Shown here: piece by piece, positions 1 through 64,000 of the stretch | Position numbering within the stretch: the first letter of the stretch is position 1 | Layout of the letters: every line of letters begins with the position of its first letter | Origin: Streptomyces sp. NBC_01244 | GTDB taxonomy: Bacteria; Actinomycetota; Actinomycetes; Streptomycetales; Streptomycetaceae | Direction: 5' to 3' | Length of the DNA stretch: 64,000 nucleotides | Assembly (NCBI RefSeq): GCF_035987325.1 | Contig: NZ_CP108488.1 | Location: forward strand, 1,736,001-1,800,000 | Translations under genes and position numbers: made by a program | The notes under the pieces: generated by a model | What the model was told of the DNA's origin: nothing | Database searches by the model: none | The model's input: only the letters and a program-made list of their open reading frames with translations

Positions 1-2573
1 GCAGCGCGCGGACCGGGCTCGCCGAGCAGGGCTGGAAGATCCACATATCGGCGCGGCTGGACCGGGCGCAGCACGTGCTCGACACCGTCGCCCGGATCTG
101 TTTCTCCGAAGGCGTGCCGTTCAAGCATCTGAGCGCCCGGCTCTTCTTCCTGTTCCTCCATCACAAACACGCAGGGCGGGCCCAGGCGGGCAAGTTCTGC
201 GCCGTCTACCCGCCGGACACCGCGACCGCCCGCCGGCTGCTGGAACGCCTGCGCGACGCGCTCGACGGGGAGGAGGGGCCGTACGTCCTCACCGACCGGC
301 GCTTTCGCGACTCGCGGACGGTCCACTACCGCTACGGCTCCTTCAGCGGCCACGGCCGGCTGCTGGCCGACGGCACCCGGCAGGGGCTGGTCCGCGACGG
401 CTCCGGCCGCGAGGTCCCGGACCTGCGGCTGCCCGCCTTCCACCTGCCCGCGGGGATCGCGGACCCCTTCGTCGAGCAGGAGGAGCAGCCGCACACGGGC
501 CCGATCCTGATCCGCGACTACGAGGTGACCCGCGCGGTGCGCCTGAGCAACGCGGGCGGCACCTACCAGGCCCGGGACCGGCGGACCGGCCGCACCGTCT
601 TCGTCAAGGAGGCCCGCGCCCACAACGGTCTGGTCTTCGACGGGACCGACGCGCAGCAGCGGCTGCGGCACGAGTACCGCGTGCTGCGCGAGCTGCACGC
701 GGCCGCCCCCGGGGTGGGCCCGGAGCCGCTGGACCACTTCACGGAGTGGGAGCACGACTTCCTCGTCACCGAGTACGTCTCCGGGCAGCCGCTGGTGGGC
801 TGGCTGAGCCGGTCCTCCCCGCTGGCCCGCGCCGACCGCACGGCCGGGTCCGTCGCCGCGTACTACGAGGCGTGCCGGCGCCTGCTGGCCGCGCTGGACG
901 CCTCGCTGGAGCGGCTGCACTCCGCCGGCTACCGCTTCGGTGACCTCAGCCTGGGCAACGTCATGGTCACGCCGTCGGGCGGGATCCGGCTGGTGGACTT
1001 CGAGGCGGCCTCGGCGCTGTCCGCGGCGCCCTCCGCAATGGGCACCCCGGGATTCACGCCGCCGCCCGGCGTGCGCCGGGCCGGCAGCGATCCGCTGCTG
1101 CAGGACCGGTACGGCATGTCGGCGGTCGCGCTCGCCTTCCTGGCGCCGTTCAACGAGATCGCCGAGCACGCGCCCGCCAACCTCGCGCTGCTGCGCCGCG
1201 ACCTGGCGGACGTGGCTCCGCCGCAGGACCTGTGGCAGCGGGCCACAGCCTTCCACCTGACGGGGAACCAGACGCAGGACCAGACCCAGGAGCAGACCCA
1301 GGACAAGGCGCAGGACAAGGCGCAGGACAAGGCGCGGGGCCAGGCCCAGGACGGTCCCGACCGCCTGCCCTCCCCCGCCGAGCTGGACACCGATCCTCGT
1401 GGCTGCCTCACCCGGCTGGCCGGGGAGGTGGCCGCGGGGCTGCTGGAGATGGCCGACGCCGACCGGCCGGAGTGGGCCTTCCCGCCCTCGCCGGAAGCGT
1501 TCCGGACGAACAACGTGTGCCTGGCCTACGGCACGGCCGGGGTGGTGCACGCCTTGCACCGCGCCGGGGCCGCGGTGCCGGAGGAGATCCGCGAACGGCT
1601 GCGCCGGGACACGCTGGCGCAGCGCGACGCGCTGCCCCCCGGACTGCTCGTCGGCTCGGCCGGCATCGCCCGGGTACTGGCCGGCCTCGGCCTGCTGGAC
1701 GAGGCCGCCAGCCTGCTCCGGGACGCCGACGACCACCCGCTCACCGCCTCCTGCGGCACGCTGGCCGGCGGGCGGGCCGGGGTCGGCCTGGGCTGGCTCG
1801 CCCTGCACCGACTGACCGGGGAGAGCAGCCACCTGGAGCGCGCCGCCGCGGCGGGGGAGGGCCTGCTGCGGACCCCCGACCTGCCTGCCACGCTCGGCGA
1901 GCACGACGCCCGCGGCCTGCTGCACGGCCGCTCGGGGCTCGCCCTCTTCCTCCACCGCCTGGCCCGAGACACCGGCGAGGCCCGCTACCTGGAGGCGGGC
2001 CGCCTGCTGCTCCACCAGGAGCTGGACCGGACCTTTCCGCTGGACGACGGCTCCCTGTCCATATCCGACCATGCGCGGCTCACCCGTGCCATGCCGTACC
2101 TGGCCACGGGCGCGGCCGGTGTCGCGACAGCGCTCACCCGCTACGTGGCCACCGCGCCGGACGAGCGCTGCGCCGCGGCGCTGCCGAGGCTGGTCGCCGG
2201 CATCCGGGTCTCCTGCGCCACGAAGGAGGCGGGCCTGTACCGGGGGCTGGCCGGACTGACCTGGTTCCTGACCGAGCACGCCGAGCACGCCGGCACGCAC
2301 GCCGCCGGCACGGACGCCGCCCGCGGGGACACCGCCCGCAGGGACGCCGTCCGCGCCGCGACCGGCTTGCTGAAGTACGCCGTCCCGTACCGGCGCGGTG
2401 TCCGCTTCCTCGGAGCGGGTTCGCAGCGGTTCACCGCCGACCTGTCCGGCGGCGGGGCCGGTGTCCTGCTGGCCCTCCACCGCCTGCTGGCCGGCCCGCT
2501 CCTGACGGAGCCCCACCGCGCACGTCCCGGGATCCCGGCAGCCGCCGGATCGCACCGGGCGGGCACCCCATGA
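1..2573 (+). CDS. Class III lanthipeptide synthetase LanKC, 5' end cut by window
   Basis: This enzyme would phosphorylate and eliminate Ser/Thr in a precursor peptide and then cyclise Cys onto the dehydro residues. The reading frame is open from base 3 and continues past the window edge; the first codons read EQGWKIHIS, typical of the LanKC lyase N-terminus. A kinase domain follows, with the VFVKEA lysine near base 600, a degenerate catalytic loop FGDLSLGN near 940 and the metal motif LVDFE near 1000. A Gln/Asp/Lys-rich linker built from repeated AQDK units lies at about 1265-1350. The C-terminal cyclase-like domain has GRAGVGLG and LYRGLAG where zinc-dependent LanC proteins have Cys and Cys-His, so the zinc ligands are absent and class III fits better than class IV. 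A precursor gene lies 85 bp downstream. I am confident of the family; the true start is outside the window. Confidence 0.92.
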   Translation, partial: SARTGLAEQGWKIHISARLDRAQHVLDTVARICFSEGVPFKHLSARLFFLFLHHKHAGRAQAGKFCAVYPPDTATARRLLERLRDALDGEEGPYVLTDRRFRDSRTVHYRYGSFSGHGRLLADGTRQGLVRDGSGREVPDLRLPAFHLPAGIADPFVEQEEQPHTGPILIRDYEVTRAVRLSNAGGTYQARDRRTGRTVFVKEARAHNGLVFDGTDAQQRLRHEYRVLRELHAAAPGVGPEPLDHFTEWEHDFLVTEYVSGQPLVGWLSRSSPLARADRTAGSVAAYYEACRRLLAALDASLERLHSAGYRFGDLSLGNVMVTPSGGIRLVDFEAASALSAAPSAMGTPGFTPPPGVRRAGSDPLLQDRYGMSAVALAFLAPFNEIAEHAPANLALLRRDLADVAPPQDLWQRATAFHLTGNQTQDQTQEQTQDKAQDKAQDKARGQAQDGPDRLPSPAELDTDPRGCLTRLAGEVAAGLLEMADADRPEWAFPPSPEAFRTNNVCLAYGTAGVVHALHRAGAAVPEEIRERLRRDTLAQRDALPPGLLVGSAGIARVLAGLGLLDEAASLLRDADDHPLTASCGTLAGGRAGVGLGWLALHRLTGESSHLERAAAAGEGLLRTPDLPATLGEHDARGLLHGRSGLALFLHRLARDTGEARYLEAGRLLLHQELDRTFPLDDGSLSISDHARLTRAMPYLATGAAGVATALTRYVATAPDERCAAALPRLVAGIRVSCATKEAGLYRGLAGLTWFLTEHAEHAGTHAAGTDAARGDTARRDAVRAATGLLKYAVPYRRGVRFLGAGSQRFTADLSGGGAGVLLALHRLLAGPLLTEPHRARPGIPAAAGSHRAGTP

Positions 2574-2579
2574 ACACCT

Positions 2580-2607
2580 GGGCACGGCGGCGAGCAGCCC
2601 CGTGCCC
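2580..2607 (+). other. Hairpin between LanKC and precursor gene
   Basis: Arms GGGCACGG (2580-2587) and CCGTGCCC (2600-2607) pair perfectly around a 12-nt loop. They begin 6 bp after the LanKC stop and end 51 bp before the precursor start. It could process or attenuate the transcript so that the small precursor is made in excess, but that role is inference. Confidence 0.45.
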
Positions 2608-2658
2608 GGGTACGCAGTTGTCAACCGACACGACCCGAGAAGAAAGTGGAGGACACCC

Positions 2659-2769
2659 ATGAGCCAGATCCTCGCGCTCCAGGCACTGGACACCGAGCCG
2701 GAGGCCGAATACTTCCCCTGCTTCAGCGTTGCCTGGAGCATCAGCGACATCTTCCCGGACCCGATGTAA
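2659..2769 (+). CDS. Lanthipeptide precursor peptide, 36 aa
   Basis: An ATG at 2659 follows a GGAGG ribosome-binding site (2648-2652) at 6-nt spacing, and the frame ends at TAA 2767. The 36-residue product begins MSQILALQAL; the ILxLQ stretch is the leader motif recognised by class III LanKC enzymes. An acidic stretch follows (DTEPEAE), then a putative core with one Cys at residue 21 and Ser at 23, 27 and 29, ending in IFPDPM. Its position directly downstream of LanKC, the leader motif and the strong RBS make this the likely substrate. The core is odd: the only Cys lies before all the Ser residues, whereas lanthionine and labionin rings in known class III products form with Ser upstream of Cys. 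No transporter gene follows. Confidence 0.85.
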   Translation: MSQILALQALDTEPEAEYFPCFSVAWSISDIFPDPM

Positions 2770-2805
2770 CCAGCCCCGTGTAACCAGCCCGGTGTAACCA
2801 GCCGG
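2765..2805 (+). repeat. Three tandem 14-bp units over the precursor stop codon
   Basis: Units TGTAACCAGCCCCG (2765-2778), TGTAACCAGCCCGG (2779-2792) and TGTAACCAGCCGG (2793-2805) follow head to tail. The first contains the real stop TAA. Because the period is not a multiple of three, the three TAA triplets at 2767, 2781 and 2795 fall in all three reading frames. Confidence 0.9.
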
Positions 2806-2810
2806 CATCC

Positions 2811-2857
2811 GCGGCGGGCCGGGACCGGTGGCCGAGCCGCCGGTCCCGGCCCGCCGC
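2811..2857 (+). terminator. Strong terminator after the lanthipeptide locus
   Basis: A perfect 18-bp stem (2811-2828 with 2840-2857) closes an 11-nt loop just after the triplicated stop region. No long T tract follows, as is usual in Streptomyces. It separates the lanthipeptide genes from the next gene. Confidence 0.85.
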
Positions 2858-2950
2858 GTTCCCCTGCCCCGCGGCGCGGCACGCTTCCCCCCGCGCACCG
2901 CCGATGGGGCCCGCATAATGGATGGAACGGCGCGTGGAAGGGGACGTCTC

Positions 2951-5014
2951 GTGCCATCGGCTCTGCCGGGGGGCGAGAAGGCTCACGGCCCGTTCTGGTC
3001 CGAGCCGGGGACGCTGCTGGAGCACGTGCCCGTGGCCGTCTTCGGCATCGATGACGGCGACCTCGTCTGTTACTGGGGGCCCGGCGCGCGGGACCTCTTC
3101 GGGTACGACTCCCCCGCCGTCCTGTCCAAGCCCGGCGCCGTTCTCTTCGCCGACGGGCCCCGGAGCGGATCCGATTCCTGTAGCCGGCTGACGGAGCGGG
3201 GCAGGACCCTCGGGTACTGGAGGGGCCGGCTGCCGGCACGGCATCGTGACGCCACGGTCTTCGAGTGCGGTTTCCGGGCCTTCTCCGTGACCGGAGCCGC
3301 AGGACGTTCGGTGGTGATGGTCCTGGCGAGCCGCAGCGGTGAACTCGACCGGGTCAAGACCAACCTCGCCTTCCTCGACGCCCTCTTCGAGACCTGCCCC
3401 ATCGGTCTGGTCATGCTCGACCCGGACCTGCGGTACGTCCACCTCAACCAGGCGCTCGCCGACATGGACGGCCTTCCGATCGAGGCGCACCTCGGGCGGC
3501 ACATGGACGAATTCATGATCATGTCCGATGGCGGCGAGTACCAGCGCATGCTCCGGGCCGTCGCGCTGGGCGGAGCGCCGGTCGTGGGGACGCTGGTGGG
3601 TCTGCGGCCGCGCGGACATCCGGACCGTGACCAGGTGCGGTCGGTGAGTTTCTTCCCCCTGAGTCAGGCGGTCGGCTCGCGCCCCGGAGTGGGCGGGCTG
3701 ATGGTGGACGTGACGGACCGGGAGCAGGCCATCCTGGAAGCCACCGCCAGCCGTCGGCGGCTGGCTCTGCTGGACGGGGCCTCCACTCGCATCGGGACCA
3801 CCCTGGACGTGAACATCACCGCCCAGGAGCTGGTCGACGCGTCGATGCCGGACTTCTGCGACGGCGCCGTGGTCGAGGTCGTGGAGTGGATGGACGAGGA
3901 CGAGGTCTTCGACCCGGCGAGATTGCTGGTCACCCGACGTATCGCCTCCGGGACGATCCTGCCGCCTCCGGCCACCGAACTCGTGAGCGGGGTGGAGACG
4001 GTGCGGTATCCGCCCGGCTCCGTCATCCACGACATGCTGCGAACCGGTCGTGCGATCTCCGCCGTGGTGAACGAGGACTTTCTGGCCCGGACCGTCCTCA
4101 TCGAGTCACGCGCGCGGCTCTTCGCCGAGAGCGGGTTGGCCTGCGTCCTCGTCGCCCCGCTCATCGCCAGGGGCACCGTCCAGGGGATCGCCATGTTCGG
4201 CCGGTCCGAGGACCGGCCGGCCTTCACCCGGGACGATGTCAGCCTGGCGGGTGAGCTCGCCTCACGTGCTGCGATCTGCCTGGACAACGCCCGTCTGTAC
4301 AGCCGTGTCCAGGACATCGCCCTCACACTGCAGCGGGCCCTGCTGCCCAGCGCGTTGGCGACCAGCCCGTACGTGGAGGTGGCGCACCGGTACGTGCCCG
4401 GCAGCCGGATCACCGAGGTCGGCGGCGACTGGTACGACGTGATCAACCTGCCCGACGGCCGGGTCGTCCTCGTGGTGGGCGACGTGATGGGGCACGGAGT
4501 GTCGGCCGCCGCGGCCATGGGCCGCCTCCGCATCACCACCAAGGCCCTGGCCAGGCACGACAGCGAGCCCGCCGAGCTGCTCGCCGAGCTCGACGCGTGC
4601 GCCCAGGAGGCCGGCATCGAGCTGGCGACGTGCCTGTACATCGTCTACGACCCGAAGACCGGCCGCGCCCGCATCGCCAGCGCCGGCCATCCCCCGCCCC
4701 TGATACTCCGACCGGACGGCACGGTGGAGACCATCGACGAGGTCCTGGGAGTGCCCCTCGGCGTCGGCGGCTTCCCCTTCCGGACGACCGAGATCGAACT
4801 CCCCGCGCACGCGACCCTCGCCCTGTACACCGACGGCCTCATCGAGGCACGCGGCCGGGACATCGAGGCCGGCCTGGAAGCACTGCGCACCGAACTGGGA
4901 GGAAAACCGGTGGCGTTGGAAGAAACGGCGGACCGCATCCTCGCGAACCTGCTGCCCACCCCGCCGACCGACGACACCGTTCTCATCCTCGCGCGCGTCC
5001 ACCGCGCCCCGTAG
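2951..5014 (+). CDS. PAS-GAF-SpoIIE serine phosphatase
   Basis: This is a PP2C-like (SpoIIE/RsbU class) serine phosphatase of about 687 residues, of the kind that acts on anti-sigma-factor antagonists. I chose the GTG at 2951 because GGAAGGGG lies about 7 nt upstream; in-frame starts as far up as 2828 would overlap the terminator. Order of domains: PAS near residues 20-115, a second PAS near 135-250, GAF near 270-435, and the phosphatase domain from about 455 to the end. Metal-binding acidic residues are visible in GGDWYD and GDVMGHG. Unlike the paralogue at 44750-47218 it has no C-terminal ATPase/anti-sigma domain. There are no membrane segments. The input it senses cannot be read from the sequence. 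Confidence 0.93.
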   Translation: MPSALPGGEKAHGPFWSEPGTLLEHVPVAVFGIDDGDLVCYWGPGARDLFGYDSPAVLSKPGAVLFADGPRSGSDSCSRLTERGRTLGYWRGRLPARHRDATVFECGFRAFSVTGAAGRSVVMVLASRSGELDRVKTNLAFLDALFETCPIGLVMLDPDLRYVHLNQALADMDGLPIEAHLGRHMDEFMIMSDGGEYQRMLRAVALGGAPVVGTLVGLRPRGHPDRDQVRSVSFFPLSQAVGSRPGVGGLMVDVTDREQAILEATASRRRLALLDGASTRIGTTLDVNITAQELVDASMPDFCDGAVVEVVEWMDEDEVFDPARLLVTRRIASGTILPPPATELVSGVETVRYPPGSVIHDMLRTGRAISAVVNEDFLARTVLIESRARLFAESGLACVLVAPLIARGTVQGIAMFGRSEDRPAFTRDDVSLAGELASRAAICLDNARLYSRVQDIALTLQRALLPSALATSPYVEVAHRYVPGSRITEVGGDWYDVINLPDGRVVLVVGDVMGHGVSAAAAMGRLRITTKALARHDSEPAELLAELDACAQEAGIELATCLYIVYDPKTGRARIASAGHPPPLILRPDGTVETIDEVLGVPLGVGGFPFRTTEIELPAHATLALYTDGLIEARGRDIEAGLEALRTELGGKPVALEETADRILANLLPTPPTDDTVLILARVHRAP

Positions 5015-5068
5015 ACACAACGAGGCGGCGAAGACGGCTGCCGCCGACCGTCGCCCCGGTGTCCTCGC

Positions 5069-6322
5069 TCACGCGCGGCCGGCGGGATCCTGGGCCTGGT
5101 CCCGGAGGTCCTCCGAGGGTTCGGGCCGGGACGGCACCGCGCCCGGGGTGGCCGCTCCCGGAGGGGTGCGGGAGCTGCCGGCCCAGGCAGCCACGGGTTC
5201 GGTGAAGCGGGCGGTCAGCGGACCGATCACCACGAGTATCAGCACGTACGCGGTGGCGAGCGGGCCCAGCGCGGGCTCGATGCCGGAGGTGACGGCGAGG
5301 CCGGCGATGACGATGGAGAACTCCCCGCGGGCCACGAGCGTGCCGCCGGCCCGCCAGCGCCCCTTGACCCCGATGCCGGCCCGCTTCGCGGCCCAGTACC
5401 CGGTCGCGATCTTCGTACCGGCGGTGACGACCGCCAGGGCCAGTGCGGGCAGCAGGACCGGCGGGATGCTCGCGGGGTCGGTGTGGAGGCCGAAGAAGAC
5501 GAAGAACACGGCGGCGAAGAGGTCCCGGAGCGGGCTGAGCAGGGTGTGAGTGCCCTCGGCGACCTCGCCGGACAGGGCGATGCCCACGAGGAACGCGCCC
5601 ACGGCGGCGGAAACCTGGAGCTGCTGGGCGATGCCCGCGACGAGCAGGGTCAGGCCGAGGACCACGAGGAGGAGCTTCTCTGGGTCGTTGCTGGACACGA
5701 AGCGGGAGATGTGGCGTCCGTAGCGGACCGCGATGAACAGGACCGCTCCGGCGACGCCGAGGGCGATGGCCAGGGTCGCACTGCCCGCGGCGAGGCTCAC
5801 GCCGGCGAGGAGGGCGGTGATGATCGGCAGGTAGACCGCCATCGCGAGGTCTTCGAGGACCAGGATGGACAGGATGACCGGGGTCTCGCGGTTGCCGACC
5901 CGGCCCAGGTCTCCCATGACCTTGGCGATGACTCCGGAGGAGGAGATCCATGTGACGCCGGCCAGGACCACGGCGGCGACGGGGCTCCAGCCCATGAGCA
6001 GGGCGGCGGCCGCGCCGGGGACCGCGTTGAGGCCGAAGTCGACCATCCCGGCCGGGTACTGGGTCTTGAGGTTGGAGACCAGATCGCTGGCCGTGTACTC
6101 CAGGCCGAGCATGAGCAGGAGGAGGATCACGCCGATCTCGGCGCCGATCGCGACGAACTCCTCGCTCGCTCCCATGGGCAGCAGGCCGCCGGTCCCGAAG
6201 GCCAGACCGGCCAGGAGGTAGAGGGGGATGGGGGAGAACTTCAGGCGTCCGGCGACTCGGCCGAGCAGGCCCAGGCCGAGGATGATCGCGCCGAACTCGA
6301 TGAGGAACACAGCGGAGTGCAC
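5069..6322 (-). CDS. Cation/proton antiporter, Kef/CPA2 family
   Basis: This integral membrane protein of about 417 residues starts with a hydrophobic segment (FLIEFGAIILGLGLLG) and has about a dozen membrane spans with Gly/Ala-rich helices, as in monovalent cation:proton antiporters of the CPA2 superfamily. The GTG start at 6322 has GGGAG 8 nt upstream and lies 5 nt after the stop of the TrkA-C gene, so the two form a translationally linked pair. There is no RCK domain in the protein itself; the partner supplies the regulatory domain. By analogy with KhtT/KhtU it probably exports K+ or another monovalent cation in exchange for protons. It ends convergently with the phosphatase gene. Confidence 0.9.
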   Translation of the reverse strand: MHSAVFLIEFGAIILGLGLLGRVAGRLKFSPIPLYLLAGLAFGTGGLLPMGASEEFVAIGAEIGVILLLLMLGLEYTASDLVSNLKTQYPAGMVDFGLNAVPGAAAALLMGWSPVAAVVLAGVTWISSSGVIAKVMGDLGRVGNRETPVILSILVLEDLAMAVYLPIITALLAGVSLAAGSATLAIALGVAGAVLFIAVRYGRHISRFVSSNDPEKLLLVVLGLTLLVAGIAQQLQVSAAVGAFLVGIALSGEVAEGTHTLLSPLRDLFAAVFFVFFGLHTDPASIPPVLLPALALAVVTAGTKIATGYWAAKRAGIGVKGRWRAGGTLVARGEFSIVIAGLAVTSGIEPALGPLATAYVLILVVIGPLTARFTEPVAAWAGSSRTPPGAATPGAVPSRPEPSEDLRDQAQDPAGRA

Positions 6323-6327
6323 GGGCG

Positions 6328-6813
6328 TCACTCCCGCCCGAGTATCGCGGCGGCGGCATCGACGCCCTCGCGGGTGCCGATCACGATGAGGGTGTCCCCG
6401 CCCGCGAGGCGGAAGTCCGGCGCGGGCGAGGGCCGGGCTTCCGCCCGGCGCAGTACCGCCACGATCGAGACGCCGGTATCGGTCCGCATCCGGGTCTCGC
6501 CCAGCACCCGTCCGTTCCAGTACGAGTGGGCCGACAGCTCGATCCGCTCGGCCACCAGGCCGAGATCGGTGGTGTGCAGGACGTTCGGGCTGTGGTGGGC
6601 GGGCATCAGCGCGTCGATCAGGGAGGCCGTCTCCGCACCCGTCAGGTGCAGGGACTGGGCGCAGGCGTCGGGGTCGTCGGCCCGGTAGAGGTTCACGGTC
6701 CGTGTGCCGTCGCGGTGCGCGACCACGGACAGGTGGCGGCGCTCGCGGGTGGTGAGGTCGTACTGGACCCCGATGCCGGGCAGTGGTGTGGTGCTCATCC
6801 GTGGAGCAGGCAC
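6328..6813 (-). CDS. Antiporter regulatory subunit with TrkA-C domain
   Basis: The product is a soluble protein of about 161 residues. Its N-terminal half (about residues 5-85) is of the type found in KhtT-like subunits. The C-terminal half is a TrkA-C ligand-binding domain, with the segments GVSIVAVLRR and GGDTLIVIGTREGV. I chose the GTG at 6813 because GAGGGGGG lies just upstream; an ATG at 6798 (MSTTPL) is the alternative. It probably gates the antiporter encoded 5 nt downstream in response to a nucleotide or ion. Confidence 0.88.
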   Translation of the reverse strand: MPAPRMSTTPLPGIGVQYDLTTRERRHLSVVAHRDGTRTVNLYRADDPDACAQSLHLTGAETASLIDALMPAHHSPNVLHTTDLGLVAERIELSAHSYWNGRVLGETRMRTDTGVSIVAVLRRAEARPSPAPDFRLAGGDTLIVIGTREGVDAAAAILGRE

Positions 6814-6910
6814 AGCTGTCCCCCCTCGTGTTCGTTCCGTACGCGTGATGCCGTCGGCGGTGTGGCCTTGGTCCCGGCAGGAGACGGCCGCTCGGCGGCC
6901 CCATCGTGCC

Positions 6911-6932
6911 ATTTTCCGAGCGGTCGGAATAT
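6911..6932. promoter_or_regulatory. Inverted repeat in the antiporter/sensor-kinase divergent region
   Basis: ATTTTCCGA (6911-6919) and TCGGAATAT (6924-6932) form an inverted repeat with one mismatch around GCGG. It is one of the few A/T-richer spots between the two divergent units, so an operator is plausible. Confidence 0.4.
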
Positions 6933-7088
6933 GGGTGCCGGCACGGATGGACACAGCCCCGACGAGACGACAGGCTGCATGGGTCACCGGCCCCACCGCA
7001 GGTCACAGTGGGTGCGCGCGTGTGCGCTGACGAACCGGCGGGGGTGAGCACGCCGACCCGGCGGGCGGGCAACGAGGGAGAGGTGGAG

Positions 7089-8048
7089 ATGTCGCTGTAC
7101 TGGCGGATCTTCCTGCTGAACGCCGCCGTTCTCGTCGCGGCCGTGTCGCTGCTGCTCGGCCCGGTCACCGTCTCCACCCCGGTCCTGTTCGGCGAAGCCG
7201 TCGTCCTGCTCGGGGGGTTGGCGGCCATGCTGATCGCGAACGCCGTTCTGCTCCGCGTCGGCCTGGCACCCCTCGACCGGCTGACTCGGGCCATGACCTC
7301 CGTCGACCTGCTTCGTCCCGGTGGCCGGACCCGCGTGGAGGGTCCCGGTGAGGTCGCCGAACTCACCACCTCGTTCAACGCGATGCTGGGCCGGCTGGAG
7401 GCCGAGCGCGCGACCAGCAGCGCCCGGGCCCTCTCCGCGCAGGAGGCCGAACGGCGCCGCATCGCCCAGGAGCTCCACGACGAGGTCGGTCAGACCCTCA
7501 CGGCCGTCCTGCTCCAGCTCAAGCACGCTGCCGACCGGACCCCGGCCCCTCTGCGTGAGGAACTCCGCCAGGTGCAGGAGACCACCCGTACCAGCCTGGA
7601 CGAAATCCGCCGCATCGCCCGGCGCTTGCGCCCGGGCGTGCTGGAAGAACTGGGCCTGCACAGCGCGTTGCGGGCTCTCACGACGGAGTTCACCACCGTG
7701 TCGCTCTCCGTACGGCACTTCATCGCGCCGGGATTGCCCGAGCTGGACGAGGCCACCGAACTCGTCGTCTACCGGGTCGCCCAGGAAGCCCTGACCAACG
7801 CGGCCCGCCACGCGGGCGCGAGCAACGTCGAAGTGCACCTCTCCGACCGGTCTGCGGGAGCCGTACGACTCCTCGTGCGGGACGACGGCGCGGGCATCCG
7901 CCTGGCGGCCGAGGGCGCCGGGGTTCAGGGCATGCGCGAACGCGCCCTGCTGATCGGCGCCGATCTCGCCATCGGCGGCGGCCCGCACGGCGGAACCGAC
8001 GTACGACTGGACGTCCCCACGGGCAGGGCCGGGGAGAGCCGCCGATGA
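7089..8048 (+). CDS. NarL-type sensor histidine kinase
   Basis: The product is a membrane sensor kinase of 319 residues. The ATG at 7089 has AGGTGGAG just upstream. Two membrane segments lie near residues 5-26 and 33-56 with almost no extracellular loop, then HAMP near 55-105. The HisKA_3 dimerisation domain contains the phosphoacceptor His130 in ELHDEVGQ, and a HATPase domain (DDGAGIRL, GVQGMRERA) completes it. The missing external loop suggests it senses a membrane or intracellular cue. Its stop overlaps the start of the response regulator (ATGA), so the two are co-translated. Confidence 0.93.
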   Translation: MSLYWRIFLLNAAVLVAAVSLLLGPVTVSTPVLFGEAVVLLGGLAAMLIANAVLLRVGLAPLDRLTRAMTSVDLLRPGGRTRVEGPGEVAELTTSFNAMLGRLEAERATSSARALSAQEAERRRIAQELHDEVGQTLTAVLLQLKHAADRTPAPLREELRQVQETTRTSLDEIRRIARRLRPGVLEELGLHSALRALTTEFTTVSLSVRHFIAPGLPELDEATELVVYRVAQEALTNAARHAGASNVEVHLSDRSAGAVRLLVRDDGAGIRLAAEGAGVQGMRERALLIGADLAIGGGPHGGTDVRLDVPTGRAGESRR

Positions 8049-8713
8049 CCGCACCGCGACCGGCCGCCCCGACCCGTGTCCTGCTCGCCGACGACCACGC
8101 CCTCGTCCGGCGGGGCGTACGGCTCATCCTCGACGCCGAGCCGGACCTGACGGTGGTCGCCGAGGCCGGAGACGGAGCCGAAGCCGTCGCCCTGGCCCGT
8201 ACACGGGATGTCGACCTCGCCGTTCTGGACGTCTCGATGCCCCGCATGACCGGCCTCCAGGCCGCCCGGGAGCTCTCCCGGCTGCGGCCGGAGCTGAGGA
8301 TCCTCATCCTCACGATGTACGACAACGAGCAGTACTTCTTCGAGGCCCTGAAGGCCGGAGCCGCCGGGTACGTCCCCAAGTCCGTCGCCGACCGAGACCT
8401 GGTCGAGGCCTGCCGCGCGGCGATCCGGGACGAGCCGTTCATCTACCCGGGCGCCGAGACCACCCTGATCCGCAACTACCTCGACCGCGCCCGCCAAGGG
8501 GATCCGCTGCCGGCCCGGGCGATCACCGAGCGCGAGGAGGAGATCCTCAAGCTCGTGGCCGAAGGCCACTCGTCCAAGGAGATCGGGGACCTGCTGGTGA
8601 TCAGCGCGAAGACGGTGGAACGCCACCGGGCGAACCTGCTCCAGAAACTGGGGATGCGAGACCGCCTGGAGCTGACCCGCTATGCGATCCGGGTGGGCCT
8701 GATCGAGCCGTAG
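8045..8713 (+). CDS. NarL/LuxR-type response regulator
   Basis: This 222-residue regulator has a receiver domain (DD at residues 16-17, phosphorylatable Asp62 in VLDVSMP, conserved Lys in YVPKS) and a C-terminal LuxR-type helix-turn-helix near residues 158-215 (ITEREEEILKLVAEG, SAKTVERHRANL). It overlaps the kinase gene by 4 bp and is its cognate partner. Targets are unknown; the adjacent divergent antiporter operon is a candidate. Confidence 0.95.
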   Translation: MTAPRPAAPTRVLLADDHALVRRGVRLILDAEPDLTVVAEAGDGAEAVALARTRDVDLAVLDVSMPRMTGLQAARELSRLRPELRILILTMYDNEQYFFEALKAGAAGYVPKSVADRDLVEACRAAIRDEPFIYPGAETTLIRNYLDRARQGDPLPARAITEREEEILKLVAEGHSSKEIGDLLVISAKTVERHRANLLQKLGMRDRLELTRYAIRVGLIEP

Positions 8714-8737
8714 GAGCCGGATCGACAGGTCGAGGCC

Positions 8738-8940
8738 GTGGCGGACGGCGTTCGCGATCCGCACGCGATGGCACTGTCCACGGTGGATTCCGCCGGGACA
8801 ACGCCGCCGACTTCCTCGACCGCTCCCCCACCGCCCGGCCGGAGTCCCTGCCGGGCCGCCAGAGCCAGTACCTGATGGACCCCGCCGAGCGCGGCCGAGC
8901 CCTGGAGAAGGCTCCCTCCGCACGCAGCCCGCGTACGAAG
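8738..8940 (+). pseudogene. Remnant of a pyridoxamine 5'-phosphate oxidase (PPOX) family gene
   Basis: Two fragments resemble the PdxH/PhzG family. GVRDPHAMALSTVDSAG is encoded from about 8747 in one frame and matches the N-terminal substrate region. DNAADFLDRSPTARPE and LPGRQSQ, encoded from 8797 in the next frame, match the C-terminal half. The FMN-binding middle is missing and the two parts join out of frame near 8793-8797, as an internal deletion would leave. No RBS or usable full-length frame remains. The assignment is by eye. Confidence 0.5.
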
Positions 8941-9026
8941 GTTCGCTCGTCATCGTGCGCGCGAATCCGTGACGACGAAGCGGCGGCTTCTGTGAGCGGC
9001 TGCCCGCCGAGCTCGCGCCGGAAGCC

Positions 9027-10418
<1,392 letters not shown>

Positions 10419-10428
10419 CTACAGCAAT

Positions 10429-10493
10429 GCTGTTCAGTTTTGCTGTGCAGCATTGCTGCACAGGTCAGCTGCACAGCCATGCTGCACAGCGGG
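10429..10493. promoter_or_regulatory. Five tandem 13-bp units between enolase and marR, probable operator array
   Basis: Units start at 10429, 10442, 10455, 10468 and 10481, each beginning GCTG followed by two variable bases and CAG. Each carries a short palindrome CTGNNCAG (TT, TG, CA, CA, CA in the centre). Units two and three also make a perfect TGTGCAGC-ATT-GCTGCACA dyad at 10444-10462. The array ends 12 bp before the marR start codon, so bound protein would block marR and possibly the enolase promoter. Confidence 0.7.
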
Positions 10494-10505
10494 GTAAAGT
10501 GCCCT

Positions 10506-10928
10506 ATGCCCACCTCGGAAGCCGCCGCCATCGCCGCAGAACTGCGCACCGCGATGGGCAAGCTGACTCGGCGCATCAAGCACGAGGACCGCATCCCGGT
10601 GGGCCAGGTCGCCGTGCTCGGCGCCCTCGACCGCGATGGCGCCATGACCACCAGCGACCTCGCCGCCGATCAGCGCGTACGCCCCCAGTCGATGGCCCGC
10701 GCCGTGGGGCTCCTCATGGAACAGAACCTGATCACACGCCGGGCGCACCCCACGGACGGCCGGAAGTCACTGGTCGAGCTGTCGGACGCGGGCCGGGTGG
10801 CGCTCGAGGCGGAGCGCGGCCGCAGGGCCGGCTGGCTCGCGCAGGCCATCGAAGCCGAACTCGACGACGAGGAGCGGTCGGTGCTGGCACACAGCGCCGC
10901 CCTGCTGGAGCGGCTCGCCACGCGCTAG
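10506..10928 (+). CDS. MarR-family transcriptional regulator
   Basis: The product is 140 residues with a winged helix-turn-helix (QVAVLGALDRDGAMTTSDLA, recognition helix near PQSMARAVGLL, wing THPTDGRKS-like at PTDGRKSLVEL) between N- and C-terminal dimerisation helices. The ATG at 10506 has no good Shine-Dalgarno sequence and sits just behind the 13-bp repeats. It most likely represses itself and perhaps the divergent enolase gene. The ligand is unknown. Confidence 0.92.
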   Translation: MPTSEAAAIAAELRTAMGKLTRRIKHEDRIPVGQVAVLGALDRDGAMTTSDLAADQRVRPQSMARAVGLLMEQNLITRRAHPTDGRKSLVELSDAGRVALEAERGRRAGWLAQAIEAELDDEERSVLAHSAALLERLATR

Positions 10929-11126
10929 GGCAACCCGCCGGCGGCGCGCGGGCCAGTACGTCGGGCGAGCGCTACGGGAGAGCGGCTGACCCGGCACGGG
11001 GTGCTCCGTGGGGTTTGATGTACTTCGGTCGATCGGCGTTCTGGGTAGCGTGATCATCCAGGCATGGAGTGACCATGCGCCGGCCGGCCCGTACGAGGGA
11101 TTCCGGCGGAGAGCAATGAGGCTGCG

Positions 11127-11504
11127 ATGAGTGAACTGACGAAGCCCGAGATCGAACGTCCGGAGGGTGACGCTCCCCAGGAGCTGACGATCCGGGACCT
11201 CGTCGTCGGGGACGGGCCCGAGGCGAAGCCGGGCAGGGTCGTCCGGGTCCACTACGTCGGGGTCACCTTCGAGTCCGGCAAGGAGTTCGACGCCTCCTGG
11301 GACCGGGGCGAGCCGTTCAAGTTCGCCGTGGGTGGTGGACGGGTCATCAAGGGCTGGGACCGGGGACTGCGGGGGATGAAGGTCGGCGGACGGCGCGAGA
11401 TCATCGTTCCCCCGCGCCTCGGGTACGGCAACCAGTCCCCCTCCCCGTTGATCCCGGCGGGTTCCACGCTCGTCTTCGTCGTGGACCTGCTCTCCGTGGT
11501 CTGA
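11127..11504 (+). CDS. FKBP-type peptidyl-prolyl isomerase
   Basis: A 125-residue single-domain FKBP with no signal peptide, so cytoplasmic. Family landmarks are present: VRVHYVGVTFESGKEFDAS, VIKGWDRGLRGMKVGGRREI, PPRLGYG and STLVFVVDLLSV. It catalyses cis-trans isomerisation of Xaa-Pro bonds. It stands alone between marR and the convergent glycosyltransferase locus. The 198 bp before it contain no other gene that I can support. Confidence 0.95.
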   Translation: MSELTKPEIERPEGDAPQELTIRDLVVGDGPEAKPGRVVRVHYVGVTFESGKEFDASWDRGEPFKFAVGGGRVIKGWDRGLRGMKVGGRREIIVPPRLGYGNQSPSPLIPAGSTLVFVVDLLSVV

Positions 11505-11550
11505 GGAAGGCCTGCCCCTCCCCGGCACGGCGGCCGTGCCCGCCCGGCCC

Positions 11551-13093
11551 TCAGGGGACGTCCGCGGCGGCGGCCTTCGGGGTGCTGTCGCACTTCTCTT
11601 CGCACCGGATTTCGAGGGTGATCTCGATGCCGCGGATGGTGAAGTGGCGACCTGGGTGCAAGCCGGCGGCCCGCATGGCCCGTTCCTGGGCGGCCGCGGT
11701 CTCCTCGGCGGCCGTCCGGGCCGCGGCGGAGAGAGAGGTGCACATCACGTGCCACACGCGGGGGGCGCGTTCCAGGCGGTGGGCCAGGGTGGCCGGGTCG
11801 GTGGGCGGGTTGTCGAGCGCATCGGCCGCGGCGGCCGTGCCGGAGCGGCCCAGGTCGGTGCGCCGGGTGAACGCCTCCTGATACGCGGTGGAGATCAGGC
11901 CGCAGCGGGCACCGGTGAACAGGACGGTGTCACCGGGTGCGCCGTGGACGCGCAGGATGCTGACGACGGCCAGGGGTGTCCCAGGAACGGCTCTGCTCCA
12001 GCCGGATCGCGCGGTGGCAGAACGCCAGGGGCGCGGACACGGCCAGGACCAGCGCGACACGGGACCACCAGGGCAGTGCGAGGACTCCGGCGGCGACCAG
12101 CAAGGCCGCCGCGGGCAGGCAGAAGACCAGGTAGCGGTAGGCGAACACGGGTTGGGCCAGGGTGGCCAGGGCGAGGAGCGCCGGGGGTATGACCAGCCAC
12201 GGGACGCCCACGGCACGGATCAGGGGCGGGCTGGTACGCCGCCGTACGGCGAGAGCTCCCAGGGCGGTCAGCGTCGAGCCGATGAGCAGCAGCTTGAACG
12301 GGGTCAGGAGGGTGTCCTGGCCGGGGTACAGCAGCCAGGAGTAGAGCGCCAACGGGGTGCCGACCGTGACCGGCGCGGACGCCCCTACGGCGGAGTGCTG
12401 GGTCAGGGCCAGGTAGAGGAGTGGCGCCACGGCCGTGATGCCCGCGGCCTGGGCGATGGCCAGGCGGAGCGTCGTACGGCGCGCGGGACGGATCCAGGCC
12501 ACGGTGATCGCGTGGGCGGCGAGCAGGAGCAGCCCCATGATGTTGAACCAGCCCAACACCGCGACCAGTACCGCGTACGTGATCGGCCACCGTCGCCGGC
12601 CGTCGCCGGTCAGGACCTTGGCCAGGGCTCCGGTGGCCAGGACGGCCGCCGCCATGACGAAGGCGAAAGAGCGCCCTTCCTGCGCGTACCGGGACGCCGT
12701 CGGCGCCACCGCGAGGACAAGTCCGGCACATGCGCCGAGTCGGGGCCCGCCGAGAGCCCGGCCCAGCCACACCGTCCCGGCCACGGCGACGGCCGCCGCG
12801 GACGGGACCCGCATCGTGAACTCTGTCACCGAGGCGATCTGCCCCACCAGGTGCATCAGTACGTAGTGCAGACCGTGTACGGCGTCGACCCGGCCGAGCA
12901 GCGCGAACAGCTCCGGCCACGACCGGCGCGCCACGTCCATGGTGACGATCTCGTCCGTCCACGGGGACGGGCCCGTGTTGCCCCGGACTCCGAGCGCGAA
13001 GGCGAGGACCGGCATCGCCCACCCGGCCACGCGCATGGCGGCGACGGAGCGGGGAGAGTCCTGCCCGCCGCGTGCTCCCGTATGCCGTGCCAC
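11551..13093 (-). pseudogene. Glycosyltransferase of the membrane mannosyltransferase type, frameshifted
   Basis: Translated across the frameshift, this is a polytopic membrane protein of about 510 residues. The N-terminal part carries PWTDEIVTMD in the first external loop, the acidic motif of GT-C (PMT/ArnT-like) enzymes, then about ten membrane spans. After AIRLEQSRSWDT the frame is lost; the soluble C-terminal part (VVSILRVHGAPGDTV onward, ending KAAAADVP) continues in the neighbouring frame to 11551. Removing one base from the four-G run at 11973-11976 (plus strand) restores a single frame. Start GTG 13093 is uncertain; an ATG lies 19 codons inside. The break is either a real mutation or a homopolymer error. 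Confidence 0.75.
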
Positions 13094-13320
13094 TCTGGTC
13101 TACCGCAGCGTGCTGCTGCCCAGGCGGTTGGTCTCTCCGTTCAACCGCCTCAACTGCACGGCGAACGCCTGGAGGCTCACCTCACCGGCCCCCTCCGGGA
13201 CACCCCCGTTGGAACTGCGCTCACCCGTGTCGGCCATCGGACCAGCGTATAGAAGGGTGCCGGGCTCCCCGAGCCGCACGATGCCGCAGCGTTCGGGGAT
13301 CGGGCACATCGGGCATCCGG

Positions 13321-13341
13321 CCTCGGGCCTCGGGCCTCGGG
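13321..13341. repeat. Three tandem CCTCGGG heptamers upstream of sixA-like gene
   Basis: CCTCGGG occurs at 13321, 13328 and 13335 without interruption, 34 bp before the start codon of the phosphatase gene. No function can be assigned. Confidence 0.6.
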
Positions 13342-13374
13342 AACGTGCGAGGCTGGGGCCATGAGGCTGAGGTC

Positions 13375-13911
13375 ATGAGCACGGAATCCGCCGGCCGCCT
13401 GGTGCTGCTGCGCCACGCCAAGTCCGCCTGGCCCGATGTCGCGGACCATGAGCGGCCGCTCGGTCCGCGGGGGCTCCGTGATGCGCCCGCGGCAGGTCGC
13501 CGGCTGCGCGACGCCGGCTGCGTGCCCTCGCTGGTCATCTGTTCCACCGCCCGGCGGACCCGCGAGACCTGGGCACTGGCAGCCGCACAGCTCGGCGCCG
13601 AGGTCCCCGTGCGCTTCGACGAACGGGTCTACGCCGCCGAGCCGGAGGAGCTGCTGGAGGTGGTGTCGGAAGTGCCGGAGGAGATCAGGACGCTGCTGCT
13701 CGTCGGCCACAACCCGGGCCTGGAGGATCTGGCCCTGAGCCTCGCCCGAGAGGCCGTGGACGCCGCGGAGGCCGAAGCGATCGCGCGCCTGTCGGAGAAG
13801 TTCCCGACGTCCGCGATCGCGGTGCTCGCCTGCACCGGTCCCTGGCGGGAACTCGCGCCCGGCTCGGCCCGGCTGGCCGATTTCGCCGTCCCCCGGGGCC
13901 CGAAACCCTGA
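13375..13911 (+). CDS. SixA-like histidine phosphatase
   Basis: A 178-residue member of the histidine phosphatase (phosphoglycerate mutase) superfamily. The catalytic RHAKS motif with nucleophilic His14 is at the N-terminus, and the second catalytic His is in LLVGHNPG. Size and the RHAKS variant (rather than RHGET) point to the SixA subgroup, which can dephosphorylate phosphohistidine in signalling proteins. It converges on the doxX gene. The substrate here is unknown. Confidence 0.9.
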   Translation: MSTESAGRLVLLRHAKSAWPDVADHERPLGPRGLRDAPAAGRRLRDAGCVPSLVICSTARRTRETWALAAAQLGAEVPVRFDERVYAAEPEELLEVVSEVPEEIRTLLLVGHNPGLEDLALSLAREAVDAAEAEAIARLSEKFPTSAIAVLACTGPWRELAPGSARLADFAVPRGPKP

Positions 13912-13930
13912 CGCACGCGGCCGGCCGGGG

Positions 13931-14302
13931 TCACAGCCAGGTCGTCGCCAGCCAGGCCGTGACGGCGGCAGTGAGGAGGAGCGTCAAGTTGAGGGCGATC
14001 CGGCGCTCTCCCCGCATCAGATGGACCCCGGTCGCGCCGATCTGCAGGACCGCGAATCCGATCGCCGCGGCCAGGGCCGCCCAGGGCGCGATGCCGGTCA
14101 GCGGCGGAAGGATCAGCCCGGCGGCACCGAGCACTTCGATCGTCCCGATGGCCCTGACGGCCGGCATCGGGGTGCTGTCCACCCAGGCCATCATCGGCCG
14201 GAGCTGCTCACGGCTTCGGACCACCTTCACCCCGCCCGCGTAGAGGGAGAAGAGACCGAGCGGTCCGGCGACGATCCAATAGGCGATGTTCACGATTTCC
14301 AT
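13931..14302 (-). CDS. DoxX-family membrane protein
   Basis: A 123-residue protein with four membrane segments, starting MEIVNIAYWIVAG. The family pattern is visible: FSLYAGGVKV, then an RAIGTIEVLGAAGLILP segment. I chose ATG 14302 because the first membrane helix follows at once and longer starts would run into the lysR control region. Its function is not known; DoxX-like proteins often sit beside LysR or MarR regulators that respond to stress, as here. Confidence 0.85.
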   Translation of the reverse strand: MEIVNIAYWIVAGPLGLFSLYAGGVKVVRSREQLRPMMAWVDSTPMPAVRAIGTIEVLGAAGLILPPLTGIAPWAALAAAIGFAVLQIGATGVHLMRGERRIALNLTLLLTAAVTAWLATTWL

Positions 14303-14416
14303 CCACGGTTGCCGGTTGCGGGAGAGGACCCTGCGCGACGCGGGCTTCGGTGCGCCGGTCGTGCTCCGATTCCACCGCCCGGGCACCGCGGCCGTCCAAG
14401 ACCCGTTCCGCGATGC

Positions 14417-14435
14417 CGATACCGTGCCGGTATCG
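14417..14435. promoter_or_regulatory. Perfect dyad operator upstream of lysR
   Basis: CGATACCG (14417-14424) and CGGTATCG (14428-14435) pair perfectly around TGC. The site ends 9 bp before the lysR start codon in the doxX/lysR divergent region, consistent with autoregulation. Confidence 0.55.
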
Positions 14436-14444
14436 TTGCCGGTC

Positions 14445-15296
14445 ATGGAGCTACGCACGCTGCGCTATTTCGTGGCCGTCGCCGAAGAACTCCACTTCGG
14501 CCGGGCGGCCGCCCGGCTGCACATGAGCCAGCCGCCGCTGAGCCGGGCCATCAAGCAGTTGGAGACCGAGGTCGGCGCCGCGCTGTTCGACCGGTCGCCC
14601 GCCGGGGTCTCGCTCACTCCGGTGGGAGTGGTGCTCCTCGACGAGGCGTACGCCCTGCTCGAACGGGCCGACCGGGTGCGAACGCGCGTGGCCGCGGCGG
14701 CCGGCGCCGCGGTGATCACCGTAGGCGTGCTGGGGGACACCACCGATCCGGGTGCGACCCGGCTGGCCGGCGCGTACCGCCGACAGCACCCCGGCGTCGA
14801 GGTACGCATCCGCGAGACCGACCTGACCGATCCCACGTGCGGGCTGCGCGCCGGACTGGTCGACATCGCGCTGACCCGCGCCCCGTTCGACGGGACCGGC
14901 CTGACGCTGCGCGAACTGCGGGCCGACCCGGTGGGAGCCGTACTCCGCGCCGACGACCCGCTCGCCCGCCGCGACCACCTGACGCTGGCCGACCTGGCCG
15001 ACCGGCCTTGGTTCCAGTTCCCGGACGGCACCGACCCGCTGTGGCGGGCCTACTGGAACGGCGGCGAGCCCCGTGAGGGCCCGGTCGTGCGCGCCGTCCA
15101 GGAGTGCTTGCAGGCCGTGCTCTGGAACGGCACGGTCGGCATGACCCCCCTCGGACACAGCACGCCCGAGGAGCTTGCCGTGGTACCGGTGTCGGACATG
15201 GCGCCGAGCCGCGTGGTGGCCGCCTGGAACCAGGGCGACACCAACCCGCTCGTCCGCTCCTTCGTCCGGATCGCGACCGCCGCCTACCGCGACTGA
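14445..15296 (+). CDS. LysR-family transcriptional regulator
   Basis: A 283-residue regulator. The N-terminal helix-turn-helix is clear: MELRTLRYFVAVAEELHFG, AAARLHMSQPPLSRAIKQLE, GAALFDRS. The substrate-binding domain follows from about residue 88. It is divergent from doxX with a dyad in between, so doxX is a likely target. The effector cannot be predicted. Confidence 0.93.
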   Translation: MELRTLRYFVAVAEELHFGRAAARLHMSQPPLSRAIKQLETEVGAALFDRSPAGVSLTPVGVVLLDEAYALLERADRVRTRVAAAAGAAVITVGVLGDTTDPGATRLAGAYRRQHPGVEVRIRETDLTDPTCGLRAGLVDIALTRAPFDGTGLTLRELRADPVGAVLRADDPLARRDHLTLADLADRPWFQFPDGTDPLWRAYWNGGEPREGPVVRAVQECLQAVLWNGTVGMTPLGHSTPEELAVVPVSDMAPSRVVAAWNQGDTNPLVRSFVRIATAAYRD

Positions 15297-15477
15297 CCGC
15301 CACGGCCCCGCGGGTCCGCGCGCGGCCGGCCCCGTCAGTCGGTGGAGCGGCGCCTGCCCCGTTGGCGGCGCGGGTACGGCAGCAGCCGCGGTGAGCGTTC
15401 GTCGGCCACGTCCTCGACCCGTCCTGCCGAAGTCCTGGCCCCGGCCCAAAGCGAGCCGGGCCGGCCCCTCTCCGGCA

Positions 15478-16350
15478 TCAGCGCGAACGCGGCGTCGTAC
15501 GGGGTGCCGGTAGGGCGAGCCGGGTCGCGGGGTCGGCGGCCGGGAGTGCGATGGGGCCGGCACCGTCGTGGTCGTGGTCGTGCCCGATGTCCGTGAGCGG
15601 GCGGGTGTGTTCGGCCGCGCGGGCCATCCACGGAAGGATCCCGAACGGCGGGCCGTGCACCGCGGTCTGGGACTCGACACCGCTGATCCACGTCGTGAGG
15701 GTGAACCGGTGATCGGCGAACTGCCCGCTGGGGCACGTGGACGGGACGACCTCGTGGAAGGCGCTCGCCGGGAAGAAGACGATGGTGTCGTGCTCGGGTT
15801 CGACGGTGCGGAAGGACTCCGCGGGCTGCGCCGCGCCGCCGGCCAGCAGGGTGTCGTACAGCCGGAGTTGGCCGCCGTCGAAGCCGCGGGGCCTGCGGTG
15901 GAGGTAGTACACGGCCGACAGGGCCGTACCGACGTCGCGGACCCGTGAGGCGTCGGTGTGCATGCCGTAGTGGCCCCCTTCGCCGTGCGCGGTCAGGACC
16001 GTCGAGGTCCGCGTGAGCGCGGCCCGGTGGCCGAGCACCTCCTGGACGAGCGGCAGGCAGTCGGCGAGGTGCCGGCTCAGCACGGAGCTGGTCACGGGGA
16101 GGACGAGGGAGCTGCGGCCCTTTCGGGAAACCTGGCCCGACAGCGGGTCCAGGACCGTTCCGGCGCGGAAGTCGGGCTGCCGGGATATCGCGTACTTCAG
16201 CAGGCGGGCGGCGCGTTCGGCGCCGAGGAAGTTCTCCAGACGGCAGACCGGGGCCGGCACCACCGGGGTCGTGGACCACCGGTCGGAGGGAGGCAGGTCG
16301 CGGGTGCTGATTTCCGTCGGCGTGGCCGGTTCCTTCGCGTATCCGCTCAT
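15478..16350 (-). CDS. 2-oxoglutarate/Fe(II)-dependent oxygenase, prolyl-4-hydroxylase type
   Basis: A 290-residue soluble protein with the P4Hc double-stranded beta-helix. Iron ligands are visible: the HTD triad element in HYGMHTDAS, the distal His in ASAFHEVVPS, and the 2-oxoglutarate-binding Arg in DHRFTLTTW. The segment VYYLHRRPRGFDGGQLRL is typical of the fold. The first 25 residues are polar and probably disordered. The likely reaction is hydroxylation of a protein or small molecule. It has no recognisable biosynthetic partner nearby. About 180 bp between this gene and lysR hold nothing I can identify. Confidence 0.88.
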   Translation of the reverse strand: MSGYAKEPATPTEISTRDLPPSDRWSTTPVVPAPVCRLENFLGAERAARLLKYAISRQPDFRAGTVLDPLSGQVSRKGRSSLVLPVTSSVLSRHLADCLPLVQEVLGHRAALTRTSTVLTAHGEGGHYGMHTDASRVRDVGTALSAVYYLHRRPRGFDGGQLRLYDTLLAGGAAQPAESFRTVEPEHDTIVFFPASAFHEVVPSTCPSGQFADHRFTLTTWISGVESQTAVHGPPFGILPWMARAAEHTRPLTDIGHDHDHDGAGPIALPAADPATRLALPAPRTTPRSR

Positions 16351-16430
16351 GGCCCGGAACCGTAAACGGAATCACCCGAGCCGCCGACGGGGCACATGGG
16401 GGCGCACGGGAGTACACCGTCCACGCACCT

Positions 16431-16466
16431 CACGGGGAGGGGCGGGTGAGCCCGCCCCTCCCCGTG
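16431..16466 (-). terminator. Terminator downstream of the His-tailed membrane protein
   Basis: A perfect 16-bp stem, CACGGGGAGGGGCGGG with its complement, closes a TGAG loop. It begins 3 bp past the stop of the leftward gene ending at 16469. Confidence 0.85.
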
Positions 16467-16468
16467 GC

Positions 16469-17197
16469 TCAGTGAGCGTGACCGTCGTTGTGCGGCGTCC
16501 GCGCAGGAGCGGGCTCTACGGTCGGCGAGGCGCCGGGGGCGGGCGCCGCCGGGCTCGCCGGGGTGGCGGCAGGAGCATGGTCGTCCGCGGCGGGTTCTTC
16601 CGCGGTGCCGTGGCTGTGGCCGCCGCCGGGCGCGCCCTCCATGGAGGCCGCGACTTCCCGCAGGCCGAGGAAGGCCAGTGCGGCGGTGACGAGGACGGCC
16701 AGGCCGATGAGGCCGAAGATCCGGCGCGCCGGAGTGTCGGCGTCCTTGATCACGTAGGCGACGAAGGAGACGACGAGTCCGGCGGGGACGAGGACGGCGC
16801 CGCGGGCGGGGAAGTCGTCGAAGTGCTGGAGGCCGCCGCTGAGCATGCCGATGCCGAAGGACAGCAGCAGCGAGGCACCCATCACCAGCAGCAGACGGGG
16901 CAGCCCGGGACGCTCCCTGGTGAGCACGAACTCGTTGAGGGCGGTCGCGGCGAGGAAGACGAGGGCCCCGTACACGGCGATGCGGGTGTAGCGGTCGGGG
17001 TCGAGCGGGTGGTGGACGACGGCGCCGCTGATGAGGCCGGCGCCGACGAAGTAGCCGACGTAGCCGAGGTACCGGGCGGCCAGGGACCGCTTCCGGGCCA
17101 TGCCGGCTTGGTGTTTGCGCCGGGCGGCGCGTCCCGTGGCGGGAGCGTCCGGTGAGGTGTCCGCGGTCCGGGCACCGAGGAGCTGGGGCGAAGTCAC
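16469..17197 (-). CDS. Membrane protein with His-rich C-terminal tail, function unknown
   Basis: A protein of about 242 residues. GTG 17197 was chosen because AAAGGAAC lies 6 nt upstream. About six membrane helices occupy residues 45-190, including GLISGAVVHHPLD with adjacent His residues and GGLQHFDDFP. The cytoplasmic or external tail is Ala/Pro-rich with His clusters (GGGHSHG, DDHAP, HNDGHAH), which suggests divalent metal binding. I do not recognise a named family. It is followed on the same strand by its own terminator, and a small secreted or membrane-anchored protein gene lies 111 bp upstream. Confidence 0.75.
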   Translation of the reverse strand: MTSPQLLGARTADTSPDAPATGRAARRKHQAGMARKRSLAARYLGYVGYFVGAGLISGAVVHHPLDPDRYTRIAVYGALVFLAATALNEFVLTRERPGLPRLLLVMGASLLLSFGIGMLSGGLQHFDDFPARGAVLVPAGLVVSFVAYVIKDADTPARRIFGLIGLAVLVTAALAFLGLREVAASMEGAPGGGHSHGTAEEPAADDHAPAATPASPAAPAPGASPTVEPAPARTPHNDGHAH

Positions 17198-17308
17198 GTA
17201 CGAGTTCCTTTGGATGCTGCATGCATGGCTCATCACCCCGTCCGCCATGGGAGGGCGGGCCGGGGTCTGCGATGAGAGTCGGATCAGAACGGGGCAAAGC
17301 GCCCGGTT

Positions 17309-17812
17309 CTATACCCGCTGCACCACGGAGCCGAGGACACTGCGCAAGGGCGGAAGGCCGGACGGAAGGGTCGGCGCCCACGAGCCCGGCCGCAGCGCGG
17401 CGACCGCGGGGGACAGATCGCCGAGGGGAACCAGCGGCGGCTCGGGCAGCTCCGCACCCTGCTGGGGATGACCGGAGACGCACGCCTCGGCCGGGTGGCC
17501 GTGCCCATCGCCGCCGCCGTCGCCGTCGCCGTCGCCGTCGTGCCCGGGGGGCGCCACGGCGCCGTGAGGGTCGGCGCCGTCGGCACGGTCGACACCGACA
17601 GCACGGTCGGCACCTATGGCACGGTCGGCGCCGATGGCATCCAGGTGCGCGACGGGGACGGCGCCTCGGGCGACATGCGCCGAGGCACTGTCGGCTCCGG
17701 CGGCATGTGTGTAGAGGAAGGCGAACAGCAGGGCGGCCAGCCACAGCAGCCGCAGCGCACCCGCCGGACGGCGGGCCCGCTTCGCGCTGGATGCAGCTCG
17801 GGCCGTGATCAT
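17309..17812 (-). CDS. DUF6153-like small envelope protein
   Basis: A 167-residue protein. Basic residues at the N-terminus precede a hydrophobic segment (RLLWLAALLFAFLYTHAAG), so it is exported or anchored. The middle has an Ile/Ala-Gly-Ala-Asp-Arg repeat region and a Gly-Asp microsatellite tract, then a conserved-looking core HPAEACVSGHPQQG and ELPEPPLVPL. This resembles the DUF6153 proteins of Streptomyces, whose role is unknown; the match is from memory. It is upstream of, and in the same direction as, the His-tailed membrane protein. Confidence 0.65.
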   Translation of the reverse strand: MITARAASSAKRARRPAGALRLLWLAALLFAFLYTHAAGADSASAHVARGAVPVAHLDAIGADRAIGADRAVGVDRADGADPHGAVAPPGHDGDGDGDGGGDGHGHPAEACVSGHPQQGAELPEPPLVPLGDLSPAVAALRPGSWAPTLPSGLPPLRSVLGSVVQRV

Positions 17813-18029
17813 GCCAGGACCCTATCCGGCGGCCGGAATCCGCCGTGTGGCAGCCCCGTTGACGCGAGGCGTACGGCCGCGGTCGGTTTGACTGGGCGCC
17901 CCGCCCGCACCCCGACGGCAAGACTCCCCCGAAACCGCATGCGTCCGGCATTGCGCCGCCCGCCTTCGCGGCTCCCGTGGTTGCATCCTCATCGGAAGGG
18001 TGCGTCCACCGGGACCTTGAGGAGGCTGG

Positions 18030-19349
18030 ATGTCCGGCTCGGCTGACGACCCCGCGCGCCTCCGGGCCCGGGAACGCCGACCCGGTCGGGGTGCGTCGTT
18101 CCGCCCTCCCCGGCGTGCGATGCGCCGGGATCTGGCCCAGCTCGTCTGCGCGGTCGCCGGGGTGGCCCTGGGGGTGCTGGTCCCCAGGATCTCGCCGGGC
18201 CCCCAGGTGGATGCCGGGCCCGTGGTGACGCTCCTGTTCACCCTCGGGTTCGGCGTCATCAGCCTGGTGAGCATCATCTACTCGATGCTGTTCCTGGTCA
18301 TCCAGTTCTCCGCCAGCACCTTCACTCCGCGCCTCGGCCTCTTCCGGGACGACCCGATCGTGTGGCGCACCTTCGCCTTCACCGTCGGCGTGTTCGTCTT
18401 CAGCATCACCTCGGGACTGGCCGTCGGCGCCCGCAGGACGACCGTGTCGACCCTCGTTCCCGGCACCGCCATGGTGCTCACCCTGATCGCGCTCGCCCTC
18501 ATGCGGACCCTGCAGACCAGGGCGTTCCACTCGATCCAGCTCGGCCACTCCCTGACCGCGATCGCCACGCGCGCACACCTGCTGTTCGACGACGTGTACG
18601 TACGGCCGTACGACCCGGACGGGGCCACGACCGCGGGCGCGACCATGGCCCCGGAGTCCCCGGCCACCGATGCCACCGATGCCACCGATGCCACCACCGT
18701 CCTCTGGTCCGGACCGGCGGTGGTGGTCCAACAGATCGACGTACGCACCCTGGTCTCCCTGGCCGAGGAGCACGACTGCTCGATCACCTTCCTCGTCTCC
18801 CCGGGATCGACCGTGTCACGGGGCATGACGCTGGCCGGGGTGACCGGCGGCGAGCTGCCCGAGGCGGTGCTGCGCGGCGCTCTGGAGACAGGAGTCGAGC
18901 GCACCTTCGACCAGGACCCCGACCTGCCCTTCCGGCTCCTCGCCGACATCGCGCTGCGCGCCCTCTCCCCGGCCGTCAACGACCCGGCCACGGCGGTGGA
19001 GAGCATGGACCGCCTCGAAGACCTGCTGACCCGCCTCGGCGGCCTGGATCTGAGCATCGGCCACTTCGCCGACGAGGGCGGCCGGTTGCGGGTGACGATC
19101 CCGGTGCCGGACTGGGAGCACTACCTGAGAACGGCCGTCGACGACGTGCTCTCCTCCGCCGCCGGGTCCCCGATGGCCCTGCGCAGGATGCGCGACCTGC
19201 TGAGCGGGCTGGCGGACCGGATCCCGGAGAGCCGGCGCGGCATCGTCCGGGACCGGCTCCGGTGGGTCGACCGGGCGGGGAGCGAAAGGTACCCCCTCGT
19301 CTGGAACGCCTCACCGGGAGGGAAGACCCCCGGCCCGGGTCCCGCGTGA
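18030..19349 (+). CDS. DUF2254-family membrane protein
   Basis: A 439-residue protein with four predicted membrane helices in the first 160 residues, including FGVISLVSIIYSMLFLVIQFSA, typical of DUF2254. A large soluble domain follows (SITFLVSPGSTVSRG, RLLADIALRALSPAVNDPATA). An Ala-Thr-Asp repeat linker (about residues 209-222) comes from four GCCACCGATGCC-like units near 18665. Function is unknown. The 3' end overlaps the convergent permease gene by 39 bp. Confidence 0.88.
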   Translation: MSGSADDPARLRARERRPGRGASFRPPRRAMRRDLAQLVCAVAGVALGVLVPRISPGPQVDAGPVVTLLFTLGFGVISLVSIIYSMLFLVIQFSASTFTPRLGLFRDDPIVWRTFAFTVGVFVFSITSGLAVGARRTTVSTLVPGTAMVLTLIALALMRTLQTRAFHSIQLGHSLTAIATRAHLLFDDVYVRPYDPDGATTAGATMAPESPATDATDATDATTVLWSGPAVVVQQIDVRTLVSLAEEHDCSITFLVSPGSTVSRGMTLAGVTGGELPEAVLRGALETGVERTFDQDPDLPFRLLADIALRALSPAVNDPATAVESMDRLEDLLTRLGGLDLSIGHFADEGGRLRVTIPVPDWEHYLRTAVDDVLSSAAGSPMALRRMRDLLSGLADRIPESRRGIVRDRLRWVDRAGSERYPLVWNASPGGKTPGPGPA

Positions 19350-20849
19350 ACCGTCGTTGCCGTCGATCCCGGCGTTGCCGCCATTCCCTCCGATGCCGCC
19401 GATGCCGCCGATCCCTCCGTTGCCGCCGAAGGCGTTGACCTGGGCGCTGGGGACGTGGCTCTCGTTGGCCTCGCTGCCCCGCCCGAAGTGGTTCAGGAGC
19501 AGGTTGAGGAGGACGGCGACGAGGCATCCCGCCGTGATGCCCGATCCCAGCACCATGGTGACGGGCGCGGGGAGCCGTTCGTAGAAGTCGGCCGAGGCGA
19601 CGGGGAAGAGACCGAAGGCGAGGGCGACGGACACGATGATGCCGTTGTGCCCGGTGGCCAGGGAGGCCTTGGCCAGGGTCCGGATCCCGGCGACGGTGAT
19701 CGAGCCGAAGAAGACGACCGCGGCCCCGCCGAGCACGGGCAGCGGTACGAGCGCGACGAGCGAGCCCAGGACCGGCACGAGGCCCATGAGGACCAGGACC
19801 GCTCCGCACAGGGTGACCGCGTACCGGCTGCGGATGCGGCTGATCGCGACCAGGCCGACGTTCTGCGCGTAGGCGGTGGTCACGAAGGCTCCCAGGACGC
19901 CGCCGAGTGCGGTGCCCAGCCCCTGGGCGCGCAGACTCCCCGCGATGACGCGGGCGTCGACCGGTCGGTCGACGACCGATCCCACCGCGATCAGGGAGGC
20001 GGTGGATTCCGTCATGGAGACGAGCATGACGACGAGCATCGTCGCGATGACCGGCACCTCGAACTGCGGGGCGCCGAAGGCGAACGGTTCCGGGAGCGCG
20101 AACAGCGGTGCCTGGGAGAGGGCGTGGAAGTCGACCTTGCCCATTGGCACCGCGGCGGCCGTGCCGGCGATGAGGCCGAGCAGGATGGCCACGCGCTGCA
20201 GGAAGCGTCCGCTGAGGAGCCGGTGGAGGAGGAGGGTGAAGGCGAGGGTTCCGGCGGCGAGCGCGAGGTTGGACGGTGAGCCGTAGCCGGAGGACCCGGG
20301 GTCGCCGCCCCGCGCCCATTCCCCGGCCACCGGCAGCAGCGAGAGGCCGACCAGCGTGATGACGGAACCGCTGACGACGGGCGGGAAGAAGCGCAGGAGC
20401 CGGCAGAAGGCCGGGGCCAGGAGGAAGCAGACGATCCCGGCGACGAGGGTGGCGCCGAACACCAGGGGCAGGGTGTCCTGCCCACGTGACGCGGAAGCGG
20501 CCAGGAGCGGGGAGATCACGGCGAAGGAAACGCCGTTGGTGACGGGCAGCCCGGCCCCCACGCCCCAGAGGCGCAGGGTCTGGGCGACGGTGGCCAGGCC
20601 GGCGACCACGAGGCTCGCGGCGAGCAGCGCGGTGAGCTGCGCCGCGGTCAGGCCGAGGGCGCCGCCGATGATCAGCGGAGGCGCCGCGAGGCCCGCGTAC
20701 ATGCTGGCCACGTGCTGCAGGGCGGCGGGGACCATCCGCCGCATGGGCAGGACCTCGTCCGCGGGATGGACGGGGAGGGGCAGGGCGGACGGGGTGGGCG
20801 GGGCGGGCGGGTTGGAGCCTTCGTGTGTGAAGAACGTGGGCGAGCGCAA
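19311..20849 (-). CDS. Uracil/xanthine (NCS2) permease with glycine-rich tail
   Basis: A polytopic nucleobase:cation symporter-2 transporter of about 512 residues. Family motifs: LQHVASMYAG, NGVSFAVISPLL, FFPPVVSGSVITLVGLSL, MLVSMTESTASLIAVG and TTAYAQNVGLVAISR. I favour TTG 20849, which has GGAGGG 9 nt upstream; the start is not certain. The last 45 residues are an unusual Gly/Asn/Ile-rich repeat (FGGNGGIGGIGGIGG), not seen in typical permeases and similar in style to the secreted Gly-rich proteins at 48765-50674. It likely imports a purine or pyrimidine base. Confidence 0.9.
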   Translation of the reverse strand: MRSPTFFTHEGSNPPAPPTPSALPLPVHPADEVLPMRRMVPAALQHVASMYAGLAAPPLIIGGALGLTAAQLTALLAASLVVAGLATVAQTLRLWGVGAGLPVTNGVSFAVISPLLAASASRGQDTLPLVFGATLVAGIVCFLLAPAFCRLLRFFPPVVSGSVITLVGLSLLPVAGEWARGGDPGSSGYGSPSNLALAAGTLAFTLLLHRLLSGRFLQRVAILLGLIAGTAAAVPMGKVDFHALSQAPLFALPEPFAFGAPQFEVPVIATMLVVMLVSMTESTASLIAVGSVVDRPVDARVIAGSLRAQGLGTALGGVLGAFVTTAYAQNVGLVAISRIRSRYAVTLCGAVLVLMGLVPVLGSLVALVPLPVLGGAAVVFFGSITVAGIRTLAKASLATGHNGIIVSVALAFGLFPVASADFYERLPAPVTMVLGSGITAGCLVAVLLNLLLNHFGRGSEANESHVPSAQVNAFGGNGGIGGIGGIGGNGGNAGIDGNDGSRGTRAGGLPSR

Positions 20850-21130
20850 GGGGACAGTCCCTCCGAGGGACCTCCCGGCCGGCGGGCGGCGGGGACGGTC
20901 GGGGGCGAAGCACGGCCGGAAGAGCCGGACAAGTGGACTGACTTGCCCGGAGGGATACGGGAATCGTGCCGGTTCTCCGGGGTGGGGAGAGCGACCGGAT
21001 TCCTCATTGCGGAATTTACTTTCCACTGTGGACGACAGCGACCCTACGAACCGTCCCCCCGGCCGTCAACTCCTCCAGGGGAGCGAATCGATTCCTTCGG
21101 TTCTTTGGATGTACGCACAATCCCCGGGCC

Positions 21131-21168
21131 TTGGCCGGGGGCGCCCCGCCGCCCTACGGTGTGCGGCT
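21131..21168 (+). promoter_or_regulatory. Promoter giving a near-leaderless transcript for the HTH regulator
   Basis: TTGGCC (21131-21136) and TACGGT (21155-21160) are separated by 18 bp. The -10 element ends 8 bp before the ATG at 21169 and no Shine-Dalgarno sequence is present, so the mRNA is probably leaderless. Between 20850 and 21130 I see no gene; it should hold the permease promoter, and a GAATCGATTC palindrome sits at 21085-21094. Confidence 0.5.
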
Positions 21169-21888
21169 ATGCCAACCCAAGACGATCTCCACAGACCTTC
21201 CGAGGGCGAAATATCCCCCTATCCCCCGCTGGACCCCCACCGCGCCGCCGGCGTGCGCGAGCGGCTCGGACTCACGCACGGCCAGGTCGCCTGGGCCGTA
21301 TCGGCCTTCCAGGGACACCCACTCCACCCCGACACGCTTCTGGCCTGGGAGCAGGGCGCACTGGTTCCGACGGCCCATCAGATCAAGGCACTGGCCGCCG
21401 CGCTGTGGTGCTCACCGGGCGAGCTGCTCGGCGAACCGGCCACGCTCCTGCAGTGCCGCACGCTCCTCGGACTGACGGTGGAACAGGCGGCCGTGGGGGT
21501 CGGCATGACCCGCGACCGCTACGCCGAGGCGGAACGGCGCAACCGCTGGCGCGGGTCGGGGCGGCAGACCCAGGCGCTGTTCGAGGTGCTCCGGCCGCCG
21601 CCCGCCTGCTTCGTCGGGGCATGCGGCCGGACCGGGCAGTTGCGCGTGCTGCTGCGCGAGGCGGTCACCGGCTGGTGGCCGAACTACGTACGCCCCGTCG
21701 CGAAGATCGTGCCCGTGGAGCCGGCGGAGATCCAGCGCGCCCTGGAGCAGCTCCACTTGACCTACCAGCGGATCGACAACCACGGCAGGACCGGCGCCCC
21801 CGCCGAGGCGGTCGAACGCGAGGCCCTGGCCTTCCTCGACCGGGTCGACGAGCAGCTGTGGCAGCGATTGCGCCCGCGGGGAGCCTGA
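21169..21888 (+). CDS. XRE-like DNA-binding regulator
   Basis: A 239-residue soluble protein with two helix-turn-helix-like segments: RERLGLTHGQVAWAVSAFQ with DTLLAWEQGALVPTAHQIKALA, and TLLGLTVEQAAVGVGMTRD near the middle. The C-terminal half has Trp-rich sequence (VTGWWPNYVRPVAKIV). It lies between two NCS2 permease genes and may control one or both, which is inference from position only. Confidence 0.75.
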   Translation: MPTQDDLHRPSEGEISPYPPLDPHRAAGVRERLGLTHGQVAWAVSAFQGHPLHPDTLLAWEQGALVPTAHQIKALAAALWCSPGELLGEPATLLQCRTLLGLTVEQAAVGVGMTRDRYAEAERRNRWRGSGRQTQALFEVLRPPPACFVGACGRTGQLRVLLREAVTGWWPNYVRPVAKIVPVEPAEIQRALEQLHLTYQRIDNHGRTGAPAEAVEREALAFLDRVDEQLWQRLRPRGA

Positions 21889-22240
21889 GTCCACCCCGCC
21901 TCCCGGAGCGCAGGTCTTGACACGCCCCCCTCCGCGTGAGGCACTAGAGCCACCCAGCCAACGGAAGCTGCTTTCCGCATCGTGGACGATTCGTCTCCGC
22001 AGTCTTCGGCAGGGTCCCCGGGGCTCGCTCACCCCGCGGCACCCCGGTTCGGGCGACTCCCGCGTTCCCGGTTGTCCCGCGTTCCCCGTTGTTCAGGGCA
22101 TCTCCATGCCCCCGGGCCCTCCTGCCGCCCGCTCGACTGCGTCCTCACGCCGGTCCACACGGCCCCCCGAGGGCATCGGCCGCGCCCTGGGGCCTGTCCC
22201 CGGCGACCGCCGTGCCACAGCAGTCCTGGAGGTACCTTCC
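21889..22240. other. Gene-free stretch before the second NCS2 permease
   Basis: No coding region is supported here. TTGACA occurs at 21917-21922 without a convincing -10 partner. The right end carries the GGAGGT ribosome-binding site (22228-22233) of the downstream permease. Confidence 0.5.
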
Positions 22241-23680
22241 GTGTCGCCCACCATCACGCCCAGCCCCGCACCCGCGCCCGCGCCGGACCCGGCCACGGCC
22301 CCCGCCGCGAAGCATCCCGTCGACCAGCCCCTGCCGTTCGGAAAGCTGCTCGGCGCCGGTCTCCAGCACGTGGCGGCCATGTACGCCGGTGTCGTCGCCC
22401 CGCCCCTGGTCGTCGGCATCGGCGTGGGACTGAGTACGACCGAGATCGCGTTCCTGATGAGCGCCAGCCCTTCGCCGCCGGCATCGCCACCCTGCTGCAG
22501 ACGATCGGCTTCTGGAACATCGGAGCGCGCCTCCCCTTCGTCAACGGCGTCTCCTTCGCCGGCGTGGCCCCGATGCTGGCCATCGCCAAGGCCGAGGGCC
22601 CCGAGGACGCGCTGCCCGTCATCTACGGCGCCGTGATCGTGGCCGGAGTGTTCGGCTTCCTGCTCGCGCCCTGGTTCTGCAAACTCATCCGGTTCTTCCC
22701 GCCCGTCGTCACCGGCACCGTCATCACGCTCATCGGCCTGTCCCTGCTGCCCGTCGCCTTCAACTGGGCCCAGGGCGGCAACCCGCAGGCCCCGGACTAC
22801 GGAGACGTCGAGTACATCGGGCTCGCCGCCGTGACCCTGGTGATCACCGTGGTGCTCCGCAGGGTGCTGCGCGGTTTCCTCAAGCAGATATCCATCCTGC
22901 TCGGTCTCGTCGCGGGCACCCTGATCGCCCTGCCCCTCGGCCTGGCAGACTTCAGCGCCGTCGCCGACGCCGACGTCATCGGCTTCCCCACGCCCTTCCA
23001 CTTCGGCGCTCCGCAGTTCGCCGTCGCCGCGATCATCTCCATGGTCATCGTCATGATCGTCTCCATGACCGAGAGCACCGCCGACGTGATCGCCCTCGGC
23101 CAGATCGTCGACAAGCCCGCGGACGAGAAGACCCTCGCCGCGGCGTTGCGCGCGGACGGCCTGGGCACCGCGCTGAGCCCGCTCTTCAACGGCTTCGCCG
23201 CCAGCGCCTTCGCGCAGAACGTCGGCCTGGTCGCCATCACCAAGGTCCGCAGCCGGTACGTCGTGGCCGCGAGCGGCGGCATCCTGATCCTGCTGGGCCT
23301 GTGCCCGTTCCTCGCTTCGGTCGTCTCCCTGGTGCCGCAGCCCGTCCTCGGCGGCGTCGGCCTCGCCCTGTTCGGCACCGTGGCCGCCAGCGGCATCCAG
23401 ACCCTCGCCCAGGCCGGCCTGGAGCGCGGCGACTTCGCCCTGGTGCACGGGCCCGACCTGCGGCTGGACCAGACGCAGGCGTTGGAGGACCTGCCGGCCC
23501 GGCTGCGCACCGGCGCCCGGCCGTTCCCCGAGGTCCGTGCGGCGCTGGAGGAAGTGCGGTCGATGCCGCAGAGCGTGAGCACGGTCGCCTCGGCCTTCGG
23601 ATACGTCGTGGCCACCGTCGGACTGGGCATCCCGGTCGGGGCCCGGCTGGGCGGCCGCCCCCGGGTCCGCGTCGGGCCGG
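22241..23680 (+). pseudogene. Second NCS2 permease, frameshifted and joined to a ThrE-like fragment
   Basis: GTG 22241 follows GGAGGT at 7 nt. The N-terminus (VSPTITPSPAP, then GKLLGAGLQHVAAMYAG and TTEIAFLMSAS) is in one frame; from about 22468 the permease continues in another (AAGIATLLQTIGFWNIG, NGVSFAGVAPML, MTESTADVIALG, SAFAQNVGLVAI), consistent with loss of one base in AGCCCTTC. The transporter homology stops after LAQAGLERGD near 23430, where the last membrane helices should be. The frame instead runs into LEDLPARLRTG, FPEVRAALEEVRSMP and a hydrophobic segment, which resembles the cytoplasmic N-terminal part of ThrE-type threonine/serine exporters. Two lesions make a working transporter unlikely. 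Confidence 0.7.
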
Positions 23681-23775
23681 CGCGCCCGACCCTCCGGCGG
23701 CCTGAGCCCATCGGCCGGTGTGCGGCCCACCCAGACCATGCCCGCCGGGGGACGGGACCCGTACCGCCGCCCGCC

Positions 23776-24453
23776 TCAGGTGGTGAGGCCGGAGATCGCG
23801 TCGCCGACGTACTTGGCGCCGAGGACCCACAGGACGATGGTCATGATGGCGGAGTTGTGGCGGCTCATCCATTCCTTCCACCCGGCCAGGGTGGCCGCCG
23901 ACCGCCGTCCGCCGAAGAGGTAGACGGCCAGCGGCAGGACGACGCACAGCGAGGCGACCAGCACCATCAGCGTCGCCGCGACCGCCTTGCCCCCGGCTGC
24001 GGCACCGCTGGACGCGATGGAGACGGCGCCGCCCAGCGCGAGGACGAGGTTCTTCGGGTTGGCGACGGCGAGCGCGGCCGCGAGACCGGCGGACTTGCCC
24101 GGGGTGAAGTGGTCGATGGCCTTCATCCAGGCCGGCGGCGGGGACGGCTCCCCCTCGCGCGGGCGGCCCTTGAACTGCTTGAGCCCCATCAGCAGGAACA
24201 GCACGCCGAGTGCCAGCTTGAGCCACACCGTCCACGCGGCCGGCTCGCCCCGACCGGCCGCGCCCGCGCCCGAGCCGGCCAGGACGACCACGGTCACCAG
24301 GGCGGCGAGGGAGAGGACCCAGCCGACGGCGAAGGCGGTGCCGTTGGTCCGCCCCCGCGGGGTGGCCAGCATGAGGATCACCGCGATCAGCGGGAGCGGG
24401 CTGATGGCGATGCCGACCGCGGAGCCGAGCATCTGGCCGATGGCGTCACCCAC
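23776..24453 (-). CDS. GAP-family (sulfolipid-addressing-like) membrane protein
   Basis: A 225-residue membrane protein with six predicted helices. GTG 24453 has GGAGG 7 nt upstream. Features of the family (related to LysE-type exporters and mycobacterial Sap) include the N-terminal AISPLPLIAVILML, a repeat-like AVANPKNLVLALGGA in the second half, and VLWVLGAKYVGDAI at the C-terminus. A small-molecule or lipid export role is known for some relatives; the substrate here is not predictable. Confidence 0.8.
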   Translation of the reverse strand: MGDAIGQMLGSAVGIAISPLPLIAVILMLATPRGRTNGTAFAVGWVLSLAALVTVVVLAGSGAGAAGRGEPAAWTVWLKLALGVLFLLMGLKQFKGRPREGEPSPPPAWMKAIDHFTPGKSAGLAAALAVANPKNLVLALGGAVSIASSGAAAGGKAVAATLMVLVASLCVVLPLAVYLFGGRRSAATLAGWKEWMSRHNSAIMTIVLWVLGAKYVGDAISGLTT

Positions 24454-24527
24454 GGCGCGCCTCCACGGGCGGGATCCGGTGCCGGCTCACGGTGCGGTGG
24501 GGTTCGGTCACGGGGTTCCCTCGGCCT

Positions 24528-24650
24528 TCAGTCGCGTACGGAGAGCTTCGGCATGCTCCAGGTCCGGTCCAGAATGGCGGGTTCCGGGCCGTGGACGCGG
24601 ATGGCCACGCTGAAGGGGCCCTCGGGAGCCGGGCTCGAGGCAGGTGAAGA
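24528..24650 (-). pseudogene. C-terminal scar of a DUF1254/DUF1214-type gene
   Basis: Reading leftward from about 24650 gives PAPEGPFSVAIRVHG, then ILDRTW and a stop at 24528. DUF1214 domains end with this kind of sequence (Pro-Gly-Pro-Phe-Ser, aromatic/Arg strand, Leu-Asp-Gly-Thr-Trp). Nothing upstream continues the homology; the adjacent 24650-24860 has low-complexity AGACCGGCC repeats (about 24684-24706). Judged a remnant by eye. Confidence 0.4.
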
Positions 24651-24865
24651 ACCCCGCACTGTCCGGGGACTCTTCGCGCCAGACCGGCCAGACCGGCCAG
24701 ACCGGCGGGGCGGGTTCCGGCGCGGGCGCCGGTGCCGGCCTGCCGCGGAACGCGGACAAGGGGCGCAGCCGTACTGCCGCTGGATCGCCCCACCCTCGGC
24801 GCGGATCCCGTCGGGCGAACAGCCGGATACGGCCGAACGGGCGAATGACGCTGACGGCATGACAG

Positions 24866-24930
24866 ATGACAAAGAGTCACGATTATTGCAATTGTGGTGA
24901 ATTGTCGGATTGTGGGTTGTACTGGACGCC
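24866..24930 (+). promoter_or_regulatory. A/T-rich promoter region for the DUF1269 gene
   Basis: This is the most A/T-rich short stretch nearby, with TGACAA near 24866, GATTATTG near 24885 and a CAATT-GTGGTG-AATTG inverted repeat around 24890-24906. It lies 30-95 bp ahead of the DUF1269 start codon. Exact promoter boxes are uncertain. Confidence 0.4.
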
Positions 24931-24960
24931 GGCAACACCGTCCAGGAACTGGAGCGTTAC

Positions 24961-25452
24961 GTGGCATCCACCACCCTCACCGTCTGGAAGTTCCCCACTC
25001 CCGAGGGGGCCCAGCAGGCGGAGTCCGTCCTGCTCGCCCTGCAGAAGGAACAGCTCATACAGGTGCACGACGCCGCGGTCGTCACCTGGCGCGAAGACGC
25101 CAAGAAGCCGAAGACCCAGCAGCTGAACAGCCTCACGGGAGCCGGCGCACTGTCCGGCACCTTCTGGGGGATGCTCTTCGGGCTGCTGTTCTTCGTGCCG
25201 CTGCTCGGCGCCGCCGTGGGTGCGGCGGCCGGGGCCATCGGTGGTTCGCTGTCCGACGTCGGCATCGACGACCAGTTCATCGACGAGGTGAAGTCCGAGG
25301 TGAAGCCCGGAACCTCCGCACTGTTCCTGCTCTCGTCCGACGCCGTGGTCGAGCGGGTCCGCGGCTCCTTCCCCGGCGGCCAGGCGCAGCTGGTCCGCTC
25401 CAACCTCTCCGGCGCGCAGGAGCAGCAGCTCCGCGAGGTGTTCGCGGCCTGA
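24961..25452 (+). CDS. DUF1269-family membrane protein
   Basis: A 163-residue protein. GTG 24961 follows GGAGCG at 4 nt. It begins TTLTVWKFPTPEGAQQAESVLLALQKEQLI, an alpha/beta domain typical of DUF1269, then a Gly/Ala-rich double membrane hairpin (GTFWGMLFGLLFFVPLLGAAVGAAAGA), then a soluble tail (TSALFLLSSDAVVERV). Length fits the family. Function is unknown; relatives are common near stress and ion-transport genes. Confidence 0.88.
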   Translation: MASTTLTVWKFPTPEGAQQAESVLLALQKEQLIQVHDAAVVTWREDAKKPKTQQLNSLTGAGALSGTFWGMLFGLLFFVPLLGAAVGAAAGAIGGSLSDVGIDDQFIDEVKSEVKPGTSALFLLSSDAVVERVRGSFPGGQAQLVRSNLSGAQEQQLREVFAA

Positions 25453-25585
25453 GAGCAGCGCGTCGATACGACGCCGCGGCCCGGACCGGTGGGCCCCTCC
25501 CCCGGTCCGGGCCGCAGCAGTGCGCGCGTCCCGCCGGCCGCCGCCGTGTGCGGACTTTTCGCGATCCGAGAAAGGGGCCCGAGCG

Positions 25586-27309
25586 GTGAGCGTTCCGCGG
25601 ACGGCAGGAACACACGACGGGGCCGCGGCGAGCTTGGTGGCCCCCTGGCTGCGCCGCTACCGCGGCAGATGGCTGCGTGGGGACACGCTGGGCGCCCTCA
25701 CCGCGTGGGCGCTGATCGTGCCGGAGTGCGTCGCATACGCGCAGATCGCGGGGGTTCCCCCGCAGAACGCCTTCTACGCGGCACCGGTGGCCTCCTCGTG
25801 TACGCGTTGCTGGGCCGCTCCAACTTCCTGCTCATCGGGGCCACCTCGGCGGCGGCCGTCCTGTCGGCCGCAACCGTCTCGGCCGTCAGTCCCGCCCCCG
25901 AGGACGCCGTCGGCCTGTCGGCCGCCCTCGCGGTGATCGTGGGCGCGGTACTGCTGGCGGCAGGGCTGGCCCGGCTCGGATTCCTGACGAACTTCCTCGC
26001 CGAACCGGCCCTGATGGGCTTCCTGTTCGGCATGGCCCTGACCATCGTCGTCCGGCAGGCCGCGAAGCTCGTCGGGGCGCCGGGCGGCGACGGCGACTTC
26101 TTCGAGCGGCTGTGGACCGTCCTGTCCGGAGCCCCCCATTGGCCCCTGGTCACCCTGGCCGTCGGGGCGGGCGCGCTGGCCCTGCTGTTCCTGCTCGAGC
26201 GCTTCGTCCCGCGCCTGCCCGCCTCCCTGATCGTCCTGGTGGCGGCCCTCCTCCTGTCGGCGGCCCTCGACCTCGAGAGCCACGGCGTCGAGACCGTCGG
26301 CCACATCCCCTCGGCCGTGCCGGTCCCCCACCTGCCGGGGATCCCGGCCGCCGACTGGATCGCACTGTTCGGCGGGGCCCTGGGCGTGGCCCTGGTGGTC
26401 TTCGCCGAAGCCTTCAGCATCGCGAACCGCTTCGCCCGGGAACACGGCCAGGAGGTGGACGCCAACCGGGAGATGGCCGCCATCGGCCTCAGCAACATCG
26501 CCGTCGGACTCTTCCGCGGCTTCGTCGTCTCCGGCAGCGCCTCGCGCAGCGCGGCCGCGGCCGGAGCGGGCGGCAGGACCCCGATGGTCTCGCTGATCGC
26601 GGCGGGGCTGATCCTGCTGACCGGCGCCTTCCTCACCCCGCTCTTCACGGATCTGCCCGAGCCGGTCCTGGGCGCCATCGTCATCTTCGCCGTACGCGGC
26701 TTCCTGCGGGTCGGGGAGCTGCGCCGCTACTTCCGCCTGGACCGGCGCAGCCTGTGGGTCGCGCTCACCTCGCTGTTCGGCGTGCTCCTCTTCGACCTGC
26801 TGCCCGGGCTGCTCCTCGCCGTCGCGCTCTCCCTCGTGCTGTTCATCGGCGCCGCCAGCCGGCGCAACGTCGCCGTCCTCGGCCGGCTGCCCGGGAGCCG
26901 GCTGTACGGCGACACCTCCGGCCACGAGAACGCCGCCACCGACCCCGCGGTCCTGGTCGTACGCCCCGACGGCAGCCTCTTCTTCGGCAACGTCAACCGG
27001 GTACGGCTGGCCGTGCTGGAACGGCTGCGGACCGCCCCGCTGGCCCCCCGGGCCGTCGTCCTGGACCTGACCGCCTGTTTCCAGCTCGGCGTTCCCGTCC
27101 TGGACACCCTCGAGGAGCTCCGCGAGGAACTCGACCGGCAGGGCGTCGCCCTGCACCTGAGCCGGCTGCGCTCGCCGGCCGCCGGGGAACTGGCCCGCCA
27201 CCCGCTCGGCGATCACCTGGGTGCGCGCGGGGTCCACCGCACGGTCGACGAGGCGGTAGCGGCGGTGGAGGCCGCAGCGGCCGAACTGCCCCCGGATGCA
27301 GCTCATTAG
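25586..27309 (+). pseudogene. SulP-family anion transporter with STAS domain, frameshifted
   Basis: GTG 25586 follows GAAAGGGG. The first 68 codons (APWLRRYRGRWLRGD, VPECVAYAQIAGVPPQN) lead into the SulP signature and end at FYAAPVA. The rest continues in another frame from LLVYALLGRSNFLLIGATSAAAVLS. Adding one C in GGTGGCCTCC near 25789-25792 would give one frame of about 575 residues. The remainder is intact: about eleven membrane segments and a C-terminal STAS domain (VVLDLTACFQLGVPVLDTLEEL). A transporter of sulfate, bicarbonate or another anion is expected if the frame is really intact. Confidence 0.8.
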
Positions 27310-27357
27310 TTTGTATGTCAGGTTTTACGCAGAAGCCCCGAAATGGGAAGGATTTCC

Positions 27358-27789
27358 ATGAAACGTCTCCCGATCGCCGCGGCCCTGGGCGCGGCCACGG
27401 CCCTGTTCCTCACGTCTTGTTCCTCCGACGACCCGAGCCCCAAGGAGCAGGCGACCCAGGCCGCCTCCGAGCTCTGCACCGGTCTCTCCACCCTGAAGGC
27501 GGACCAGGCCGAGCTGGCGGCGCTGGACCCGGCTTCCGCGACGAAGGGCCAGATCAAGGACGCCGTCGACGCGATCCAGCAGGACTGGGACAACGTCTCC
27601 TCCTCGCTGAAGGACCTGGAATCCGCGAAGAGGTCGGCGGTGGGATCCGCGGTGGGCGATCTCAAGTCCGGCTTCGGGAACCTTCCGGGGGACACCACCG
27701 GATCCGAGGCCCTGACCCAACTGAAGCCCCAGATCCAGAAGTTCGACGAGACCCTCGTCGCGGCCTCGGTCGGTGTCACGTGCCCCTGA
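27358..27789 (+). CDS. Secreted lipoprotein, function unknown
   Basis: A 143-residue protein. ATG 27358 follows GGGAAGG at 6 nt. The signal peptide ends in a lipobox LFLTSC, so the mature protein would begin with a lipidated Cys. The mature part is helical and charged (KEQATQAASELCTGLSTLK, IKDAVDAIQQDWDNV) and ends SVGVTCP. No named family recognised. Its stop lies inside the start of the next lipoprotein gene. Confidence 0.8.
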   Translation: MKRLPIAAALGAATALFLTSCSSDDPSPKEQATQAASELCTGLSTLKADQAELAALDPASATKGQIKDAVDAIQQDWDNVSSSLKDLESAKRSAVGSAVGDLKSGFGNLPGDTTGSEALTQLKPQIQKFDETLVAASVGVTCP

Positions 27790-28271
27790 CCCCCACGAGG
27801 ATCCGCGGCGCCTGCGGCGCCCTGCTCGCAGCGGCCGTACTCGCCACGACGGCCGGCTGTTCCGACTCCGACGGGAACGCTTCGGCCGGGGTGTCGAAGG
27901 CGGCCTCGGCCGCCGCCTCGGTCCAGTCACAGGCCGCCGACGCGGTCGACTCGGCCACCGCGGCCGCGAAGAAGAAGCTGGACGAGGTCAAGGACGGTGT
28001 CGACGCCAAGGACGCGGTGACGCTCGGCAGCGTCGGCACCGACGACGACGGGCTGTCGGCGGTGACGGTCACGGCCCGCAACACCGACGGCGGGGCGAAA
28101 TCCTTCGCCGTCCAGGTCGACTACAAGGACGCCTCCGGCAATCCGCTGGACACGGTGGTCGTCACCGTCTCCGACGTGCCCGCCGGCCAGTCCAAGGACG
28201 CGACCGCACGCAGCACCCACAAGCTCTCGGGCGAGGTGCGCGCCACCCTCGGCACCGCGCTCAGGTACTGA
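27780..28271 (+). CDS. Secreted lipoprotein with FxLYD-like domain
   Basis: A 163-residue protein. GTG 27780 overlaps the previous gene by 10 bp, so the two are translationally coupled. The signal peptide ends in TTAGC, a lipobox. The mature part has a helical Ala/Lys-rich stalk (residues about 40-75) and a C-terminal beta domain (SAVTVTARNTDG, FAVQVDYKDASGN, TVSDVPAGQSKDA) resembling the FxLYD fold. Presumably it sits on the outer face of the membrane with its neighbour. Confidence 0.75.
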   Translation: MPLTPTRIRGACGALLAAAVLATTAGCSDSDGNASAGVSKAASAAASVQSQAADAVDSATAAAKKKLDEVKDGVDAKDAVTLGSVGTDDDGLSAVTVTARNTDGGAKSFAVQVDYKDASGNPLDTVVVTVSDVPAGQSKDATARSTHKLSGEVRATLGTALRY

Positions 28272-28285
28272 CCCCGCTCGCCGCA

Positions 28286-28343
28286 CGCCCCGTCCGACCC
28301 CCGCGCCGCGCCCCCGGCCGCGGCGGGCCGGGCGGGGCGTTTC
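28286..28343 (+). terminator. Terminator after the lipoprotein pair
   Basis: ACGCCCCGTCCGACCC (from 28286) pairs with GGGCCGGGCGGGGCGT (28326-28341) with two mismatches, followed by TTT. It lies 14 bp after the second lipoprotein stop. Confidence 0.55.
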
Positions 28344-28419
28344 GCGTTCCCACCGGAAGGGACCTTCGGCCCGGCAGGGGCGTGCGGGCCGTGCGGGAGC
28401 GCCGACGGACCGTCGAGGG

Positions 28420-28626
28420 GTGGAGAGAGAGGTCTCGCTACGCGGAGGTGCGGCTCAGAACGCGGCGGAGGACGAGGCGCAACCGCCGAGGAGCAGGGAC
28501 CGCCTGAACCCCCTGACGGAGGATCAGGTCAAGTCCACCGTGGGGAACCGGAAGCTGACGGCGCCGACCCTCCTCGCCGCGTCCCTGGGCACCTTCGTCC
28601 TCGTCAAGAAGAAGGGATGGCTCTAG
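28420..28626 (+). CDS. Small tail-anchored membrane protein candidate, 68 aa
   Basis: GTG 28420 opens a 68-codon frame with strong third-position G/C bias. The first 45 residues are polar (DRLNPLTEDQVKSTVGNRK), followed by a hydrophobic helix LLAASLGTFVLV and a basic end KKKGWL. Its TAG shares the tetramer CTAG with the stop of the convergent peptidase gene. No clear Shine-Dalgarno sequence and no family recognised, so this is a moderate call. Confidence 0.5.
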   Translation: MEREVSLRGGAAQNAAEDEAQPPRSRDRLNPLTEDQVKSTVGNRKLTAPTLLAASLGTFVLVKKKGWL

Positions 28627-29960
28627 GCGGCCGGGGGCGGCGCGGGCAGCGGCGGGAGGGCCGGCTCGGACAGCCAGGCCGCGAACAGGTCGTCCAGCGG
28701 TTCGAGCGCGTAGCGCGAGGCGTGCGCGATGAAGCCCGCCGTGGTGACCACTGCGTGGCGGTGCACGGTGGCCCACTCCCGCAGCATGCGGAAGAACGGG
28801 CCGTCGCCCAGTGCGCAGCGGATCGCGTGCACGGCGAGGCCGCCGCGCTGGTAGAGGCGGTCGTCGAACATCAGCTTGCGTCCCGGGTCGGCCAGCAGGA
28901 GGTCCTGCGGCTGCCCGGACAGCAGGCGGTGTGCGGCGGCCGCCAGTTCGTGCGCGGTGCGGCCGCCGGAACGCTCCGACCAGAGCCATTCCGCGTACTT
29001 GGCGAAGCCCTCGTTGAGCCAGATGTGCCGCCAGTCGGCGATGGTCACGCTGTTGCCGAACCACTGGTGCGCGAGCTCGTGGGCGATGAGCCGCTCGGAG
29101 CCGCGTACGCCGTCCACGTGATTGGCGCCGAACAGGGAGAGCCCCTGGGCCTCCACCGGCACGTCCAGCTCCTCGTCGGCGACGACCACCGCGTACTCCC
29201 CGAAGGGGTAGGGGCCGAAAAGCTCCTCGAACAGCGTCATCATCGCGGGCTGCCGCGCGAAGTCCCGGGAGAACCGGGGCAGCAGGTGCGCCGGTACGTG
29301 GGCGCTCTGCGGGATTCCGCCGAGCCCGGGGTCGCCGAGCAGCACCGTCTGGTACATGCCGATGGACAGGCCGACCAGGTAGGTGGAGGTCGGCGCCGGC
29401 TGCTCGTACACCCAGGTGGTGGTGGAGGCCCGGGTCGTCCGCGTGAGCAGCCGGCCGCCGGCCACGACGGTGTAGGCGGAGGGGGTGTTGACCGAGATCT
29501 GGTACGAGGCCTTGTCCGCGGGCCGGTCGTTGCACGGGTACCAGGAGGGCGCACCGACCGGCTGGCTGGCCACGAGCGCGCCGTCGGTCAGTTCCTCCCA
29601 GCCGAGTCCGCCCCAGGGGCTGCGCACCGGGGTGGGGTTGCCCGCCCAGTGCACCTCCACGGTGAAGGCGGCGCCGGCGGGCAGCGGCTTGGGCGGCCGG
29701 ATGCGGAGTTTGCCGCCCCGGTGGCTGTAGTGCGGCGCCCTGCCGTTGACCAGGACCCGGCCTATTTTGAACTCGGCCAGGTTGAGGTGGAACTCGGTGA
29801 GCGGAGCCCGCCCGGCGATGGCGCTGAGCCGGGCCGTCCCGGCGAGCCGGTTGGGGCCGGGACGGTACTCCAGAGCGAGTTCGTACCGGTGCACGCGGTA
29901 ACGGGGGTCGCCGTTGGCCGGAAAGTACGGGTCCGATGCCGCTGTCTTCTGGCCGTTCAC
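28623..29960 (-). CDS. M1-family zinc metallopeptidase
   Basis: A 445-residue protein with the gluzincin motif HELAHQWFGN and the third zinc ligand Glu in LNEGFAKYAEW about 19 residues on. The N-terminal beta domain is typical of M1 (YELALEYRPGPNRLAGTA). It is shorter than classical aminopeptidase N because the C-terminal helical domain is missing. No signal peptide is visible. It starts 73 bp after the Pls-like NRPS gene on the same strand, so the two are probably one transcript. In that setting it may trim or degrade the NRPS product; epsilon-poly-lysine producers are known to carry zinc exopeptidases that degrade the polymer. Confidence 0.9.
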   Translation of the reverse strand: MNGQKTAASDPYFPANGDPRYRVHRYELALEYRPGPNRLAGTARLSAIAGRAPLTEFHLNLAEFKIGRVLVNGRAPHYSHRGGKLRIRPPKPLPAGAAFTVEVHWAGNPTPVRSPWGGLGWEELTDGALVASQPVGAPSWYPCNDRPADKASYQISVNTPSAYTVVAGGRLLTRTTRASTTTWVYEQPAPTSTYLVGLSIGMYQTVLLGDPGLGGIPQSAHVPAHLLPRFSRDFARQPAMMTLFEELFGPYPFGEYAVVVADEELDVPVEAQGLSLFGANHVDGVRGSERLIAHELAHQWFGNSVTIADWRHIWLNEGFAKYAEWLWSERSGGRTAHELAAAAHRLLSGQPQDLLLADPGRKLMFDDRLYQRGGLAVHAIRCALGDGPFFRMLREWATVHRHAVVTTAGFIAHASRYALEPLDDLFAAWLSEPALPPLPAPPPAA

Positions 29961-30033
29961 TGCCGCTTCCGCTCCCTGCGTTGTGCTCGTACGACGTGCG
30001 GTGGTGCCGGGCCCGTCCTGTCGGACCCGCCCG

Positions 30034-33000
30034 TCAGGACCGCCACGCCTCGATCGGGTTGCCCAGCCAGCGGGTGTCGGCGGGAACGGATTCCCCGGCC
30101 ATCACGAGGGAGGCCGGACCCAGTGTGCTGCGGGCCCCGACCGTGCTCCCGGGCAGGACGATTCCACCCGGGCCCAGGGTGGCGCCCTCACGGAGGACCA
30201 CAGTATCCGTCCTCAAGATCCGGTCGTGGAAGAGGTGCGTCTGCAACACGCAGCCCCGGTTCACGCTGACCGCGTCGCCCAGGGTGACCAGGTCGGTCTC
30301 GGGCAGCCAGTAGCTCTCGCACCACACGCCGCGGCCGATCCGGGCGCCGAGTCCGCGCAGCCACAGGGACAGCACCGGCGTACCGGGCACGGAGCCGACC
30401 AGCCAGGGCACGGCCAGGACCTCGACGAAGGTGTCGGCCAGTTCGTTACGCCACACGAAGCCGCTCCACAGCGGGTGCTCGCCCGTCCGGTGGCGGCCCA
30501 CCAGCAGCCATTTCGCGGCCGCCGCGACCACGCACGCGGCCACCCCGGCGGCGAGCAGGACCGCTCCGGACAGCAGCGCGGTCCCCCACACCCCGGGCCC
30601 GTCCGCCCCGGCCAGCGCGCAGAACGCCGCCACGGTCACCACGCCCAGCGCGGCCGAGCAGAACACCGGGACGAGCCGGCACAGCTCCACGAGCCCGCGC
30701 GCCCACAGCAGCCGTGCGGGCGGATCGTACGTCCGGCTCTGGTCGGCGCCCGCTGCGGACCTCGGCAGCCGGACCGGCGGCAGGCCCAGGTAGGAGCTGC
30801 CCTTCTTGGCCTTCTTCGGGGTGGCGGAGAGGACGCCGACCAGCCCGTCGTCCGGCACGGAACGGCCCGGCGCGGTCATGCCGGAGTTGCCCAGGAAGGC
30901 CCGTCGGCCGATCTCGGAATGGCCGATCCGCAGCCAGCCGCCGCCCAGCTCGTAGGGGGCGGTCAGGGTGTCGTCGGCGAGGAACGCGCCCTCGCCGACG
31001 GTGGTGAGGCTGGGCAGCGCGAGCACCGTGGACACCTCGGCGCCCCGGCCGATCTTCATGCCGAGGAGCCGCAGCCACACCGGTGTGATCAGTCCGGCGT
31101 ACAGGGGGAAGAGGGTTTCCCGGGAAAGATCCATCAGCTGGGTGACCGTCCAGGCCTGCCAGCCGATCCTGCTGTGCGTCGGATGGACACCCGTGCGCAG
31201 CCCGAGGCTGAGGAGGCGTACGGAGACCAGGAGCAGGGCCGCGTACGCGAACCCGAAGGCGAGCGCCCCCGGCACCACGGCGAGCAGTGCTCCGGCCAGG
31301 GCCCGGCCGAGCCCGGCGTCGGCGGGCACGAACCGGCCGGCCACGAGGAGGGCGGGCAGGGCGGCGAGCACGGGCAGGGAGGTGAGGCAGAAGCCGGCCG
31401 CACCGTAGGCGGCGCGCCAGGGCAGGCCGCGCGGCGGGCGTTCCTTGGGCCAGTTCCGCTTGGCCTTGCCGAGTTTGCCGGCGGGGGCTCCGGCCCAGCG
31501 CTGGCCGGTGGGGATCTGGCCGACGACGGCGGAGCCGGGGGCCACCTCGGCCCGCTTGCCGACGCGGGCGCCGGGGAAGAGGATGCTGCGGGTGCCGACG
31601 ACGGCGCCCGCGCCGACCTTGACGGCGCCGATCTCCAGCCGGTCCCCGTCCAGCCAGTGGCCGGAGAGGTCCACCTCGGACTCCACGGCGCAGCCGCGGC
31701 CGAGTTTGAGCATGCCCGTCACGGGCGGCAGCGAGTGCAGGTCCACCTCGGGGCCGATCTTGGCGCCCAAGGCCCGTGCGTAGCGCTCCAGCCAGGAGCC
31801 GGTGAGCGAGGTGGCGCCGGAGTACTCGGCCAGCCGCTCGGCCGTCCACAGCCGCAGGTGAACGTTTCCGCCGCGCGGGTGGCGCCCCGCCTTGACCCCG
31901 CGCAGCAGCAGGCGGGCGCCGCCGGCCGCGATCGCGAGGCGGCCGGGCGGGCTGAAGAGCAGTGCGGCGCCGGCGGCGACGAGCCACCAGGAGGCGGCCG
32001 GCGCCCACGGATAGGGCCCGAACCAGTGCAGTACGTTGCCCAGGGCGAGCAGCGCCACCGTCCAGCGCAGGCCGACCAGGGTGAAGAGCGGGAGCAGCAG
32101 CAGGGACTGGATCACCTTGGTCCGCGGCGGCACGGGGGCGATGGTCCGGACCGAGCCGTCGTCCTGTGCGGACTTCTCCAGGTGCCGGGCCAGCTTGCGC
32201 AGGGTGGGCTGCTGGTAGATGTCGAGGACGGCCGCGCTCGGGTAGCGGGTGCGCAGCCGGGTGGTGAGCTGGGCGGCGGCGAGGCTGCTGCCGCCGATGG
32301 CGAAGAAGTCGTCGGCGGCGCCGGTGACGGCCACGCCCAGGGTCTCGCTCCACTGCTCGGCGAGCCAGGCCTCGGTGCCGTAGAGCTGCTCGGTGGGGCC
32401 GCTGGTCTCCAGTTCCGGGAGTGGCCAGGGCAGTGCGCCGCGGTCCACCTTGCCGGAGGTGCGGGTGGGCAGTTCCTCGACCGGTGCGAGCAGCGGTACG
32501 AGCGCTGCGGGCAGTTCGGCGCGCAGCCGGGTGACGGCCGCGGCGTGGTCCCATCCCTCCTGGGTGACCAGGTAGCCGACGAGGAGCTGGTTGCCGCTGC
32601 GCGCCGTGCGGACGGCGGCGGCCGCGCCGGCGACCCCGGGCAGGGCCTGGAGGGCCGCGTCCACCTCGCCCAGTTCGATGCGGCGGCCGCCGAGCTTGAT
32701 CTGCTCGTCGCCGCGGCCCAGGAAGACCAGACCCTCCGGCTCCGCTCGGACGAGGTCGCCGCTGCGGTAGGCGCGCTCCCAGCCGAGGGATTCCAGCGGG
32801 GCGTACTTCTCCGCATCCTTCTCGGGGTCGAGGTAGCGGGCCAGGCCGACGCCGCCGATGACGAGCTGGCCGCTGCCGCCCATGGGCACCGGTTCGCCGG
32901 ATTCGTCGACGACGGCCAGTTCCCAGCCGTTCAGCGGGAGGCCGATGCGGATCGGCTCCTCGCCGGTCAGGAGGGAGGCGCAGGCGACGACGGTGGCCTC

Positions 33001-33999
33001 GGTGGGGCCGTAGGTGTTCCAGACCTCGCGGCCCTCGGTGACCAGGCGCTGGGTGAGCTCGGGCGGGCAGGCCTCGCCGCCGAAGATCAGCAGCCGGACC
33101 TCGTTGAGGGCCTCGGGCTCCCACAAGGCGGCCAGGGTCGGCACCGTGGAGACCACGGTGATCTCCTGTTCCGCCAGCCAGGGGCCGAGATCGGCGCCGC
33201 TGCGGACCTGGGAGCGGGGGACGGGGACGAGGCAGGCGCCGTAGCGCCAGGCCAGCCACATCTCCTCGCAGGAGGCGTCGAAGGCCACGGACAGGCCGGC
33301 CATGACCCGGTCGCCGGGGCCGATCGGCTCCTCGGTGAGGAACAGCGCGGCCTCGGCGTCCACGAAGGCGGCGGCGCTGCGGTGGCTGACGGCCACGCCC
33401 TTGGGCTTGCCGGTGGAGCCGGAGGTGAAGATGATCCACGCGTCGTGTTCGGGGCCGGGTCGGGCGGCGGGAGCGTGGGCGGGGCCGGCGCCCTTGCCCG
33501 GTGCGGCGACCTCGATGCGCTGGCCGGCGCCCAGGACGGCCCGTACTCCGGCCTCGCCGAAGACCAGGTCGGCCCGCTCGTCCGGGTCCTCGGCGTCGAC
33601 GGGCACGTAGGCGGCGCCCGCCGCGAGGACCGCCAGGATGCCCGCGTACAGCTCGTTGGTCCCGGACGGCACGCGGACGCCGACCCGGTCGCCGAGGCCC
33701 ACCCCGGCGGCCACGAGGGCCTGGCGCCGGCGTTCCACCTCGGCGGCGAGCGCCCGGTAGGTCAGCCGGGTGGCCCCGTCGTCCAGGGCGAGCTCGTCGG
33801 GGTGCGCCCGTACGGTGGCCTCGAAGACGTCGACGAGGGTGCGCGTCGGGGCGGCGGGTCCGGCGGAGAAGAGGGCCGACTTGCCGGACTCCCCGGGCCC
33901 CTCCCCGGCGTCGGACGCGAGCCCTTCCCCGAGGCCTTCGTCGAGCCCGGTCCCGTCGTCGAGCAGAGTGACTTCACCGTGCTCTGGTGTGGCTGCCAT
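30034..33999 (-). CDS. Pls/PosA-like NRPS: adenylation, thiolation and membrane-embedded tandem C domains
   Basis: A protein of about 1321 residues. ATG 33999 has GCGAGGG upstream. An adenylation domain (about residues 45-500) carries FTSGSTGKPKG, NTYGPTEATV, YRSGD, GDEQIKLGGRRIE and PTRTSGKVDR. A thiolation domain follows with DDFFAIGGSSLAAAQL. The remaining 700 residues have about six membrane helices in three pairs, alternating with left-handed beta-helix-like acyltransferase repeats (VKVGAGAVVGTRS, LREGATLGPGGIV). This A-T-TM architecture is that of epsilon-poly-lysine synthetase and relatives, which polymerise one amino acid through side-chain amide bonds without ordinary condensation domains. 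There is no C or TE domain. The monomer cannot be read with confidence; FDASCEEMW marks the specificity region. Confidence 0.92.
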   Translation of the reverse strand: MAATPEHGEVTLLDDGTGLDEGLGEGLASDAGEGPGESGKSALFSAGPAAPTRTLVDVFEATVRAHPDELALDDGATRLTYRALAAEVERRRQALVAAGVGLGDRVGVRVPSGTNELYAGILAVLAAGAAYVPVDAEDPDERADLVFGEAGVRAVLGAGQRIEVAAPGKGAGPAHAPAARPGPEHDAWIIFTSGSTGKPKGVAVSHRSAAAFVDAEAALFLTEEPIGPGDRVMAGLSVAFDASCEEMWLAWRYGACLVPVPRSQVRSGADLGPWLAEQEITVVSTVPTLAALWEPEALNEVRLLIFGGEACPPELTQRLVTEGREVWNTYGPTEATVVACASLLTGEEPIRIGLPLNGWELAVVDESGEPVPMGGSGQLVIGGVGLARYLDPEKDAEKYAPLESLGWERAYRSGDLVRAEPEGLVFLGRGDEQIKLGGRRIELGEVDAALQALPGVAGAAAAVRTARSGNQLLVGYLVTQEGWDHAAAVTRLRAELPAALVPLLAPVEELPTRTSGKVDRGALPWPLPELETSGPTEQLYGTEAWLAEQWSETLGVAVTGAADDFFAIGGSSLAAAQLTTRLRTRYPSAAVLDIYQQPTLRKLARHLEKSAQDDGSVRTIAPVPPRTKVIQSLLLLPLFTLVGLRWTVALLALGNVLHWFGPYPWAPAASWWLVAAGAALLFSPPGRLAIAAGGARLLLRGVKAGRHPRGGNVHLRLWTAERLAEYSGATSLTGSWLERYARALGAKIGPEVDLHSLPPVTGMLKLGRGCAVESEVDLSGHWLDGDRLEIGAVKVGAGAVVGTRSILFPGARVGKRAEVAPGSAVVGQIPTGQRWAGAPAGKLGKAKRNWPKERPPRGLPWRAAYGAAGFCLTSLPVLAALPALLVAGRFVPADAGLGRALAGALLAVVPGALAFGFAYAALLLVSVRLLSLGLRTGVHPTHSRIGWQAWTVTQLMDLSRETLFPLYAGLITPVWLRLLGMKIGRGAEVSTVLALPSLTTVGEGAFLADDTLTAPYELGGGWLRIGHSEIGRRAFLGNSGMTAPGRSVPDDGLVGVLSATPKKAKKGSSYLGLPPVRLPRSAAGADQSRTYDPPARLLWARGLVELCRLVPVFCSAALGVVTVAAFCALAGADGPGVWGTALLSGAVLLAAGVAACVVAAAAKWLLVGRHRTGEHPLWSGFVWRNELADTFVEVLAVPWLVGSVPGTPVLSLWLRGLGARIGRGVWCESYWLPETDLVTLGDAVSVNRGCVLQTHLFHDRILRTDTVVLREGATLGPGGIVLPGSTVGARSTLGPASLVMAGESVPADTRWLGNPIEAWRS

Positions 34000-34161
34000 C
34001 GGCCCTCGCGTCGTGTTCCCGGAACCCTCCGGGTCGCCGGGCGGAGCCCGGGTCTGCCCAGGTTGTTCCGGTCCAGCGCCAAACAACCCGCCAGTCTAGT
34101 GCGACATCAAGGATTTTCTGGTTCAAGCCTTGCGCATGGCCGGGAAGGGACGGTAAAAGCA

Positions 34162-34197
34162 GCGCGCCGCGGACCGGAAACCCGGTCCGCGGCGCGC
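34162..34197 (-). terminator. Terminator after the GAPDH gene
   Basis: A perfect 16-bp stem (34162-34177 with 34182-34197) and 4-nt loop is followed, reading leftward, by GCTTTTACC. The TTTT tract makes it a conventional intrinsic terminator for the leftward GAPDH gene. Confidence 0.9.
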
Positions 34198-34216
34198 CCG
34201 GTGACCGGGTCCGGCC

Positions 34217-35215
34217 TCAGCGGCTCGCGAGGAGTTCGAGCGTGTCGATGACACGGTTCGAGAAGCCCCACTCGTTGTCGTACCAGGCGACCACCTTGAT
34301 GTGGCGGCCTTCGACGCGGGTGAGCTGCGAGTCGAAGATGGACGAGGCGGGGTTGCCCGTGATGTCGGAGGACACGAGCGGGTCGTCCGAGTACTCCAGC
34401 ACTCCGGCGAGCGGCCCTTCGGCGGCGGCGCGGTAGGCGGCCAGGACGTCCTCGCGGGTCACGTCGCGGGCGACGGTGGTGTTCAGCTCGACGATCGATC
34501 CCACGGGAACGGGGACGCGGATCGAGTCGCCGGAGAGCTTGCCGTCCAGGTTCGGCAGGACCAGGCCGATGGCCTTGGCGGCGCCCGTCGTGGTCGGCAC
34601 GATGTTCACGGCGGCGGCGCGGGCGCGCCGGGGGTCGCGGTGCGGACCGTCCTGCAGGTTCTGCTCCTGCGTGTAGGCGTGCACCGTGGTCATGAAGCCG
34701 TGCTCGATGCCGGCGAGCTCGTCGAGTACGGCCGCCAGCGGCGCGAGCGCGTTGGTCGTGCACGAGGCGTTGGAGACGATCGTGTGCAGGGCCGGGTCGT
34801 AGGAGTCGCTGTTCACCCCGTAGGCGAGGGTGATGTCGGCCCCGTCGGCCGGTGCGCTGACGAGCACCTTCTTGGCTCCCGCGTCGATGTGGGCGCGGGC
34901 GGCCTTCGCGGTGGCGAAGCGGCCGGTGGCCTCCAGCACGATGTCCACGCCGAGCTCGGCCCAGGGCAGTCGCGCCGGCTCGCGCTCGGCGAGCACCTTG
35001 ATGCGGCGGCCGTCGACGACGAGGACGTCCCCGTCCACGGTCACCGGCCGGCCGAGCCGGCCGGACGTGGTGTCGTAGGCGAGCAGCCGCGCGAGGGTGG
35101 TGGGCTCGGTGAGGTCGTTGACGGCGACGACCTCGAGCTTGCTGTCGCGTTCGAGCAGCGCGCGGAGCACGTTGCGGCCGATGCGGCCGAATCCGTTGAT
35201 GGCGATGCGAGTCAT
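34217..35215 (-). CDS. gap: Glyceraldehyde-3-phosphate dehydrogenase, type I
   Basis: A 332-residue cytoplasmic enzyme that oxidises glyceraldehyde 3-phosphate to 1,3-bisphosphoglycerate. ATG 35215 has AGGGAGA upstream. Motifs: NAD-binding INGFGRIGRNVLRA, Asp34 in VNDL (NAD preference), the catalytic SNASCTTN with Cys152, and WYDNEWGFSNR. It is a single-gene unit between the NRPS and a GlxA-type regulator, not in the usual gap-pgk-tpi cluster, so it may be a second copy. Divergence or function of that second copy cannot be judged here. Confidence 0.96.
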   Translation of the reverse strand: MTRIAINGFGRIGRNVLRALLERDSKLEVVAVNDLTEPTTLARLLAYDTTSGRLGRPVTVDGDVLVVDGRRIKVLAEREPARLPWAELGVDIVLEATGRFATAKAARAHIDAGAKKVLVSAPADGADITLAYGVNSDSYDPALHTIVSNASCTTNALAPLAAVLDELAGIEHGFMTTVHAYTQEQNLQDGPHRDPRRARAAAVNIVPTTTGAAKAIGLVLPNLDGKLSGDSIRVPVPVGSIVELNTTVARDVTREDVLAAYRAAAEGPLAGVLEYSDDPLVSSDITGNPASSIFDSQLTRVEGRHIKVVAWYDNEWGFSNRVIDTLELLASR

Positions 35216-35384
35216 GGTGTCTCCCTGTTCCCTGTCCCTTGGGTTCGCCACCAGGTTCGCGTCTCCCGGGCGTCCGCGACAGCGGCGCGATCGCCACGGT
35301 CCGCAAGGATCGCGCCACACGCCGGCGGGGGCTCCGTGCTGTCCGGCGGCAGCTCCGCTTTCAGCGGCTCCGCGCCGTGCCCCG

Positions 35385-36341
35385 TCACTCGCCCCGGGCG
35401 AAGGTGCGCCGGTACTCGCTCGGCGTGGTCCGCAGGATGTGCTGGAAGTGCAGCCGCAGGTTCGCGCCCGTGCCCAGGCCCACGTCCGCGGCGATCTGCT
35501 CCACGCTCCGCTCGGAAAGCTCCAGCAGTTCGCGGGCCACGTCGATGCGGGCGCGCATCACCCACTGCATCGGCGTGTAGCCGGTGTCCTCGGCGAACCG
35601 CCGCGAGAAGGTGCGCGGGGAGACCGCCGCGTGCCGGGCGAGCGTCTCCAGGGTGAGGGGTTCGCCGAGCCGGTGCAGCGCCCACTCGCGGGTGGCGGCG
35701 AACCGCGGGCCGAGCGGCTCGGGCACGCTGCGCCGCACGTACTGCGCCTGCCCGCCGCTGCGGTAGGGGGCCGCGACCAGCCGCCGGGCCGTGTGGTTCG
35801 AGGCGGCCACTCCGAGGTCGCTGCGCAGGACGTGCAGGCACAGGTCGATGCCCGAGGCGGCGCCGGCCGAGGTCAGCACGGAGCCCTCGTCGACGAACAG
35901 GACGTTCTCGTCGACCCGGACCAGCGGCCACTTCGCCGCGAGCGCCCGGGTGTAGTGCCAGTGCGTGGTGGCCCGCTTGCCGTCGAGCAGGCCCGTGGCG
36001 GCGAGCGCGAAGGCTCCCGTGGAGATGGCCGCGAGCCGCGCGCCCCGTTCGTGGGCGGCGATCAGCGCGTCGACGACGGCCCGCGGCGGGTCCTCGCGGT
36101 CGGGGAACCGGTAGCCGGGGACGAAGACGGTGTCGGCCCAGGCCAGGGCTTCGAGGCCGTGGGCGACGGAGTACGACAGGCCCTCACCACCGGTCACCAG
36201 CCCCGGGGCGGCGCCGCACACCCGGACCTCGTAGGGCATGCTCGCGCGGGTCGTGAACACCTGCGCGGGGATGCCGACGTCGAGGGGTTTCGCCCCTTCG
36301 AGGACGAGGACGGCGACGTGGTGGGGGCGGGAGGCTGGCAC
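35385..36341 (-). CDS. GlxA-type AraC-family regulator
   Basis: A regulator of about 318 residues with a DJ-1/PfpI-like N-terminal domain (HHVAVLVLEGAKPLDVG, AISTGAFALAATGLLDG) and a C-terminal AraC-type double helix-turn-helix (LETLARHAAVSPRTFSRRF, ADVGLGTGANLRLHFQ, TTPSEYRRTF). The nucleophile position has STGAF, without a Cys, as is usual in regulators. GTG 36341 is my choice, with GGAAG upstream; a TTG at 36377 is possible. It is divergent from the chitinase gene and could influence it. Confidence 0.9.
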   Translation of the reverse strand: MPASRPHHVAVLVLEGAKPLDVGIPAQVFTTRASMPYEVRVCGAAPGLVTGGEGLSYSVAHGLEALAWADTVFVPGYRFPDREDPPRAVVDALIAAHERGARLAAISTGAFALAATGLLDGKRATTHWHYTRALAAKWPLVRVDENVLFVDEGSVLTSAGAASGIDLCLHVLRSDLGVAASNHTARRLVAAPYRSGGQAQYVRRSVPEPLGPRFAATREWALHRLGEPLTLETLARHAAVSPRTFSRRFAEDTGYTPMQWVMRARIDVARELLELSERSVEQIAADVGLGTGANLRLHFQHILRTTPSEYRRTFARGE

Positions 36342-36423
36342 CGCGTCATGCTTCCGAAGGGGCGGGAGCCTTGTCAAGCACCACGGTTAGTAAACCTTCC
36401 GATTGAGATAACCACCTATCAGT

Positions 36424-36466
36424 TGGTCCAGACCTGTTGACGGCGGTCCTTCCGGAGGATTAGGTT
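36424..36466 (+). promoter_or_regulatory. Chitinase promoter with GGTCCAGACC element
   Basis: TGGTCCAGACCT (36424-36435) matches the 12-bp element found repeated in Streptomyces chitinase promoters; its core GGTCCAGACC (36425-36434) is close to the DasR-type site. A TTGACG (36437-36442) and TAGGTT (36461-36466) with 18-bp spacing follow directly. Only one good copy of the 12-mer is visible instead of the usual two. Confidence 0.7.
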
Positions 36467-36624
36467 CCCGGCCACGAAGCGGATACGACGTCAACTCCCC
36501 ACGCCCGCCCGGTCACAGGGCCCCACCCACGGGCCCGCCGCCCCGTCCCCACGCGTCCCCGGCAGGCCGCACGCCCACGCTTCGCGCTCCACGCCGTCCC
36601 CCCACTCCCACTGGAGGCACTTCC

Positions 36625-38304
36625 TTGCGTATCCCAAACCGAACCCGCACACGGCTGGCCTGCGCCCTCGGCGCCACCCTGCTCGGCGCGGCCGCGGTGC
36701 TGACCTCCCCCGGTGCGGCCTTCGGCGCCAACATCCTCTCGAACGGCGACTTCGAGTCCGGCACCACGGCCGGCTGGTCCTGTTCCGGCGGGCTGGGCTC
36801 CGTGGTCGGCTCACCGGTGCACGGCGGGAGCAAGGCCCTGGCCGGCGCGGCCAGTGCGAGCGACAACGCCAAGTGCGTCCAGACCGTCGCCGTGCAGCCC
36901 AACACCAGCTACACGCTCTCCGCCTGGGTCCGCGGCAGCTACGTCTACCTCGGGGTCACCGGCGGCGCCTCCACCTGGACCCCCTCGGCCGCCGCCTACA
37001 CCAAACTGACCGTCGCCTTCACCACCGGCGCCTCCCAGACGAGCGCCGAGATCTACCTCAACGGCTGGTACGGGCAGGGCACTTACCACGCCGACGACAT
37101 CACCCTGGACGGCCCGGGCGGCACCGTCGACACCCAGGCTCCCACCGTGCCCGGCAGCCTCGCGGCGACCGGCAAGACCTCCACCACGGCCTCCCTGTCC
37201 TGGACCGCGTCCACCGACAACGTCGGTGTGAACGGCTACGACGTCTACCAGGGCGGGACGAAGGTCGCGACCTCGGGCACCACCAGCGCGACGGTCACCG
37301 GCCTGACCCCCAGCACCGCCTACGCGTTCACCGTGCGCGCCCGCGACCTCGCGGGGAACACCTCGGCCGCCTCGAACACCGTCAACGTCACCACCGACAC
37401 CGGGACCACGCCGCCGGCCGGCTTCAAGCAGGCCGCCCCGTACCTCTACCTCGGCTGGGGCAACCCGCCGAGCCCGACCACCGTGATGAACGCGACCGGC
37501 ACCAAGTGGTTCACCATGGCGTTCATCCTCTCCTCCGGCGGCTGCAACCCGTCCTGGGACGGCCAGCGCCCGCTGACCGGCGGCGTGGACCAGAGCACCA
37601 TCGCCGCGATCCGCGCGGCGGGCGGTGACATCGTGCCCTCCATCGGTGGCTGGCAGGGCAATAAGCTCGGCCCCAACTGCTCCAGCGCCGAGGCCCTGGC
37701 CGGTGCGTACCAGCAGGTCATCAACGCGTACGGCCTCAAGGCCATCGACGTGGACATCGAGAACACCGACGAGTTCGAGAACGCCGTGGTCCAGGACCGC
37801 ATCCTCGGCGCGCTCAAGATCGTCAAGCAGAACAACCCCGGTCTGAAGACCATCCTGACCTTCGGCACCTCCACCACCGGCCCGACCAGCTGGGGCAACC
37901 GCCTGATCGAGCAGTCCAAGGCGCTGAACACCGGCATCGACGTCTTCACGATCATGCCGTTCGACTTCGGCAACGCCTCGACGGACATGTACGCCAGCAC
38001 CGTCAGCGCGACCGAGGGCCTCAAGGCCAAGCTCAAGTCCACCTACGGCTGGGACGACGCGACCGCGTACTCCCACATCGGCATCTCGGGCATGAACGGC
38101 ATCAGCGACACCCAGGAGACCACCACCGTCCAGAACTGGACCGACATCCGCAACTGGGCCAACTCCCACCACATCGCGCGCCTCGCCTTCTGGTCGGTGA
38201 ACCGCGACCGCGGCTGCCCCGGCGGCGGCCTCCAGGAGACCTGCTCCGGCATCGCCCAGAGCGACTGGCAGTTCAGCTCCATCACGGCCGGCTTCACCGG
38301 CTGA
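36625..38304 (+). CDS. Secreted GH18 chitinase with carbohydrate-binding and FnIII modules
   Basis: A 559-residue secreted enzyme cleaving beta-1,4 bonds in chitin. TTG 36625 has GGAGG 7 nt upstream. The signal peptide runs to about residue 34 (LTSPGAAFGA). A CBM-like jelly-roll (NILSNGDFESGTTAGWSCSG) covers about 35-165, FnIII about 172-258 (APTVPGSLAATGKTSTTASL), and the GH18 barrel from about 270. The catalytic segment is LKAIDVDIENTDE with Glu as acid/base; the first Asp of the usual DxxDxDxE is Lys here, seen in one bacterial GH18 subgroup. Regulation by chitin oligomers is likely from the promoter. Confidence 0.95.
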   Translation: MRIPNRTRTRLACALGATLLGAAAVLTSPGAAFGANILSNGDFESGTTAGWSCSGGLGSVVGSPVHGGSKALAGAASASDNAKCVQTVAVQPNTSYTLSAWVRGSYVYLGVTGGASTWTPSAAAYTKLTVAFTTGASQTSAEIYLNGWYGQGTYHADDITLDGPGGTVDTQAPTVPGSLAATGKTSTTASLSWTASTDNVGVNGYDVYQGGTKVATSGTTSATVTGLTPSTAYAFTVRARDLAGNTSAASNTVNVTTDTGTTPPAGFKQAAPYLYLGWGNPPSPTTVMNATGTKWFTMAFILSSGGCNPSWDGQRPLTGGVDQSTIAAIRAAGGDIVPSIGGWQGNKLGPNCSSAEALAGAYQQVINAYGLKAIDVDIENTDEFENAVVQDRILGALKIVKQNNPGLKTILTFGTSTTGPTSWGNRLIEQSKALNTGIDVFTIMPFDFGNASTDMYASTVSATEGLKAKLKSTYGWDDATAYSHIGISGMNGISDTQETTTVQNWTDIRNWANSHHIARLAFWSVNRDRGCPGGGLQETCSGIAQSDWQFSSITAGFTG

Positions 38305-38319
38305 TCCACCGCCTCGCAA

Positions 38320-38356
38320 CCGTGGGGGCCGTCGCGATCCGCGACGGCCCCCACGG
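38320..38356 (+). terminator. Bidirectional terminator between chitinase and convergent gene
   Basis: A perfect 17-bp stem (38320-38336 with 38340-38356) with an ATC loop. It lies 15 bp after the chitinase stop and 11 bp before the end of the leftward membrane-protein gene. Confidence 0.9.
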
Positions 38357-38367
38357 CTCGTGCGGTG

Positions 38368-39018
38368 TCAGGAACCGGTCGGGGCCTGCCCCTCGGCGCC
38401 GGCCGGGGCACGGGCCCGCACGACCTCCGGGTACCGGCGGGTGAAGCGCAGCGCTCCGACGATGGTGAGGACCTGGATGATCCAGCCGGTCCACATGTTG
38501 TCCGGGTCGCGCAGCACGAGGTCGCCGTACGCCCCCACGATCGCGTTGATCAGGAAGGCCAGCCCCCAGACCCCGGTGATCAGGTAGTTCGTCCGCTTGA
38601 AGACGGGCGAGTCCCAGAACTTCCGGTCGACCTGCTCCCGGGCGTACTGGAGGGTGAACGGCACCCCGGCCAGGATGGAGCCGAGGGCGATGGCGAAGAG
38701 GGCGATGTTCGAGATCTCGCCCGCGTACGTCTCCAGCCAGCGCCGTGTGCCGTCACTGGCGAAGGCCCCGACGACCGTCAGGACCGTGAAGAACACGACG
38801 TCGGCGAGTTCCAGGATCTTCAGGGAGGAGCCGGGATTGACCAGACGGCTGCCGACGACGAGACAGACGGAGATGGCCAGGGCCAGCCCCACCGCCCATT
38901 CGAAGCGTCCGGGCCCCACCACGAGGGCGAAGACGATCCAGGGGGACAACCCGACGAACGGGCTCTCCAGGAACTGCGCGACCTTGTTCGTGCCCCGGGC
39001 ACCAGCCGTGTGCGCCAT
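38368..39018 (-). CDS. Multi-pass membrane protein, function unknown
   Basis: A 216-residue protein with about six membrane helices (GLSPWIVFALVVGPGRFEWAV, CLVVGSRLVNPGSSLKILEL, LVLRDPDNMWTGWIIQVLTI). The internal sequence YLITGVWGLAFLINAIVGAYG and a charged end RRYPEVVRARAP are conserved-looking. No characterised family recognised. It is a monocistronic unit between chitinase and the divergent carboxypeptidase gene. Confidence 0.8.
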   Translation of the reverse strand: MAHTAGARGTNKVAQFLESPFVGLSPWIVFALVVGPGRFEWAVGLALAISVCLVVGSRLVNPGSSLKILELADVVFFTVLTVVGAFASDGTRRWLETYAGEISNIALFAIALGSILAGVPFTLQYAREQVDRKFWDSPVFKRTNYLITGVWGLAFLINAIVGAYGDLVLRDPDNMWTGWIIQVLTIVGALRFTRRYPEVVRARAPAGAEGQAPTGS

Positions 39019-39236
39019 GGGTCGGCCCTTTCTGCAGCAGCCCTCGTGCGGCCCCCTCCCAACGTACGCCGCCGCTCCGGGACCGCACCTGCCGTGGGCG
39101 GTGGTGCCCGGGCGAGGTGCGTGCCGGATGCGGCCGTGCCACGCTGGCTGAACCCTGCGTACCGCCTACGGGGTACCGGGTACACGCGACCGGGTGACGC
39201 CTGCGGAGCCCGCCGCCCGGACGAACGGGGCCCGCC

Positions 39237-40874
39237 GTGCCACGAGGAACGCACCCCCGGCCCCTGCGGCGGCGCATGGCCGCCGGATGCGCGGCCCTCC
39301 TGCTCGTGGTCCTGACCGCGGGCACGGCCGCCGGGGCGACACCACCGGCGCCCACGCCCACACCCACGCCCTCCGACCGCGGTGGCTCCGACCCGCTCGA
39401 CCCCCGCATCACGGAGATCATGCGGAAGCCGGGTTACCGCAACGCCCAGTGGGGTCTCCTCCAGGTCGACCCGGACACCGGACGGACCGTCCACAGCCGG
39501 TTCCCCGACCAGCTCTTCATCCCCGGGTCCACCGCCAAGCTGTTCAGCGTCTCCGGCGCCTGGCACGCCCTCGGTCCCGACCACCGCTTCGTGACACCGC
39601 TCTACGCGGTCGGCGAGCGGCGCGGCGCGACCCTGACCGGCGATCTCGCCCTCGTCGCCCAAGGCGATCTGACCATGGGCGGCAGGACCCGCCCCGACGG
39701 TACGGTCGCCTTCACCGACCTCGACCACACCTACGCCGACGACGTTCCCGGTGCCACGCTCACCCCGCAGAACCCGCTCGCCGGCATCGACCTCCTCGCG
39801 CGCCAGGTGCGCGACTCCGGCATCACCCGCGTCGACGGGAACGTGATCGTCGACGACCGGCTGTTCCAGCCCGAACCGGTCCTCGTCCCCACCCCGACCC
39901 CGCTGATCGTCAACGACAACCTCATCGACCTGACGACCACCCCCGGGGACCGCGCCGACGCTCCCGCCCGGCTGGACTGGCGGCCGAAGGTCGCCCCGTA
40001 CCGGGTCACTTCGACGGTGAAGACGGTGGCGGCGGGCAAGCCGACCGCCATCACGGTCACGACCTCGGACAACGGCACCCGGATCAGGCTGTCCGGCACG
40101 ATCGCGGCGGGCGCCGCACCCGTGCTGAAGGTCTCCCCCATCACCGACCCGGCGGCCTTCGGCCGGACCGCGCTGATCGAGGCCCTCGAACGGGCCGGGG
40201 TGGACGTGACCGCGGATCCGGTGGGCGGGAACCCCGTGGACCGGCTGCCCGCCGGCTACGAGGGCCGGGCGCGGGTGGCCGCGTACACCTCGCCGCCCTT
40301 CGCCGACTACGCCAAGCTCATCCTCAAGGTGAGCCACAACCTGGGCGCCAACCTCGGCATGTGCCTGATGGCGGTCACCACGGGCAGCCACGCGTGCATG
40401 GACGGCTTCCCCGTCCTGGCCTCCTTCCTGGACGAGGCCGAGGTCGACCGTGCGCAGGTGCAGCTCCTGGACGGACGGGGCGGCAACCCCGTCGACCGGT
40501 CCACGCCGCAGGCGGAGATCCAGATGCTGACGTACTGGCTTCGCTCCCCCGAGGCGCGCCGCTTCCGCGAGGCCCTGCCGATCCTCGGGGTCGACGGGCT
40601 GCTGGCCGAGAACTGCCGCGACTGCCCGGCGCGCGGCAAGGTGTTCGCCAAGACCGGGGCAGCCGTCGGGCTGGACGCCCTGAACGACCGCCTGGGCATC
40701 GGCGCCATCACCATCGCCGGCTACCTGGACAAGGGCGACGGCCGTTTCGACGTCTTCTACGCGGGCGTCACCGGCGCCTCGACCCCGACGACCGACCCGA
40801 GCGGCATCCTCGACATCGCCAACGACGTCGCCATGATCGCCGCTCACCTCCAGGAGGGCGCACACGGCACCTGA
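39237..40874 (+). CDS. dacB: D-alanyl-D-alanine carboxypeptidase/endopeptidase, PBP4 (DacB) type
   Basis: A 545-residue exported enzyme that trims peptidoglycan peptides. The signal peptide is MAAGCAALLLVVLTAGTAAG (an upstream basic stretch may belong to it), followed by a Thr-Pro linker. Penicillin-binding motifs are all present: SxxK as PGSTAKLF, SxN as KVSHNLGANL, and KTG as KVFAKTGAAVG. Insertions between SxxK and SxN, as in class C PBPs, account for the length. The GTG at 39237 has only a weak RBS. It acts outside the membrane on the cell wall. Confidence 0.93.
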   Translation: MPRGTHPRPLRRRMAAGCAALLLVVLTAGTAAGATPPAPTPTPTPSDRGGSDPLDPRITEIMRKPGYRNAQWGLLQVDPDTGRTVHSRFPDQLFIPGSTAKLFSVSGAWHALGPDHRFVTPLYAVGERRGATLTGDLALVAQGDLTMGGRTRPDGTVAFTDLDHTYADDVPGATLTPQNPLAGIDLLARQVRDSGITRVDGNVIVDDRLFQPEPVLVPTPTPLIVNDNLIDLTTTPGDRADAPARLDWRPKVAPYRVTSTVKTVAAGKPTAITVTTSDNGTRIRLSGTIAAGAAPVLKVSPITDPAAFGRTALIEALERAGVDVTADPVGGNPVDRLPAGYEGRARVAAYTSPPFADYAKLILKVSHNLGANLGMCLMAVTTGSHACMDGFPVLASFLDEAEVDRAQVQLLDGRGGNPVDRSTPQAEIQMLTYWLRSPEARRFREALPILGVDGLLAENCRDCPARGKVFAKTGAAVGLDALNDRLGIGAITIAGYLDKGDGRFDVFYAGVTGASTPTTDPSGILDIANDVAMIAAHLQEGAHGT

Positions 40875-41009
40875 GCGCGCACTCGAGCGGGCACCTGTCA
40901 AGTAACGAATAGCCGGGTCTACGGCCCCGCACCGCCTCCGGGCACGGTGGAAAGCGACCGTCCCGCGCACAGCGGGAGCGACGCCATCCGGACCGAAGGC
41001 AGACCCGCC

Positions 41010-43982
41010 ATGACTGCTGACATCGCCATCATCGGACTCGGCTGCCGCTTTCCCGGCGCTCCCGACGTCCTCGGCTACTGGAACCTCTTGCTGGGCGGGG
41101 CACGGCAGTTCGCCGCCGTGCCCGGGGAACGCTGGAACCACGAGACCTTCCACGCCCCCGGCGAGCGGTCGGCCCCCCATGCCTCCCACGCCCCCCACGC
41201 CCCCCATACCGCCCATACCGCCTATACGGACCAGGTGGCCTTCCTGGACTCCGTGGACCGCTTCGACGCCCTGCACCACGGGGTGCCGCGCGCCCGCGCG
41301 CGGGCCATGGACCCACAGCACCGGCTGCTGCTCGATGTCAGCCGCGAGGCCCTCGACGACGCGGGGATGGGCCGCGGCGACTTCGACCGGGAGAACACCG
41401 GGGTCTTCTTCGCGGACCCCGCAGACCTGCCCGGGAGCCTGCTCGACACGGCGTCCGGCACCGTCAGCCGCCAGTTCGACCTGGGCGGGCCCGCCCTCGC
41501 CGTCGGCAGCGCCTGTTCCGGCTCGCTGGTCGCCCTCGACCAGGCGATGGCGCACCTGCGTCAGGGCACCTGCCGGATCGCCCTCGTCGGCGGCGTGCAC
41601 CTCAATCTCACCCCCGACAGCCTGGTCGGCTTCTCCCGACTCCGTGCCCTGTCCGCCGCCGGGGTGTGCCGCCCGTTCGACGCGGAGGCCGACGGCTTCG
41701 TCCTGGGCGAAGGCGCCGGTGTCGTCGTCATACGGCCCCTCGCCGACGCCCTCGCCGCCGGCGACCGCGTCTACGCGGTGATCAAGGGCATCGGCTCGGC
41801 CAACGACGGCGCCTCCCCCGGACCCCTGCAACCCGCCTCCGACAGCCGGCTCCGCGCCATGCGCCGGGCCTACGAGGACGCCGGGGTCGCCCCGTCCTCC
41901 GTGGGCTTCGTCGAGGCCCACGGCACCGGCACCGCGGCCGAGGACCGTGCCGAGGCCGAGGCCCTGCGCCGACTGCGCACCGAATACCCCGACGACGACC
42001 CGGCCCTGTGCTACCTCGCCTCGGGCAAGGCCCTGATCGGGCACTCCCTGGCCGCGGCGGGCATCGCGGGCCTGATCAAGACGGCCCTGGTCGTCCACCA
42101 CCGCACGATCGTGCCGCAGCCGGCCACCACCCCCCACCCCGACCTGGGCATCTCCGCCGCCGGCCTGCGCTTCGCCGACACGCCGCGGCCCTTTCCGGGA
42201 GGCGGCACTCCGCGCCGTGCCGCCGTCAGCTCGTTCGGCTTCGGCGGCACCGACGTCCACGTGGTGCTCGAGGAGCGCCCCGACCCGGTCCCCCGACGGC
42301 CTGCGCACCGCGCAGCCGCCACCGAGAGCGCCCGAGCCGACCATGGCACCGAGGTCACCCGGTCCCAGCTCGTCTTCCTCTCGGCAGGAAACCCCGAGCT
42401 GCTGGACCAGCACATCGGCGAGGTTCTCGACGTACTCGACGCGGCGGACCGTACGCCGCTGGCGGCCGTGGCCCACACCCTAGGGGCGCGGGCGCCGCTG
42501 CCGGCCCGGCTCGCGATCGTGGCCACCGACACGGCGGGATTCCTGCGGCGCCTGCGGCACGCCCGTGAGCAGCTCCTCGCCGGAGCCCGGGGCGACCTCG
42601 GCGACGGCGCCTTCGCCGCCGATGCCCCGCTGCCGACCGCGCGCCGCCGCACCGCCTTCCTCTACCCCGGCCAGGGCAGCCAGCGGCCGGGCATGATGCG
42701 GGACCTCTACGAGAGGTTCCCCGCCTACCGCTCGGCCGTCTGCGTACTCAGCGCCGTGGCCCGGGCCGACCTCGGCTTCGACCTGGCCGACCTGCTGTAC
42801 GGCGAGGCCTCCGCGCCCCAGGCACCCCAGGTGTCCCGGGCATCCCAGACGCCTCAGGCGTCCCGGCCGTCCCCCGTGGACAACGGGGAGCTCGGGCGCA
42901 TGCTCGCCGCCACCGAGGTGTGCCAGCCGCTGCTCGGCACCGTCCAGATCGCCGCCACCCGGGTCCTCGCCGACTGCGGGATCACCCCCGACCTCGCCCT
43001 GGGCCACAGCACCGGCGAGTTCGCGGCCGCCGCGGCGGCCGGTGCCCTGACCCACGTGGACGCCGTCCGGCTGCTGGTGCACCGGGGCGCGGCCCTGCGG
43101 CGGGCCGGGTCCGGGCTCCGGGGCGGGATGCTCGCCGTGCAGACCGACAAGGAGACCTGCCGCCGGCTCGTCGACGGCATCGACGACGTGTGGCTCGCCT
43201 GCTTCAACCAGCCGCGGCAGGTCGTGGTCAGCGGCACGCCGGAAGGTCTCGCCGCCTTGCGCGAGGCCTGCGCGGAAGCCGGGATCGTCACGGCGGCGCT
43301 CGACGTGGCCAACGCCTTCCACACCCCGCGGCTGGCCCGCGCCGAGGAGGCCGTGCGCTCGGGCCTCGCCGCCCGTCGCATCAGCAGCCCCGCCGTAGCG
43401 TTCGTCTCGTCCGTGAACGCCGAGGTCTGTACCGACCCCGGCCGGCTGCGCGAGCTGTGGACCCGGCACGCGTCCGCACCGGTCCTCTTCGACGACGCCG
43501 TCCGCACCGCCTACGACCAGGGGGCCCGCGTCTTCCTCCAGGTGGCCGGCGGGACCTCGCTCCTCACCTCGGTCCGCCGCAACCTCACCGGCCACGGCGA
43601 CGTCCACGTCATCCCCGTCACCGGGGAGGTGCCGGACGACGGACGCACCTTCGTCCTGGCCCTCGCCCGGCTCGCGGTCCTGGGCGCCCCGGTCGACCCG
43701 CGTGCCCTGGTCCCCGCGCAGGAGCGCCGACTGCTGGACCTGCCGGTGGCCAAGCTCGAGGTGCAGTCCTACCGGGTCACGACCCGCCGCCCCGCGAACG
43801 GGCCCGCACCCGCCCCGCCCGCCGTACCGGGCCCCGCGGCCCTGCGCCTCGCCGCACCCCTCGCGGTCCCGGCGGCTCCGGCCCCTGCCCCTCGCGCGGC
43901 CGCCGCCCCCGCCCCCGCCAAGGGGAAGGCCGCGCCGCGCTCCGGTCAGGACGCCGATGTCGACGCGGCCCGGGCCGCCTGA
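41010..43982 (+). CDS. Ketosynthase-acyltransferase didomain, type I PKS-like, no ACP
   Basis: A 990-residue cytoplasmic protein. ATG 41010 (MTADIAIIGLGCRFPG) begins the KS at once. KS catalytic residues: Cys in VGSACSGSL, His in VEAHGTGT, and Lys/His in GKALIGHSLAAAG. The AT domain starts at AFLYPGQGSQRPG with the Ser nucleophile in GHSTGEFAAA and NAFHTPRL near the second catalytic His. There is no KR, DH, ER, ACP or docking domain; the last 65 residues are an Ala/Pro tail. Low-complexity inserts, a His-Ala-Pro run near residue 52 and a Pro-Gln-Ala-Ser run near 605, interrupt both domains. The phosphopantetheinyl transferase gene follows 22 bp later. Product unknown. Confidence 0.9.
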   Translation: MTADIAIIGLGCRFPGAPDVLGYWNLLLGGARQFAAVPGERWNHETFHAPGERSAPHASHAPHAPHTAHTAYTDQVAFLDSVDRFDALHHGVPRARARAMDPQHRLLLDVSREALDDAGMGRGDFDRENTGVFFADPADLPGSLLDTASGTVSRQFDLGGPALAVGSACSGSLVALDQAMAHLRQGTCRIALVGGVHLNLTPDSLVGFSRLRALSAAGVCRPFDAEADGFVLGEGAGVVVIRPLADALAAGDRVYAVIKGIGSANDGASPGPLQPASDSRLRAMRRAYEDAGVAPSSVGFVEAHGTGTAAEDRAEAEALRRLRTEYPDDDPALCYLASGKALIGHSLAAAGIAGLIKTALVVHHRTIVPQPATTPHPDLGISAAGLRFADTPRPFPGGGTPRRAAVSSFGFGGTDVHVVLEERPDPVPRRPAHRAAATESARADHGTEVTRSQLVFLSAGNPELLDQHIGEVLDVLDAADRTPLAAVAHTLGARAPLPARLAIVATDTAGFLRRLRHAREQLLAGARGDLGDGAFAADAPLPTARRRTAFLYPGQGSQRPGMMRDLYERFPAYRSAVCVLSAVARADLGFDLADLLYGEASAPQAPQVSRASQTPQASRPSPVDNGELGRMLAATEVCQPLLGTVQIAATRVLADCGITPDLALGHSTGEFAAAAAAGALTHVDAVRLLVHRGAALRRAGSGLRGGMLAVQTDKETCRRLVDGIDDVWLACFNQPRQVVVSGTPEGLAALREACAEAGIVTAALDVANAFHTPRLARAEEAVRSGLAARRISSPAVAFVSSVNAEVCTDPGRLRELWTRHASAPVLFDDAVRTAYDQGARVFLQVAGGTSLLTSVRRNLTGHGDVHVIPVTGEVPDDGRTFVLALARLAVLGAPVDPRALVPAQERRLLDLPVAKLEVQSYRVTTRRPANGPAPAPPAVPGPAALRLAAPLAVPAAPAPAPRAAAAPAPAKGKAAPRSGQDADVDAARAA

Positions 43983-44004
43983 GCCCCCTCGGGCCGCCGC
44001 CGTG

Positions 44005-44667
44005 ATGCGCACCGTGCACGCCGACGCCTTCCCGCCGATCGCACCGGGTCACGTCCACCGCTGGGGTGGCGCCGTGCTCCTCGTGGCCCGGCGCGGCGAT
44101 CTCGACCGGTCCCCCTTCCTCTCCCCCGCCGAGCTGCGCGTGGTCCATGCGCTGCCGGCCTGGCGGCAGGCCGAGTGGACCGCGGGCCGACTGCTCGCCA
44201 AGCGGCTGGTCCGCGAGGCCGTCGGCGCTCCGGAACGGGAGGTGGAGGTCCTGCCCCGCGCGGACGGCAGCCCGTACGTCCTGGTCGGCGGCAGCCCGCA
44301 GCCGGACCTGCGGCTCTCCATCAGCCACACCGCCGGGCACGTCGCCGCGGCCCTCGCACCGCAACCGGTCGGAGTGGACCTGTGCGAGACCGCCTCGGCC
44401 GAGGCGGTGCGCCGGGTGGCGGACCGCGTGCTCTCCCCCGGGGAGCTCTCCCTCGCCGGTACCGACCGGCCCGAGTTCCTGGCCGCCGCCTGGGCCCTGA
44501 AGGAGGCGGCGGTCAAGGCCGACCGCAGCGGGATCTTCGGCGCCGCTCCGCTCCGCGTGGAGATCCTGCGCCTGCGGCCGCCCCTCCTCGGCGGGCGGCG
44601 GCGCGCGGTGGTGTGGCGGGCGGCGGACGCGGTCCTGGCCGTCGTCCTGGCGCACCCGGGCACGTGA
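44005..44667 (+). CDS. 4'-phosphopantetheinyl transferase, Sfp superfamily
   Basis: A 220-residue enzyme that transfers phosphopantetheine from CoA to a carrier-protein serine. Signatures: magnesium-binding VGVDLCE and the WALKEAAVKAD motif, with LSISHTAGHVAAAL before them. The usual WxxKEA becomes WALKEA. It is 22 bp behind the KS-AT gene, in the same transcript. The carrier it serves is not in this window, though the thiolation domain of the Pls-like NRPS (near 32300) is one possible client. Confidence 0.93.
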   Translation: MRTVHADAFPPIAPGHVHRWGGAVLLVARRGDLDRSPFLSPAELRVVHALPAWRQAEWTAGRLLAKRLVREAVGAPEREVEVLPRADGSPYVLVGGSPQPDLRLSISHTAGHVAAALAPQPVGVDLCETASAEAVRRVADRVLSPGELSLAGTDRPEFLAAAWALKEAAVKADRSGIFGAAPLRVEILRLRPPLLGGRRRAVVWRAADAVLAVVLAHPGT

Positions 44668-44749
44668 CGGCACTGCGTTGGTGCTCCTTGCCGCGCCGTC
44701 TCATGCTTGTCAGTGGAGCCCCTGGCCAGCGAAGGCGAGATGAGCGGCG

Positions 44750-47218
44750 ATGGAGCAACTTCCCACCCCTCCCGGTGAGCGGCCGGCCGGGACGACGCAC
44801 GCCTCCCCGGGGGCGGCGTACACGGCCACCGCCACCGTCAGCGAGCAGGGCATCGTGACCGGGTGGAGCGAGGAAGCCCGCCGGCTGCTCGGCTACGTCC
44901 CTTCGGAGGTCGTGGGCCTGCCCGCCGCGGACCTGCTCGCGGACCGGCACGGCGAACACGGCGGATCCGGCGAACACGGTGGATCCGGCGCTACGGGCAC
45001 TTCGGCGCGGCCGGTCGCACCCGAGCGGGAGCGGTGGAGCGGTACCGTGCCGCTGCGCCACCGGGACGGCCGCCGCTTGGACACGGGACTCCTCGCGCAC
45101 CGCAGGACGGCCGACGGCGGGACGGCCGAGTGGTTCCTGGTGTCCGCCGTGGCGGGCGCGCCGGACGCGTCCTGGAACGGGCCCCTGGGCGAATGGGCCT
45201 TCGACCGCTCCCCCTGCGTCCTGGCGGTCTTCGACGAGGACCTGCGGCTGGTGCGGGCGAACGCGGGCATGCACCGCGTGCTCGCCCTCACGGAGGCCGA
45301 GATGCGCGGACTGCGCCTGTCGGAGATCGCCCCCGACCCGGTGAGCGAGGAGACCGAGCGCGGGATGCGCCGCGTACTGGAGACGGGTGAGCCGCAGTCC
45401 GTGGACGGCTTCGTCCGGCCGCCCGGTGCGGGCGCGGCGTCCGGCTGGGCGACGACGCTGGCTCCCGTACCGGGCCCGGACGGCCGGGTACGGGCCGTGT
45501 ACCTGACCGCACACGACAGGGCCACGGGTGACACCGCGCCGCGCAAGCCGCTTCCGCCGACCCTGGCCGGAGCCCGCATCGCCCCAACCCCGGACAGTGC
45601 CCGCACCGCGCAGGAACTGGCCGACGCGGCCGTCCCCCGGCTCGCCGACTTCGCGCTCGTCGACCTGCTGGAGCCTTCACCGCGCGGCGAGGCCCCGTCC
45701 CGGAGTCCCGGGACGGGGGCGCTCACGGTGTCCCGTAGCGCCGTACGGTCCGTCCTCGGCGGGAGTCACGAGTCCCGGTTCGCGGTCGGTGAGACGACCC
45801 TCTACCCCGCACTGTCGCCCCCCGTGGAGTGTCTGGCCGCAGGGCGGGGCGCCGTGTACGGGACCGCCGACCCGGCCGTCGCCCGGTGGGTGGCACAGGA
45901 TCCCGGGGCCGGCTGGATCGGCGAGTACGGGACCCATTCGATGATGCTCGTGCCGCTGCGCGACGGCGGGGTCACCGTCGGCCTGGCCGTCTTCAGCCGT
46001 CATCAGCAGCGCGAGCCCTTCGACCCGGAGGACCTGCGGCTGGCCGAGGAGCTCACGGCCCGAGCGGCCACGTCCATCCACCGGGCGCGCGGGACCGCCC
46101 GGGAGCACACCAGCACCATGACGCTGCAGCGCAGCCTGCTCCCGCACACGATGCCCGTGCAGTCGGCGCTGGAGATCGCCTCCCGCTATCTGCCCGCCGG
46201 CGGCGAGGCGGGTGTGGGCGGCGACTGGTTCGACGTGATCCCGCTGTCCGGAGCCCGGGTGGCCCTGGTCGTGGGCGATGTCGTCGGCCACGGCATGCGC
46301 GCCACCGCCACCATGGGCAGGCTGCGCACGGCGGTACGCACGCTGGCCGACGTCGACCTGCCGCCCGACGAGCTGCTCACCCACCTCGACGACCTGATCA
46401 TCCACTTGTCGGCGGACGAGGCGGGTCAGGAATCCTCCGGCGGGATCGGCACCACCTGCCTGTACGTGGTGTACGACCCGGTGACCCGTCGGTGCACGGC
46501 CGCCCGGGCCGGCCATCCGCCGCCCGCCGTGGTCTCCCCCGAGGGCTCCGCGTACCTCCTCGACGTCCCGGCGGGGCCGCCGCTGGGCCTGGGGGGCCTG
46601 CCCTTCGAGACCATCGAGGTCGAACTTCCCGAGGGCAGCCTCCTCGCGCTCTACACCGACGGCCTCCTGCAGGCCCGGGACCACGACGTCGACGAGGCCC
46701 TGGACAGCATGCTCGCGGCCCTGGTCCGGCCCGCCTCCACTCTGGACACCGTCTGCGACCGGGTGCTGACGGCTCTGCTGACCCACCGTCCCGATGACGA
46801 CGTGGCCCTGCTCGTCGCCCGGACCCGGGCCCTGCACACCGACAAGGTCGCCGTCTGGGACCTGCCCTCCGACCCCTCCTTCGTCGCGCAGGCCCGGCGC
46901 AGCGCCACCGACCAGCTGACCGTCTGGGGGCTCGACGAGGCCGCCTTCGTCACCGAGCTCGTGGTCAGCGAGCTGGTCACCAACGCCATCCGCTACGGCG
47001 AGGCGCCGGTCCAGCTGCGGCTGATCCACGAGGGCACGACGCTGATCTGCGAGGTCTCGGACGCGAGCGGTACCGCCCCGCACATGCGCCGTGCCCGGAT
47101 CTTCGACGAGGGAGGGCGCGGCCTGCTGCTGGTCGCGCAGCTCACCCAGCGCTGGGGGACCCGGCACACCCTCTTCGGCAAGACCATCTGGGCCGAGCAG
47201 TCCCTCGCCGGGATCTGA
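44750..47218 (+). CDS. PAS-GAF-SpoIIE phosphatase with C-terminal RsbW-type ATPase
   Basis: An 822-residue soluble signalling protein. Domains: PAS near 20-140 interrupted by a duplicated GEHGGSG insertion, PAS near 150-255, GAF-like near 285-450, SpoIIE phosphatase near 470-685 (GGDWFDVIP and GDVVGHGMRA metal motifs), and a HATPase/anti-sigma kinase-like domain near 700-815 (VSELVTNAIRYG, DEGGRGLLLV). It therefore carries both opposing activities of a partner-switching system in one chain. It differs from the first phosphatase (2951-5014) by this C-terminal domain. No anti-sigma antagonist gene is adjacent. Confidence 0.93.
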   Translation: MEQLPTPPGERPAGTTHASPGAAYTATATVSEQGIVTGWSEEARRLLGYVPSEVVGLPAADLLADRHGEHGGSGEHGGSGATGTSARPVAPERERWSGTVPLRHRDGRRLDTGLLAHRRTADGGTAEWFLVSAVAGAPDASWNGPLGEWAFDRSPCVLAVFDEDLRLVRANAGMHRVLALTEAEMRGLRLSEIAPDPVSEETERGMRRVLETGEPQSVDGFVRPPGAGAASGWATTLAPVPGPDGRVRAVYLTAHDRATGDTAPRKPLPPTLAGARIAPTPDSARTAQELADAAVPRLADFALVDLLEPSPRGEAPSRSPGTGALTVSRSAVRSVLGGSHESRFAVGETTLYPALSPPVECLAAGRGAVYGTADPAVARWVAQDPGAGWIGEYGTHSMMLVPLRDGGVTVGLAVFSRHQQREPFDPEDLRLAEELTARAATSIHRARGTAREHTSTMTLQRSLLPHTMPVQSALEIASRYLPAGGEAGVGGDWFDVIPLSGARVALVVGDVVGHGMRATATMGRLRTAVRTLADVDLPPDELLTHLDDLIIHLSADEAGQESSGGIGTTCLYVVYDPVTRRCTAARAGHPPPAVVSPEGSAYLLDVPAGPPLGLGGLPFETIEVELPEGSLLALYTDGLLQARDHDVDEALDSMLAALVRPASTLDTVCDRVLTALLTHRPDDDVALLVARTRALHTDKVAVWDLPSDPSFVAQARRSATDQLTVWGLDEAAFVTELVVSELVTNAIRYGEAPVQLRLIHEGTTLICEVSDASGTAPHMRRARIFDEGGRGLLLVAQLTQRWGTRHTLFGKTIWAEQSLAGI

Positions 47219-47422
47219 GGACCTTCTCAGGACTTTCGGCGGCCCTTCCGAGGACCTTCTGCCCTCCCCTGTGACACGCTCGTGACAGACGACGGACAGG
47301 GTGATGAACTCCCACCGACAGGCTCTTTAACACGGACATACATTCACATTCGTGGACATGTCCTCTGCTTCCAAAGGTGCGAGCAGCCGTGATGAACGAG
47401 CCGAAGTGCCGGAGGAAGTCCC

Positions 47423-47662
47423 ATGAGCCTCACACTCGTCGCGCCGCACCCCGAAGCCACCGAGGCCCCCGCAGCCGTCCTCGCCCCGCGTGAGCAGGAG
47501 GCCCTGCGCCACATCGCCGCCGGGTGCACCTACGTGCAGACGGCCCGCTCCATGGGACTCTCCAAGCACACGGTCGACGCCTACCTGCGCCGCATCCGGG
47601 CCAAGCTGGGCATCAACACCACGGCGGAGATGACCCGCCTGGCGATCTCCCTGGGTCTGTGA
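47423..47662 (+). CDS. Stand-alone LuxR-type helix-turn-helix protein
   Basis: A 79-residue protein consisting almost only of a LuxR/GerE DNA-binding domain (APREQEALRHIAAGCTYVQTA, SKHTVDAYLRRIRAKLG, TAEMTRLAISLGL). ATG 47423 follows GGAGGAAG. It lacks a receiver or ligand domain, so activity must be set by abundance or by partner proteins. Its 3' end overlaps the convergent kinase gene by 50 bp. The preceding 200 bp (47219-47422) include an A/T-richer area near 47330-47360 that may hold its promoter. Confidence 0.9.
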   Translation: MSLTLVAPHPEATEAPAAVLAPREQEALRHIAAGCTYVQTARSMGLSKHTVDAYLRRIRAKLGINTTAEMTRLAISLGL

Positions 47663-48635
47663 ACACCGGCCGCGCCCAGTTCGGGGGCTCCCGCGGCGGC
47701 TCGCCGCTCTCCGGATCCCCGGGGGGCGGCGCACCTGTTCGCCGGGCCGCCGCGGTGGTGGTCGCGGCACGCAGCGCCGCCACGAATTCCAGGCAGGAGT
47801 CGTAGCGGTCCTCCGGGATCTTCGCCAGAGCCTTCTCCAGTACGGCGCCGGCCGCCGGCGCGATATCGGGCCGCTTCTCCGACAGGGGAGGCGGCTTGTC
47901 GTATTGGTGCGCCCACAGCAGCGCCGGAGCATCGTCCCGGACGAAGGGCGGCCCGCCCGCGAGGGACTCGTAGACGACACAGCCGAGGCTGTAGACATCG
48001 CACCTGCCGTCGACCGGGCGCCCGGAGATCTGCTCCGGCGCCATGTAGTCGACCGTGCCGACGAACTCCCCCGCCGTGGTGAAGCCGGTGAGCGCCAGCG
48101 ACTTCTTCGTCAGGCCGAAGTCCGTGAGGTAGACGTGCTCGGGGTGGTCGCTGTCGGTGCCCGCGGCGACCAGGATGTTGGCGGGCTTGACGTCCCGGTG
48201 CACGAGATCGTGCTCGTGGGCGGCGTCGAGCGCCGATGCCACCTGGGCGGCGATGCGCAGCGCCGTCGGGACGGGCAGCGGTCCCTCACGGTCCAGCAGG
48301 GCTCGCAGGTCCATCCCGGCGACGTACCGCATGGCGATGTAGAGGACCCCGTCGGTCTCCCCGGCTTCGAACACGGGCACGATGTGCGGGTGGTCGATCC
48401 TCGCGGCGACCCGGGATTCGTGGGCGAAGCGGCGCCGGAAGACCTCGTCCCGGACGCGCTCCGGGGCGATCAGCTTGAGCGCGACCGTACGGTCCAGGCG
48501 CAGGTCCTTCGCCTGGTAGACGACGGCCATGCCGCCCCGGCCGATGATGCGCTCGATCCGGTAGCCGGCGATCTGCCTGCCGATCAGGCCGGAGGCCCGG
48601 CCCGTATAAAGGCCCTGGTTCGCTGCCGTGCCCAT
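47613..48635 (-). CDS. Cytoplasmic Ser/Thr protein kinase, PknB type
   Basis: A 340-residue kinase. ATG 48635 has GGGAGG 6-7 nt upstream. All kinase landmarks are present: GRGGMAVVY loop, VALKLI Lys, HRDVKPANIL, DFG, and APEQISGRPVDGRCDVYSLG. The C-terminus is a short Pro/Gly-rich tail with no membrane helix or PASTA repeats, unlike canonical PknB, so it is soluble. Its target is not evident; neighbours include a SpoIIE phosphatase and a LuxR-type protein. Confidence 0.94.
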   Translation of the reverse strand: MGTAANQGLYTGRASGLIGRQIAGYRIERIIGRGGMAVVYQAKDLRLDRTVALKLIAPERVRDEVFRRRFAHESRVAARIDHPHIVPVFEAGETDGVLYIAMRYVAGMDLRALLDREGPLPVPTALRIAAQVASALDAAHEHDLVHRDVKPANILVAAGTDSDHPEHVYLTDFGLTKKSLALTGFTTAGEFVGTVDYMAPEQISGRPVDGRCDVYSLGCVVYESLAGGPPFVRDDAPALLWAHQYDKPPPLSEKRPDIAPAAGAVLEKALAKIPEDRYDSCLEFVAALRAATTTAAARRTGAPPPGDPESGEPPREPPNWARPVFTDPGRSPGGSSPPWC

Positions 48636-48679
48636 CAGGCGCCTCCCTCGGAAAGTCTATCCAGTGATCCACACGCACG

Positions 48680-48710
48680 CCTGTGGGGCGAGCGGTGCTC
48701 GCCCCACAGG
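48680..48710 (-). terminator. Terminator after the Cys-paired Gly-rich gene
   Basis: A perfect 14-bp stem (48680-48693 with 48697-48710) with a GGT loop. It lies 54 bp past the stop of the leftward gene at 48765 and 45 bp before the start of the kinase gene. Confidence 0.8.
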
Positions 48711-48764
48711 GGATGTGCCGTGCCCGGGCCGGTCCCCCGGCCCGGCGGTTGGTCGGCCCGGCGG

Positions 48765-49325
48765 TCAGTCGTCGTCGCCGCCGGCCCCGCCGTTGCCGCC
48801 ACGGCCACTGCTTTCGCAGCCGACGCCTATGCAGATGCCGCCGGTGCCGCCCTTGCCGCCCTTGCCGCCGTCACCGCCGGGGGACGCGTTGCCGCCCTTG
48901 CCGCCGGTGCCTCCGTTGACGCTGCCGCCGCAGACTCCGGCGCAGATTCCGCCGTTGCCGCCCGTCGAACCTTCGCCGGACGGCCGGCCCTGGGTGCCGG
49001 TGCCTCCGTTGGCGCTGCCGTTGCAGAGTCCGGCGCAGATGCCGCCGTTGCCGCCGTTGGTCCCGTTCACCGTTCCGTTGCAGTTGCCGGCGCACACCTT
49101 GTCACCGACGCGGACGCTGCCGTTGCCCACTTTGACCTTGCCGGCGAGGCGGCTCGTGCCGGGTCTGCTGTCACCACCGTCCTGCCAGCCGCTGGACGCC
49201 GCGACCGTCGTGACGGTGGCCGTCGACGCCGGAGCCGCCATGGCCGCGGGCGCCATCGCACCGGCACCGATCAACGTCGACGAGATGACAAGACCTATAC
49301 GGAACTTCCAGGAACGCGTACGCAT
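48765..49325 (-). CDS. Secreted Gly/Asn-rich protein with repeated CxxxC units
   Basis: A 186-residue exported protein. ATG 49325 follows AAGGAG. The signal peptide ends near AAMAAPAS. After a 40-residue Ser/Val region, the sequence is Gly/Asn-rich and contains CAGNC, CAGLC, CAGVC and CIGVGC, most followed by NGS/T-x-NGGTG. The Cys pairs are spaced regularly and are the only Cys residues in the mature chain. The chain ends GGAGGDDD. The unit resembles Gly-rich repeat surface proteins in style, but I know no family with this Cys pattern. It is the last of three exported Gly-rich genes on the same strand. Confidence 0.8.
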   Translation of the reverse strand: MRTRSWKFRIGLVISSTLIGAGAMAPAAMAAPASTATVTTVAASSGWQDGGDSRPGTSRLAGKVKVGNGSVRVGDKVCAGNCNGTVNGTNGGNGGICAGLCNGSANGGTGTQGRPSGEGSTGGNGGICAGVCGGSVNGGTGGKGGNASPGGDGGKGGKGGTGGICIGVGCESSGRGGNGGAGGDDD

Positions 49326-49343
49326 GGGATTCTCCTTGCCGAT

Positions 49344-49378
49344 TGATGGTGATGGTTGATGGACTGATGGGTTGATGG
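49344..49378 (-). repeat. CCATCA repeats in the leader of the Gly-rich gene
   Basis: On the minus strand CCATCA occurs five times in 35 bp (plus-strand TGATGG at 49344, 49350, 49357, 49365, 49373), directly ahead of the RBS of the gene that starts at 49325. The leader is nearly free of G and would be unstructured RNA. Confidence 0.7.
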
Positions 49379-49423
49379 TTGAAATCGATACCGGAAACGG
49401 TGTCGGGAATTCGGACGGGAAAA

Positions 49424-49452
49424 GGCCCGGCCGGCCACCGGCCGGTCGGGCC
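49424..49452 (-). terminator. Intrinsic terminator after the collagen-like gene
   Basis: GGCCCGGCCGGCC and GGCCGGTCGGGCC pair with one mismatch around ACC, and reading leftward the stem is followed by TTTTCCC. It lies 7 bp past the stop at 49459. Confidence 0.85.
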
Positions 49453-49458
49453 CGTATG

Positions 49459-49944
49459 TCAGGTGGAGAGGGGGGAGAAGGGGTTGCTGCTTCCCATCAG
49501 GGCGAGCCAGTCGCCGTCCTCGTAGCTCTTCTTCCAGGTGTCGAGCTGCTCGGTCGAGATCTTGTACTTCTTGGCGATCTTCTCCTTCATTTCGTCGGAG
49601 TCGTCGGCCACCAGGGTCACCACGATGCGCACCTTGTCCACCATCGTCAGCTCCGCCTTGGGCTTGTCCGGCAGGTCGTCGAACCGGAAGCAGCCGGCGC
49701 GGCCGGGCTTGCCGGGCTCACCGGGCTTGCCGGGCTGCCCGCCCTTGCCGCCTTCGCCGCCCTCGCCGCCCTCGCCGCCTTCACCGCCGAACCCGCAGTG
49801 GGCGGGCGATCCGGTCATGATCGAGGAAACGGAGCTTGCGGGGGTGTGGGACTGCGCAGCTTGCGCGGCGCACGCCGTACCGGTGACGAAAGCCAGGGAG
49901 GCCGCCGCCAGGATGAGCGGACGCTGCCAGGGGCTCGTGAACAT
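49459..49944 (-). CDS. Secreted protein with Gly-Glu and collagen-like repeats and a helical C-terminal domain
   Basis: A 161-residue protein with an N-terminal signal peptide (RPLILAAASLAFVTGTACAAQA). The mature part has FGGEGGEGGEGGEGGKGG, then collagen-like triplets GKPGEPGKPGRAG, then a 70-residue folded domain: VDKVRIVVTLVADDSDEMKE, KIAKKYKISTEQLDTWKKSYEDGD. That domain looks like the helix-turn-helix of transposase OrfA proteins (helix, turn, IS-type recognition helix with a conserved Trp). A DNA-binding fold in an exported protein is unexpected; it may be a borrowed three-helix bundle used for protein contact. No named family recognised. Confidence 0.75.
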   Translation of the reverse strand: MFTSPWQRPLILAAASLAFVTGTACAAQAAQSHTPASSVSSIMTGSPAHCGFGGEGGEGGEGGEGGKGGQPGKPGEPGKPGRAGCFRFDDLPDKPKAELTMVDKVRIVVTLVADDSDEMKEKIAKKYKISTEQLDTWKKSYEDGDWLALMGSSNPFSPLST

Positions 49945-50022
49945 GGGGGTTCTCCGTTTCCGTGAGCACGGATGTCGCTGATGGGAAGGGGGGTGAAGCA
50001 GGTGGGGTGAAGCGGGTGGGGT

Positions 50023-50051
50023 GGGGTGGAGGCCCTGCGGGCCTCCACCCC
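50023..50051 (-). terminator. Terminator after the PGRS-like gene
   Basis: A perfect 13-bp stem (50023-50035 with 50039-50051) with a TGC loop, 26 bp past the stop at 50078. Confidence 0.85.
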
Positions 50052-50077
50052 CGTCGAGCGCGGTGAGGAGTCAGCGA

Positions 50078-50674
50078 TTAGAAGATGCTGCCGCCTCCGG
50101 CGCCGCCACCGCCGCCGAGGCCGCCGAACAGGCCACCGAAGCCGCCCTTGCCGCCCTTGCCGCCCTTGCCGCCCTCGAAGACGCCGAAGCCGCCACCGCC
50201 ACCCTTACCGCCGTTGCCGCCGATCAGGGTGCCGTCGCCGCCGTTGCCGGCGTTGCCGCCGCTGCCGCCGAAGAGGCCGCTGCCGCCACCGCCACCGTTG
50301 CCGCCCTTGCCGCCGATGACGCCTTCGCCACCGCCGCCACCGCCACCGCCGCCGCCACCGGAGAGGACGCCGTCGCCGCCCTTGCCTCCGTTGCCGCCGG
50401 CACCGCCGGTACCGAGAACGCTGCCCCCGCCGGAGCCGCCGGAGCCGCCACCGCCGCCGATGAGGCCGCCGCCGCCTTCCCCGCCGTCCCCTCCGGCGCC
50501 ACCGGCGGCCGGGAGGGCGGTGGCCACATGGGCCGGAGCCGGAGCCGCCGTCGCCATGGAGGCCGGAATGAGGACCCCTCCCGAGATCATGGCGGCCGAT
50601 GCGACCAGCGTCGCGATGCGGAATCCACGGCGGTTGGTGCGGGCGGTGTTGTTGGTGAGAGTCTTACGGTTCAT
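50078..50674 (-). CDS. Secreted PGRS-like glycine-rich protein
   Basis: A 198-residue exported protein. The signal peptide (FRIATLVASAAMISGGVLIP, cleavage near ATAAPAP) precedes about 145 residues that are over half glycine, in a loose GGxGGxGG periodicity with islands GLIGG, SVLGTGG, GVLSGG, GVIGGKGG, GLFGG, TLIGG, GVFEGG, GLFGG. The islands recur every 15-20 residues and contribute single hydrophobic residues, as in mycobacterial PE_PGRS tails, but there is no PE domain. It ends SIF. No Cys. Likely a cell-surface or extracellular structural protein. Confidence 0.8.
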   Translation of the reverse strand: MNRKTLTNNTARTNRRGFRIATLVASAAMISGGVLIPASMATAAPAPAHVATALPAAGGAGGDGGEGGGGLIGGGGGSGGSGGGSVLGTGGAGGNGGKGGDGVLSGGGGGGGGGGGEGVIGGKGGNGGGGGSGLFGGSGGNAGNGGDGTLIGGNGGKGGGGGFGVFEGGKGGKGGKGGFGGLFGGLGGGGGAGGGSIF

Positions 50675-50881
50675 GGCCTTCTCCTATTGGCTTGCGTACC
50701 CGGGATATTCGGGACGGTGAGGTGATTTCGGGAAGAGGAGGAGTTCCTCGGAGAGGCTTTCCGTTTGCCGCTTCCCTTGTGCCTCTAGTAAGCCCCGGCC
50801 GGTACATCCGGGTCATGTTCCGGAAACTCGGGACTTGACACCCTCCGAATCACCGGTTAAAAGCCGGAGAGGCCTGCGGGG

Positions 50882-51568
50882 TCAGAGGCCGCGGCGGCTG
50901 CGGTACGCGACCACGGAGACCCAGAGCAGGGCCGTGACGGCTCCGACGGCCAGCGTCAGGGTGCCGGCCGGGCCGCCGGTCATCGCCCAGCCGTTGCCGA
51001 TCAGGAGGGCGGTACCGGCGACCCGGGAGGCGATCGCGTACCGGCGGTTCCCGGCGCGGCCGAAGTGCCGGCCCAAGACGTAGCAGGCGGCGATCAGCGA
51101 GGTGAAGGTGATCGACCCGGCGGCGAAGTGGGCGTAGCTGTGCCAGGTGAGCGTGGCGGTCTCCACGGAGGGGGCGCCCAGGGGGAAGCCGTCGACCGGG
51201 TCCATGACGAAGGCTCCCGCGGCGATCATGCCGATGCCGGCGATCCGGACCAGCCGTGGCGCCCAGGTGGATCCGGGGGTGCCGCGCAGGGCCCGGCGCA
51301 GGCCGGTCGCCCCGATGGCGAGCAGGGTTCCGGCGAGCAGGAAGTTGGTGATCTGGAGCCAGCCGAGGCTTCCGTTGCTCAGCGCGCTCAGCGGGTGGCG
51401 GGTGATGTCGAAGCCCTGGCGGCTCGCGGCCTGGGTCAGGGAGACGACCGCCCACAGCGGGGAGGCCACGACCGCGCAGGTGAGCAGGGAGCGGGTGGTG
51501 GCGGAGGAGGAGGAGATGGTGGCGGGGGCGGGGGCGGAAGCGGTGGCGGTGGGGGTCCGGGTGCTCAT
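50882..51568 (-). CDS. DUF998-family membrane protein
   Basis: A 228-residue membrane protein. ATG 51568 follows GAGAGGT. Family features: ITRHPLSALSNGSLGWLQITNF, VMDPVDGFPLGAP and about six membrane helices. Function unknown. It is divergent from the YciI/sigma factor operon across a nested inverted repeat, and the two 5' leaders are themselves similar, which suggests shared control by the sigma factor. Confidence 0.85.
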   Translation of the reverse strand: MSTRTPTATASAPAPATISSSSATTRSLLTCAVVASPLWAVVSLTQAASRQGFDITRHPLSALSNGSLGWLQITNFLLAGTLLAIGATGLRRALRGTPGSTWAPRLVRIAGIGMIAAGAFVMDPVDGFPLGAPSVETATLTWHSYAHFAAGSITFTSLIAACYVLGRHFGRAGNRRYAIASRVAGTALLIGNGWAMTGGPAGTLTLAVGAVTALLWVSVVAYRSRRGL

Positions 51569-51621
51569 GGCAGGTACCTCTCGGGTTCGTCGTGGGCGGC
51601 TCTCGTTCGGTTCTCGCCGAT

Positions 51622-51683
51622 ACGTCGAACCCGAAAATTGACAGGGAATGCGCGCGTTCCCTGTCACATGGCCGGTTCGACGT
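51622..51683. promoter_or_regulatory. 62-bp nested perfect inverted repeat, divergent promoter of the ECF42 locus
   Basis: Outer arms ACGTCGAACC (51622-51631) and GGTTCGACGT (51674-51683) and inner arms TGACAGGGAA (51639-51648) and TTCCCTGTCA (51657-51666) are each perfect. Both 7-bp spacers are equal and the centre is TGCGCGCG, so the layout is symmetric. Beyond the arms the leaders toward the two divergent genes remain partly alignable. This looks like two copies of one promoter arranged back to back, one serving DUF998 and one serving yciI-sigma. Confidence 0.8.
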
Positions 51684-51732
51684 GTAGGCAGGTACGGGCA
51701 GCAGCTCCGCACCACGAGACGAGGGAGTCCCC

Positions 51733-52056
51733 ATGCGCTACCTGATGACGACGAAGCCTTCCGACGCCGCCCCCGACGAGCGGCTGTACGCGGAAATGGG
51801 CAGGTTCATCGAAGAGCTGACGGCGGCCGGCGTACTGCTGGCCACGGGCGGCCTGGAACCGGGCGGCATCCTGGTGGCCTCCTCCGGCGAGGAGATCACC
51901 GTGACGGACGGGCCCTTCGCCGAGGCCAAGGAGGCCGTGGCCGGTTTCGCGCTGATCGAGGTCCGCTCCAGGGAAGAGGCCATCGAGCTGGCCCGCCGCT
52001 TCCGCAGGATCGTCGGTGACGGAGAGAGCGTGGTCCAGCAGGTCTTCGGCCCCTGA
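51733..52056 (+). CDS. YciI/DGPF-family protein
   Basis: A 107-residue dimeric alpha/beta-barrel protein. ATG 51733 follows GAGGGAG. The DGPFAEAKE motif names the family. DGPF genes are characteristically linked to ECF42-type sigma factors, and here the sigma gene starts 3 bp after the stop. A role as modulator of the sigma factor has been proposed for the family; it is not shown by this sequence. Confidence 0.92.
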   Translation: MRYLMTTKPSDAAPDERLYAEMGRFIEELTAAGVLLATGGLEPGGILVASSGEEITVTDGPFAEAKEAVAGFALIEVRSREEAIELARRFRRIVGDGESVVQQVFGP

Positions 52057-52059
52057 CCC

Positions 52060-54066
52060 GTGCCGGACACCTCGCGGACGATCGACGCGGTCTGGAAGCT
52101 CGAATCGGCCAGGATCATCGCCACGCTCACGCGTCTGGTGCGCGATGTCGGCCTGGCCGAGGAACTGGCCCAGGACGCGCTCGTCGCCGCGCTCGAACAG
52201 TGGCCGGTCGCCGGGGTCCCGGACAACCCCGGCGCCTGGCTGACGACCACGGCCAAACGCCGGGCGGTCGACCACATCCGGCGCTCCCGGATGCTGACGG
52301 AAAAGCAGGAGCAGCTCGCCCACCAGCTGGAGGAGAAACGGGAGCACCGGGAGGACCAGGAGCCCGAACAGGACGACGTCCTGCGGCTGATGTTCCTCTC
52401 CTGCCACCCCGTGCTGCCGGCCGAGGCCCGTGCGGCCCTCACCCTCCGGCTGCTGGGCGGCCTGACGGCCGAGGAGATCGCGCGGGCCTTCCTCGTCACG
52501 GCGACCGCCGTCACCCGTCGGATCGCCGCGGCCAAGCGCACGCTGGCCGAGCACCGCGTGCCCTTCGACCTGCCGGAGGAGACGGAGCTGCCCGAGCGGC
52601 TGTCCTCGGTGCTGGAGGTCATCTACCTGATCTTCAACGAGGGCTACTCGGCCACCTCCGGCGACGATCTGATGCGGCCCGGACTCTGCCTGGAAGCGCT
52701 CCGGCTGGGCCGGCTGCTGGCCGAGCTGGCGCCCCGGGAGGCCGAGGTCCACGCCCTGGTCGCGCTGATGGAGATCCAGGCCTCCCGTTCGGCGGCGCGC
52801 ACCGGGCCCTCGGGCGAGCCCGTCCAGCTCCACGAGCAGAACCGGGGGCGCTGGGACCAGCTGCTCGTACGCCGCGGATTCACCGCGATGCTGCGGGCGC
52901 GGGAGGCAGGCGGGGCCCCCGGCCCGTACATGCTGCAAGCGGCGATCGCCGTGTGCCACGCACAGGCACGCACCGCCGAGGAGACCGACTGGGCGCAGAT
53001 CGCGACCCTGTACGGGGCCTTGGCGCGGCTGCTGCCGACGGCGGTGGTCCAGCTCAACCGGGCGGTGGCGCTCGGGATGGCCCACGGGCCGCAGGCCGGC
53101 CTCGACCTGGTGGACTACCTGGTCGCCGATCCCGTGCTCCGCGACTACCACCTCCTCCCCAGTGTCCGGGGAGACCTGCTGCTGCGCCTGGACCGCGGCC
53201 CGGAGGCGCGGCTGGAGTTCCTCCGGGCGGAGGCCCTGGCCAAGAACGCCGCCGAGCGCGCCTTCCTGCGCCGGCGCGCGGAAGAGGTCCCCTCCACCGG
53301 CGGCCCGGCCGATCCGGCACCGGGTCAGACCCTCGGCCGGGCCGCGGAGGGCTTCCTGGGCCGGGCGGAGCTGGACGCGGCGACGGTCCGCTCGTACGGG
53401 CAGACCCTGCGGCGGCTGCGCCTGGACCTCGGCGACGACACGCCGCTGTCCGGCCTGACGTCCGGGGAGGTGACACGGGTGTGCTCGGCCGCCTGGGGCG
53501 CTGCGGCGGCCAGGACCTGGAACCGGCACCGCTCGGCCGTACGCTCCTTCGGCGCCTGGGCCGGCGTGGACGGGCTCGCGGCAGGGCTGGAGCGACGCGC
53601 CGAGCCCCTCCCCCGGGGCTCCGCCCTGGGCCCCGTACAGCTCGACGCGCTCTGGAGCGACCCCGAAGTGCCCCTGCGGGAGCGGACGTTGTGGCGGCTC
53701 CTGCACGAGTCGGGGGCGGGGGTGAAGGCCGTCCTGTCCCTGAACGTGGAGGACCTGGACCTGGAGGACCGCCGGGCCCGCGCGGGCCGCGCGTGGGTGA
53801 GCTGGCGCTCCGGTACGGCCCGGCTCCTGCCCCTGCTGCTGGCCGGGCGCACCCGGGGCCCGGTGTTCCTCTCCGAGCGGCGTCCCGGACCGGCCCGCAC
53901 CCCCGGCCCGGCCGACCTCTGCCCGGACACGGGCCGGCGCCGTCTGTCCTACGAGCGCGCCGAGCACCTCTTCAAGGAGACCACCAGACCCCTGGACCCG
54001 GCCCGCGAGGGCTACACCCTGCGCCGCCTCAAACCCGCTCTGCGACCGGCCGAAGACACTCCCTAG
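52060..54066 (+). CDS. ECF42-type sigma factor fused to a degenerate tyrosine-recombinase domain
   Basis: A 668-residue protein, GTG 52060. Residues about 8-80 form sigma2 (VRDVGLAEELAQDALVAALE, NPGAWLTTTAKRRAVDHIRR), about 110-170 sigma4 (TLRLLGGLTAEEIARAFLV), and 185-405 the helical C-terminal extension of the ECF42 group (YLIFNEGYSATSGDDLMRP). The group normally ends here. A short Pro/Gly linker (about 408-420) then leads to a SAM-like core-binding domain (AATVRSYGQTLRRLRLDLGD, ARTWNRHRSAVRSFGAW) and a catalytic-like domain (RERTLWRLLHESGAG, VLSLNVEDLDLEDRRARAG, RLSYERAEHLF). Catalytic Arg I is Gly in ESGAGVKAVL, the HxxR box is replaced by YTLRRLKPA, and the chain stops before the Tyr. 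It should bind DNA without recombining it. Confidence 0.9.
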   Translation: MPDTSRTIDAVWKLESARIIATLTRLVRDVGLAEELAQDALVAALEQWPVAGVPDNPGAWLTTTAKRRAVDHIRRSRMLTEKQEQLAHQLEEKREHREDQEPEQDDVLRLMFLSCHPVLPAEARAALTLRLLGGLTAEEIARAFLVTATAVTRRIAAAKRTLAEHRVPFDLPEETELPERLSSVLEVIYLIFNEGYSATSGDDLMRPGLCLEALRLGRLLAELAPREAEVHALVALMEIQASRSAARTGPSGEPVQLHEQNRGRWDQLLVRRGFTAMLRAREAGGAPGPYMLQAAIAVCHAQARTAEETDWAQIATLYGALARLLPTAVVQLNRAVALGMAHGPQAGLDLVDYLVADPVLRDYHLLPSVRGDLLLRLDRGPEARLEFLRAEALAKNAAERAFLRRRAEEVPSTGGPADPAPGQTLGRAAEGFLGRAELDAATVRSYGQTLRRLRLDLGDDTPLSGLTSGEVTRVCSAAWGAAAARTWNRHRSAVRSFGAWAGVDGLAAGLERRAEPLPRGSALGPVQLDALWSDPEVPLRERTLWRLLHESGAGVKAVLSLNVEDLDLEDRRARAGRAWVSWRSGTARLLPLLLAGRTRGPVFLSERRPGPARTPGPADLCPDTGRRRLSYERAEHLFKETTRPLDPAREGYTLRRLKPALRPAEDTP

Positions 54067-54599
54067 CCCTCGGACGCCAACAGGGTGAGGACCTCCCCGA
54101 GCCGTGCGCGGACGGCTTCGTCGACGATGGTCCCGTCGGCGCCGACCGACCCCCGGTCGACGGGGATCCGAACGCAGGCCGCGTCCCTGATGTCCGCGCC
54201 GGTATAGCCGAGCACGGTCCGCAGGGTGGCCTCCGCGCCCTGGCCGCGCCCCGGGGCCGCCGCGTTCACCCAGGCGACGGGCTTGTCGCAGATCTCGGTG
54301 CCGCCGACCGTCCAGTCGAGCAGGTTCTTGAAGGAACCGGGCAGGGTGCCGGCGTACTCCGGGGTACAGATCAGCACCCCGGCCGCCTCGGCGATCGCGG
54401 CGCGCAGGGAGGCCACGGGACCCGGCAGCGGTTCCGTGTCTTCGTCGGGGTTGAAGTGCGGAAGGTCCGCCAGCCCCTCGTAGAGGACGGTCCGCAGCCG
54501 GGAGGGAGCCGCCGCTTGCGCGGTGCGCAGGACGGTCTCGTTGGAGGAGCCGGCCCGCAGGCTTCCCGACAGCAAGAGGATCAGAGGCAGCGTAGGCAT
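54063..54599 (-). CDS. NAD(P)H-dependent FMN reductase, flavodoxin fold
   Basis: A 178-residue oxidoreductase. ATG 54599 was chosen over a TTG three codons upstream. FMN phosphate loop: LLSGSLRAGSSNETVL; second FMN segment: TPEYAGTLPGSFKNLLDW. It likely reduces quinones, FMN or azo compounds with NAD(P)H. Its TAG stop shares the CTAG tetramer with the stop of the sigma-integrase gene. Confidence 0.9.
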   Translation of the reverse strand: MPTLPLILLLSGSLRAGSSNETVLRTAQAAAPSRLRTVLYEGLADLPHFNPDEDTEPLPGPVASLRAAIAEAAGVLICTPEYAGTLPGSFKNLLDWTVGGTEICDKPVAWVNAAAPGRGQGAEATLRTVLGYTGADIRDAACVRIPVDRGSVGADGTIVDEAVRARLGEVLTLLASEG

Positions 54600-54642
54600 G
54601 TGCCCCAATGTATTGATCCGTCGCAGGACGGAGTCGCCGGGG

Positions 54643-55461
54643 TCAGCCGAAGCGGCCCTGGACGTAGTCCGAGGTGCGCGGGTCGGCGGGGGTGGAGAAC
54701 ATGGCCGCCGTGGGGCCGTGTTCCACGATCTGGCCGGGCGTGCCCTGTTCCGCGAGGAAGAAGGCGCACTGGTCGGAAACCCGGGCCGCCTGCTGCATGT
54801 TGTGCGTCACGATCACGATGGTCACCTCGTCGGCCAGCTCGCGGACGGTCTCCTCGATGCGGCGCGTGGAGGTGGGGTCCAGGGCCGAGCAGGGTTCGTC
54901 CATCAGCAGGATCCGCGGCCGGACCGCGAGGGAGCGGGCGATGCACAGGCGCTGCTGCTGGCCGCCGGAGAGCGCGCCTCCCGGCTGGCGCAGCCGGTCC
55001 TGGACCTCCTTCCACAGCCCGGCCTTGGTCAGGCACTCCTCCACCAGCGCGTCCTTCTCGGCCCCCGAGGCGCGGATGCCCGTCAGTTTGAGGCCCGCGG
55101 TGACGTTGTCGTAGACCGACATCGCCGGGAAGGGGTTCGGCTTCTGGAAGACCATGCCGATCCGGCGGCGGGCGTCGGTGAGGCGGCGGCCCCGGGCGTA
55201 GACGTCCTCTCCGTCGAGCAGGACCTCGCCGGCCAGTTCGGCGCCCGGGATCAGCTCGTGCATCCGGTTCAGGATCCGCAGGAAGGTGGATTTTCCGCAG
55301 CCCGAGGGGCCGATGAGGGCCGTGACCTGGCCACCGGGCATGGTCAGGGAGACCCGGTTGAGGACCTTGCGCCCGCCGAACCAGGCGGAGATGTCCCGGG
55401 CGTCGAGGGTGGACGCACCCGTTGCGGGGAGCGCGGGGAGGGAGATCGTCTGCGTCGTCAT
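54643..55461 (-). CDS. pstB: PstB-type ABC transporter ATPase
   Basis: A 272-residue ATP-binding subunit. Walker [10 protein letters not shown], signature LSGGQQQR, Walker B ILLMDEP, and the PstB-type [11 protein letters not shown] identify it as the phosphate-transport ATPase type. ATG 55461 has GAGG upstream. It closes the leftward surface-protein operon. PstC and PstA permease genes are absent from this end of the operon, so it either serves permeases encoded elsewhere or has been recruited to another task. Confidence 0.9.
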
Positions 55462-55472
55462 CACGGCCTCGT

Positions 55473-56372
55473 TCACAGGAGGTTGGGCAGGAGGAGGGCG
55501 GCCTGGTCGGCGACCGCCAGACCGAGGGCCGCCAGTACGGGAAAACCGACGAGCCAGGTGTGCGCGCGGCCCCAGCGGATCCGAGCCCAGGCCAGGGCGG
55601 CCGCGGCGAGCAGCAGCGCCTGCGCCCACAGGACCAGTGGGAACCAGGCGGAGGTCTGGCTCCCGAGCGGGGCCTCGTCCGCGGCCAGCCGCCCCGGGGT
55701 GCGGCCGCCGGACTGCTGTACGGGCGTGGTGAGTTCGGCGTCGACGTGGACCACGCCGTCGGGCATGTACGGAGTCCCGTCCGCGGTCATGAGCGTGAGC
55801 AGGGCCGCGTCTCCGGTCGGCCGGGCCGGCTGCGGGTCGCCCGCGCGGCGGACGCCCAGCACCTTGTACGTGTGCTCACCCTGGCCGGTGACGACCAGGA
55901 AGGTCTCCCCGCGCGCCAGGTCCGCGATGTGGGCGAAGGGGCCGCCGTAGCCCGCCTGGCGGCCCATCAGGATGCTGGTGCCGGGCTGGCCGGGCAGGAC
56001 CGTGTCGCGCCGGTGGCCGGGCCCGGAGGCCAGCACCCCGGAGGTGGTCGCCTCGCGGACCACTTCGCGCAGCCCGATCTGCGGGATCTCCAGCAGGGCG
56101 ACGGGCGTGCCGGGCTCGGTCGGCCCCAGTGGCGCGGTGGCGTTGGCGAGCTGTTCCCGCAGCTGTGCGTATCCCACCCGGCGGTCCCGCTCGTGGCGGA
56201 GGTGTCCGAGCGGGCCCACTTCCGCGACGAAGCCGAGGAGCAGGGCGCCCAGGATGGCCAGGGCCGCGCCGGTGGCCCACAGGCCGGGTGGGCCCGTACG
56301 CCCCGCCGGGGCCCCGGGGGCTCCGGCGGGGTCGGGGCGCACGTCCACCGGCGGGGTGGAGGTGGCTGTCAT
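55473..56372 (-). CDS. Sortase-fold membrane protein lacking catalytic His and Cys
   Basis: A 299-residue protein. ATG 56372 has GGAGAAG upstream. One N-terminal membrane helix ([22 protein letters not shown]), a sortase barrel and two C-terminal helices. The sortase signature is recognisable ([20 protein letters not shown]) but the catalytic His strand, usually AGHR, is [11 protein letters not shown], and the Cys strand, usually TTC, is [11 protein letters not shown]. Both catalytic residues are gone. It lies 11 bp before pstB and 95 bp after the LANTG protein gene, so it is expressed with a sortase substrate. It may act as a docking or scaffold protein. Confidence 0.85.
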
Positions 56373-56467
56373 CGTGTCTTCTCCGAACGCGGATGCGGAT
56401 GCTGCGGGGTGCGGATGCTGCGGGGATACGGCGGCGATGCGCCGGCCGCGGGAAGCGCCGGCCGCGG

Positions 56468-57343
56468 TCAGTTGCCCGAGAAGGTCAGCAGTCCGCGGCG
56501 GCGGGCCCACCAGACGAACGCGCCGCCGGTGACGACGAGGCCCGCGCTCAGCAGGCCGAGCGTGGTGGCGTTGGCGCCGGTGTTGGCCAGGCCTCCGCCG
56601 GGGCCTCCGGAGCCGCCCGCGGATCCGCCCGAGACGTTGGTGGAGACGCCCACGCTGCCGCCGCTCGTGGTCGTCCCCGTGGAGGCCGACGCGGACGGGG
56701 AGGGCGTCTCGGACGGGGTGGGGGTGGGGGACGCCGACTCCGAGGGGGTCGGCGTCGGGGTGGGGGTCGGCGTCGCGGTCGGGGTGGGGGTCGGCGTGGG
56801 CGTCGCGGTGGGGGTCGGGCTGGGCGTCGGCGTGGGGGTGGGCGTCGGGTTCCCCGTCCCCGGGTCCGTCGTCTGGTACTCGGTGTTGGAGGTGAACCAC
56901 ATGGAGGCCGCGAACTCCCCGTAGGTCTCCGTGCCGAAGGCCTTGCGGCACACGACCGTCAGGTCGTAGCGGCCTTCGAGGGTGGTGAAGCCGGCCTGGC
57001 TCGCGTAGTCCCGCATGGTCATCGTCAGCGGGATGCCGATGCCGCCCGACTCCGCCGCCGGGTAGGTGGTGATGGGCGAGTTGCCGACCACGTTGAGTCC
57101 CTCGGCCGGGAAGCCCTTGCCGGCCACCTTCATCAGGATGTGCGTGGAGGGCTCCGGGCAGGCGGCCGACGTGGTCACGTCGACGCTGCTGCCGTCGTTG
57201 CCGGTGGCCGGGTTGATCTTCGCCGAGCCGGCCGGGGCGGCGTGGGCCGCCGTCGGCACGGTCAGGGCCAGACCCACGAGGGCGGCGGCGGCCGCGGTCG
57301 CGGCGCCTGCCGCGAATCGCCGGCTGGGGCGGGTGAACTGCAC
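56468..57343 (-). CDS. LANTG-anchored surface protein, internal start in the DUF916 frame
   Basis: The likely separate translation product of 291 residues. GTG 57343 has AAGGAG at 6 nt. A signal peptide (LVGLALTVPTAAHAAP) precedes a 150-residue domain (PEPSTHILMKVAGKGFPAEG, NVVGNSPITTYP, MRDYASQAGFTTL) that also forms the N-terminus of the WxL-like protein upstream. A long Pro-Thr repeat (about 170-225) spans the wall, then LANTG, a membrane helix and RRRG, the class E sorting signal LAxTG. It would be attached to peptidoglycan by a class E sortase; the sortase-like protein downstream lacks catalytic residues. Confidence 0.85.
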   Translation of the reverse strand: MQFTRPSRRFAAGAATAAAAALVGLALTVPTAAHAAPAGSAKINPATGNDGSSVDVTTSAACPEPSTHILMKVAGKGFPAEGLNVVGNSPITTYPAAESGGIGIPLTMTMRDYASQAGFTTLEGRYDLTVVCRKAFGTETYGEFAASMWFTSNTEYQTTDPGTGNPTPTPTPTPSPTPTATPTPTPTPTATPTPTPTPTPSESASPTPTPSETPSPSASASTGTTTSGGSVGVSTNVSGGSAGGSGGPGGGLANTGANATTLGLLSAGLVVTGGAFVWWARRRGLLTFSGN

Positions 57344-58462
57344 GATGGACTCCTTCTTGGCGTTCTGGCGTTCGTTCGTCTCTGAGGTGGCGCGCCGGCG
57401 GGCCGACACGGCGGCCGCGGCCCGGGCCAGGCGCCTGCGGCGCCAGACCCACAGCCCGCCCCCGGTGATCACGAGGACCATCGCGAGCAGCGCCCACGGG
57501 ACGGTCCACAGCGACACCGATCGGGTCAGGGAGGGGAGCTTGGGGTCCACGCCGTCGCGGGCGGCGACCGGCTGGACGGAGACCACGGCGGAGGACCGCA
57601 GCACCTGCGCCACCCCGTCCGCCCTGGCGGTGATCGCCAGCGAGGTGCCGGGCAGCAGGTCGCCGAGGTCCTTCACGCCGTCCGCGGTCACGGAGGTGCC
57701 GAACAGGCCGTTGACGCGTACGGCCTGCCGGGCGCCGAGCCGCACGTTGCCGGTGTTGCTCAGGGTGTACGTGACGGTCGCCGAGCCCTCCGAGAAGGGG
57801 TTCGCGGAACCTTCGTACGAGGCGGTGACCTGCTGGACTTCCAGGCGCGGGGTCAGGGTCCCGGCGGCGCGTACGTAGACGCGGGCGCCGACCCGCTGGT
57901 CGAGCTTGACCTTGTTGCCCTGGGCGTCCGTGGCTCCGGCGGCGAGCGAGGCGACGATGCCTCCGGTGTGGTCCCCGGGGGTGACCTCGCGGGGGACGCT
58001 GACGGTGAAGGGCACGATGACGTTGCCCTTGGCCGGGACGGTCACCTGGTCCCTCTCCAGCTTGATCCAGCTGCCCGCGTCCTTCGGGGCCCGGCCGGCC
58101 GGGAGCAGGTCGAAGCCGCCGTCGGCGGTGTTGACCGCGTCGCTCGCGTAGACGGCGAGGGTGAGGGGTTCCTCGCCGTAGTTCCAGATGGCGATCTGGT
58201 CGCGCGTCGTGGCTCCGCCGGTGACCCCGTAGGAGAAGTGGGCCCGGGCGTCGGGCCCCTTCGGCCCGGCGGGCTGCACGCCGAAGGTGGACTTGCGGTC
58301 CTCCCCGGGAGCGGCCGGGGTCGAGGCGGCGGCCTGGGCCGGCGCCACGAAAACCAGCACGAGCAGCGAGAGCAGCGCGAGCAGGAGGGCGGGGTGCGGG
58401 GCGACCGGGGCCGGCGGGCCGGGGCGGCGGCCGCGCCGGGTGGCGGGGGCGGTGGGGTTCAT
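56468..58462 (-). CDS. DUF916-type (WxL-binding) protein reading in frame into an LANTG surface protein
   Basis: One open frame of about 664 residues from ATG 58462. Residues 1-360: signal peptide (LLLALLSLLVLVFVAPAQAA), a DUF916-type beta domain (FGVQPAGPKG, YGVTGGATTRDQIAIWNYGE, DAVNTADGGFDLL, VPREVTPGDHTGGIVAS), a second beta domain, a membrane helix near 340-360 and a basic stretch. No stop codon follows; the frame continues through a second signal peptide into the LANTG protein described next. Either this is a polyprotein cut by signal peptidase, or two genes have lost a stop. DUF916 proteins in Gram-positives bind peptidoglycan and partner WxL proteins. Confidence 0.8.
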   Translation of the reverse strand: MNPTAPATRRGRRPGPPAPVAPHPALLLALLSLLVLVFVAPAQAAASTPAAPGEDRKSTFGVQPAGPKGPDARAHFSYGVTGGATTRDQIAIWNYGEEPLTLAVYASDAVNTADGGFDLLPAGRAPKDAGSWIKLERDQVTVPAKGNVIVPFTVSVPREVTPGDHTGGIVASLAAGATDAQGNKVKLDQRVGARVYVRAAGTLTPRLEVQQVTASYEGSANPFSEGSATVTYTLSNTGNVRLGARQAVRVNGLFGTSVTADGVKDLGDLLPGTSLAITARADGVAQVLRSSAVVSVQPVAARDGVDPKLPSLTRSVSLWTVPWALLAMVLVITGGGLWVWRRRRLARAAAAVSARRRATSETNERQNAKKESIVQFTRPSRRFAAGAATAAAAALVGLALTVPTAAHAAPAGSAKINPATGNDGSSVDVTTSAACPEPSTHILMKVAGKGFPAEGLNVVGNSPITTYPAAESGGIGIPLTMTMRDYASQAGFTTLEGRYDLTVVCRKAFGTETYGEFAASMWFTSNTEYQTTDPGTGNPTPTPTPTPSPTPTATPTPTPTPTATPTPTPTPTPSESASPTPTPSETPSPSASASTGTTTSGGSVGVSTNVSGGSAGGSGGPGGGLANTGANATTLGLLSAGLVVTGGAFVWWARRRGLLTFSGN

Positions 58463-58619
58463 GGCTCGGGCGTCCGATCCGGAGAAGGGCTGCGGCGGGC
58501 CGGCGGGCGGCTGCGGCGGCGGGCGGTCAGGAAGGCTGTGACGGTTCCAGGCGTCAGGGACGGGCCGGAGCGGGCCGCGGGAAGGCGCGGGCCGCTCCGG
58601 CCCGGAGCTCATGCCTGGA

Positions 58620-60194
58620 TCAGATGGCGGTGAGCGTGAGGGTGGCGGAGTACGTGCCGGCGACGGTGGAGGTCGGGACGTTCAGCGCCAGGTCGGCCGT
58701 GACGTGTGCGGTGCCGAGGCCGGTGCCGTTGGCGAGCGTGCGGGCGGACTTGAGGCCCGCGGTGCCCGAGTCGCCGGTGGCCGCGCCGTTGGCGGCGGGG
58801 ACGGCGGAACCGGCCGTCACCGTCTGCGCGGGCGCCTTGTCGACGAGCTTCGGGGTCCAGCCCAGGTTCTGGCCGTTGATGGCGTGGGTGGCACCGTCGG
58901 AGAAGTCGGTGACCTGGCCGCTGACGGTCCAGCCCGGGTTGCCGGCGCGGGTGTCGGTGAGGGTGACCGGGTTGATGGAGCCGGCGGTGGTCAGCAGGTC
59001 CCCGTCGGAGTTGAGCACCGGCGAGGGCAGGGTGACCTGCGGGTTGGCGACGCTGATGGCCAGCGCGCCCGAGTTGACGGTGGTGGTGATCGTCTCCGAG
59101 GCGGAGACACCGGCGAAGGCGCCCACCACGTACGGGATCGCGCCCGAGTCGGAGCCGGTGAAGGCGCCCGCGTTGGCCGGGACGAAGACGGCGGTGAAGG
59201 AGTGGTTGCCCACCGGGAGGCTGCTGGTGTTCAGCACCGCGGTGCCGCCCGCCACCGGGACGGTGCCCAGGGTGACGGTGGAGCCGCCGACGGTGTCGGT
59301 GAACTTCACCGAGCCCGCCGCGCCCGCGGGGGTGACCGTACCGGTCAGGGTCACCGGGCTGAACTGCGGCGCGGTGCCGGCCGGGGAAACCGCCAGGGCG
59401 GTCGTGGTCGTCGTGGCCGGGACGGCCGTGACCACGTAGGAGACGGCTGAGGAGGCCGAGCCGTTGTACGAGGCGCTCGCCGGCGTGAAGACGGCCGTCA
59501 GGCTGTGCGTACCGGCGGTCAGGTTGGACGTGGTGAGCGCCGCGGTGCCGTTGTTCACGGTGACCGGGGTGCCCAGGTCGGCCGCGCCGTCCTTGAACTG
59601 GACGGTGCCGCCGGCGCCGGCCGGGGTGACGCCCGCGGTGAGGGTGACCGGGGTGCCCGCCTGCGCGGGGCCGGCCGGGGCCACCGCGAGCGAGGTGACG
59701 GTGTCGGTCTTCACCGCCGGGTCGGTGTTCTGGTACGTCGTGTTCGAGGTGAACCAGATCGCGCCGGTGTAGTCGCCGAGGCTGGTGCCGTTGAAGGCGG
59801 TCCGGCAGATCACGGTGAAGTCGTACTTGCCCTGCAGGGTGGTGAAGCCCGCCTGGCTGGCGTAGTCCCGCATGGTGGAGGTCAGCGGGATGACCATGCC
59901 GCCGTTGCCGGCGGTCGGGTAGGTCGCGATGGGCGAGTTGCCGACCACGTTGAGACCCTCGGCCGGGAAGCCGGAACCCGCCACCGTGACCAGCACGTTG
60001 GTGGCATTGGCCGGGCAGGCGGCCGAGGTGGTGAACGCGATGCCGGACGTGTCCGCACCGGTCGCCGGGTTGATCTCCAGGGTGCCGATCGGGGCGGCGT
60101 ACGCGGCGCCCGCCCCGGCCAGTCCCGCCGCGAAGGCGGCGGTCACGGCGGCGACCCCCAGGGCCATGGTCCGCAGAACTCTGTTCTTCAGCAC
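58620..60194 (-). CDS. WxL-like surface protein with Ig-like repeats
   Basis: A 524-residue exported protein. GTG 60194 has GGAGA at 6 nt. Signal peptide to AYAAPIG; the shared 150-residue domain (TNVLVTVAGSGFPAEGLNV, MRDYASQAGFTTLQGKYDF); two Ig-like repeats of about 90 residues (TVTSLAVAPAGPAQAGTPV and TTTALAVSPAGTAPQFSPV); and a C-terminal domain with GNPGWTVSGQVTDFSDG and the ending AGTYSATLTLTAI. The last two match the two halves of a WxL domain, with Trp replaced by Leu in the second motif. WxL domains bind cell wall and DUF916 proteins; a DUF916 gene follows 157 bp downstream. Confidence 0.85.
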   Translation of the reverse strand: MLKNRVLRTMALGVAAVTAAFAAGLAGAGAAYAAPIGTLEINPATGADTSGIAFTTSAACPANATNVLVTVAGSGFPAEGLNVVGNSPIATYPTAGNGGMVIPLTSTMRDYASQAGFTTLQGKYDFTVICRTAFNGTSLGDYTGAIWFTSNTTYQNTDPAVKTDTVTSLAVAPAGPAQAGTPVTLTAGVTPAGAGGTVQFKDGAADLGTPVTVNNGTAALTTSNLTAGTHSLTAVFTPASASYNGSASSAVSYVVTAVPATTTTTALAVSPAGTAPQFSPVTLTGTVTPAGAAGSVKFTDTVGGSTVTLGTVPVAGGTAVLNTSSLPVGNHSFTAVFVPANAGAFTGSDSGAIPYVVGAFAGVSASETITTTVNSGALAISVANPQVTLPSPVLNSDGDLLTTAGSINPVTLTDTRAGNPGWTVSGQVTDFSDGATHAINGQNLGWTPKLVDKAPAQTVTAGSAVPAANGAATGDSGTAGLKSARTLANGTGLGTAHVTADLALNVPTSTVAGTYSATLTLTAI

Positions 60195-60232
60195 AACGTC
60201 TCCAGAATGTGAAGCTCGGGCGGCGATCAGGG

Positions 60233-61225
60233 TCACGGGGTCTGCTTGGTGGTGTCGCCACAGTTCGGGCTGGTGGCGAAGCCGTAGGTGTTGATCACCG
60301 AGGTCTGCTTGCAGATCTCGGAGTTGGGGCCGACGAAGACGGTGCTCCACGGGGCCGTGGCCACCTTGTTGGTCGGGATCACGTTGTAGACGTCGCGCTT
60401 CACGCCGAACCCGCTGTTGAGGACGGTGGGCGCCGTGCCGTCGACCGTGCCGAGGATGGCGCGGCCGCGCAGGTCCGCGATCGTCTGCGAGGACTGCGAC
60501 TGGTACTGGGCGATGGAGAAGGGCACGATCGACTTGTCGTCGAGGAGACGACCGTCGTGCTCCTGCACCGGGGTGGTGCCCTTCTTGTCCTTGATGCAGG
60601 GGTAGATGCCGGCGACGACATCGGCGTCCGTGATCCCCATCTGGGACTCCCAGAAGCTGCGGGTGCCCGAACCGGCCTGCGGCAGGTAGACCGTCATGGC
60701 GTAGTTGGGGCCCGAACCCACGTAGTTCGGGTCGCAGTGGTAGATCGCCTTCAGGTCGGTCAGCGACAGCTTGCGCGGGATCGCCGAACCGGGGGTGATG
60801 GCGTAGGTGACCCCGTCTACCGCGAAGGGCACGTAGGTCAGGCCCGGAGCCGCCGCCGCCAGGTTCAGCGAGGAGGAACGGGAGAAGTCCAGACAGCCGT
60901 TGCCGGCCTGGAGGGAGGTGAGCAGCGCGGAGCGGCCGGCGCCCGAGCCGTTCGGGCGGGCCATGGTGCAGTTCCCGTTGGCCGGGTCCTTGGTGGTGAT
61001 GTTCGCGGAGCCGGTGGAGTCGTAGGAGCCGATGACCTTCTGGCCGCCCACGGTGATGGCCGCGGCCATGCCGTTCATGACGTCCTGGGTCGTGTCGGAG
61101 CCGACGCCGGAGAGCTGTCGGTACGTCGGCGCGCCCGACGGGTCGGCGGCGGCGAGGCCGGCTCCGGCGATGGTCGCCGCGAGAGCGAAGGCCGAGACGC
61201 CGAAGGCGATTTTCTTCTTGTTCAC
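60233..61225 (-). CDS. PstS-like substrate-binding protein
   Basis: A 330-residue exported protein, GTG 61225 with GAGGGG upstream. The signal peptide ends AGAGLAAADPSG. The fold is that of PstS-type periplasmic binding proteins (LSGVGSDTTQDVMNGMAAA, FSRSSSLNL, YVPFAVDGVTYAI, LPQAGSGTRSFW). There is no lipobox Cys at the cleavage site, so it is released or held by partners rather than lipid-anchored. It is the second of two PstS-like products in the operon. Confidence 0.88.
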   Translation of the reverse strand: MNKKKIAFGVSAFALAATIAGAGLAAADPSGAPTYRQLSGVGSDTTQDVMNGMAAAITVGGQKVIGSYDSTGSANITTKDPANGNCTMARPNGSGAGRSALLTSLQAGNGCLDFSRSSSLNLAAAAPGLTYVPFAVDGVTYAITPGSAIPRKLSLTDLKAIYHCDPNYVGSGPNYAMTVYLPQAGSGTRSFWESQMGITDADVVAGIYPCIKDKKGTTPVQEHDGRLLDDKSIVPFSIAQYQSQSSQTIADLRGRAILGTVDGTAPTVLNSGFGVKRDVYNVIPTNKVATAPWSTVFVGPNSEICKQTSVINTYGFATSPNCGDTTKQTP

Positions 61226-61362
61226 TTGGGATGACCCCTCAGCTAGGCTGCGCCCGGGGTGGTGCCCGGCGCGCGTGGGATGAAGTTCCGTTGGCGCGGA
61301 TTGGTCAGACGGTTGTCGCCGGGCATCACCTCCTTTCGTCGTTCGGAGCCGGGACGGGATGC

Positions 61363-61437
61363 GGGCTCCGGTCAGTCCTGGTCCGGCGGGCTCCGGTCAC
61401 TCCTGGTCCGGCGGGCTCCAGTCCCTCGGGCCCGCCT
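61363..61437. repeat. 25-bp tandem repeat across a stop codon
   Basis: Units begin GGGCTCC at 61363, 61388 and 61413. The first two differ at one base; the third is diverged after 11 bp. The stop codon of the leftward gene (61397-61399) lies in the second unit. Confidence 0.85.
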
Positions 61438-64000
61438 TCTTGTGGGTCGCCCAGTCCGCCGGAAGGTCCGCGGCCCCGCCGGACGCCACGGCCGCTCCCC
61501 CCGCCGCGCCGCGCAGCGACCGCAGCCACGGCACGGCCCTGGGCAGGAAGCGCGGGAGCACCGGCCCCGCGAAGGCCGCGAGCGCCCCGACCACGAGGCA
61601 GATCAGCAGGACGTTGCGGATGGCTCCGACCACCCAGTCCGGGGTGGTCCCGGCCGCCCGGGCCGCCGGGGCGCCCGAGGTGCCGGTGGCCCCCGTAGTG
61701 CCCGTGGCCGCCGCGGCGGCGCTGGGTGAGGCCGTGGCGGGGACGGACGCGGCCGCGCCGCCGGCGGCGGAGCCGGCGCCCGCCGCCGAGGCTCCGGAGG
61801 CGGAGGTTCCCGTACCGGTCGCGCCGGAGTCCGAGGGGGCCGCCGCGCCGCCCGGGCCGGACGGCGTACCGCCCGCGGCGCCCGGGGCCGGGCTGCTCGG
61901 CGCCGAGGGCTCCGGCGCCGGTGTCGGCTTCTTGCCCGCCTCGGTGCTCACCCGCTGCGCCGCCGCCCGGGCCTGGGCGCGCAGGGCCTCCGGCAGCGGG
62001 GCGTAGCCGTGCGGCAGGCTGCCCGCGGACACGCCCGGGGTCTGCCCCTGGGCGGCCGCGTAGGCCAGCATGGCGCCGTAGTCCTTGCCCTCCGCCTCCG
62101 TGAGGTCGGCGGGCACGGTGGCGGCGTAGGTGAGGACGGTGAGCGGGTACGCCGCCGGGTCCGCGGCCGCGGGGTCGGGGGAACTGACCCCGTCGGCCCC
62201 GGCCTTTCGGGCGTTCGCGGCGGCGATCAGGGAAGCCGGCTCGGGGGCGACGAACTTCCCGCCCGCGTTGAGGAGTTCGGCGCGCACCAGGCCGTACCGG
62301 TCGGCGGTCGCGGTATCGGTGACGGCGAGCACGGCGCGCGAACCGGCGAGCTGCGGCGGGTCCTTCTTGTAGGTGGGCGGGGTCGCCGTGGCGTCCCAGC
62401 TGGTACGGGCCAGGGTGTCCCCGCGGCTCGCGGCGCGCGCGGCGGCGTGCATGTCGGTGGCGTAGGGGTGCTTGTCCTGGATGCAGAGCGGGAACTCGGG
62501 GTGCTCCTCCGGGAAGGGCTGGCAGTACGGGTCGCTCTTGGGGAAGGTGTCCAACGGCAGGGCGAGGCCGCGGTAGTTCGGGTTCACGGCCATGCCGGTG
62601 TACGAGGCGTCCCCGTGCGCGCCCGTGTTGTCGGGCGCGCCGTCGAGGAACTCCCGCGCGGCCGGGTCCCGGGCCACCCACTCCCACAGCTGCCGCGTGG
62701 TGTCGGCGAGCGGCTGCGGGACCAGGGCGTCACCGAGCTTGCCCGGGAAGTCCAGTCCCGCGTAGTCGGGGTTGTGGTGCATGAACTCCGGGTCGTGGCC
62801 CAGGTTCACCGGGTTCTTCGCGGTGCTCTCGGCGAAGCGCGAGTTGCCGTCCTGGTAGGACTCGGTCAGCAGCTTCGCCACCAGCCTGGGGGTGAGCCGC
62901 AGGCTGCTGAGCCGGACCCCGTTGCGGGCCTTGACCTCGTCGGGCGCCTGGAACCCGGCCTGGCTCTCGACGAAGAACCCGATGGTGATGCCGGAGAGGG
63001 TCACGGGTGCGTAGACGGGCCTCCGCGCGAGGTCGGCCGGCGCCGGCCGGCCGAGGAAGACCAGCCCGGGCGTGCCGGAGAGCAGCTTGACGCGGGCGGT
63101 CTCGTCGGGGACCTGGGCGTAGCCGTAGATGGCCTTGCCGCCGGTCTGGCACAGGGCGGGCTGCCAGCGGGTGACGGCCTCGGCGGCCATCTCGCTGCCG
63201 ATGGTGCCGCGTTCCTCGGCGCCGATCGGGCAGTAGCTGCCGAGGGGTTCGAAGCCGAGCGGGACGACGATGCGCTGTTTCCAGTTGGCCGGGCTGAGCG
63301 GGGAGGACTGGAGCTGACCGCTGGACTGCGCGGTGTACGGGCTCCCGTCGACCTCCTTCTCGCCGCGGGGCACGATCACCAGCCAGCAGCCGCGTCCGGT
63401 CACCGCGCCCCGGGAGCCGTTGACCGAGAAGCCGTTGGCCGAGGAGCCGTTGACCGAGGAGCCGTTGACCGAGGAGCCGTTGACCGGGGAGCCGCAGCCG
63501 AGGCCGGGGGCCTCGACGGCGGTCTGGGTCTCGAACCAGACCTCGCCGGCGCCGCGGGCGTTGGTGCGGGCGTACGGAACCTCGTTGGTGCTGTTGACGT
63601 CGTAGAACTCGTTCCAGTTGCCCGGGGTGACCGGGTCCCCGCCCACCGTCCGGAAGGGGGCGTACGAGATCCCGCTCGGGGTGGGGGGCGGCAGGGGCTC
63701 GTGTTCCGCGTCCTGGAGGTTGGCGCCGTAGTTGAGCTGGCGCGTGTTGGTGTAGGCCCCGGCCTGGTTGCCGGCGCCCGCGCCGAGGGCGGAGGAACCG
63801 CCGAACTGGCACTGGTCCGCACCGGGCCCGGTGGGCTCGTCGCCCCAACACTGCATGATCTGCAGGTAGTTGGCGCTGTAAGCCGTGTCGGAGACCGTGG
63901 GCACGGCGCCGGTCCAGGAGATCTTGACGACCTGACCGACGAGGTTGCGGGTCTGGCCGACCGTCACCTTGAGGTCGGCGAAGTCGCCGGCCCCCGACAC
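61397..64000 (-). CDS. Large PstS-like surface protein with C-terminal membrane anchor, N-terminus outside window
   Basis: At least 867 residues are visible, and the frame is open at the right edge. The body has features of PstS-like binding domains (QAGFQAPDEVKARNGVRLSS, YPLTVLTYAATVPADL, LAYAAAQGQTPGVSAGSLPHG). An Asn-Gly-Ser-Ser repeat interrupts it. A 120-residue Pro/Ala/Gly/Ser stalk precedes one membrane helix (VVGAIRNVLLICLVVGALAAFAG) and a basic cytoplasmic tail ending DWSPPDQE. It heads the part of the operon that is in view. Probably a wall-spanning binding protein. Confidence 0.85.
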   Translation of the reverse strand: MSGAGDFADLKVTVGQTRNLVGQVVKISWTGAVPTVSDTAYSANYLQIMQCWGDEPTGPGADQCQFGGSSALGAGAGNQAGAYTNTRQLNYGANLQDAEHEPLPPPTPSGISYAPFRTVGGDPVTPGNWNEFYDVNSTNEVPYARTNARGAGEVWFETQTAVEAPGLGCGSPVNGSSVNGSSVNGSSANGFSVNGSRGAVTGRGCWLVIVPRGEKEVDGSPYTAQSSGQLQSSPLSPANWKQRIVVPLGFEPLGSYCPIGAEERGTIGSEMAAEAVTRWQPALCQTGGKAIYGYAQVPDETARVKLLSGTPGLVFLGRPAPADLARRPVYAPVTLSGITIGFFVESQAGFQAPDEVKARNGVRLSSLRLTPRLVAKLLTESYQDGNSRFAESTAKNPVNLGHDPEFMHHNPDYAGLDFPGKLGDALVPQPLADTTRQLWEWVARDPAAREFLDGAPDNTGAHGDASYTGMAVNPNYRGLALPLDTFPKSDPYCQPFPEEHPEFPLCIQDKHPYATDMHAAARAASRGDTLARTSWDATATPPTYKKDPPQLAGSRAVLAVTDTATADRYGLVRAELLNAGGKFVAPEPASLIAAANARKAGADGVSSPDPAAADPAAYPLTVLTYAATVPADLTEAEGKDYGAMLAYAAAQGQTPGVSAGSLPHGYAPLPEALRAQARAAAQRVSTEAGKKPTPAPEPSAPSSPAPGAAGGTPSGPGGAAAPSDSGATGTGTSASGASAAGAGSAAGGAAASVPATASPSAAAAATGTTGATGTSGAPAARAAGTTPDWVVGAIRNVLLICLVVGALAAFAGPVLPRFLPRAVPWLRSLRGAAGGAAVASGGAADLPADWATHKKAGPRDWSPPDQE
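63416..63493 (-). repeat. 15-bp repeats encoding Val-Asn-Gly-Ser-Ser units
   Basis: Five near-identical 15-bp units, GGCTCCTCGGTCAAC in the coding sense, encode NGSSVNGSS-type pentapeptides in a loop of the surface protein. The units differ only by point changes, which indicates recent slippage. Confidence 0.85.

Follow-up and report, generated by a model that had tools for sequence, protein, structure and literature searches.

An ECF42-type sigma factor in which a domesticated tyrosine recombinase domain has probably taken over -35 recognition

Sigma-I factors, in which a C-terminal domain other than sigma4 reads the -35 element, are among the closest systems to the one reported here; to our knowledge that domain does not have a recombinase fold, and no decayed sigma4 is left. 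The sigma-I proteins of Clostridium thermocellum resemble the present protein in being sigma70-family members with an unusual domain organisation and mode of promoter recognition, as described for them (PMC10575876). The recombinase fold serves as a DNA-binding regulator, a role that we also propose for the present protein, in MrpR of prophage SPbeta and SroF of phi3T; MrpR, which no longer recombines DNA, has a 15-bp site, and the authors of that work suspect that recombinases have been recruited more widely as transcription factors (PMC10516654). Both, however, are stand-alone phage repressors, whereas the tail described below is fused to a sigma factor and is apparently part of promoter recognition; the fold and catalytic loss of MrpR-like regulators are seen in this tail, and its putative sequence-specific binding in promoters comes from motif co-occurrence. 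Ordinary ECF42 factors, for example Sven_0747 of S. venezuelae and ECF-10 of P. putida, have the same sigma2, sigma4 and DUF6596 domains, DGPF/YCII neighbour and -10 element CGAC (PMC8999054). The fused factors differ from them in the extra recombinase domain, in a 13-bp arm that stands in for TGTCGA, in a decayed sigma4 helix and, usually, in a divergent DUF998 gene. The literature searched, with incomplete coverage of ECF42, describes dead recombinases as promoter-binding repressors and the sigma-I recognition mode, and we found in it no description of an ECF or ECF42 sigma factor fused to an integrase or recombinase.

The stretch of DNA that we analyzed, hereafter the window, comprises 64,000 nucleotides of Streptomyces sp. 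NBC_01244 and encodes such a fusion:

52060..54066, + strand: ECF42-type sigma factor with an in-frame, catalytically dead, C-terminally truncated tyrosine recombinase (668 aa)
52111..52290, + strand: sigma2 domain, residues 18-77, -10 recognition (Pfam PF04542)
52387..52545, + strand: sigma4 domain, residues 110-162 (Pfam PF08281)
52597..52899, + strand: DUF6596, part of the ECF42 helical extension, residues 180-280 (Pfam PF20239)
53281..53322, + strand: low-confidence linker, about residues 408-421 (AF2 pLDDT < 50 at 414-420)
53377..53562, + strand: core-binding (SAM-like) domain of the recombinase, residues 440-501 (Pfam PF02899, fold match)
53611..54024, + strand: remnant of the recombinase catalytic domain, about residues 518-655 (sequence and fold comparison)

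An earlier sequence-only reading had taken residues 1-405 for an ECF42-type sigma factor with its helical extension and the remainder for a core-binding and catalytic-like integrase domain, and both assignments were borne out. Pfam finds sigma2, sigma4 and DUF6596, and the protein thus has the ECF42 domain set of sigma2 and sigma4 followed by a C-terminal helical (DUF6596/TPR-like) extension; in the tail, PF02899 and the fold match agree, and the core-binding fold, the catalytic-domain fold and homologous sequence together show descent from a tyrosine recombinase. No matches were obtained when the tail was compared with the PDB by profile sequence search at a threshold of 0.01. The catalytic remnant, whose fold stops at the HxxR box, has none of Arg I, Lys, HxxR, His/Trp and Tyr; in sigma4, the recognition helix (about residues 146-157) is decayed, with Ala157 where ordinary ECF42 factors have Arg. 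The full-length AF2 model has a pTM of 0.52, and its pose of the tail against the sigma part is unreliable.

The fusion is an old family found in many actinobacterial genera and not a one-off. At least 605 proteins match the tail (with length limits taken from the whole protein); among the matches listed, most are named sigma factors, with DUF6596 shown, and they come from Streptosporangium, Planomonospora, Amycolatopsis, Saccharopolyspora, Streptomyces and others. The proposed check for the same fusion in other Streptomyces found a clear fused copy in 17 of 295 sampled genomes, all 17 with sigma factor and tail confirmed in one frame; weak or partial matches, as in G209 and G290, are outside these 17 and may be fused remnants. 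When one genome per species was scanned, the best 80 of 288 confirmed stretches gave 80 loci from many actinobacterial genera, comprising 75 with both halves in one frame, three with a broken frame and two stand-alone recombinases; the window gene has the same one-frame join as the 75. Its position behind a DGPF gene is likewise shared, 76 of the 78 sigma-encoding loci having one, and 63 of 76 loci have DUF998 as a divergent neighbour. The module of DUF998 gene, dyad, YciI gene and fused sigma gene is also carried by a linear Streptomyces plasmid (L276, NZ_CP108089.1, 1343-4726), and annotated sigma factors on three S. anulatus plasmids (H4-H6) match the tail family.

Upstream of the window gene lie its operon partner, a divergent gene and, between them, two candidate promoters arranged as a dyad:

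51733..52056, + strand: DGPF/YCII-domain gene, first gene of the operon (Pfam PF03795)
51657..51682, + strand: putative compound promoter of the DGPF-sigma operon (arm TTCCCTGTCACAT at 51657-51669, 8 nt, -10 CGACG at 51678-51682)
51623..51648, - strand: putative mirror compound promoter of the divergent DUF998 gene (arm TTCCCTGTCAATT at 51636-51648, -10 CGACG at 51623-51627)
51636..51669, no strand: dyad of two 13-bp arms with an 8-bp spacer (51649-51656)
50882..51568, - strand: divergent DUF998 gene (Pfam PF06197), the conserved divergent partner

We set the start of the DUF998 gene at the ATG at 51568 because a longer ORF, to 51715, would cross the promoter. The mirror arm TTCCCTGTCAATT has two mismatches to the consensus, and the inner 9 bp of the two arms pair perfectly as an inverted repeat, GACAGGGAA-8-TTCCCTGTC. 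The CGAC of the predicted -10 element is present (as CGACG), and there is no TGTCGA at 17 nt from it in the window promoter, whereas the ordinary ECF42 paralogue of the same genome (L148) has a TGTCGA -35 element. The gene next to DUF998, at 50078-50674 on the - strand, encodes a protein of 198 aa that is rich in glycine; its N-terminus looks signal-like by eye, and Pfam gives no match at E 0.01.

The promoter motif of ECF42 factors is reportedly TGTCGA/CGAC, from work by Liu in 2018. Among ordinary ECF42 operons, with the fused L236 removed, TGTCGA-N17-CGAC precedes 28 of 30 from the genus, including that of the window genome's own paralogue, and TGTCGA-N17-CGAC/CGTC precedes 20 of 29 from other genera (48/59 combined); within the 1.3 kb searched, nine of these 29 have no TGTCGA box. 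None of the 59 ordinary loci encodes the tail or has the arm at up to two mismatches on either strand, and an arm-like word with three mismatches occurs somewhere in four of them. For the fused operons we counted 77 upstream regions (the 80 loci without the stand-alone L107 and L110 and without L033 and L077, which have no DGPF match, plus the window). The arm TTCCCTGTCACAT is found at 10 or more of 13 bases and in promoter orientation in 73 of the 77, the mirror arm in 70 and both arms in 68, and CGACG starts 8-9 nt past the arm in 67/73 right-arm and 61/70 left-arm matches. The arm starts roughly where the -35 hexamer would lie and extends into the spacer, and 70 of the 77 regions were classed as having the arm at -35 (type B). 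The -10 element is thus common to both kinds of operon, and in most fused ones the arm stands in place of the -35 hexamer.

The spacing of the two arms varies. Among the 68 two-arm regions the spacer is 8 bp in 52, 9 bp in nine and 10 bp in two, with 12, 16, 22 and 55 bp and an overlapping order once each, and a single arm only is found at L055, L064, L079 and, of the second promoter type described below (type A), L108 and L211. As the spacer is not fixed and single arms occur, a dimer is not required; dimer binding is possible, judging from the arrangement of the arms, and would not be obligatory. The idea of the dyad as an obligatory operator is weakened by type-A loci with tandem direct arms. 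The converse, that it is a mere by-product of back-to-back promoters, fits most cases (DUF998 at 63/76), but six loci (L072, L073, L080, L085, L099 and L103) keep a second arm, at a spacer of 8 bp (9 in L072), with no second -10 within 20 nt beyond it. Three further groups of loci depart from the usual arrangement. At L061, L097 and L098 the operon-side (right) arm is seemingly missing (L097 by eye), the mirror arm facing DUF998 is kept and directly before the DGPF start there is a sequence that by eye resembles TANNNT; these loci may have given up autoregulation while keeping the DUF998 target. L099, L103 and L109 have the same change in both arms, TGTCGC/GCGACA against TGTCAC/GTGACA, which suggests that arms co-vary with the local tail. 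At L277 (G004, about 2355-4776 in reverse-complement coordinates), two ORFs, one of them MFS-like by eye, separate the dyad from the DGPF-sigma operon, and the promoter thus now faces new genes.

The composite of arm and -10 is rare. Matches to TTCCCTGTCANNTN{6,9}CGACG number two in the window's own 10.0-Mb genome, both in the window's intergenic region (51623-51648, - strand; 51657-51682, + strand). The pattern occurs in 16 of the 295 Streptomyces genomes, 15 of which belong to the 17 with the fusion, against 2/295 for a reversed-pattern control; the two fused genomes with no exact match, G227 (= L040) and G269 (= L279), have the arm with one mismatch. The lone composite match of G183, a genome with no tail match among those listed, looks like chance, and two other sites in the window's genome that resemble the arm with one mismatch (L146, L147) were set aside, having no CGACG at 8-9 nt.

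To compare sigma4 domains, we aligned the sigma parts of 59 ordinary and 71 type-B factors over 399 positions; L087, first classed AB, was assigned to type B by hand. Arg157 is kept in 59/59 ordinary and 0/71 type-B factors, and residue 157 shows the greatest gain in variability of all 399 positions. The second greatest gain is at residue 150, which is Thr in 55 of the 59 ordinary and 9 of the 71 type-B factors, and the most relaxed 13-residue window starts at 145 and corresponds to the recognition helix; on average over all positions, variability is lower in type B than among ordinary factors. Residues 157 and 150 align with R176 and T169 of E. coli sigmaE (2h27), where R176 forms a bond to the G-35 base and T169 makes contact at position -34 (PMC6713349). 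Six fused rows with no clear promoter class (L032, L061, L077, L097, L098 and L102) were kept outside this comparison; among them Arg157 is absent from five and present in L098.

A second promoter type is found at eight fused loci (type A, INTERMEDIATES: L090, L108, L208-L211, L213 and L219), where the arm occurs as single or tandem direct repeats upstream of a normal or near-normal TGTCGA promoter. The nearest arm is 28-41 bp upstream of the TGTCGA-type promoter where this was measured (L090, L108, L208, L211 and L219), and near-canonical boxes are seen by eye in L209, L210 and L213. All eight type-A factors keep Arg157. Five also keep the C-terminal part of the recombinase, and these full-length tails, which group with Microbispora pieces, have an intact HxxR, Pro in place of Arg I and Phe or Leu in place of Tyr. 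Type A may show an earlier state. In a tree of 81 sigma rows, the 44 fused rows all group together in a single clade (SH-aLRT 99) nested among non-fused DUF6596 sigma factors, nearest to the non-fused L223 and L230, and types A and B are sister clades; in a tree of 67 tail rows, the fused tails and the Microbispora P0205 and P0237 form one clade (95) within the stand-alone recombinase family. From type B, 36 sigma rows entered the first tree and 27 tails the second. Both fit a single origin of the fusion, as far as sequence comparison goes, and types A and B represent one evolutionary split, their rows not being independent.

The arm itself leads back to stand-alone recombinases. Those of the P0175 group (e.g., Actinomadura L107 and L178 = G519) are XerC/D-like and 52-57% identical to the tail, and three loci of this nearest group (L110, L178 and L107) have dyads of the same arms as the fused operons, with no -10 element; they differ from the fused tail in keeping R-K-H-R-H-Y, in a 7-bp dyad spacer and in having no sigma domain. 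The dyad of L110, GTGTGACAGGGAA-7-TTCCCTGTCACAT, is about 0.25 kb upstream of its gene, the product of which (P0187) itself has no Arg I. L178 has a perfect dyad about 0.9 kb upstream, and at L107 the dyad ATGTGACAGGGAA-7-TTCCCTGTCACgg, with two mismatches in the right arm, is about 1.6 kb upstream with another ORF between, and a single exact arm follows 77 bp past it. A fragment 80% identical to P0175 over its end (L204) has no arm within its 3.4 kb. Dyads built in this way also occur at more distant members, where the arms diverge progressively: TTCTCTGTCACAC (L192), TTCTGTGTCACAC (L273), TTATCCGGTAG (L194), TTATCTGCGGTAAC (L202) and TTTACTGCGGC (L200). Among the 16 stand-alone loci scanned for dyads, L190, L197, L201 and L207 have none and some others have unrelated dyads only; dyads of at least 13 at a spacer of 7-8 bp were absent from 20 single-base shuffles of a 10-kb locus. 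That stand-alone relatives' dyads and fused promoters have the arm in common suggests that it belongs to the recombinase.

Stand-alone members often have a 7-bp-spacer dyad upstream (a single arm in L190), with arms that differ by subfamily, and an extra single arm lies 77-78 bp beyond the first at L107 (3355-3464), L190-L192 (about 1330-1460) and L273 (2846-2956). By their layout of core and accessory arm these sites look like transposon resolution sites, the likeness being to TnpI and its IRS, and the mer operon beside L273 and the Tn3-family transposase beside L274, both more distant members of the family, suggest TnpI-like resolvases.

The missing Arg I, HxxR and Tyr noted in the window tail are part of a general loss. 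The catalytic set is nearly complete in 27 stand-alone relatives (Arg I 26, Lys 25, first His 26, second Arg 27, next His 27, Tyr 27), whereas 78 type-B tails, including the three broken-frame loci, keep Arg I in two, Lys in two, the first His in five, the second Arg in 33, the next His in one and Tyr in none, and nearly all stop shortly past the HxxR position. Similarly, none of the eight type-A tails has Arg I, Lys or Tyr, the Tyr position being Phe in four and Leu in one. Over all 86 fused tails Tyr is present in none and Arg I in two, and we therefore rejected a live recombinase. The tail is nonetheless under purifying selection despite its lost catalysis: in five pairs dN/dS is 0.24-0.49 for the tail and 0.14-0.31 for the sigma part, a value of 2.7 for the core-binding part of the closest pair coming from very few changes and being treated as noise.

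Taken together, these data make it quite probable, in our view, that a domesticated tyrosine recombinase domain has taken over -35 recognition in an ECF42 sigma factor, DNA binding by the tail being inferred from the company that the arm keeps. The suggestion that a sigma factor with a second DNA-binding module could recognize a compound promoter is strongly supported by the arm at -35, the decay of the sigma4 helix and the arm near stand-alone relatives; the module would, however, replace the -35 reading of sigma4 and be more than an addition to it. Were the tail instead to bind the arm as an autorepressor or operator brake in the manner of MrpR, with another holoenzyme starting the operon, the overlap of arm and -35 position and the seeming lack of a right arm on the operon side at L061, L097 and L098 would fit, and dead tyrosine recombinases are known as repressors (PMC10516654). 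Most loci nevertheless retain the ECF42 -10 at 8-9 nt from the arm on either side, sigma2 is conserved, and a pure repressor leaves unexplained that -35 reading by sigma4 decays only where the arm replaces TGTCGA; we regard such a brake as unlikely. Quite improbable is a sigma4 domain that evolved a new specificity and reads the arm itself while the tail does something else, such as contacting another protein. The arm does start at about the -35 hexamer position, yet it is nearly invariant, and the positions with the largest gain in type-B variability lie in the recognition helix, contrary to what a reader would show, on which ground we rejected this as the main reading; moreover, an ECF -35 element of 13 bp would be unusually long, and stand-alone recombinases without a sigma domain have the same arm nearby.

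The geometry of 13-bp arms and a 7-8 bp spacer resembles recombination sites, loxP being the basis of this likeness, and the arms might then be live recombination or resolution sites of stand-alone recombinases elsewhere in the genome, with the fused tail a decaying passenger. This would leave the dyad of the window genome, which is kept in a genome with no other tail match at E<=1e-3, the tracking of the fused gene by the arm across 295 genomes, the nearly fixed position of the arm relative to the -10 and the purifying selection on the tail unaccounted for, and we give it very little credence. Public records (P0122-P0138) name the tail alone 'site-specific integrase', P0126 inside P0038 for example, and such NCBI names could point to an assembly or annotation artefact joining two genes; in three of four compared pairs, however, the 'integrase' lies within the fused protein in the same frame as the sigma factor, and independent genomes (75/80 loci in one frame) led us to reject an artefact or chance fusion, whose probability we consider negligible. 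The 'integrase' records may come from split annotation or may hint that an internal start gives a tail-only protein.

Under takeover of -35 recognition by the recombinase domain, an ECF42 gene would have been fused once to a recombinase of an actinobacterial family, and the probable order of events is fusion, anchoring upstream, movement of the arm into the -35 position, decay of sigma4 reading, and loss of catalysis and the C-terminus. The type-B state would be the outcome, in which the arm replaced the -35 hexamer and the sigma4 Arg, the recombinase catalytic residues and the C-terminal end were lost. In such a factor the tail would grip one arm and sigma2 would read the -10 element TTCGACG, with CGACG starting 8-9 nt on, upon which RNA polymerase would start the DGPF-sigma operon; the divergent DUF998 gene would be started by another chain, bound to the mirror arm, and the factor would switch on itself and its neighbour from one 13-8-13 bp dyad. 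The DGPF protein and the DUF6596 extension probably join in signal sensing, as proposed for ordinary ECF42 (PMC8999054). A recombinase clamp on the arm, which covers the -35 hexamer and much of the spacer, may clash with the polymerase. For the whole picture, with sigma4 demoted to a scaffold, a transposon recombinase reading the -35, two copies on a lox-like 13-8-13 dyad firing divergent promoters and type A as half-way relatives, we hold a leaning in favour, somewhat better than even.

If this reading is correct, a sigma factor has changed its promoter specificity by gaining a foreign DNA-binding domain and not through point changes in sigma4, and the machinery of transcription initiation has recruited a mobile-element recombinase. 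Living genomes would then hold the unfused, the intermediate and the final state side by side, which makes the origin of new sigma -35 specificities directly testable. Additionally, a promoter so specific that it occurs in one intergenic region in 10 Mb could be an orthogonal expression switch in actinomycetes.
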